DNA of 26,372 bases from a virus: positions 1,555 through 27,926 of the IMG/VR virus record IMGVR_UViG_3300030104_005351; one strand, written 5' to 3'. Positions within the stretch are counted from its first letter, which is position 1; each line of letters starts with the position of its first letter. The position numbers and the translations under genes are program-made. This document shows positions 1 to 26,372 of this stretch, in pieces. The notes beneath the pieces are model-generated. The model ran no database searches, was not told the DNA's origin, and saw nothing but the letters and a program-made list of their open reading frames with translations.

Positions 1-138
1 GGCGAGGACATTGATTTTTCCCACGAAGGAATTCTCGATGGCCACTGCGCTTACGACTGGGGCGAAGTTCTTGATAAACTCCACGCCATCGCAGCGTACC
101 GCGAAGAGCATGGATACAACATTAAGGAGGACGCGTAA
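1..138 (+). CDS. 3' end of an unrecognised small phage protein (partial)
   Basis: The window opens inside an open frame of 45 codons that reads through to TAA at 136-138; its start lies upstream of the window. The visible C-terminus is acidic and ends in NIKEDA. I do not recognise it. It is credited as real because its stop overlaps the next start (TAATG), the coupling used by many genes here, and because AAGGAGG just before its stop (124-130) serves as ribosome binding site for the next gene. Function unknown. Confidence 0.6.
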   Translation, partial: GEDIDFSHEGILDGHCAYDWGEVLDKLHAIAAYREEHGYNIKEDA

Positions 139-437
139 TGGCTTGGGAAGGAAGAGGTATGGTTTGGAAAAGTAAAGTGAGGTGCCGCAATTGCGGCGCC
201 CACGCCAAAAAACTTACCGAACAATATTGGGGTCACGAGCCCTATAAAGGCAATCTCCAGATCGTCCAAGATAGATCCTACGTTATGAACGAGGGTAGTG
301 AAAACGAATTCACTAGTTATTCATTATCCCTTTGGGATGGCGAATCCTATACCTTGTACGCTGGTAAATTCTGCACCAATAGATGCGCCATCGACTGGGC
401 AAACGATTGGGCAAGAGATCCAGAGGAGGACGTGTAA
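138..437 (+). CDS. hypothetical protein with two Cys pairs (possible zinc ribbon)
   Basis: A 99-residue protein. An N-terminal CRNCG pair (residues 17-20) and a C-terminal CTNRC pair (about 79-83) are spaced like the two knuckles of a small zinc-binding domain, so structural zinc binding is plausible; that is inferred from the cysteine pattern only. The start at 138 overlaps the upstream stop and has a strong AAGGAGG at 124-130. The stop overlaps the next gene in the same TAATG manner, so 1-712 looks like one operon ending at the terminator at 721. Specific function unknown. Confidence 0.65.
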   Translation: MAWEGRGMVWKSKVRCRNCGAHAKKLTEQYWGHEPYKGNLQIVQDRSYVMNEGSENEFTSYSLSLWDGESYTLYAGKFCTNRCAIDWANDWARDPEEDV

Positions 438-712
438 TGGACATCTCCTTTGAACCCTCCTATGAGCTCGAGGACTTCGATAAAAAAGTAGCCGATGAAT
501 TGGAATACCATTTCTACGGTTCGAGCGCCTTCGATTGGATAGCCGATGTAAACTTCCAAGAAGTATACAAATACTTATCCAGCAGAACTCCGAAGGGATC
601 TTCTTTCCAAGTGTTTTTTGTACCCGTTCACGTTAAGGTCGGGTACAAGATACTTAATAGCACCCCACAAGACGTGGACGCACATTGGTTAGGCACCTAC
701 CATGTAGAATAA
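437..712 (+). CDS. hypothetical small phage protein (91 aa)
   Basis: The chosen start at 437 gives 91 residues beginning MDISFEPSYELED. The frame stays open upstream to 383, but 437 makes the TAATG overlap with the preceding stop and has AGGAGG at 423-428. The product is acidic, with aromatic residues through the middle (EYHFYGSSAFDWIADV) and no signal peptide or membrane segment. Last gene of the 1-712 operon, followed within 10 bases by a strong intrinsic terminator. Not recognised. Confidence 0.65.
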   Translation: MDISFEPSYELEDFDKKVADELEYHFYGSSAFDWIADVNFQEVYKYLSSRTPKGSSFQVFFVPVHVKVGYKILNSTPQDVDAHWLGTYHVE

Positions 713-720
713 ACAACGAA

Positions 721-745
721 CCCCGCTTCACGGCGGGGTTTTTTT
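721..745 (+). terminator. intrinsic terminator
   Basis: CCCCGC pairs with GCGGGG around a six-base loop and is followed directly by seven T residues. It ends the 1-712 gene group. The next gene's ribosome binding site starts only about 17 bases later, so little room is left for a separate promoter before 774. Confidence 0.9.
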
Positions 746-773
746 ATGCCATGTTACATAAAAGGAGGATACC

Positions 774-980
774 ATGTCCAAAATTAGAAAAATCAAAAAA
801 GAAGGCGGATTGCCCGATTATTATTATGTGTTGCCAAACAAGGATCGGATCGACATTCTTGTTCTGCGATCCAAAAAGGGAAATACTTATAAAATGCACC
901 TCCCGCAGCCGCACGGCGTCAAAGTCTTTCATAAGATGAAAGAAATGCGCGAATTCCTGATCGCGGCCTTCGGTACATAA
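774..980 (+). CDS. hypothetical small basic protein (68 aa)
   Basis: A 68-residue, lysine-rich protein with a clear ribosome binding site (AAAGGAGG at 761-768). The N-terminus is a basic stretch (MSKIRKIKKEGG), the middle is rich in Tyr, and the C-terminus carries HKMKEMREFLIAAFG, likely a helix. It could bind nucleic acid, but nothing more than charge supports that. It is a single-gene unit between a terminator and the repeat-rich region before the small terminase gene. CATGTTACATAA just upstream (750-761) recurs exactly at 16512-16523. Confidence 0.65.
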   Translation: MSKIRKIKKEGGLPDYYYVLPNKDRIDILVLRSKKGNTYKMHLPQPHGVKVFHKMKEMREFLIAAFGT

Positions 981-983
981 TAA

Positions 984-1225
984 ACGCCTTATATGTATAT
1001 ATGGCCAGAAAAATAAAAAAAATAATTTTTCAAAAAGTAGCCGCAACCAGTGTAACCGTGTAACTTTACCAAATTCCCCTTATTATATAAGGGCTTATTA
1101 GTTACAAAGTTAGTTACACTGTATTTTTACAGGTGTAACCGTTCCTTAATGTCAAAAAGTCGTTATGCGGGTTTAAAAATAAAAAAAATAATTTTTGGTT
1201 TTCTGGCTATATATACATAAAGCGT
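984..1225 (+). repeat. nested inverted and direct repeat region before the small terminase gene
   Basis: This 307-base gap (981-1287) holds an ordered repeat set. An outer inverted pair of about 27 bases lies at 984-1012 and 1199-1225, each with a core of GGCCAGAAAA or its near-complement TTTTCTGGCT, differing by one 2-base indel and two mismatches. Inside it is a perfect 22-base A/T-rich direct repeat (1009-1030 and 1175-1196), and TCAAAAAGT occurs at 1030-1038 and 1152-1160. In the centre, CCCTTA-TTATA-TAAGGG (1077-1093) forms a small hairpin. The layout suggests a control locus (replication origin, terminase site or operator); which one cannot be told from sequence. Confidence 0.8.
1050..1139 (+). 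repeat. GTGTAAC iteron-like repeats in both orientations
   Basis: GTGTAAC is read on the + strand at 1050-1056, 1058-1064 and 1133-1139, and as its complement GTTACAC at 1113-1119, with a one-mismatch copy GTTACAA at 1101-1107. AGTGTAAC (1049-1056) and GTTACACT (1113-1120) form a perfect 8-base inverted pair flanking the central hairpin. Five copies in 90 bases look like binding sites for a dimeric protein. The binding protein is unknown. Confidence 0.7.
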
Positions 1226-1226
1226 G

Positions 1227-1254
1227 TTTACAAGAAGATATTCTTCGGTTTAAG
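1227..1254 (+). promoter_or_regulatory. candidate sigma70-like promoter with internal palindrome, upstream of the small terminase gene
   Basis: TTTACA (1227-1232), a 16-base spacer, and TTTAAG (1249-1254) match the element pair of the three intergenic cassettes further on (TTTACA/TTGCCA/TTGCTA with TTTAAA/TTTAAC). The spacer contains the palindrome GAAGA-TAT-TCTTC (1234-1246), a possible operator between the two elements. It lies 33 bases before the start codon at 1288. Assigned by eye. Confidence 0.45.
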
Positions 1255-1287
1255 GTGGGCTTACTTTATTTTACGAAGGAGAACAAA

Positions 1288-1926
1288 ATGAATAAAGCGG
1301 ATCGTTATGTCATTCCCGAAGGTGCGGAAAGACCGAAGAAGAAATACTTAAAAAAATACTTACCTGAAGATAAACCCTTAAACAGGCGTGAAGAGCTCTT
1401 TGTTAAAGAACTGGTTGCTAAAGACGGCCAGATAACTTTGCGCGATGCAGCCATTAATGCGGGATACCCGCCAAAGTCTGCTCACGTGCGAGCTCACGAA
1501 CTTACTAACCCAGCGATTAAACCAAACGTTGTGAAGGCTATTAAACAGTTTAGAGCTGAGCTGGATCAAAAGTATGGCGTCGAATATAAACGGCACCTTA
1601 GAGATCTACAGGTGATCCGCGATGCTGCCTTAGATAGTGGCGCCTTTAGTGCTGCCGTGCAAGCTGAATACCGTCGAGGTCAAGCGCAAGGGGACATTTA
1701 CGTTAATAAGTCTGAAATAAGGCATGGAACTATTGATAGCATGTCAAAAGAAGAAGTGCTAAATGCTATTAAAGAGCTAAAGCAAACATATGACCCAGTC
1801 ACTGTTGACATTACACCCGTCGAAGAAAGCGACAAAAACCGCGATAAAGCCAGAAAGCGCGTTCTGGGTTCAGTTTCGCAAAAAAGTAACGATACTGAGG
1901 AAGTCGTGGAAGATGGAAAGAATTGA
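1288..1926 (+). CDS. terminase small subunit
   Basis: A 212-residue protein. Residues about 31-90 follow the terminase small-subunit pattern (Terminase_2-type helix-turn-helix): LNRREELFVKEL, then an ITLRDAAINAGYPPKSAH recognition-helix region and ELTNPAIKPNVVKAI. The family recognises the packaging start on concatemeric phage DNA and loads the large subunit. The frame extends upstream to 1195, but 1288 has AAGGAG (1276-1281) at proper spacing and begins the typical basic leader. The C-terminal third is charged and low in complexity, and its last 137 bases also encode the start of the nuclease at 1790. Unusually, the large subunit lies 4.6 kb downstream. Confidence 0.85.
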   Translation: MNKADRYVIPEGAERPKKKYLKKYLPEDKPLNRREELFVKELVAKDGQITLRDAAINAGYPPKSAHVRAHELTNPAIKPNVVKAIKQFRAELDQKYGVEYKRHLRDLQVIRDAALDSGAFSAAVQAEYRRGQAQGDIYVNKSEIRHGTIDSMSKEEVLNAIKELKQTYDPVTVDITPVEESDKNRDKARKRVLGSVSQKSNDTEEVVEDGKN

Positions 1927-2260
1927 AAACTGGGCGGGGCTCGGTTTTCCTGACGTTTTCATAAATGCGGACGGTCAATTCCATTTGTTGGAATTGAAGT
2001 ATTCTGAGTATAACGCCGTTAATCTGCGACCTCATCAAGTGTCTTTTCATAGCCGCAATCAAAACGGTTCAAGCTGGATACTGGTAAAGCGCGCCCCAGA
2101 AAGTAAAACGTCTGGATATGATATGTCCCTTTACCATGCATCGCAGGCTATTGAAGTATCTCAAAATGGTTTAAAGACAAAACCGAAGTTTAAATTGAAT
2201 AGTCGAGATAATTGGCAAAATCTTTTTGACGCTATTACAAAAGAAAAAGGGGCGTCATAA
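1790..2260 (+). CDS. PD-(D/E)xK nuclease, Holliday-junction-resolvase / VRR-NUC-like
   Basis: A 156-residue protein with the motif order of phage PD-(D/E)xK nucleases: E22 in a first helix (PESAFW), R44-E46 (ERIEN), P54-D55 (GFPDVF), E68-x-K70 (LLELK), and a later Q83 in RPHQVSFH. The family cuts branched or damaged DNA using a metal bound by the Asp and Glu. The ATG at 1913 would remove E22 and the first helix, so 1790 is preferred although its ribosome binding site is weak. That start puts 137 bases inside the small terminase gene in another frame. A role in resolving replicative DNA before packaging fits its place beside the terminase; substrate is inferred. Confidence 0.75.
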   Translation: MTQSLLTLHPSKKATKTAIKPESAFWVQFRKKVTILRKSWKMERIENWAGLGFPDVFINADGQFHLLELKYSEYNAVNLRPHQVSFHSRNQNGSSWILVKRAPESKTSGYDMSLYHASQAIEVSQNGLKTKPKFKLNSRDNWQNLFDAITKEKGAS

Positions 2261-2388
2261 TGCTCTGGCTTTTGGACTATTTTACTAAATGGTTAAATAG
2301 AGCGGAAATGGATATAGATGAAGAGCTCAGGCAGGTTAAAGAGCGGCTGGGCTGGGATTGGGATAATGAGGACAAGCGGGGCAAATGA
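2260..2388 (+). CDS. hypothetical 42-aa protein
   Basis: A small frame that begins on the last base of the nuclease gene (TAATG) and runs to TGA at 2386-2388, with AAAAGGGG about 9 bases before the start. It encodes 42 residues: a hydrophobic aromatic start (MLWLLDYFTKWLNR), then an acidic amphipathic helix (EELRQVKERLGWDWDNED). The stop codon lies in the loop of the terminator hairpin, so gene and terminator are fitted together. Not recognised. Confidence 0.55.
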   Translation: MLWLLDYFTKWLNRAEMDIDEELRQVKERLGWDWDNEDKRGK

Positions 2389-2404
2389 GCCCCGTTTTTT
2401 TTTA
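2377..2404 (+). terminator. intrinsic terminator after the terminase/nuclease unit
   Basis: CGGGGC pairs perfectly with GCCCCG around AAATGA, which contains the stop of the 42-aa gene, and a run of T follows. It separates the small terminase/nuclease unit from the clamp gene. Confidence 0.9.
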
Positions 2405-2405
2405 T

Positions 2406-2452
2406 TTGACAAAAAAAGCTGGATAGTTTACCGATTTTTACATAGCAGTTTA
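2406..2452 (+). promoter_or_regulatory. possible promoter region before the clamp gene
   Basis: A perfect TTGACA occurs at 2406-2411 just after the terminator, but no good -10 lies 16-18 bases downstream. Inside the same stretch, TTTACC-16 bases-TTTAGG (2427-2454) resembles the promoter elements of the three later cassettes, and TTTACCGATTTTTACA agrees with TTTACTGAAATTTACT at 12 of 16 positions. Since the clamp gene sits right behind a strong terminator it needs its own promoter; the exact elements are uncertain. Confidence 0.4.
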
Positions 2453-2462
2453 GGAGGTCAAA

Positions 2463-3146
2463 ATGACAAACGCTAGAGTAAAAATTAATCCAAAATATCT
2501 TAAAGCCGCGATGATATGTGCATCAACTGAGGGAACTCGTTATTATCTGAACGGCGTTCATTTTATTATTACTAAAGATTGGGTTCGCTTAGTGGCTACC
2601 GATGGTCATCGCGCGTTTTATTTTAAAGACGCGCTGGAAGTGTCCACGCGATCCGCTTTTCCAGATAATAGTTTGGAGATTATAGTCGATTTAAAAGACT
2701 TAAAAAAAGCTTTAACAGGCATAAAAGTAAATTCTGGGAATATTGATCTACATTTTTTCAGCGACCATGCAATAATTAATGACGTGGTTTGTAAATACGT
2801 CGACGCAACGTATCCAGATACTACTCGCATAATCCCGCAATCGAATAGCCAGCCAGAATGTTATCAAAAGTTAAATGACCAGCCTTTTGAAATTCAGTTG
2901 GACGCGGCGTATATTGGGGACTTTGGTAAAATGGCAAAATTGTTAGGGGTTAGTCCTTCTAATGTGTTTATTCAAAAGTTTGGTTTAAATCCTGCAATTG
3001 TTAATTTTGGAGTTGATCAAACTTGCTTCGCATTGATTATGCCCAAGCGTATTTTGGATAGTGCTGGGGCAGGAATTCCGTTTCATACAATGCATTCGAT
3101 TGCGTCGACCGTTGTCAATAAAACCCAGCTTCGGGAGGCGTCATAA
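2463..3146 (+). CDS. DnaN-like sliding clamp, two-domain form
   Basis: A 227-residue protein resembling domains of the bacterial DNA polymerase III beta subunit: TRYYLNGVHF (25-34), VATDGHRAFYF (44-54), YPDTTRIIP (117-125) and a C-terminal MPKR (193-196). Bacterial beta is about 366 residues with three domains per subunit and acts as a dimer. Only about two domains fit here, close in length to T4 gp45, which forms a trimeric ring of two-domain subunits. It would encircle DNA and hold a polymerase or other partners on the template. No polymerase or clamp loader is in the window, so it may use host machinery. The start has TAGGAGG at 2451-2457. Confidence 0.75.
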   Translation: MTNARVKINPKYLKAAMICASTEGTRYYLNGVHFIITKDWVRLVATDGHRAFYFKDALEVSTRSAFPDNSLEIIVDLKDLKKALTGIKVNSGNIDLHFFSDHAIINDVVCKYVDATYPDTTRIIPQSNSQPECYQKLNDQPFEIQLDAAYIGDFGKMAKLLGVSPSNVFIQKFGLNPAIVNFGVDQTCFALIMPKRILDSAGAGIPFHTMHSIASTVVNKTQLREAS

Positions 3147-3547
3147 TGTATGAGGTTTATAGCTGGGAGCGGGATCAACTTGCCCAAACGTATTGGGCAG
3201 GCAAGGGGAAGCACGAAAAAAAATTAGAAATTTTACATGATCTAATAGATGATCGAATTGTTTATAAAAGAACGTTATCCCCTTGCGGCTCTTATTACAC
3301 TTCAACTAAAGCTTATATGCCCAGTTCACATAAAGGCGGGAAAAATTGGCGTTTGGAGCAATTAAGACGGGCTAAAAATGCTTATTATCGCTTGTTTAAT
3401 GATGGTGATTATAATCAACTTTTCGACAATGCTTTAAAAGAATTGCCACCATTAATGGGGTATCGGTCACTTTGCCCCAGAAATATTGACCGCGTCATAA
3501 ACCTGAAAATTAAACGCGCGTGGAATGAGCAATTTTTGAATTTATAA
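3146..3547 (+). CDS. hypothetical protein (133 aa), coupled to the clamp
   Basis: It starts on the last base of the clamp stop (TAATG), so it is very likely translated with the clamp. The 133-residue product is basic and aromatic, with a helical N-terminal part (ERDQLAQTYWAGKGKHEKKLEILHDLIDDRI) and a basic end (NLKIKRAWNEQFLNL). No domain, signal or membrane segment is recognised. The tight coupling suggests a clamp-associated or replication role, but only context supports that. The first intergenic promoter/terminator cassette follows. Confidence 0.65.
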   Translation: MYEVYSWERDQLAQTYWAGKGKHEKKLEILHDLIDDRIVYKRTLSPCGSYYTSTKAYMPSSHKGGKNWRLEQLRRAKNAYYRLFNDGDYNQLFDNALKELPPLMGYRSLCPRNIDRVINLKIKRAWNEQFLNL

Positions 3548-3552
3548 AAAAC

Positions 3553-3581
3553 TTGCCATTTACTGAAATTTACTGTTTAAC
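3553..3581 (+). promoter_or_regulatory. cassette 1 promoter (TTGCCA-17-TTTAAC)
   Basis: TTGCCA at 3553-3558 and TTTAAC at 3576-3581 are 17 bases apart. The spacer (TTTACTGAAATTTACTG) is almost the same in cassettes 2 and 3. Transcription starting about 7 bases after the -10 would begin near 3588, within the 5' arm of the terminator hairpin, so this promoter's own transcript should lack the full hairpin. It would drive 3625 and 3993. Confidence 0.6.
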
Positions 3582-3583
3582 TT

Positions 3584-3609
3584 GGGGCGGGGTAAAACCG
3601 CCCCTTTTT
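3584..3609 (+). terminator. cassette 1 terminator
   Basis: GGGGCGG pairs with CCGCCCC around GGTAAAA, followed by five T. The 28 bases from CCCC through the next start codon (3601-3628) are identical to those of cassette 2, including the GTATGAGGTA ribosome-binding segment. It should stop transcripts coming from the clamp genes. Confidence 0.85.
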
Positions 3610-3624
3610 AGTATGAGGTAAAAA

Positions 3625-4008
3625 ATGAAAGTACATCACACGAAATATAAACCACGTTATGAGGCGTTTATTCTGGAAAATTTAGATTTTGATTATGATG
3701 GCAAACTAATACACGTGAAGCCGTCTAAAGATGAAAAAATTAGATATCTGGCCAAACGTTTTAAACGCGAAAAAAAATGGCAAATTGAGCAGGAAGGGAT
3801 ACGGCCAGCTTTAATTGATTGGCTGGCAGGCATGGCGCTTCCTATCCCTTGTTATAACGGGGATATAATAAAACTAGCTGAGCGCTTGGGCTCAATAGAT
3901 GAAAACCCCAGCGACAAACTTATTGACCGCGTTTTAGAAAACTATTTCCCATTTATGGCTAACATCATTTTGAATATGGAAGGGTTTACAAAATGTTTGA
4001 ACGATTAA
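3625..4008 (+). CDS. hypothetical protein (127 aa)
   Basis: First gene after cassette 1, with its ribosome binding site (GTATGAGGTA) inside the cassette. The product is basic in its first half (KIRYLAKRFKREKKWQIEQ) and more hydrophobic in its second (RPALIDWLAGMALPIPCYNGDIIKLAERLG). It resembles other short early phage proteins in general character, but I do not recognise a family. Its end overlaps the next gene by 16 bases, so the two are co-translated. The cassette in front suggests expression independent of the clamp genes. Confidence 0.65.
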   Translation: MKVHHTKYKPRYEAFILENLDFDYDGKLIHVKPSKDEKIRYLAKRFKREKKWQIEQEGIRPALIDWLAGMALPIPCYNGDIIKLAERLGSIDENPSDKLIDRVLENYFPFMANIILNMEGFTKCLND

Positions 4009-4418
4009 ATTTATTTCATACGCCTGAAGATTGGCAAGAATTGCACGCTAAAATCGAAGAGCACGGCGGCGGGGAAAGAACCGTTGCAACGCTTTTTGCT
4101 GCAATGGGCTGGAATTTAGCAATTAGCTTGTTTGATAAAGCGGGAAGCGAGCACACGCGCCCCAGCGGGTTAGTTCCTGAAAAGCTGAATTCATTCCCCG
4201 TTTTAGCGAAGGCGCCTTATCATGGCAGGCTTGGCGGGGATTATGCCGTTTTAGTGCGTCGCAACGATAATGAGCTGCACCCCTATGTCGTTGCGCACTG
4301 GAATAAAGACGCGAAAACGAATTGGAACTGGGGCAATTATTTTGAGACTTATGAAAAAGCTTTAGAGTGTTTTATTCAAAAGAGCTCAAAAGATAAAACC
4401 GAAGCAAAAACGGGTTAA
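3993..4418 (+). CDS. hypothetical protein (141 aa)
   Basis: It overlaps the previous gene by 16 bases, with AAGGG about 9 bases before its ATG. The 141-residue product has a predicted helical N-terminus (EDWQELHAKIEEHGGGERTVATLFAAMGWN), a strand-like middle (GGDYAVLVRRNDNELHPYVVAHWN) and a KDKTEAKTG tail. There are no cysteines, signal peptide or membrane segments. It may be a partner of the preceding protein, judged only from coupling. It ends at cassette 2. Not recognised. Confidence 0.65.
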   Translation: MFERLNLFHTPEDWQELHAKIEEHGGGERTVATLFAAMGWNLAISLFDKAGSEHTRPSGLVPEKLNSFPVLAKAPYHGRLGGDYAVLVRRNDNELHPYVVAHWNKDAKTNWNWGNYFETYEKALECFIQKSSKDKTEAKTG

Positions 4419-4420
4419 AC

Positions 4421-4449
4421 TTTACATTTACTTAAATTTACTATTTAAA
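4421..4449 (+). promoter_or_regulatory. cassette 2 promoter (TTTACA-17-TTTAAA)
   Basis: TTTACA at 4421-4426 and TTTAAA at 4444-4449 have the same 17-base spacing and nearly the same spacer (TTTACTTAAATTTACTA) as cassette 1. The predicted start near 4456 lies in the 5' arm of the hairpin that follows. Confidence 0.6.
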
Positions 4450-4452
4450 TGA

Positions 4453-4479
4453 GGGGCGGGGGCAATTCCGCCCCTTTTT
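4453..4479 (+). terminator. cassette 2 terminator
   Basis: GGGGCGG pairs with CCGCCCC around an eight-base loop, followed by five T. The loop differs from cassette 1 while the stem is identical, as expected if the structure is what is kept. Confidence 0.85.
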
Positions 4480-4494
4480 AGTATGAGGTAAAAA

Positions 4495-4605
4495 ATGACA
4501 AATTACGATAAAGACGCAGTTGATAAAGCAATAGCAACATCAACCAAACCCATTAGCAAAAAAGAGGCTAAGCTTATCCATGCCTTATTGAAGGGGAATA
4601 AATAA
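4495..4605 (+). CDS. hypothetical 36-aa protein
   Basis: A short frame starting directly at the cassette 2 ribosome-binding segment (GAGGTA then AAAAATG) and ending at TAA 4603-4605, two bases before the next start. The product (MTNYDKDAVDKAIATSTKPI then a KKEAKLIHALLKGNK end) is basic and probably helical. It is credited because its start is the one the conserved cassette presents and because it fills the gap to 4608. Function unknown; it might be a leader peptide for the next gene. Confidence 0.6.
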   Translation: MTNYDKDAVDKAIATSTKPISKKEAKLIHALLKGNK

Positions 4606-4607
4606 AA

Positions 4608-4871
4608 ATGGCATACATTTGTTTTAAAAGAGATTGGTGGAGGGATAACCCCAAATATCCAAACGGCTTAGAGCCCCATGCAGGGGCAAAAAGTTATTTT
4701 AAAAATAAAGTTTTTGATAGTGAGCAGGAAGCTCGAGAATTCTGCCAAGAGTATAACGAAAACAACGACGCTGGCCGTTATTCTCGAAAAATGGAATACG
4801 AAGAGCTGGACTTGCGCGTTGTTATCCCGCGCGCCCATGCTGCCCCAAAATATCAACGCTATAACTTTTGA
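4608..4871 (+). CDS. hypothetical protein (87 aa)
   Basis: Follows the 36-aa gene after a two-base gap, with AAGGGG about 10 bases before its ATG. The 87-residue product is rich in aromatic and charged residues; its centre (DSEQEAREFCQEYNENNDAGRYSRKMEYEE) resembles a segment seen in many short phage proteins, where a helix with EAREFC precedes a YN turn. That similarity is from memory and gives no function. A single cysteine is present. Likely translated with its neighbours from the cassette 2 transcript. Confidence 0.6.
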   Translation: MAYICFKRDWWRDNPKYPNGLEPHAGAKSYFKNKVFDSEQEAREFCQEYNENNDAGRYSRKMEYEELDLRVVIPRAHAAPKYQRYNF

Positions 4872-4882
4872 GGGGTTTTGAA

Positions 4883-5368
4883 ATGTTAGATCAAGAGGGA
4901 TTTTCAAAAACAGAATTACAAGACGCGTTCGTTCGCGTTTTCGACGATTGCAACGGCAATTTAACCGATCAAGATTTAGAACGGTTGCGCCGTTTTCAAT
5001 TGATTGAAATTGAACATATGAGAACTATTTCTGGCCGCAACGAATTATGGCCAGATCAAAACGATGATAGCAAATTTATTCATTGCCAAATGTCCGCCAT
5101 TTTCAACGCGCGCATGCAAAACAATCATATCCAAGACCATTTAAGATTATTGGAACGCCGTTTGGCTAATACTTGGCTTTATTTTTTTGGGACTAGTCGC
5201 TGCTATTGCCAGCATGATTGCTGCGGCTGCGCGTTTGATCAGTGGACGACGTGCACAATAGATCCGCATTCAATTGGGGTTTTTAGCCTTCCAGATAGCT
5301 CTTATAATAAAAATCATCAATACCAGCTCATTTTTAATATTGAGCATTGCATAGGCTATAATTACTAA
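4883..5368 (+). CDS. Cys-rich hypothetical protein (161 aa)
   Basis: The chosen ATG at 4883 has AGGGG at 4871-4875; a TTG at 4868 would add five residues but lacks a good site. The N-terminal half is helical and charged (TDQDLERLRRFQLIEIEHMRTIS). The second half carries a dense cysteine cluster, C107, C109, C113, C114, C116 and C124, around CYCQHDCCGC. With H111 this could bind zinc or another metal. Six cysteines within 18 residues are unusual in an otherwise Cys-poor region. It ends at cassette 3. No family is recognised. Confidence 0.65.
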   Translation: MLDQEGFSKTELQDAFVRVFDDCNGNLTDQDLERLRRFQLIEIEHMRTISGRNELWPDQNDDSKFIHCQMSAIFNARMQNNHIQDHLRLLERRLANTWLYFFGTSRCYCQHDCCGCAFDQWTTCTIDPHSIGVFSLPDSSYNKNHQYQLIFNIEHCIGYNY

Positions 5369-5371
5369 AAC

Positions 5372-5400
5372 TTGCTATTTACTGAAAATTACTGTTTAAC
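5372..5400 (+). promoter_or_regulatory. cassette 3 promoter (TTGCTA-17-TTTAAC)
   Basis: TTGCTA (5372-5377) and TTTAAC (5395-5400) lie 17 bases apart with the spacer TTTACTGAAAATTACTG. The predicted transcript start near 5407 again lies in the hairpin's 5' arm. Confidence 0.6.
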
Positions 5401-5427
5401 AGGGGCGGGGCAATCCCGCCCCTTTTT
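5401..5427 (+). terminator. cassette 3 terminator
   Basis: AGGGGCGGG pairs with CCCGCCCCT around GCAAT, followed by a T-run. The stem is two pairs longer than in cassettes 1 and 2. The downstream GTATGAGGTA ribosome-binding segment is kept. Confidence 0.85.
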
Positions 5428-5442
5428 GTATGAGGTAATAAT

Positions 5443-5679
5443 ATGAACAAAGAACGCAGAAAAATAATCAAAGACGTGGTTGCCAAATTGGATGACGCGC
5501 ACGCCAAACTCGAAGAGGTTTACGAGGCGGAGCAGGAAGCTATCGAAAACATGCCAGAAAATTTGCGCTATTCAACTAAAGGCGAAGAACGCGAAGAAAT
5601 AGCCGATAATATCGAAGAGCATATCAGCGCCGTTGACAGCTTGCGTTGCGAGCTCGAAGAGATAGCGGGGAGCGCATAA
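5443..5679 (+). CDS. hypothetical coiled-coil protein (78 aa)
   Basis: It starts from the cassette 3 ribosome-binding segment. The 78-residue product is almost wholly helical and charged: MNKERRKIIKDVVAKLDDAHAKLEEVYEAEQEAIENMPENL, a loop with a KGEEREE turn, and a second helix. This resembles a helical-hairpin protein common in phages and mobile elements (RR, then helix, then EEQEAxENxPE, then helix); I know of no firm function for it. Its stop overlaps the next start. A DNA-binding or regulatory adaptor role is possible but unsupported. Confidence 0.7.
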   Translation: MNKERRKIIKDVVAKLDDAHAKLEEVYEAEQEAIENMPENLRYSTKGEEREEIADNIEEHISAVDSLRCELEEIAGSA

Positions 5680-5876
5680 TGGGCACCAAATACGCAAATT
5701 GTTATGATGAAACGGGCGGCGATATCTCAATCGCCGTTCCCAGCGATATGACGCTGGATCAATTTAAAGAAAGCTATCCAGAATGTCAGTTTAGATTTTG
5801 GCAGGAATTCAGCGATCGCGAGCTAGCCGAATGGCGTTTGTCTCAAATAGATGAATACGATCAAGATTTGTACTAG
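5679..5876 (+). CDS. hypothetical acidic protein (65 aa)
   Basis: The start at 5679 makes the TAATG overlap with the previous stop and has GGGGAG at 5667-5672; the frame is open further upstream but without a better site. The 65-residue product is acidic and aromatic (YPECQFRFWQEFSDRELAEWRLSQIDEYDQDLY) with no membrane segment. It is the last gene before the 684-base non-coding region and is followed by a terminator 46 bases later. Not recognised. Confidence 0.65.
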   Translation: MGTKYANCYDETGGDISIAVPSDMTLDQFKESYPECQFRFWQEFSDRELAEWRLSQIDEYDQDLY

Positions 5877-5922
5877 CCGCCCCAGTTCGTGCATCCAGCG
5901 CGTTTACAAGCTTTTAAAACGT

Positions 5923-5953
5923 ATCCCCGCTAGCAATGGCGGGGATTTTTTTT
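5923..5953 (+). terminator. intrinsic terminator after the small-gene region
   Basis: ATCCCCGC (5923-5930) pairs perfectly with GCGGGGAT (5939-5946) around TAGCAATG, followed by a run of T. A second ATCCCC lies just after the T-run (5954-5959) and could instead pair with GGGGAT (5941-5946), giving two mutually exclusive hairpins. Confidence 0.9.
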
Positions 5954-6114
5954 ATCCCCGTTAAAAATCGGTAAAACAGCGCCCCGCGCGCCGTCCCCAG
6001 TTATCCTAAAACTTATGAGCTGGCAGCGCGAACGGCGGCAGCTGCCGCGCCATGTTTGTTTTAAATCCCGTGTTTGTTTGTCCGTTTGTCATCTTTTGAC
6101 ATACAGCCAGCGCC

Positions 6115-6254
6115 CCAGATCCGCGCGCCGCGTGCCGTGATTGCTGGGGATTGGCGCCAGATCCAGCGCCCCAGATCCGCCAGCTGCTGGCCGTCTTATT
6201 GGTGGAAAATTTGCCCAGATCCGTGACCAGCTGGCCAAGATCCGCGCGCCGCGT
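6115..6254 (+). repeat. CCAGATCC iteron-like direct repeats
   Basis: CCAGATCC occurs at 6115-6122, 6157-6164, 6171-6178 and 6215-6222, with a CCAAGATCC variant at 6235-6243. Two longer exact 17-base direct repeats overlap these: CAGCGCCCCAGATCCGC at 6108-6124 and 6164-6180, and AGATCCGCGCGCCGCGT at 6117-6133 and 6238-6254. Short CAGCTG and CAGCTGG inverted motifs lie between them (6181-6190, 6228-6236). Same-orientation copies look like protein-binding iterons (origin or terminase recognition). Confidence 0.75.
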
Positions 6255-6417
6255 TTAGGATCCCCATATCCAATTGAGGCTAAAAAATGCAGCAAAAACA
6301 ACGATTTAGAGCCCAAATTTTTTTAACCCCACCCCCCCACCACGCGCGCATAAAGTGCATGTTCGTCACAAACAATATAAAAATAAAATTATACGAATAA
6401 TTTCAGTCGGTTATGGA

Positions 6418-6435
6418 ATGTTTCACGTGAAACAT
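6418..6435. other. parS: perfect parS-type ParB binding site
   Basis: The 18-base perfect palindrome ATGTTTCACGTGAAACAT contains TGTTTCACGTGAAACA, which is the consensus chromosomal parS bound by ParB in bacteria, including Caulobacter. A full 16-base match is not expected by chance in 26 kb. It lies in AT-rich non-coding DNA 126 bases before the large terminase start. Two half-site copies of GTTTCA follow at 6460-6465 and 6546-6551. No parA or parB gene is seen in the window, so host ParB is the obvious reader, or a phage ParB encoded elsewhere. Confidence 0.85.
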
Positions 6436-6523
6436 CGTAAAACGTAAAAAGGTTTGCATGTTTCAGTTTTGCTGGTAAAAGTTTGGGTATAAAAATTTTT
6501 AAAAATTTAAAACATATCATCTT

Positions 6524-6536
6524 ATAGAATCTTATA
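6524..6536 (+). promoter_or_regulatory. ATAGAATCTTATA motif upstream of the large terminase gene
   Basis: This 13-mer ends 24 bases before the terminase start codon and matches 12 of 13 bases of ATAGAATGTTATA at 16526-16538, which lies 15 bases before the first head-morphogenesis gene. Both sit where an upstream gene group ends and a new one starts, so a late-promoter element is possible. Two copies only. Confidence 0.35.
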
Positions 6537-6560
6537 CGGTGGTACGTTTCAGGAGCCGCG

Positions 6561-8021
6561 ATGCCCAATCTAAATGCCGATAACGCCAGCGAAAGATTAC
6601 TGAAGCTTCAATATCGGTTGGCGCAAATCGAAAAAAAGGAGCGGTCATACGAAGATTTTCTAACTTTTGTGAAACTTATGTGGCCAGAATTTATTGCAGG
6701 AAACCATCATAAGATAATCGCAGATAAGTTGCAGAGGATCGCATCTGGCGAATTAAAAAGATTAATCGTTAATATGCCTCCGCGACATACGAAATCAGAG
6801 TTTGCCTCCTTTTTGTTTCCTGCTTGGATGATGGGACGCAATCCCAACATGAAGATTATTCAGGCAACGCACACAACCGAGCTCGCGGTAGGTTTTGGTA
6901 GAAAAGTTAAGAACCTTCTGGACAGAGACGACTACAAGGAACTTTTTGACACACGATTAGCGGCAGACTCAAAAGCTTCTGGACGTTTCGACACGGATCG
7001 CGGCGGCATGTACTATGCTGTTGGTGTGGGCTCGAACTTAGCTGGTCGTGGTGGTGATCTGGTGATTATTGATGACCCGCACTCGGAGCAGACATTAATG
7101 TCGAACAATGGTTTTGACGACGCGTGGGACTGGTACACTGGCGGACCTCGACAGCGTTTGCAGCCCGGCGGCGCCATTGTTGTGGTTATGACGCGCTGGC
7201 ATGAAAAGGATCTGACGGGGCAGCTTATTCGATCGCAAGCTAGGGACGACAAAGCGGATCAATGGGAGGTTGTTGAGCTCCCTGCCATAATGCCGAGTGG
7301 CAAATCTTGTTGGCCAGAGTATTGGTCTTTAGATGATCTTGAGCGTGTGAAGGCTTCTATTCCGCCCAGCAAATGGAACGCGCAGTACCAGCAGGATCCC
7401 ACGGGCGACGATAACAGTATCTTGCGCCGTGAGTGGTGGAACGTGTGGGAAGAGGATGATGTTCCTGAGCTTGAGTATGTGATACAGAGTTATGATACGG
7501 CTTTTTCGAAGAAGGAGACTGCGGACTATTCTGCCATAACGACTTGGGGTGTATTTTATCCAAAGCGTGACGGGGCGCCATCTTTGATACTTTTGGATGC
7601 GAAGAAGGGTCGGTGGGATTTTCCTGAGCTCAAGCGTGAGGCGTGGGATCAGTTTCAGTTTTGGGATCCAGAGACCGTGATCATTGAGGCGAAGGCGACG
7701 GGTACTCCGTTGACGCACGAGCTGCGGAACATGGGCATACCTGTTGTGAATTTTACGCCGAGTCGAGGGAATGACAAGGTGAGTCGGGCACATAGTATAG
7801 CGCCGTTGTTTGAGGCGGGGATGGTGTGGGCGCCTGATGAGCAGTGGGCACATGAGTTAATTGAGGAGTGTGCGGCATTTCCGAATGGTGAGTATGACGA
7901 TTATGTTGATAGCACGACGCAGGCGTTGATGCGTTATCGGCAGGGTAATTTTGTACAACTGCCCACGGACGATTGGGAAGAGGGCAGTGATTACGTGGAG
8001 CCAAGGGTTTATTATGGGTAA
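6561..8021 (+). CDS. terL: terminase large subunit (packaging ATPase/nuclease)
   Basis: A 486-residue protein that drives DNA into the prohead and cuts concatemers. The ATPase half has Walker A in MPPRHTKSE (72-80), Walker B LVIIDD (167-172) and a coupling motif MTRWHEKDL (210-218). The RNase-H-like nuclease half has D312 (SYDTAFS), E376 (IIEAKATG) and an acidic DDYVD (446-450) as the expected metal ligands. The PPRHTKS form of Walker A is typical of this terminase group. Length is normal for the family. AGGAG (6551-6555) precedes the ATG. It begins the structural operon and directly follows the parS/iteron region; the small subunit is 4.6 kb upstream. Confidence 0.95.
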   Translation: MPNLNADNASERLLKLQYRLAQIEKKERSYEDFLTFVKLMWPEFIAGNHHKIIADKLQRIASGELKRLIVNMPPRHTKSEFASFLFPAWMMGRNPNMKIIQATHTTELAVGFGRKVKNLLDRDDYKELFDTRLAADSKASGRFDTDRGGMYYAVGVGSNLAGRGGDLVIIDDPHSEQTLMSNNGFDDAWDWYTGGPRQRLQPGGAIVVVMTRWHEKDLTGQLIRSQARDDKADQWEVVELPAIMPSGKSCWPEYWSLDDLERVKASIPPSKWNAQYQQDPTGDDNSILRREWWNVWEEDDVPELEYVIQSYDTAFSKKETADYSAITTWGVFYPKRDGAPSLILLDAKKGRWDFPELKREAWDQFQFWDPETVIIEAKATGTPLTHELRNMGIPVVNFTPSRGNDKVSRAHSIAPLFEAGMVWAPDEQWAHELIEECAAFPNGEYDDYVDSTTQALMRYRQGNFVQLPTDDWEEGSDYVEPRVYYG

Positions 8022-8412
8022 GACCTTTATGGATTGCCTGCATCTTTGGACGACGGTGGCGCCGTATTGTATGTATCCATCTCAGACTATTAATTGGCGA
8101 TTGGTTCCTGCTTTTGTGTATAATAGGTATTGGACTTGGTATGCGGGGGATGGTGGGTTACGCGGATTTGCGACGTGGGGATGGATGACGGATCGTGAGT
8201 TTGAAACGCGGGAGTATGACGGGTGGAAAGTTTTTTCTCGTGAAAAGGGAGAAAAGCTGGTAATAATAGATATGATTGCACCCAAGGGGCGTTTTGATGT
8301 AGTATCTATATCAAAGGATGTTCGAAAGTTCTGCAAGCGGGACTTTCCTGAAGTGAAAACAGTGTGGGCTCACCGTGGCGACAGGGACGGTTGGTTCCCC
8401 AACAAAGGTTAG
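8014..8412 (+). CDS. HlyC-like toxin-activating lysine acyltransferase homologue
   Basis: A 132-residue protein, overlapping the terminase end by 8 bases. Its layout follows the HlyC family, which moves a fatty acyl chain from acyl-carrier protein to lysines of RTX toxins: P32-A33 followed by aromatic residues, a GFATWGWMTDREFE strand (51-64; HlyC has CSWANLS there), GWKVFSREKGEKLVIIDMIAPKG (70-92), and FPEVKTVWAHR near the end. D86 in IIDMIAP matches the catalytic Asp of HlyC. The catalytic His of HlyC has no clear equivalent: Tyr or Cys falls at that place, though H10 lies nearby. A substrate in phage is unknown; a virion protein is one option. The frame is open upstream to 7951, but 8014 is the plausible start. 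Confidence 0.75.
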   Translation: MGKTFMDCLHLWTTVAPYCMYPSQTINWRLVPAFVYNRYWTWYAGDGGLRGFATWGWMTDREFETREYDGWKVFSREKGEKLVIIDMIAPKGRFDVVSISKDVRKFCKRDFPEVKTVWAHRGDRDGWFPNKG

Positions 8413-8416
8413 AAGT

Positions 8417-9628
8417 ATGAAACGCGGTCTCTTTGATTTCTTTTTTGTTCCACAGATAGTTTTTGGAGGCGAGGATAAGGGGGGCGGATCTTCTAGCAAC
8501 GACAGGGACAGTCGTCCTGCTGACGTTAAGGCGCGGGATAACACGGCGGCGTATAAGAGTGACCCTCCCAAGTTTAAAAATTTGGCGGCGGCGGCGAAGG
8601 CTGGTTATCATGGTCAGGCTGTAAACATTGGCGGCAAGGTTCAGAAGGTTGCTTTTGCGGACAAGGCTTATGACGATAGGATGCAGAAAGCTTCAAACAA
8701 GAAAAAGAAAGCTGTTGCTGACACAAAGAATAAGAATCCAAACGTTGCGGGGCAGTATTCTGCAAACACTTCCACTTCAAACGCCGACACTTCTGCCAGT
8801 GCTAAAGTTAATCAGCCTGTTAAGAAAGTTCCGCCGTTAGATGGCGGCAAGAACAAGCCAAACTTTTTGGGATATGGGTATTACAATCGTCTGGGCGTAT
8901 GGATTCCGCCTGATATTGATATGCAGGACGGCGGCGGGCCGGGCATATCGGGCGCGGTTTTTGGGTCAAAAGGTGGTATTGAAGCGGATCAACTTGGAAA
9001 TAAAGACGGGTACGTTTCTGCGCAAGAGGCAGCAGCCGCAAAACAGCAGGGTGTTTTTAAGTACGGCATTGGTACTGTATCGAATGCCGTGGGCGCCACA
9101 CCGTTTGGTTCTGGCCGAGCTCCTACGGGCATTGCGGGTACGATAGCTGGCGGGGGCATTATAGGATCTGCTTTGGGCATGGAGTATACGCCGAGGAAGC
9201 CAATGTTTGGTGAAGGCGGACTTACCATGACGCAAGAACAGGTTGATACGTATATGGCCGATGTTGAGAAAAGGCGTCAGCAGGCTAGGGACGATCAATT
9301 ACAGCTCATGCTTCACGGCTCACCGGCCGATGGTAGTGGAGGTGGAGGTGGAGCGGCGGCTATTGCGCCTGTAACTGAACCCGTGGCGACTGAAGATACG
9401 GCGGCGCCCATAGATCAAATAACCATTGGTCAACCCATAGCTTACGATCCGATTTCTTATAATCCCATGCAGGGCGGAGTTGAGAATCCCCAGATTTTAC
9501 CTTACCCCTATCCGTATGCACAGGGCTTTGGCACGTTGCCCGTGGGCAGCTATCAGCAACCTAATTTATTTGCGCAGTTACCGCCGCCCGTGACTCAGGG
9601 GATCGGAAGCTTAAGAGGATTAGTATAA
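8417..9628 (+). CDS. low-complexity Gly/Ala-rich protein, probable virion protein
   Basis: A 403-residue protein starting at 8417, four bases after the acyltransferase stop. The N-terminus is MKRGLFDFFFVPQ followed by Gly/Ser, then Lys-rich segments (NKKKKAVADTKNKNP), a Gly/Ala-rich middle (TGIAGTIAGGGIIGSALG), and a Pro/Tyr-rich C-terminus ending TQGIGSLRGLV. GNKDGYVSAQE (about 195-205) resembles the second half of an EF-hand loop but lacks the first Asp. Similar low-complexity proteins sit between terminase and portal in marine podoviruses, from memory. A structural or ejected role is likely; no enzyme motif is seen. Its stop overlaps the next start. Confidence 0.7.
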   Translation: MKRGLFDFFFVPQIVFGGEDKGGGSSSNDRDSRPADVKARDNTAAYKSDPPKFKNLAAAAKAGYHGQAVNIGGKVQKVAFADKAYDDRMQKASNKKKKAVADTKNKNPNVAGQYSANTSTSNADTSASAKVNQPVKKVPPLDGGKNKPNFLGYGYYNRLGVWIPPDIDMQDGGGPGISGAVFGSKGGIEADQLGNKDGYVSAQEAAAAKQQGVFKYGIGTVSNAVGATPFGSGRAPTGIAGTIAGGGIIGSALGMEYTPRKPMFGEGGLTMTQEQVDTYMADVEKRRQQARDDQLQLMLHGSPADGSGGGGGAAAIAPVTEPVATEDTAAPIDQITIGQPIAYDPISYNPMQGGVENPQILPYPYPYAQGFGTLPVGSYQQPNLFAQLPPPVTQGIGSLRGLV

Positions 9629-10782
9629 TGATGCCAGAGCTGGAAGACTTTTATCGGTTAGTAATGCGTGACGCATTAAAAGAAGAATTGAACTATGGTC
9701 TTCGAAAAGGTTTACCGCAAGACAAAATTGATCTTAACATCAAAGTTTTAAAAAGAAAGTTGGAAGAGGAAATGGGCATACCCTTAAGTAAAGCCAATGG
9801 CGGAGAGATTTTTACAACGGGTGTTGGGTCGTTATATTCAGATCCCAATTCGCCGTTTGTACAAGAAAGAGAATTTTCTAGACAAATGGGTCGAGAGATG
9901 GCGCAACCCTTGGGTAGATTAGGCACGCGTGGTGTTGGGTCTATGGGTCAACGACGGCGTTCTCGCGAAGAGATTGACGAAGAAGATCGTGATTTTAACC
10001 GTCGTATGCGGAATCGTTTAGCAGAGGAACAAGAGAGAGAATTTATACGCGGTCTTGAGGGTAGAGATTTCACCAGAGAAATGCAGGAAGAGCAGTCATT
10101 AAGGGAACGAGAAAGACAGATGCTTGAAGATCAGGAGAAAGAACTTCTTGACAGTTTACCTGACGCAGAGAAAGCCCCCAATAAATCTGATAATATGAAA
10201 AGAGCAGAGGAATTAAATAGAATATTGCAGGACACTGAGGGTAAGCCTCCATATTCTGACGAACCCGGCACACCGGGTTATCAAAGAATGCAAGACGAAA
10301 TGGAGATTATGAACGAAATCATGCGATTGCTTGAGGAGGATGTGGGCGATCTTTTTGGAGATATTGGAGGCGAAGAAGAAAGAAGAAAGTACGAGAAGCA
10401 AAGAAGGGAGTTTCTTGGTGAGCGTAAGCCTGAATTCAAGCTTCAGCCTGAATTCCCGCCTAACAAAGAAGAGGGAATGTTTTCGTTTGATACATTAACT
10501 ATAGACGGTGAACCTGTTGCGGTCATAAACTTTAAAGATGGAGAAATGTTAACTTTCTATGAAATTGGCGAACTGTTTAAACAATATAAAACCGCGCCTG
10601 AAACAAACATCGGACCGACAACCATGCGCATGATTAGGGAGTTTATGGAACAAAACAACCCAACATACCCTGAGTTTATAAGTCACTTTTTCCTATCACG
10701 GCGCCTCGCGGACGGCGGTGAGGTAGAGACGATGGGTGGTATAGGCACTTTGAATGAAACAGCGAAGAATATGTTTCGCTAG
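9628..10782 (+). CDS. highly charged coiled-coil protein, probable virion or assembly protein
   Basis: A 384-residue protein starting on the last base of the previous stop. It is mostly charged helix (RSREEIDEEDRDFNRRM, LREREREMLED-like stretches, EEERRKYEKQRREF), with a more folded region near 285-320 (FDTLTIDGEPVAVINFKDG). Two copies of a short motif occur: ANGGEIFTTGVGSLY near residue 55 and ADGGEVETMGGIGTL near the C-terminus; the previous protein ends in a related GIGSL. This suggests a shared binding or processing motif in virion proteins. Function unproven; scaffold-like or internal virion protein is the best guess. Confidence 0.7.
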   Translation: MMPELEDFYRLVMRDALKEELNYGLRKGLPQDKIDLNIKVLKRKLEEEMGIPLSKANGGEIFTTGVGSLYSDPNSPFVQEREFSRQMGREMAQPLGRLGTRGVGSMGQRRRSREEIDEEDRDFNRRMRNRLAEEQEREFIRGLEGRDFTREMQEEQSLRERERQMLEDQEKELLDSLPDAEKAPNKSDNMKRAEELNRILQDTEGKPPYSDEPGTPGYQRMQDEMEIMNEIMRLLEEDVGDLFGDIGGEEERRKYEKQRREFLGERKPEFKLQPEFPPNKEEGMFSFDTLTIDGEPVAVINFKDGEMLTFYEIGELFKQYKTAPETNIGPTTMRMIREFMEQNNPTYPEFISHFFLSRRLADGGEVETMGGIGTLNETAKNMFR

Positions 10783-10831
10783 TCAAAATATAGTTGACGT
10801 GTTAGTTTTACGTTAACATTGGAGATAAAGT

Positions 10832-13261
10832 ATGGGACTACGGCCAAAGAATCCAGTTGCTTCTTTTGTAGAGCGCGAAAACGACGACCCTATGATAGAA
10901 GAAGCAGAGGTTGATCTAGATATAGAGATGCCGGGCACAAGGGTTGCTTCTGGTGAACCTGTAGATGGTATTGATTTTATTGACGAAGCGGACGGTGGGG
11001 TCATTGTAGACTTTGATCCGCAGGCCATGTCCATGACAGAGGGTGGAGATTTTTTTGCCAATCTTGCTGAAGACATGGATTCTGGTGATTTGGGATCGAT
11101 ATCCAGTGATTTAATATCTCAGTATCAATCGGCCAAGGAAAGCCGTGGAGATTGGGAAGAAGAATACGATAAGGGGTTGGATCTGCTTGGTTTTAAGTAT
11201 GAGGACAGAACGCAGCCGTTTCGTGGCGCCACGGGCGTAACGCACCCTATGTTAGCGGAAGCAGCCACACAGTTTCAAGCGCAAGCCTTTAATGAGCTCT
11301 TACCACCAGAAGGACCTGTGCGCACTCAGATTATGGGGCAGCTTACACCCGAAAAAGAAGCTCAATCTAAGCGCGTAAAAGAGTTTATGAACTACTACAT
11401 AACCAATGTTATGGAAGAATACACGCCTGAAATGGATCAAATGTTGTTTTATTTGCCTTTGGCAGGCTCAACGTTCAAGAAAACATACTTTGATGAAGCA
11501 ATGGGGCGCGCTGTAAGCAAATTTGTTCCCGCAAAAAACCTTGTTGTACCTTATGATGCGGCAGATTTAGAAACTTCGCCCTTTATCGCGCAAGAAATAC
11601 GCATGCCGTGGAACAATCTACGCAAATTACAGGTTGGAGGCTTCTATGTTGATGTTCCTGTGAACCCGTCGCAGGCTCCAATGGACGACTCAACGGATAC
11701 AATCGACAGTATTGATGGTATGTCTGCGTCAAATATTGATTATGACGTCACTTTACTGGAATTCCACGTAGATTTGGAGTTGCCGGGCTTTGAAGAGAAG
11801 AACGAAGAGGGCGAATCAACAGGAATTATGGTTCCTTACGTCGTTACAATAGCCGAGGACACTAATGCGATACTGGCTATACGCAGAAATTTTCGCGAAG
11901 ACGACGATCAGAAGACAAAAATCCCATATTTTACGCATTATAAGTTTTTGCCGGGCTTTGGGTTCTATGGTTTGGGGTTAATTCATACAATTGGCGGTCT
12001 TTCACGCACCGCGACCGCTGCATTGCGGCAATTGATTGACGCGGGGACACTTTCTAACCTTCCAGCGGGTTTCAAGGCTCGCGGCCTACGGATCAGGGAA
12101 GATGCAGAGCCGTTGCAGCCGGGTGAATTTAGAGATGTAGACAGTCCCGGTGGTGCAATTCGTGATAGTTTGATGCCGTTACCGTTTAAAGGACCTGACC
12201 AGACATTGTTCAATCTGTTAGGCTTTGTTGTTCAGGCTGGTCAGCGTTTCGCAACCATTACGGACATGAAGGTTGGCGACGGCAATCAGCAGGCGGCGGT
12301 AGGAACGACGGTTGCTATGCTAGAGCAGGGGGCTCGTGTAATGAGCGCTGTTCACAAGCGCCTACATTACGCGATGAAGAACGAGTTTAAGATTCTGGCG
12401 CGTGTTATGTCGGAAAGTCTACCGCAGGAATATCCATTTTCTGTAGCGGGTGGCGATCAGGCGGTTATGGCCAGCGATTTTGACAATCGTGTAGACATCA
12501 TACCTGTGTCAAATCCAAATATTTTTAGTCAGGCGCAGCGCATTGCTTTGGCGCAGACACAGATGCAGATGGCGGCTCAGGCGCCAGACCTTCACGATTT
12601 GTACGAGGCTTACAAACGGATGTATGACGCGCTGGGCGTTCGGGATATAGATAAGATCTTGAAACCCAAACCAAGTCAGGAGCCACAGCCAAAAGATCCT
12701 GCGCAAGAAAACATTGATGCTCTGGATCAAATACAGCTTCGGGCTTTTCAGGGACAAAACCACGACGCACATATCATGTCACATCTTGTATTTGGTGCGT
12801 CAGGAATTGTGCAGCAACAGCCAATGGTTGCGGTTACCCTTCAGAAGCACGTTATGGATCATGCGCGCGTAAAATCGCAGGAGATGGCGCTACAGCAGCT
12901 TGGCGTGCAGGAGATGACCCCAGAGATCCAAGTACAGTTTGAGCAATTGGTTGCTCAGAACATTGCGCAGGAAATGCAGGCAATGAAACAGTTGTCCGCT
13001 CAGATTACAGGAGAGCAGGGCGCACCAGATCCATTGATTGGACTTAAAGAGAAAGAATTGCAAATAAGATCGCAACAGGTTCAGGCAAACATTGCTAACG
13101 ATCAGGCGGAGCTACAGTTGGATCAGGAAAAAGCTCAAGAACGAGCACGCGAATTTGATGAGCGTATGGATCAGCAGGAGCGCTTGGCAAATAGAAAATT
13201 GCAAGCGAGCGCAGAACGTGAGATAATGCGATTACAGGCACAACAGCAACGGAGACAATGA
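10832..13261 (+). CDS. portal protein
   Basis: An 809-residue protein, the size of P22-type portals (about 725) plus an acidic N-terminal extension of about 85 residues. The dodecameric portal sits at one capsid vertex, docks the terminase and passes DNA. Supporting segments: SAKESRGDWEEEYDKGLDLLGFKY, then TQPFRGATGVTHPMLAEAA, YLPLAGSTFKKTYFDE, the HYKFLPGFGFYGLGLIHTIGGLSRTATAALRQLIDAG helix region, and a long Gln/Glu-rich C-terminal coiled coil (QAQQQRRQ end), as in the P22 portal barrel. GGAG precedes the start at 10832. The 49-base gap upstream has TTGACG (10794-10799) but no clear -10. Neighbours agree with the call. Confidence 0.9.
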   Translation: MGLRPKNPVASFVERENDDPMIEEAEVDLDIEMPGTRVASGEPVDGIDFIDEADGGVIVDFDPQAMSMTEGGDFFANLAEDMDSGDLGSISSDLISQYQSAKESRGDWEEEYDKGLDLLGFKYEDRTQPFRGATGVTHPMLAEAATQFQAQAFNELLPPEGPVRTQIMGQLTPEKEAQSKRVKEFMNYYITNVMEEYTPEMDQMLFYLPLAGSTFKKTYFDEAMGRAVSKFVPAKNLVVPYDAADLETSPFIAQEIRMPWNNLRKLQVGGFYVDVPVNPSQAPMDDSTDTIDSIDGMSASNIDYDVTLLEFHVDLELPGFEEKNEEGESTGIMVPYVVTIAEDTNAILAIRRNFREDDDQKTKIPYFTHYKFLPGFGFYGLGLIHTIGGLSRTATAALRQLIDAGTLSNLPAGFKARGLRIREDAEPLQPGEFRDVDSPGGAIRDSLMPLPFKGPDQTLFNLLGFVVQAGQRFATITDMKVGDGNQQAAVGTTVAMLEQGARVMSAVHKRLHYAMKNEFKILARVMSESLPQEYPFSVAGGDQAVMASDFDNRVDIIPVSNPNIFSQAQRIALAQTQMQMAAQAPDLHDLYEAYKRMYDALGVRDIDKILKPKPSQEPQPKDPAQENIDALDQIQLRAFQGQNHDAHIMSHLVFGASGIVQQQPMVAVTLQKHVMDHARVKSQEMALQQLGVQEMTPEIQVQFEQLVAQNIAQEMQAMKQLSAQITGEQGAPDPLIGLKEKELQIRSQQVQANIANDQAELQLDQEKAQERAREFDERMDQQERLANRKLQASAEREIMRLQAQQQRRQ

Positions 13262-13461
13262 TGCGAGTAAAGATTGTAAGTGGACGTGGCGCCGACGCGC
13301 CGAAGCCGGTAACAAAAGCCGAAATAAAAGGTCAAGGCTCTATTCCTTATTGCCAACTAATGGAAGTAGCTACGCCTAATACGGCGAAAGCAAAAGTTAC
13401 TTCTGGCACAAAGCGTGGAACGGGTGCGGCTTTACGTGGCAAAAAGTTTATAAACGCTTAA
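13258..13461 (+). CDS. small basic conserved phage protein (67 aa)
   Basis: It begins at the ATGATG overlapping the portal stop; the second ATG at 13261 has better spacing to GGAG (13251-13254), so either start is possible. The product is basic and ends with TSGTKRGTGAALRGKKFINA, a Gly/Arg/Lys-rich tail of a kind I remember from small proteins next to portals in marine phages. No known fold is visible. It may be a head-tail or portal-associated component; only position supports that. Confidence 0.65.
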   Translation: MMRVKIVSGRGADAPKPVTKAEIKGQGSIPYCQLMEVATPNTAKAKVTSGTKRGTGAALRGKKFINA

Positions 13462-13466
13462 GTTAG

Positions 13467-13877
13467 ATGTCTGATAAACTACCAAAGGTAAGTATTGCCG
13501 TAGTCGGGGTTGTAATAGCCCAGATCGGTGGTTTTATATGGTGGACAGCGCAGCAGGCTAGTACCATATCCAATCTTGAAGAGACGGTTAATGTTTTGAC
13601 GGTAGAAAATAATGCCACAGACCGCACCAATTTGATCAGAGATGTAGAAGAAAACAGTAAAAAACTTGATGAAATGATTGAGATACTTGTAGAAGTCTAC
13701 GAGGATATGGAAGATAGCGACAACGAAATTTGGGATGAAGTTGATCAAATCCATGAGGACTTAGGTGGGATGGCCTCTCACATGATGGCGATTGTTAAGT
13801 TGCAAGCTAGAGTTAAAACCGTAGAAAACACGTTAGAGTATCTTACAAGACGCCCTATGAATTCTGATGGAATGTAA
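13467..13877 (+). CDS. membrane-anchored coiled-coil protein (136 aa)
   Basis: The N-terminus has a single membrane segment (residues about 8-28, VSIAVVGVVIAQIGGFIWWTA). The rest is an acidic heptad-type coiled coil (ISNLEETVNVLTVENNATD, then ENSKKLDEMIEILVEVYEDMED) and a second helix ending TRRPMNSDGM. The topology fits a signal-anchor protein with its coiled coil across the membrane. It heads the membrane/lysis block and may be a spanin-like or holin-associated component; the residues do not decide this. Spacing to the next gene is two bases. Confidence 0.65.
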   Translation: MSDKLPKVSIAVVGVVIAQIGGFIWWTAQQASTISNLEETVNVLTVENNATDRTNLIRDVEENSKKLDEMIEILVEVYEDMEDSDNEIWDEVDQIHEDLGGMASHMMAIVKLQARVKTVENTLEYLTRRPMNSDGM

Positions 13878-13879
13878 GT

Positions 13880-14335
13880 ATGGATCCCATAACAATCCTT
13901 GCAGGCATAAAGACAGGGCTTGCCGCAGGTAAAACTGTGGCTGGTCTGAGCAAACAGATCGGGCAATTTTTTGACGCAACTGACCAAGCTAAGAAAACTC
14001 TACAAAAAAAGGGTATATCAAGCAAAAGCGCCAATGCTACGGCGTTGGATCGCTGGGCGAAAATTAGACAGGCAGCAGAGGCTGAAGAAGAGCTTAAAGA
14101 GTGGATTACACAGACCTACGGAAGATCAAAATACCTAGAACTTTTAAAAATTAGACGGGAAGTTCTTGCAGAAAAAAGAGAAGCTGAAGCGCAAGCTCGA
14201 AGAGATCAGATAGCAAATCAAGAGCTAATGGTTACCATAGTAGGTATAATTGTTTTGCTTATTATGACATTCATAGGAGCCACGGGATACTTACATTATA
14301 TGGGGTGGTTGGACATTTGGGATTATTTACCATGA
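13880..14335 (+). CDS. C-terminally membrane-anchored helical protein (151 aa)
   Basis: Order: a Gly/Ala-rich N-terminus (ITILAGIKTGLAAGKTVAGLSKQIGQFFD), a long charged helix (ALDRWAKIRQAAEAEEELKEWITQTYGRSKYLELLKIRREVLAEKREAEAQARRDQ, in pieces from 55 to 110), and one membrane segment at about 117-139. The segment YGRSKYLELLKIRREV looks familiar from other marine phage genomes, though I cannot name a function. It could be an internal virion protein or a holin-associated factor. It begins two bases after the previous stop and overlaps the next start by four. Confidence 0.65.
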   Translation: MDPITILAGIKTGLAAGKTVAGLSKQIGQFFDATDQAKKTLQKKGISSKSANATALDRWAKIRQAAEAEEELKEWITQTYGRSKYLELLKIRREVLAEKREAEAQARRDQIANQELMVTIVGIIVLLIMTFIGATGYLHYMGWLDIWDYLP

Positions 14336-14505
14336 TATATGTTTTGGTTTTTTTACATTTTATTAGTACAGATCGCCTACAATATTATCAGATCGGTACA
14401 TTTTCGGATAAAGAGCAATGCCTAGAGCAAGCAGAAAAGGCAAAAATACTGGTGACTCACAACTCAATGAAAGTGACTTGCCTAGAAGTGAACGCCCAAC
14501 AATAA
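14332..14505 (+). CDS. small secreted or membrane protein (57 aa)
   Basis: The start at 14332 gives the ATGA overlap with the preceding stop. The 57-residue product opens with a hydrophobic stretch (MIYVLVFLHFIS) that could be a signal or anchor, followed by a short polar domain with C39 and C53 (residues counted from this start), which could form a disulfide in the periplasm. Its end shares 88 bases with another frame (14418). No family recognised; position suggests a lysis accessory. Confidence 0.5.
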   Translation: MIYVLVFLHFISTDRLQYYQIGTFSDKEQCLEQAEKAKILVTHNSMKVTCLEVNAQQ

Positions 14506-14627
14506 TAGAAAGGGGCAAAAAGTTTGCAGCATACGATAAAAGTGGTAAGCTGCTAATATTGGGATACGAAAGAAGAATAGTACAGGAGTATGCATATGCC
14601 CAAACAAAATTACGACTTGAACGATAA
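14418..14627 (+). CDS. hypothetical small basic protein overlapping its neighbours (69 aa)
   Basis: This frame overlaps the end of the gene before it (88 bases) and the start of the one after (32 bases). Without it an 84- to 90-base gap would remain in a block otherwise free of gaps. The unshared part (PTIIERGKKFAAYDKSGKLLILGYERRIVQEYAYAQ, residues 27-62) has a domain-like mix of strands and a helix, whereas the first 26 residues are polar and disordered. The ribosome binding site is weak (AAAGAG). Moderate support; a chance frame cannot be excluded. Confidence 0.5.
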   Translation: MPRASRKGKNTGDSQLNESDLPRSERPTIIERGKKFAAYDKSGKLLILGYERRIVQEYAYAQTKLRLER

Positions 14628-14901
14628 CGGAAAGATTGATCCCGAAGAGCGTCAAATTATGCTTGAAGATCGCCGTAGGATTATGATTGATTCTGATGCC
14701 AAAAGAGACGCACAGCGTAGAATGGCGTGGTTTAGCTTAACAGGTATGCTAGTGTTTCCGTTTGGCGTGGTTTTTACTGAGTGGATGGAGCTGCCACAGG
14801 CTTCGGTAATGTTGGCGAGTATGTCCAATATCTATTATGTCAGTATTGCTGCCATAGTTGGGGCTTACTATGGTTTCACAAACATGGGTAAAAACACATG
14901 A
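14596..14901 (+). CDS. EF-hand protein with two membrane segments (holin-like, 101 aa)
   Basis: Two ATGs are possible; 14596 is preferred because AGGAG (14584-14588) is 7 bases away, against 1 for the ATG at 14590. Residues 7-18 (DLNDNGKIDPEE) are a complete canonical EF-hand loop, with D1, N3, N5, G6, I8, D9 and E12 in place. A basic helix (RQIMLEDRRRIMIDSDAKRDAQRR) and two membrane segments (about 44-61 and 77-95) follow. Calcium binding on the N-terminal side of a small membrane protein in the lysis block suggests a holin or holin regulator. Both are inferred. Confidence 0.7.
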   Translation: MPKQNYDLNDNGKIDPEERQIMLEDRRRIMIDSDAKRDAQRRMAWFSLTGMLVFPFGVVFTEWMELPQASVMLASMSNIYYVSIAAIVGAYYGFTNMGKNT

Positions 14902-15281
14902 TAGGACAATTATTAGGCCCTGTAGCGGGTTTGGCGAGTAGCTGGCTGGATGCAAAAACCACGAAGCAAGCCGCAGAAGCGAAGTTGAAACTTACAGAAG
15001 CAGAAGCGAAAGCAAAGATTCTTCTGTCAGAAAAAACAAGCGTTGCCGATTGGGAACGCATTATGGCAGAGAACAGTAAGTCGTCATGGAAAGACGAATT
15101 TTTTGTAATTGTGCTAAGTATACCATTAATTTTAGCCTTCATACCGGGTGCCGAGGGTCTTGTAGACAGGGGTTTTGAACAGCTTCACAAGGCCCCAGAC
15201 TGGTATTTTTACAGTTTGGGTATTGCAATTTCAGCCTCTTTCGGTGTGAAAGGGTACAAACAATTTACGAGGAGAAAGTAA
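14898..15281 (+). CDS. holin, GTA_holin_3TM-like
   Basis: A 127-residue protein. An N-terminal amphipathic/hydrophobic stretch (MIGQLLGPVAGLASSWLD) is followed by an Ala/Glu/Lys-rich helix (TKQAAEAKLKLTEAEAKAKI), then SSWKDEFFVIVLSIPLILAFIPG (membrane segment 66-84) and a last membrane segment at about 102-118 with FGVKGYKQF at the end. This matches my memory of the holin family found in alphaproteobacterial gene transfer agents and phages. It would permeabilise the inner membrane for the endolysin. ATGA overlap with the gene before, and TAATG overlap with the one after. Confidence 0.7.
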   Translation: MIGQLLGPVAGLASSWLDAKTTKQAAEAKLKLTEAEAKAKILLSEKTSVADWERIMAENSKSSWKDEFFVIVLSIPLILAFIPGAEGLVDRGFEQLHKAPDWYFYSLGIAISASFGVKGYKQFTRRK

Positions 15282-15478
15282 TGCCATACATGAAAGACAT
15301 AACGATGTTAATCTTAGTTATAGGTCTTATGTCTATACTTGGCCTTATAATCTATGACGAATTTAAGATGGCTAATGAACATGGTGGCGAGTTACATCCA
15401 GATATAATTGCTCTGCTCCAGATGAGCTTGACGGGAATTATTGGCGTTGTTGGTGGATATGTTGGAGGTAGATCGTAA
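15281..15478 (+). CDS. small membrane protein with two TM segments (65 aa)
   Basis: The start overlaps the holin stop (TAATG) with GAGGAG at 15270-15275. The 65 residues contain an N-terminal membrane segment (ITMLILVIGLMSILGLIIY), a short polar loop (DEFKMANEHGGELHPD) and a second segment rich in Gly (MSLTGIIGVVGGYVGG). This is the size and topology of a class II holin or antiholin. Its position between the holin and the endolysin genes supports a lysis role. No sequence family is recognised. Confidence 0.65.
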   Translation: MPYMKDITMLILVIGLMSILGLIIYDEFKMANEHGGELHPDIIALLQMSLTGIIGVVGGYVGGRS

Positions 15479-15882
15479 TGTACACTTATTTCGTAAAATC
15501 TATAGACAGAATTGTTGACGGTGACACCATAGATATAAGTATTGATCTTGGTTTTGATCTTACCAAAAAGGAACGTGTTAGGCTTGCAGGTATAGACACT
15601 CCTGAAACTAGAACTAAGAATCCAAAAGAAAAAGAGATGGGTTACCAAGCTACAGAGTTTTTGGAGATGCATCTTATGGAAGCAACAAAGCTTACCGTAA
15701 AGACAGAAAAAGACGGTAAATTTGGCCGTATGCTTGGTTGGTTGTACAAGTCAGAAAAGGATGTAACGTCTATCAATGAAACTATGATTGATGAGGGTTA
15801 TGCTTGGGCTTACGATGGCGGCACTAAAGTCAGAAACCTTGAAGATCTTATGGAAAGAAGGGGTAAATCTGATGGCGTTTGA
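15478..15882 (+). CDS. staphylococcal nuclease homologue (thermonuclease fold)
   Basis: A 134-residue SNase-family protein. Seen: VDGDT (13-17), RLAGIDTPET (35-44) and KFGRMLGWLY (81-90). R35, D40 and E43 match the numbering of the classical enzyme, R84 corresponds to its R87, and D16 to its metal ligand D21, so it should be an active, calcium-dependent DNA/RNA endonuclease. No signal peptide is visible. Coupled on both sides (TAATG upstream, 11-base overlap with the endolysin). It may degrade host nucleic acid at lysis or clear extracellular DNA; that role is inferred. Confidence 0.9.
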   Translation: MYTYFVKSIDRIVDGDTIDISIDLGFDLTKKERVRLAGIDTPETRTKNPKEKEMGYQATEFLEMHLMEATKLTVKTEKDGKFGRMLGWLYKSEKDVTSINETMIDEGYAWAYDGGTKVRNLEDLMERRGKSDGV

Positions 15883-16489
15883 AGCATTAAAAATGTTGCA
15901 AGAAAAGTGTGGTTGTTCGCCAGACGGTGCATTCGGTCCTAACACAGCTAAGGCAATAGTAGCCCACTACGAGCTATCCCCAGAAAGAGGCGCACATCTA
16001 CTTGGCCAAGTCGTCCATGAAAGTGGTACGTTTAGATACACTAGAGAAAATTTAAATTACTCTGTTCAAGCAATGATGAAGGTCTGGCCTAGTCGTTTTC
16101 CCACAGAGGAAAGCGCAGAACCGTTTGCCAAAAACCCAAAAGCACTGGCTGAAAACGTATATTTTGACCGCATGGGGAACGATACTAAAGAAAAAGCCAG
16201 CGCCTACATTGGACGCGGATTCCTTCAATTGACCGGCTATAACAACGTCAGATCTTTTGCATCTGATATGCGCGTGTCCGAAGTTTTGGATAATCCAAAG
16301 CTTTTGGAAGAAGATTACGCTATGGAAACCGCTTTATGGTTTTTTAAAAAGAATAATCTTTGGAAAATATGTGATGAGGGTGTTAGTGACGATACAATTA
16401 AACGCCTGACAAAGCGTATTAACGGGGGTTACACTGGATTAGACCATCGAGTAAAAGAAACTAATAAAATTTACGGTTGGTTAAAATAA
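15872..16489 (+). CDS. GH19 endolysin (peptidoglycan hydrolase)
   Basis: A 205-residue protein. The start at 15872 is chosen over the upstream in-frame ATG at 15788 because it has GAAGGGG (15857-15863) and begins at the domain edge. The N-terminus (LQEKCGCSPDGAFGPNTAKAI) resembles a trimmed peptidoglycan-binding repeat. The catalytic domain has HESG (49-52) with E50 as general acid, E59 in TRENLNY, and GRGFLQLTGYNN (114-125), as in class 19 chitinase/lysozyme endolysins, plus RINGG (182-186). It hydrolyses cell-wall glycan at the end of infection. There is no signal peptide, so holin-dependent release is expected. Confidence 0.9.
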   Translation: MAFEALKMLQEKCGCSPDGAFGPNTAKAIVAHYELSPERGAHLLGQVVHESGTFRYTRENLNYSVQAMMKVWPSRFPTEESAEPFAKNPKALAENVYFDRMGNDTKEKASAYIGRGFLQLTGYNNVRSFASDMRVSEVLDNPKLLEEDYAMETALWFFKKNNLWKICDEGVSDDTIKRLTKRINGGYTGLDHRVKETNKIYGWLK

Positions 16490-16511
16490 TAGGTGGCGTC
16501 TACATATAAGA

Positions 16512-16538
16512 CATGTTACATAATAATAGAATGTTATA
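16512..16538 (+). promoter_or_regulatory. possible promoter motif before the head-morphogenesis operon
   Basis: This 64-base gap has CATGTTACATAA (16512-16523), found exactly at 750-761 before another gene, and ATAGAATGTTATA (16526-16538), matching 12 of 13 bases of the motif before the large terminase. AATAATAGA and TTATAAGA also look like -10 elements. Promoter identity is a guess from repetition and placement. Confidence 0.35.
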
Positions 16539-16553
16539 AGATAGCGAGGTAGC

Positions 16554-16751
16554 ATGGACGACCTAGACGTCGTACAATTTGTTCAACGTTCTGTTAAAGA
16601 GCGGAAGACTATGGTGCTAGATGTTTTGGAAAACAACGGCATTCAATCAATGGAGCATTACCAGCGATGCATGGGCGAGCTGGACTCTTTAAACTTTATA
16701 TCTCAGGAACTCGCGAGCCTGCTAGAAAAACAGGAGCATAACAATGACTGA
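16554..16751 (+). CDS. small conserved helical phage protein (65 aa)
   Basis: It has GCGAGGT 5 bases before the ATG. The 65-residue product is helical: MDDLDVVQFVQRSVKERKTMVLDVLENNG, a turn with IQSMEHYQRCMGELDSLNF, and ISQELASLLEKQ. I remember closely similar proteins next to the scaffold and capsid genes of marine phages, but not a function. It overlaps the co-chaperonin gene by 8 bases, so the two are likely made together; a head-assembly role is suggested only by that. Confidence 0.65.
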   Translation: MDDLDVVQFVQRSVKERKTMVLDVLENNGIQSMEHYQRCMGELDSLNFISQELASLLEKQEHNND

Positions 16752-17190
16752 AGCAGTCAAATCGGTCGATTTAGAAGCCGCAAAAGCTGGTGTATCCAGT
16801 ATGTATGTAGAACCACAAGAAAGGGTATTAGACCCTTCAAAAGTGGATAAATCTCTCTTAGAAAGGATGCCAGAGCCGACTGGGTGGAGGATGTTAATCC
16901 TGCCGTACAGGGGTAAAGGTAAAACGCAAGGTGGTGTTTTTCTGCCAGATAGTGTTGTTGATGACGGTCAAATAACCACCGTCGTTGGTTACGTTATGAA
17001 GCAGGGCGAACTTTGCTACAAAGATCAGGAAAAATTCCCTAATGGCGCTTGGTGTAAACAAGGTGACTGGGTAATTTTTGCTCGATATTCAGGATCTCGT
17101 TTTAAAATAGAAGGCGGCGAAGTTCGAATTCTAAACGATGACGAAATATTAGCCGTCATTAACGATCCCGATGATATTTTAAGCCTCTAG
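16744..17190 (+). CDS. GroES-like co-chaperonin (Cpn10)
   Basis: A 148-residue protein. After a 45-residue extension, residues about 46-140 follow the Cpn10 beta-barrel: TGWRMLILPYRGKGKTQGGVFLPD, then VVGYVMKQGELC, CKQGDWVIFARYSGSRFKIEGGEVRILNDDEILAVI. GroES caps host GroEL and helps folding; phage versions such as T4 gp31 adapt the chamber for the capsid protein. The segment from KGKTQGGVFLPDS, where the mobile loop lies, keeps the expected length. It sits right before the scaffold and capsid genes, as expected for a capsid-folding helper. It ends just before the scaffold ribosome binding site. Confidence 0.85.
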   Translation: MTEAVKSVDLEAAKAGVSSMYVEPQERVLDPSKVDKSLLERMPEPTGWRMLILPYRGKGKTQGGVFLPDSVVDDGQITTVVGYVMKQGELCYKDQEKFPNGAWCKQGDWVIFARYSGSRFKIEGGEVRILNDDEILAVINDPDDILSL

Positions 17191-17199
17191 GAGAAAAAA

Positions 17200-18102
17200 A
17201 TGGAAGCAGTTGAGGAACAAAAAACAAATTTTGAACCATCGAAAGATGAAATAGAAATTGATACGAGTGAAGCTCAGGAAACAGAGGTAGAGCTCGGTAA
17301 AGAAGCACACACAGAAGAAAAAGAAACTCCTGTAGTAGAAGTTGAAGATTCTAATGAGCAAGAGCAACAGGTTAGTAGTGCTCAAAAAAGAATTAATCAA
17401 CTTACAAAAAAAATGCGCGATGCCGAAAAGCGTGAAAAAGAAGCCATTCGATATGCGCAGCAAGTTCAGACTCAAGCAAAAGCTTGGCAAGACAAGGCAC
17501 AATCTTTAGACAAAGGTTATATGGAGCAATATGGCAAGAGCCTTGAGATTGAAACAGCTCAGGCAAAAGCAAACTTGAAGCACGCTATTGATATTGGTGA
17601 TAGTGATGCGATTGTTGCTGCACAAGAACAATTGTCTAATCTTGGGGCAAGAAATGTTCAGTATTCTCAAGCGCAACAGCGTCAAGAAAATGTTCAGGAA
17701 CAAACTCAAGAAAATGCGGCACAAGTGCAACCGACGCAACAAGCACAGCCCGCAGAAATTAAACGTCCAGATCCTAAAGCAGAGGATTGGGCGGCAAAAA
17801 ATGTCTGGTTTGGTAAAGACGAAGTTATGACTTTTGCCGCTTTTGGAATACATAAAAAACTTATTGAAGAAGAAGGGTTTGACCCTGAGAGCGATGAGTA
17901 TTATAGTGAACTTGATCGGAGGCTTGTTTCAGAGTTTCCGAAGAAGCTCGGTTCTAGCAAACGTGCCGCTCAAACGGTTGCTGGAGTTAGCCGCCAAACA
18001 TCTGGGCGCAGTAAAAGGGTCAAACTCACCCCGACCCAAGTTGCAATAGCTAAAAAGCTGGGTGTGCCGCTAGAAGAATATGCGAAATATGTGAAGGAGT
18101 AA
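17200..18102 (+). CDS. scaffold-like head assembly protein
   Basis: A 300-residue, acidic, Gln/Glu-rich protein with a disordered N-terminus, a coiled coil (SAQKRINQLTKKMRDAEKREKEAIRYAQQVQTQ in parts, about 65-100), a Gln-rich linker, and a more folded C-terminus (WAAKNVWFGKDEVMTFAAFGIHKKL, then LTPTQVAIAKKLGVPLEEYAKYVKE). The final helical segment resembles the capsid-binding end of scaffold proteins. Place, charge and size all fit a scaffolding protein acting between portal and major capsid protein. AGGAG is present at 17189-17193. No protease motif is seen. Confidence 0.75.
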   Translation: MEAVEEQKTNFEPSKDEIEIDTSEAQETEVELGKEAHTEEKETPVVEVEDSNEQEQQVSSAQKRINQLTKKMRDAEKREKEAIRYAQQVQTQAKAWQDKAQSLDKGYMEQYGKSLEIETAQAKANLKHAIDIGDSDAIVAAQEQLSNLGARNVQYSQAQQRQENVQEQTQENAAQVQPTQQAQPAEIKRPDPKAEDWAAKNVWFGKDEVMTFAAFGIHKKLIEEEGFDPESDEYYSELDRRLVSEFPKKLGSSKRAAQTVAGVSRQTSGRSKRVKLTPTQVAIAKKLGVPLEEYAKYVKE

Positions 18103-18107
18103 GAAAA

Positions 18108-18590
18108 ATGTCTAATTCAAAAGATCGTTATGACGGCATAGATCGTGCCCCTCGCGAAAACAAAACACGGGAGAAAACGGCGCAAAGGCGTCCGTGGGCT
18201 CCCCCGTCCATGCTAGATGCTCCACCTGCACCCGAAGGGTACAAGCATCGCTGGATTCGTGCTGAAGTGCGTGGTCACGATGACCGCAAAAACATCTCGG
18301 CTCGATTACGAGAAGGATGGGAACTTGTCCGTAAGGATGAATTTCCTGATTTTGAGGCACCAGTGATGGATACAGGTAAATATGAAGGAGTGTTTGGGGT
18401 TGGTGGACTTGTTCTGGCAAGAATGCCTATTGAAACGGTTTTGGAACGAGAACAATATTTCTCGCAGCGAAACGCAGACCAAATGGAAGCCGTGGATTCA
18501 GACATGCTTCGTGAGAACGCACATTCAACCATGACGATTACTAAACCTGATCGTCAATCTCGTGTAACCTTCGGTGGCCCGCGTAAATAA
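18108..18590 (+). CDS. head-associated conserved protein (160 aa)
   Basis: A 160-residue protein five bases after the scaffold gene. The N-terminus is basic and disordered. The middle (PEGYKHRWIRAEVRGHDDRKNISARLREGWELVRKDEFPDF, pieces from 42 to 85) and GKYEGVFGVGGLVLARMPIE look like a conserved structural domain I have seen in marine phage head clusters. It ends SRVTFGGPRK. Probably a capsid or neck component; no enzymatic residues are visible. The assignment rests on position and memory of the family. Confidence 0.65.
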   Translation: MSNSKDRYDGIDRAPRENKTREKTAQRRPWAPPSMLDAPPAPEGYKHRWIRAEVRGHDDRKNISARLREGWELVRKDEFPDFEAPVMDTGKYEGVFGVGGLVLARMPIETVLEREQYFSQRNADQMEAVDSDMLRENAHSTMTITKPDRQSRVTFGGPRK

Positions 18591-18622
18591 CGTGGTGCCC
18601 CATCTAAAACGGAGAAAATCCT

Positions 18623-19273
18623 ATGGCAAACCAAGAAACTGCCTTTGGTCTTCGTCCCGTTGGGTTGGTCGGTAGTGCAACTAACAGCACCGGCCTCACC
18701 ACCTATGAGATTAGCGCTACTAATGCTAACGCTATCTTCCAGTACGGACTTGTAACTCCAACAGCAGGCGGAGTTATAGATCAAGCTGGCGCAACAAGTG
18801 GCGGTACAACCGCTGCGGTAGGTGTCCTAATGGGTGTGAAGTACCATGATAGCACGCAGAAAAAACCAGTCTTTTTAAATTATTGGCCGGGCTCTGGTTC
18901 AGTGTCTGTCAACACAAACTTTCCTGTTGAGGCGGTTGTCGCTGACAATCCAAATCAACTGTTTGCTGTTGCCGCAGATGCTACACTAACAGACCGCGCC
19001 ACTGCTTTAACTGGTGTTTTTGCAAACGCGTCCTTGGGCACGTCCGCTCGTACTGGTGTAACTGGTACAGGACGTTCCAATTCTGAACTCAGTGTGTCTT
19101 CAATTGCAACTACAGCAACTTTACCTTTGCGTATTGTTGGTTTGGTTGACGATGATGCAAACAATGATTACGCGTCCGCTGGCGCGCATTTACTTGTTCG
19201 TATTAATGCACACTACAATGCAGCAACCCGTCGTTTTGATTCGCAGACTACTGCGGATTCAACCGGCACATAA
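18623..19273 (+). CDS. probable capsid-associated structural protein (216 aa)
   Basis: A 216-residue protein with a clear GGAG (18611-18614) before its start. It begins MANQETAFGLRPVGLVGSATNSTGLTTYEIS and is rich in Ala, Thr, Gly and Val with few charged residues, typical of a beta-rich virion surface protein. FLNYWPGSGSVSV and VVADNPNQLFAVAAD are further landmarks. It precedes the major capsid gene, the usual place for a capsid stabiliser/decoration protein. No signal peptide or enzymatic motif. The specific role on the head is inferred. Confidence 0.7.
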   Translation: MANQETAFGLRPVGLVGSATNSTGLTTYEISATNANAIFQYGLVTPTAGGVIDQAGATSGGTTAAVGVLMGVKYHDSTQKKPVFLNYWPGSGSVSVNTNFPVEAVVADNPNQLFAVAADATLTDRATALTGVFANASLGTSARTGVTGTGRSNSELSVSSIATTATLPLRIVGLVDDDANNDYASAGAHLLVRINAHYNAATRRFDSQTTADSTGT

Positions 19274-19289
19274 GGAAGGGGAATAGATT

Positions 19290-20195
19290 ATGGCTATCTC
19301 TCGCGCACAACTAGCGAAAGAGTTGGAACCCGGCCTTAACGCGCTGTTTGGTTTGGAGTACGACCGTTACGAAAACGAGCATTCAGATATTTTTGACGAA
19401 GAGTCCTCAGATAGGGCATTCGAAGAAGAGGTAATGCTCGGTGGGTTCGGAACGGCTCCAGTTAAAGGTGAAGGCGGAGCAATCTCGTTTGATGATGCAC
19501 AGGAAACATTTACTGCGCGTTATACACACGAAACTATTGCTTTGGCATTTTCAATTACTGAAGAGGCAATTGAAGATAACCTTTATGACCGTTTAGCTGC
19601 GCGTTATACCAGAGCTCTAGCTCGTTCAATGTCTCAGACAAAACAAATTAAAGCGGCTGCTATTTTGAATAATGCGTTTAGCACAAGTGCTCCAGTTGGA
19701 GACGGTGCAGCACTTTGTTCAACAGCACACCCAAGTTTGTCTGGTAACCAACGCAACAAGCTTTCAACGGCTGCGGACTTGAATGAAACATCAATGGAGC
19801 AAATGCTCATTGATATTGCAGGTCTAACAGATGAAAGAGGCTTGAAAATTGCAGTTCGTGGAATGAAATTGATTATTCCAAAAGAACTTCAGTTTATCGC
19901 GGAACGTGTGATGAACTCAAATCTGCGACCGGGAACGGCTGACAATGATCTGAATGCAATGCGCTCAATGGGCATGTTGCCAGACGGAGCTGTTGTCAAT
20001 CATTTCTTAACAGACACGGATGCTTTCTTTATCAAAACGGATGCGCCAAATGGTTTTAAACTATTTCAGCGTACTCCAATTAAAACAGCTATGGAAGGTG
20101 ACTTTGACACTGGAAATATGCGTTTTAAAGCACGTGAAAGATACAGCTTTGGCGTATCTGACTGGCGTAGTGTTTTTGGTACAGAAGGCGCATAA
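19290..20195 (+). CDS. major capsid protein (HK97 fold, Mu-type)
   Basis: A 301-residue protein with the pattern of Mu gpT-like major capsid proteins: an acidic N-terminal region (YDRYENEHSDIFDEESSDRAFEEEV), then DAQETFTARYTHETIALAFSITEEAIEDNLYDRLAARYTRALARSMSQTKQIKAAAILNNAF, ALCSTAHPSLSGNQRNKLS, and a C-terminal domain with AVRGMKLIIPKELQFIAERVMNS and KARERYSFGVSDWRSVFG. Hundreds of copies would form the shell, helped by the scaffold and GroES-like proteins upstream. AAGGAAGGGG (19273-19282) is a strong ribosome binding site, and a strong terminator follows, both usual for this most highly made protein. Confidence 0.9.
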   Translation: MAISRAQLAKELEPGLNALFGLEYDRYENEHSDIFDEESSDRAFEEEVMLGGFGTAPVKGEGGAISFDDAQETFTARYTHETIALAFSITEEAIEDNLYDRLAARYTRALARSMSQTKQIKAAAILNNAFSTSAPVGDGAALCSTAHPSLSGNQRNKLSTAADLNETSMEQMLIDIAGLTDERGLKIAVRGMKLIIPKELQFIAERVMNSNLRPGTADNDLNAMRSMGMLPDGAVVNHFLTDTDAFFIKTDAPNGFKLFQRTPIKTAMEGDFDTGNMRFKARERYSFGVSDWRSVFGTEGA

Positions 20196-20247
20196 AGTGT
20201 GATATAGTAGGGTTATCTTTTTGCAAAAGATTACCTCTCTCTAAATT

Positions 20248-20278
20248 AAGGGGCAGCTTCGGTTGCCCCTTTCTTTTT
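20248..20278 (+). terminator. intrinsic terminator after the major capsid gene
   Basis: AAGGGGCA pairs with TGCCCCTT around GCTTCGGT, followed by CTTTTT. It would limit read-through from the capsid gene into the decoration genes. Confidence 0.9.
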
Positions 20279-20288
20279 AAATTTGTTA

Positions 20289-20330
20289 TGGTATAGTCCA
20301 GATATCCCTGACAGTGACATGAGGTCACTG
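20289..20330 (+). promoter_or_regulatory. candidate extended -10 promoter and leader hairpin for the decoration operon
   Basis: TGGTATAGT (20289-20297) is an extended -10 with TATAGT; TGATATAGT at 20200-20208, before the terminator, is a near copy. No strong -35 is seen. A transcript starting near 20304 would open with CAGTGAC-ATGAG-GTCACTG (20312-20330), a 7-pair hairpin 15 bases before the AGGAG at 20345-20349. The hairpin may stabilise the message or act as an operator. Confidence 0.45.
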
Positions 20331-20355
20331 ACAATAGCCGAGACAGGAGACTTAC

Positions 20356-20838
20356 ATGGCTAACACGACGTTTAACGGTCCCGTTCGTTCAGAAAACGGT
20401 TTTAAATCTATAATCAAGAACTCCACTACTGGAGGTCTTACTAATGAAATGACTCTATCCACCTACACTGCAACGATTACCGTTGCGGCAAGTGGTACAG
20501 ATCACAAAGAAGCTTCCATAGGAATACCCTCTAACTTTATTCCAATGGGCGTCGCAATAACTGTGACAGGTGCAGCGGCTAATGCTGTAAACCTTGTTGA
20601 TATTGGCACAGATGCAGATACAGACGGTTTTGTTGACGGCATATCTGTGGCTATTAATTCTACAGGTTTCAAAGGATTTTTTCCATGTAATGGTGCATTA
20701 GGAATGTCAGGCGGTGCAACAACCGCTGCTACAGAGACTGCGGACGAAGTTGAAGTAGTGATTTCTGGCACTGCGGGTGCTGGTGGTGTGTTATCTTTGA
20801 AGTTCTTTGGTATTTCATCTGATTCACCAACCACTTAA
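20356..20838 (+). CDS. probable capsid decoration/structural protein (160 aa)
   Basis: A 160-residue protein with AGGAG 6 bases before its ATG. It begins MANTTFNGPVRSENGFKSI, an opening I remember from marine phage (including cyanophage) virion proteins, and continues as a Thr/Ala/Gly-rich beta protein (YTATITVAASGTDHKEASIGIPSNFIPMGVAITVTG). A single Cys lies in FFPCNGALG. It has its own candidate promoter after the capsid terminator, suggesting independent, strong expression. A head decoration role is likely, but a different structural role cannot be excluded. Confidence 0.7.
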   Translation: MANTTFNGPVRSENGFKSIIKNSTTGGLTNEMTLSTYTATITVAASGTDHKEASIGIPSNFIPMGVAITVTGAAANAVNLVDIGTDADTDGFVDGISVAINSTGFKGFFPCNGALGMSGGATTAATETADEVEVVISGTAGAGGVLSLKFFGISSDSPTT

Positions 20839-20851
20839 TAGGAGATAACTC

Positions 20852-21313
20852 ATGGCAGATGCAGCTACAGTAGTTATGAAAACTACAGTTCTACCGGACG
20901 AGATAGCTAAAACTATCGAAGCCACTACCACTGTTTCGCCAAAGGACGCGAATGACAAGTGGTACTACAAACTAACCAGTGTTACAGCAGCAAGCACAGA
21001 CCTGATTGCGGGTTATTATACTGATTATACCGCAGTAAATGCTAATGTGCAGCCGACAGCAGTAGCAACAGGTGATAAGGTTGAGTTCATTTATATTAAA
21101 AATACGGACGCAGCTAATCATATCTATGTTGTTTTTGATGCAGGTACAGCCGCTGCAACCACGGATGATGCGGTAAAAATCAGTCCTAACGAGTCTTTCT
21201 TTGCTAGGCTTCCAAATTGTACAGTTGCTGGGATACACGCTATTGGTCACGATGGCTCAAGTGCCGCGACTGCAACATGCATTGTAGCAGCATTGCTTGA
21301 CGATGTAGCGTAA
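20852..21313 (+). CDS. virion structural protein (153 aa)
   Basis: A 153-residue protein with AGGAG (20841-20845). The sequence is Ala/Thr/Val/Asp-rich and beta-like: TVSPKDANDKWYYKLTSVTAASTDLIAG, KVEFIYIKNTDAANHIYVVFDAG, then SPNESFFARLPNCTVAGIHA. IKNTDAANHIYVVFDAG followed by NESFFARLPN resembles small jelly-roll type virion proteins (value, then ligand strand). A capsid-surface role fits the position between the two other decoration-like genes. No enzyme residues. Identification is from composition and context. Confidence 0.65.
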   Translation: MADAATVVMKTTVLPDEIAKTIEATTTVSPKDANDKWYYKLTSVTAASTDLIAGYYTDYTAVNANVQPTAVATGDKVEFIYIKNTDAANHIYVVFDAGTAAATTDDAVKISPNESFFARLPNCTVAGIHAIGHDGSSAATATCIVAALLDDVA

Positions 21314-21324
21314 AGGATAGGTAT

Positions 21325-21597
21325 ATGTCTATTTCTGATGTAAAAACAAAACGCGTGACTGGCACGGGCTCTTTGGCAGTAGGTCCTGCACGTATTCGTC
21401 AGATACAGCTAAAAACAGGTTCAGGTACACCTCGCCTTACCGTCACTGACGGTAGCGGCGGGGCAACTGTCCTTGATCTTGATTTTAACGCTTCTGACAC
21501 ACACTCTGTAAACATACCTGCAAATGGTATCAGGGTGAGTGACATAAATGTATCTGTCCTTACAAACATAACAGCGGTCACGTTTTTCTTTAATTAA
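21325..21597 (+). CDS. small beta-rich virion protein (90 aa)
   Basis: A 90-residue protein following the previous one by 11 bases, with AAAGGATAGG at 21313-21322. It has a strand-rich pattern: VTGTGSLAVGPARIRQIQLKTG, TPRLTVTDGSGGATVLDLDFN, HSVNIPANGIRVSDINVSVL. A compact beta-sandwich of this kind, small and without cysteine, is usual in phage capsid or tail decoration proteins. The same strand pattern (value, then IPANGIRV) suggests distant relation to the protein before it. Exact role unknown. Confidence 0.65.
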   Translation: MSISDVKTKRVTGTGSLAVGPARIRQIQLKTGSGTPRLTVTDGSGGATVLDLDFNASDTHSVNIPANGIRVSDINVSVLTNITAVTFFFN

Positions 21598-21608
21598 GGT
21601 TACGAAAT

Positions 21609-21896
21609 ATGGCGGAACGTAAACGCGATAATATGCCTAAACGTAACAAGAAAAATTTTCGCCCCACCGCAAAGGGGGCGGGAATGACAGCCGCAGGTGT
21701 TAAGTCGTATAGAAGAAAAAACCCCGGCTCAAAACTTCAAACTGCTGTGACGGGAAAAGTCAAAAAGGGGAGTAAGGCGGCGAAAAGACGTAAATCCTAT
21801 TGTGCTAGATCTGCTGGCCAAATGAAAAAATTTCCCAAGGCGGCTAAAAACCCTAATTCAAGATTGCGTCAAGCAAGAAAAAGGTGGAAATGTTAA
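21609..21896 (+). CDS. small strongly basic protein, DUF6321-like (95 aa)
   Basis: A 95-residue protein with an extreme Lys/Arg content. The core (GAGMTAAGVKSYRRKNPGSKLQTAVTGKV, KKGSKAAKRRKSYCARSAGQMKKFPKAAKNPNSRLRQARKRWKC, in two parts) matches my memory of a family called DUF6321 in marine phages; the label is given with caution. The conserved C68 and C95 could bind metal or form a disulfide. Its charge suits DNA or RNA contact inside the head. TAAGG (21595-21599) supports 21609; a second ATG at 21633 has no site. Confidence 0.75.
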   Translation: MAERKRDNMPKRNKKNFRPTAKGAGMTAAGVKSYRRKNPGSKLQTAVTGKVKKGSKAAKRRKSYCARSAGQMKKFPKAAKNPNSRLRQARKRWKC

Positions 21897-22021
21897 TGAA
21901 AATGGCGGAAGTTAATAAACGATTTGAACGTATTGAAAAACAGTTAGATAAATTAGACATGCGGTTGTGGGGCATCGCGGGTTTAATTGTTGCAGCAGCT
22001 ATTGCAGAAAGGTTTTTATAA
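21896..22021 (+). CDS. small XhlA-like membrane protein (41 aa)
   Basis: A 41-residue frame joined by TAATG overlaps on both sides. It has a short heptad helix (VNKRFERIEKQLDKLDMRL) followed by one membrane segment (WGIAGLIVAAAIAERFL). This is the layout of the XhlA haemolysin/holin-type proteins (coiled coil then TM) found in phages. Its position, far from the lysis block and among basic virion-type proteins, is odd, so a virion or membrane-anchoring role is also possible. Confidence 0.6.
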   Translation: MKMAEVNKRFERIEKQLDKLDMRLWGIAGLIVAAAIAERFL

Positions 22022-22254
22022 TGCCGGGAACATCTAAAATGAAAACTCCACGCGGCCTTACTTATTTTAGAAACGGTGGCGAAGCTTCAAAAAAAAGCAA
22101 AGGTAGTAAGATATGTCCTGCGGGCAAGGCTTGGGCAAAGCGAACTTTTGATACATACCCCTCTGCCTATGCAAATCTAGCCGCGTCAAAATATTGTAAA
22201 GACCCAAATTATGCAAAAGGTGCTAAAGGTAAAAAGAAGAAAGCAAAAGCGTAA
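22021..22254 (+). CDS. small basic Cys-containing protein (77 aa)
   Basis: The ATG at 22021 overlaps the previous stop; the frame is open upstream but 22021 fits the coupling. The 77-residue product is basic and includes KICPAGKAWAKRTFDTYPSAYANLAASKYCKDPNYAK, a segment I recall from marine phage genomes, often near the DUF6321-like protein. Two cysteines lie 29 residues apart (C30, C59). The C-terminal tail is almost pure Lys/Ala/Gly. Likely a virion or nucleic-acid-binding protein; function not established. Confidence 0.7.
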   Translation: MPGTSKMKTPRGLTYFRNGGEASKKSKGSKICPAGKAWAKRTFDTYPSAYANLAASKYCKDPNYAKGAKGKKKKAKA

Positions 22255-22637
22255 TGGGCGAGCTTAAAAAATGGCTGGATCAAGATTGGGTTCGTATTGG
22301 CACCGATGGTAAGGTAAAGGGCAAATGCGGCACTTCTAAAGATAAGAAAAACCCAGATCGATGTTTACCGAGATCTAAGGCAAGCTCTTTGTCAAAATCA
22401 CAATTGGCTTCGACGGCAAAGAAAAAGAAAAGAGCTGGCGCCAAAGGAAAGACGGTTGTTGCAAATACTAAGTCTGCTGAAGTGAAAATGGCTGCTCTTG
22501 GAGGTGAAATTATTTCACCTCAGAAAAGAAAACGTTCCTACAATGGTAAAAAAGTTAAAGGGGCTGTTGTAGCGCGAGGCTGTGGCGCCGTTATGGAAAA
22601 CAGAAGAAAGCATACAAAAGGGTCTGTATGTCAATGA
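22254..22637 (+). CDS. Lys-rich basic protein with paired cysteines (127 aa)
   Basis: A 127-residue basic protein starting on the previous stop (TAATG). It opens MGELKKWLDQDWVRIGTDGKVKGKCGTSKDKKNPDRCLPRSKA, where C25 and C37 flank charged residues; a low-complexity Lys/Ala middle (ASTAKKKKRAGAKGKT) follows, and the C-terminus is VVARGCGAVMENRRKHTKGSVCQ with two more cysteines. Four cysteines in two pairs could bind zinc. I recognise the general family from other marine phages but no function. It is the third basic protein in a row. Confidence 0.7.
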   Translation: MGELKKWLDQDWVRIGTDGKVKGKCGTSKDKKNPDRCLPRSKASSLSKSQLASTAKKKKRAGAKGKTVVANTKSAEVKMAALGGEIISPQKRKRSYNGKKVKGAVVARGCGAVMENRRKHTKGSVCQ

Positions 22638-23239
22638 GCAATGTACATAATTTTTATGTGGGTGACGAAAAAGCTATCTGTGAAGAGATAAGAGCTTGGT
22701 CTGCTTTTGCTTTAGAAAAAAAATCGCCTTATTTTAACGACATGCCCCCATGTCCTTACGCAAAAAAAGCGTGGTTAGATGACCGTGTAGCAATTGTTTT
22801 TAAATACGGAGGCTCTCAGGCACTGACTAGTTGCATAAGTAATTTTTCTGATTCTCTTGATTTGGTCATAATTGTTGACCAATTTTTTAAAAGGGATGCG
22901 GAATCATTTCATGGTGAATTAGAGGCGTATAACGAAGCAATTTCTCAGGGTATATTTGGACAAAAAGACCTTTGGCTTATGGGTTTTCACCCTGACGATG
23001 ACAGCAATGATTTTATTGATGATGGTTCTTTTGAGCCCCACGTTAATACTCCTTATGCTATGATATTTTTACAAAGATTATCTAAAGTTCAAGAAGCAGC
23101 ATATACTTTGCGTGAGTTAGGATATTATGATAAGTATCAAGAAGACTACAATGTCTATGAAATTTTTAATCAACGTGAAACCCTTTACAGGAGATTGAAA
23201 GATGGCGATGAGACCCAGAAAAAAAGCAACAGCGGCTAA
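22628..23239 (+). CDS. hypothetical acidic protein (203 aa)
   Basis: Starts available at 22628 and 22634; AAAAGGG (22616-22622) is 5 bases from the first, so 22628 is chosen, giving a 10-base overlap with the preceding gene. The 203-residue product is acidic and folded: DEKAICEEIRAWSAFALEKKSPYFNDMPPCPYAKKAWLDDRVAIVFKYGG, then LDLVIIVDQFFKRDAESFHGELEAYNEAI, and a C-terminal helical region (QEAAYTLRELGYYDKYQ). PPCPYAKKAW is a striking conserved-looking motif I have seen in marine phages and bacteria. No catalytic set is recognised. Confidence 0.65.
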   Translation: MSMSNVHNFYVGDEKAICEEIRAWSAFALEKKSPYFNDMPPCPYAKKAWLDDRVAIVFKYGGSQALTSCISNFSDSLDLVIIVDQFFKRDAESFHGELEAYNEAISQGIFGQKDLWLMGFHPDDDSNDFIDDGSFEPHVNTPYAMIFLQRLSKVQEAAYTLRELGYYDKYQEDYNVYEIFNQRETLYRRLKDGDETQKKSNSG

Positions 23240-23360
23240 GAAAATGCGTGGCGGCGGTATGGTTAAGAAAATGCGTGGCGGCGGTATGGTTAAAAAAATG
23301 CGTGGCGGTGGCATGGTTAAGAAAATGCGCGGCGGTGGCATGGTAAAAAAGAAGAAATAA
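23202..23360 (+). CDS. 52-aa peptide with four KKMRGGGMV repeats
   Basis: A frame from ATG 23202 to TAA 23358-23360, overlapping the previous gene end by 38 bases; AGGAG at 23189-23193 supports the start. It encodes MAMRPRKKATAAK followed by four tandem copies of KMRGGGMVK and a KKK end (52 residues, about one third Lys/Arg, one quarter Gly). The DNA copies are 27 bases long and differ at synonymous positions (GGCGGCGGT against GGCGGTGGC), so the peptide is what is kept. Related GGG/Lys/Met repeats are familiar in marine phage proteins. It could bind DNA or RNA, or be ejected. A reverse-strand frame here is its shadow. Confidence 0.8.
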   Translation: MAMRPRKKATAAKKMRGGGMVKKMRGGGMVKKMRGGGMVKKMRGGGMVKKKK

Positions 23361-23363
23361 ATT

Positions 23364-24032
23364 ATGGCGACCTCTGGTACAAAAACGTTTGAATTAAACG
23401 TAACCGATTATATTGAAGAAGCTTTTGAGCGGTGTGGGCTTGAGGTTCGCACTGGTTATGACGTTCAAACGGCTAAGCGGTCGCTAAACCTTATGTTGGC
23501 GGAGTGGGCGAACAGAGGCATTAATCAATGGACTATAGAGCAAACAACACAAACGTTGACTAAAGGAACCTCTAGCTATTCTTTGGGCGCAAACACAATA
23601 GACGTTCTGTCTGCTGTTGTCCGTAGGGATGGCACAGACTTTGGTTTAAGTAGAGTTAGTCGCGACGATTATTTAAATATACCAAACAAAAGCACGGAGG
23701 CGCGTGTATCACAGTTTTTTGTTGACAGGCAGATAGAGCCCTTACTTAAAGTTTGGCCAACACCAGACAATAGCACTGATGTTCTTGTTTTTGATCGGTT
23801 GGTTCGTATGGATGATTCAGGAACGGCTATTAATACACTTGACGTTCCCTTTAGGTTTTATCCTTGTTTAGCCGCAGGTCTTTCTTATTATTTGGCAATT
23901 AAACGTGCGCCAGATAGAATACAACTTTTAAAAGCAGTATATGAAGAAGAAATTGACCGTGCAATGACAGAAGACAGGGATCGAGCATCTTTTAATGTTC
24001 AACCCAGTTTGGATTATTATAGGGTGAATTAA
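23364..24032 (+). CDS. P22 gp4-like head-tail connector protein
   Basis: A 222-residue protein that follows the repeat peptide by three bases. FELNVTDYIEEAFERCGLEVRTGYDVQTAKRSLNLMLAEWANRGINQWTIEQ (pieces from 9 to 62) has the shape of the P22 tail accessory factor gp4 family: an N-terminal helix pair with LNxML, then a beta part (YSLGANTIDVLSAVVRRDG, PLLKVWPTPDNSTDVLVFDRL) and a helical end (LAAGLSYYLAIKRAP). This protein seals the portal after packaging and forms the first ring of the short tail. It lies before the adaptor gene, as expected. Family assignment from pattern memory. Confidence 0.8.
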   Translation: MATSGTKTFELNVTDYIEEAFERCGLEVRTGYDVQTAKRSLNLMLAEWANRGINQWTIEQTTQTLTKGTSSYSLGANTIDVLSAVVRRDGTDFGLSRVSRDDYLNIPNKSTEARVSQFFVDRQIEPLLKVWPTPDNSTDVLVFDRLVRMDDSGTAINTLDVPFRFYPCLAAGLSYYLAIKRAPDRIQLLKAVYEEEIDRAMTEDRDRASFNVQPSLDYYRVN

Positions 24033-24415
24033 TGTCAAAATATGCGATTGGTAGAAAAGCATACGGTATTTCAGATCGCTCGGGCTTTAGGTATCCACTA
24101 AATAGAATGCGTAAAGAGTGGACAGGTTTGATCGTTGGTGTAGATGAATGGGAACCAAAACATCCTCAATTAGAGCCCTTGCGCGATACTTCTGATGCGC
24201 AGGCTTTAAAAGATGCGCGCCCTGAAACAGAATTAGATGCGCAAAGAGGGACTCAATATGGTTTTAATCCTGTAGGTTTTAAAGAAATATCGGGTGTAAC
24301 GCCTGATAATGATTTAGTAGCTACGGGATCTGTAGGAACAGTTACAATTTTCTTTCCGCAGCATGTGGGTAGTCAGGCTACGGGATCTGTAGGAACAGTT
24401 ACGGTGGTAGTATAA
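24032..24415 (+). CDS. conserved connector-associated protein with repeat tail (127 aa)
   Basis: A 127-residue protein overlapping its neighbours by single bases (TAATG on both sides). The N-terminal part (YGISDRSGFRYPLNRMRKEWTGLIVGVDEWEPKHPQLEP) is a motif I recall from marine phages. The C-terminus carries two copies of ATGSVGTVT separated by a hydrophobic segment (FFPQHVGSQ), encoded by an exact 26-base repeat. The same ATG-VGSV motif fills the tail protein at 25814, so this gene appears to have received part of that repeat. It is likely a virion component at the head-tail joint. Confidence 0.7.
   Translation: MSKYAIGRKAYGISDRSGFRYPLNRMRKEWTGLIVGVDEWEPKHPQLEPLRDTSDAQALKDARPETELDAQRGTQYGFNPVGFKEISGVTPDNDLVATGSVGTVTIFFPQHVGSQATGSVGTVTVVV
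24320..24402 (+). repeat. exact 26-base direct repeat inside the connector-associated gene
   Basis: Positions 24320-24345 and 24377-24402 are identical over 26 bases, 57 bases apart. Each encodes ATGSVGTVT. Identity at DNA level, including third positions, suggests a recent duplication or gene conversion; the same peptide motif is coded by diverged DNA at 25889-26372. Confidence 0.9.
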
Positions 24416-25062
24416 TGGCTTTTACATACGATAGTTTAAAACAGGCAATTCAAGATTATACAGAAAACACGGAGACGACTTTTGTAAACAATCTTCCTAT
24501 ATTTATAAGGGCTGCGGAAGAGCGCATACTAAAAAATGTGCAGTTAAATTTATTTATGAGAAATCAAGTTGGCACAATGGCTTCGGGCAATCAATACCTT
24601 GGAGCTCCAAGTGATTTTTTAGCGCCTTTTTCTATAACCATTACAGTAAATAGTAAGAAACAGTTTCTCCAATTTAAAGATCTTTCTTTTATTGAAGAAT
24701 ATAATCCTGACTATACCGTAACAGGAACACCAAAATACTATGCTCAATTTGACGTTGGTAACTTTATATTAGCTCCTACCCCAGATGCCGCATATGCTGT
24801 GGAAGTACAGTATTTGTATAGACCAGCTAGTTTAACTTCTGGTGCAGGAACGGGCACCTCTTGGTTGAGTGAAAATGCAGAGCTTTCTCTTTTATATGGG
24901 TCTTTGGTAGAGGCGTATACTTTTATGAAAGGGGAGCCCGATATGATGGCTCAATATAATCAACGCTTCCAAGAGGCATTAATTGGGCTTAAAATGTTGG
25001 GAGAAGCAAAAGAAACAACGGAAGAATACCGCGTTGGTAAAGTAGTGAGGCCGAAACAATAA
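24415..25062 (+). CDS. head-tail adaptor protein
   Basis: A 215-residue protein. The opening (YDSLKQAIQDYTENTETTFVNNLPIFIRAAEERI) is the start typical of the phage adaptor family, which forms a ring under the portal (tail tubular A-like, SU10-type adaptor). It continues with LQFKDLSFIEEYNPDYTVTGTPKYYAQFDVGNFILAPTPDAAYAVEVQYLYRPASLT and a helical end (MMAQYNQRFQEALIGLKMLGEAKETTEEYRVG). It overlaps the preceding and following genes by one base. Together with the gp4-like protein it forms the head-to-tail passage; the tail nozzle protein has not yet been reached in this window. Confidence 0.8.
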   Translation: MAFTYDSLKQAIQDYTENTETTFVNNLPIFIRAAEERILKNVQLNLFMRNQVGTMASGNQYLGAPSDFLAPFSITITVNSKKQFLQFKDLSFIEEYNPDYTVTGTPKYYAQFDVGNFILAPTPDAAYAVEVQYLYRPASLTSGAGTGTSWLSENAELSLLYGSLVEAYTFMKGEPDMMAQYNQRFQEALIGLKMLGEAKETTEEYRVGKVVRPKQ

Positions 25063-25355
25063 TGTTCAAACTTAATTTTGATATTCCAGACGATCCTATC
25101 GTCAACGTACAAACAACACAAAATCGAGGATTTAGTCCCGATGAGGTTGCAGAACGTTGTGTAGAAAAACTGATTAGCGTGTCGGATAACGCACATCCAG
25201 CTATCAGAGATCAAGCACGAGCGTTCCAAAAGCACATGGAAAAGGTGGTTGCATTTTATATGCGCGAAGCTATTCGCAGTGACCGCACAACCGTGTATAA
25301 TGCCCTTATAGATGCAGGGCATCCAGAACTGGCTGACGCAATAAGGAGATTATAA
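25062..25355 (+). CDS. small conserved marine phage protein (97 aa)
   Basis: A 97-residue protein starting on the adaptor's stop (TAATG). It contains GFSPDEVAERCVEKLISVSDNAHPAIRDQARAFQKHMEKVVAFYMREAIRSDRTTVYNALIDAGHPELADAIRRL (in parts from 24 to 97), a helical protein I remember as very common next to tail genes in ocean phages. No catalytic motif is visible. Position suggests a tail chaperone or assembly factor, but this is not proven. The next gene follows after one base. Confidence 0.65.
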   Translation: MFKLNFDIPDDPIVNVQTTQNRGFSPDEVAERCVEKLISVSDNAHPAIRDQARAFQKHMEKVVAFYMREAIRSDRTTVYNALIDAGHPELADAIRRL

Positions 25356-25356
25356 C

Positions 25357-25800
25357 ATGGCGATCACGCAAGCAATGTGTACCTCTTTCAAGCAAGAACT
25401 TCTTGAAGCAGGGCACAACTTTAAAAACTCAGGAGGGCATACTTTTAAGATTGCCCTATATACTTCATCTGCATCATTAGATGCTTCTACTACTGGTTAT
25501 GCTACTTCAAACGAGGTTAGTGGCACGGGTTATTCTGCTGGTGGAAACACCTTAACAAGAGTAGATCCTAGTACAAGTGGTACAACAGCTTTTACGGATT
25601 TTGCTGATTCAACGTTTTCAACGGCGACAATCACAGCAAACGGTGCTTTGATATATAACACCACAACTGGTGGCGGATCAGGTACGGTGGATTCTGTTAT
25701 TGTGTTGGCGTTTGGTGGCGATAAGACATCAACTGCTGGTGACTTTACTATTCAGTTCCCAACAGCGGACGCGAGTAACGCTATTATCCGTATCGCCTAA
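25357..25800 (+). CDS. virion/tail structural protein (147 aa)
   Basis: A 147-residue protein with AAGGAGAT at 25342-25349. The beginning (AMCTSFKQELLEAGHNFKNSGGHTFKIALYTSSASLDASTTGYATSNEVSGTGYSAGGNTLT) matches a family I recall from many marine phage virions. The rest is Thr/Ala/Gly-rich beta-type sequence (ATITANGALIYNTTTGGGSGTVDSVIVLAFGG) ending in NAIIRIA. It is likely a tail or fibre-base component. There is no enzyme motif. The next gene starts 13 bases after its stop. Confidence 0.7.
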   Translation: MAITQAMCTSFKQELLEAGHNFKNSGGHTFKIALYTSSASLDASTTGYATSNEVSGTGYSAGGNTLTRVDPSTSGTTAFTDFADSTFSTATITANGALIYNTTTGGGSGTVDSVIVLAFGGDKTSTAGDFTIQFPTADASNAIIRIA

Positions 25801-25813
25801 ACGGTAAAATCCG

Positions 25814-26372
25814 ATGGCAATAATTGCGGGATGGAGTAGAGGTACATGGTCTCAAGGTGCTTGGGGCGAATCCATTCCAGTTGTTGTTACAGGAGTGGCA
25901 GGGACAGGTGCGGTTGGATCTGTTTCTGTTGTTGCAGAGGCTAGTGTTCCAGAAACAGGGCTGGCGGCTACAGGTGGCGTTGGCTCTGTTGTCGTTGCGG
26001 CTGCGGCTGATGTAGGGGTTACAGGCTCTACAAGCACAGGCTCTGTAGGTTCTGTTGTTGCCACAGGCACAGCAAACATTTCCGCAGCGGGATCTGCGGG
26101 TACGGGAGCCGTAGGATCACCTACAATTAGCGGTGATGCGATTGTTCCAGAAACAGGTTTATCTTCCACAGCTTCTGTTGGTAGCGTAACAGTTACCGCG
26201 AATGCAGACGTTGGAGCTACAGGCTCCGCTGCTACAGGTGGACTAGATTCTGTAACGGTAATAGGTGCAGCCAACGTTCCAGAAACAGGTATCGCTGCCA
26301 CAGGCGGCGTTGGCAGTGTTACGATAGACGCTGCTGGTAATGTCGTTACGACAGGTGAAACAAGCACAGGTG
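25814..26372 (+). CDS. tail fibre-like repeat protein (partial, runs off the window)
   Basis: Open from ATG 25814 to the window end (186 complete codons, no stop). A 25-residue head (MAIIAGWSRGTWSQGAWGES then IPVVV) is followed by tandem units of exactly 22 residues with the pattern TG-x3-TG-x-VGSV-x-V and a variable end, often NVPE or DVG (units begin at 25889, 25955, 26021, 26087, 26153, 26219, 26285, 26351). Similar GVxATGSVGSV proteins are known to me from marine phages. A repetitive, beta-helix-like fibre or spike that varies repeat number is the likely role. A long reverse-strand frame over it is a shadow. Confidence 0.75.
   Translation, partial: MAIIAGWSRGTWSQGAWGESIPVVVTGVAGTGAVGSVSVVAEASVPETGLAATGGVGSVVVAAAADVGVTGSTSTGSVGSVVATGTANISAAGSAGTGAVGSPTISGDAIVPETGLSSTASVGSVTVTANADVGATGSAATGGLDSVTVIGAANVPETGIAATGGVGSVTIDAAGNVVTTGETSTG
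25889..26372 (+). repeat. 66-base-period coding repeats
   Basis: Seven full 66-base units and the beginning of an eighth encode 22-residue repeats. The DNA has diverged between units, while the period is kept without any insertion or deletion. Ends alternate between a VPE type (units 1, 4, 6) and VG/IS/VV types (units 2, 3, 5, 7). Confidence 0.85.

Follow-up and report, generated by a model that had tools for sequence, protein, structure and literature searches.

The window, the whole 26,372-nucleotide stretch analysed here, corresponds to bases 1555-27926 of the 27,926-bp virus record IMGVR_UViG_3300030104_005351 (G000). On its plus strand it encodes the terminase small subunit terS (1285..1926; PHROG 51, E 2e-10) and large subunit terL (6561..8021, 486 aa; PHROG 38, E 4e-107), and the ORF map places a non-coding gap of about 680 bp (5877..6560) before terL, bordered on its left by a small ORF that ends at 5876. 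A first-pass annotation of this DNA had described a perfect parS site, extended to an 18-base palindrome, in non-coding sequence shortly before terL, and this description is confirmed. The 16-bp core TGTTTCACGTGAAACA is present without mismatch at 6419-6434, the perfect palindrome with its 9-base arms spans 6418..6435 (no strand assigned), and 126 bp of non-coding DNA separate it from the ATG of terL, the gene on its 3' side, at 6561. The core belongs to the 16-bp palindrome type that defines a chromosome-type parS, and it is unique in the window at up to three mismatches, a tolerance at which shuffled versions average 0.16 matches. Its identification rests on the sequence match and on its retention in relatives.

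Several other elements share the gap, all of them given on the plus strand. Three copies of a GC-rich iterated repeat (CCCAGATCCG...) lie 5' of parS at 6107..6259; similar arrays occur in relatives, and the region is a candidate packaging site. About 45 bp 5' of parS is the element ATGTTCGTCACAAACA (6359..6374), common to most relatives examined and strongly conserved, the variation of which is partly codon-like (MF[V/L]TN...); it may encode a leader peptide or act as a DNA element. Between parS and terL, the motif TCTTATA-N3-TCTTATA (6520..6536) is kept in the six nearest relatives aligned and is a candidate late-promoter element. A scan of the window region for sigma-70 promoters returned no consensus pair, and none that is conserved and overlaps parS. 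The first-pass annotation had also listed GTTTCA half-sites at 6460 and 6546; the hexamers are there, but their role as half-sites is rejected because GTTTCA/TGAAAC occurs 28 times in the window on both strands, two of these being the arms of parS itself, and the matches are best ascribed to chance. Elsewhere in the window, a Mu-gpT-DE RNA (Rfam RF03012, 65 bits) was found at 20306-20358, 3' of the capsid gene.

To the left of the window, G000 carries two more perfect parS copies, one at 785-800 and the other at 941-956; they are spaced 156 bp apart and lie together in the gap that separates ORF 596-784 from ORF 1003-1692. This pair (locus L004) brackets a perfect inverted repeat with 11-bp arms, ACGTATCGAAC aaa GTTCGATACGT, at approximately 880-904, and the relatives L260 and L261 also have a parS pair, with a spacing of 147 bp. 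All three copies are kept in G001, a relative with 98% terL identity, and the number of sites per genome here ranges from one to three. G001 is a 59,661-bp contig with ends that overlap by about 100 bp, which makes it a probable complete genome. It encodes terminase, portal, capsid, primase, helicases, DNA polymerase A, a beta-clamp-like protein, a GroES-like protein, an N6/N4 DNA methylase, small HTH proteins (HTH_23 and HTH_17/AlpA-like) and many proteins of no assigned family, and its counterpart of the terL-upstream gap is among its largest non-coding gaps.

Conservation of the site was assessed in terL relatives drawn from IMG/VR, GTDB contigs and named phages, a site being defined as TGTTYCACGTGRAACA with no more than one mismatch. 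The 180 terL-bearing loci contained 79 parS sites, distributed over 64 of them. The first 84 loci (0.97 Mb) accounted for 52 sites in 40 loci, and none of 25 shuffled palindromes with matching composition had a match there. For most sites the distance to the terL match downstream is 14-306 bp, and 56 of the 79 are within 420 bp on its 5' side. When the count was restricted to 98 loci with terL identity of at least 70% and at least 300 bp of upstream sequence available, parS was present at any position in 52, and in the 400 bp that precede the terL match in 39. On the terL tree the trait falls in one clade (96 rows, local support 99), the sister groups of which are mostly without the site, and the upstream parS state changes only 7 times over the whole tree. 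Within the clade, some members have the site relocated to +1.5, +4.6 or +5.7 to +7.7 kb, and in others parS occurs as pairs, at -5.8 and -7.4 kb; a low-GC subclade has lost it. The psg01, HTVC027P, HTVC023P and DSL-LC04 phages are cultured or named relatives with terL identities of 54-63%; of eight cultured relatives from the wider family scanned over their full length, only two had the site, Pelagibacter phage HTVC027P and Roseobacter phage CRP-810, with one mismatch each. In a single subclade (L131 and L133), the terL-upstream region also contains at least three TTTGTGATCACAAA-type palindromes near parS.

The site is kept while its flanks diverge. For 21 sites with flanks less than 65% alike, the 16 positions of parS hold 1.3-2.0 bits, or near 2 bits per position, and the flanks about 0.2 bits. 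In an alignment of close relatives with a mean column identity of 73%, parS is unchanged except for one substitution in L129. Mismatches to the canonical 16-mer are distributed as 37 with none, 4 with one, 14 with two, 0 with three and 8 with four, a distribution that sets the class of sites clearly apart from chance matches. What variation there is consists mainly of a symmetric swap, T/C at position 5 together with A/G at position 12, which matches natural chromosomal parS; TGTTCCACGTGAAACA is also present in the metagenome-assembled genome (MAG) G025. Natural empty sites exist as well, in that relatives without parS retain promoter-like DNA on both sides of its position. The site is thus selected relative to the surrounding DNA, as is expected of a chromosome-type parS, and the refuting condition named in the first-pass annotation, absence or random mutation in close relatives that keep the surrounding region, is not borne out.

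The MAGs with related phage contigs (from GTDB) belong to Rhodobacteraceae, Maricaulis and Rhodospirillales, but also to Verrucomicrobia, and host assignment from these noisy bins was rejected as inconsistent. The Rhodobacteraceae, Maricaulis and Rhodospirillales MAGs encode ParB and contain the same 16-mer, although with bins of this kind they may not be the host of this phage. The 16-mer and parB are on one contig in the Maricaulis (G023) and Rhodospirillales (G024) MAGs, with parA located in between in the latter. GANTC is the target of the methyltransferase CcrM in Alphaproteobacteria. Its observed/expected ratio is 0.40 in the window and 0.32 in G001, a depletion of about 2.5-3-fold, compared with 0.28 in Roseobacter phage CRP-901 and 0.77-0.87 in the Pelagibacter/DSL-LC04 phages; this composition points, only indirectly, to a CcrM-bearing alphaproteobacterial host. 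CCNGG and GGNCC are likewise depleted in the window and G001.

A search for parA and parB, a check that the first-pass annotation had suggested, found neither in G000 or G001. The ParB_N (PF02195) and TIGR00180 profiles and the ParA-type AAA_31 profile (PF13614) had no match in G000 or in the 59.7-kb G001, and a phage-encoded ParABS system is ruled out for these two sequences. Tyrosine integrase (PF00589) was absent from both the G000 fragment and G001 with its overlapping ends, and no persistence or plasmid genes were found. The only ParB-like matches are weak: one within a 928-aa ORF of G002 falls below the cut-off, and one within a 1056-aa ORF of G016 narrowly exceeds that of Pfam. The earlier suggestion of a host-type parS on a phage that lacks ParA and ParB is supported by these searches together with the selection on the site.

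parS is also found well beyond this terL family. At least 120 IMG/VR stretches contain the exact 16-mer, and a control palindrome of the same composition with a CACGTG core is found in 5. Approximately 26 of the 120 parS stretches listed belong to this family or a near sister and the others to other phages; in the same 120 stretches, 72 of 146 sites are not covered by any predicted ORF, though coding density is 90%. The neighbours of parS in other phages include replication initiation, tail and terminase genes and are not confined to packaging genes. The exact site recurs in actinobacteriophages, one Lactobacillus phage and many uncultured phages. phi29 (EU771092) has four exact copies of TGTTTCACGTGGAACA, at 10445, 15903, 17243 and 18760, all of this one asymmetric variant and in the same orientation. 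At up to one mismatch, the Arthrobacter phages Emotion and VroomVroom have six and five sites, respectively; among other named phages, Kampe and Voltaire have two each and Bacchae three. ParB_N was not detected in phi29 or in any of these five phages. We found no earlier report of a phage parS besides that of phi29, the Arthrobacter phages included, in a literature coverage that is incomplete.

The likeliest reading of the site in the window is a parS that acts only in cis and recruits host ParB. The exact sequence, non-coding position, conservation against the flanks, relocation and lack of phage ParA/ParB together argue that a host-type parS is real, and judged from these sequence features host ParB very probably binds it. 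A perfect non-coding parS in a large marine phage group with no segregation genes suggests that host ParB is used during infection. In ParABS systems, ParB-CTP clamps load at parS and slide over the adjacent kilobases. By analogy, host ParB with CTP would load at the phage parS and then slide outward over neighbouring kilobases, and phage genomes would become cargo of the host segregation machinery (ParA, possibly SMC). When lysis is slow or deferred, an infecting genome could in this way be held with the host nucleoid and partitioned along with it, much as phi29 enters the spore by way of Spo0J; the payoff would be good placement, and a phage genome that reaches a daughter cell if division precedes lysis. 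We give this use of parS in partition or positioning, taken as a whole, a probability of roughly 0.5. The site would then be a location-tolerant cis tag that may shift among non-coding gaps and vary in number, and its relocation, its variable distance from terL and its inconsistent order relative to promoter-like elements favour such a tag over a strict operator. Against partition or positioning, about two thirds of the sites lie right before terL, a placement that fits regulation equally well, one subclade has dispensed with the site, no genes for persistence accompany it, and few of the cultured phages of the wider family have it.

Since sites strongly favour the terL gap, late-gene control stays in contention, yet that gap is among the largest non-coding spaces. 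ParB bound at parS might repress or time a late promoter of terL, with packaging and lysis deferred until ParB is titrated by enough phage genomes or the host cell moves on in its cycle. This reading, which we consider possible though doubtful, draws on the clustering of sites upstream of terL and on one subclade in which parS is directly 3' of a TATAAT-like element before the gene. ParB represses promoters next to parS3 and parS4 in P. aeruginosa, according to PMC5521831, and PMC9437464 describes a CtrA-based lytic deferment proposed for alphaproteobacterial phages. Late-gene control by ParB is weakened by the varying order of parS and the promoter-like element among subclades, by clade members with the site several kb away and the second pair of G000 and G001 far from terL, by the promoter-like DNA that persists in relatives without parS, and by the negative sigma-70 scan of the window region. 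A more specific and rather improbable version is a lysis timer, in which clamps at the terL-upstream parS would hold the packaging and lysis genes until copy number or the segregation cycle releases them; if true, a host centromere protein would time the late programme in a widespread virulent marine clade. CtrA sites were also looked for beside terL in G001 and rejected, its five TTAA-N7-TTAA matches being elsewhere.

ParB loads SMC at parS in many bacteria. Multiplied parS copies could serve to titrate ParB or SMC away from the chromosome, or SMC loaded there could fold phage concatemers before packaging, and replication of genomes with one to three sites each might bring their number near that of cellular ParB. 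We hold this to be unlikely, however, since the sites per genome are few and no pressure towards many copies is seen in the clade. Less probable still is an operator for a phage-encoded regulator that shares the parS palindrome by coincidence: the small HTH proteins and many uncharacterised products of G001 could supply such a regulator, but the exact consensus, with its T/C symmetric tolerance, recurs in unrelated phages (phi29, actinobacteriophages, the Lactobacillus phage), and the control palindrome is rare in IMG/VR. Chance or neutral hitchhiking, for which nothing was found in favour, is refuted by the control palindromes and by the conservation of the site against its flanks.

Recruitment of host ParB through a cis parS, with partition or positioning as its likeliest use, can be compared with several known systems. 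Phage-plasmids with their own ParABS (P1-like phages and extrachromosomal mycobacterial prophages) also have a centromere site on the phage genome; they encode their own partition proteins, however, whereas parA and parB are lacking from G000 and G001. Like the CtrA-using alphaproteobacterial phages, the marine phages would be virulent phages with binding sites for a host cell-cycle protein, but here the protein would be ParB, which acts as a sliding clamp in segregation and not as a transcription factor. The chromosomal parS of ParABS, exemplified by G023 and G024, two alphaproteobacterial MAGs in which it is next to parB, has the same 16-mer and the same T/C variation, and differs in that the marine site is on a phage genome away from any parAB.

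The closest parallel is phi29, where host Spo0J (ParB) traps the phage genome in the spore, as related in PMC9437464, which cites Meijer et al. 2005. The first-pass annotation had considered use of host ParB through a cis site alone to be unusual; virulent phi29 is a published case, and parS is present in other phages too. Both phi29 and the marine phages are virulent, with parS in cis and no ParB of their own, so that the expected reader is host ParB, and G000 and G001 resemble phi29 in having neither integrase nor phage ParA/ParB. The lineages are unrelated, the hosts of the marine phages are probably proteobacterial and need not sporulate, and the phi29 logic is therefore not directly transferable. 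In addition, the phi29 site that has been examined is in gene 15, whereas the marine sites are mostly in the non-coding gap before terL, and no Spo0A-type switch is known for the marine phages. We found no earlier report, in our incomplete coverage of the literature, of a parS that is mobile, associated with terL and spread through a whole clade of marine phages. The action of ParB on phage DNA becomes testable, and parS can serve as a sequence tag for ParB use across viromes. The principle of a virulent phage with a cis parS and host ParB is already known from phi29, and the marine clade, together with the recurrence of exact parS in other phages, suggests that lytic phages commonly exploit the host centromere, beyond the case of phi29 and spores.
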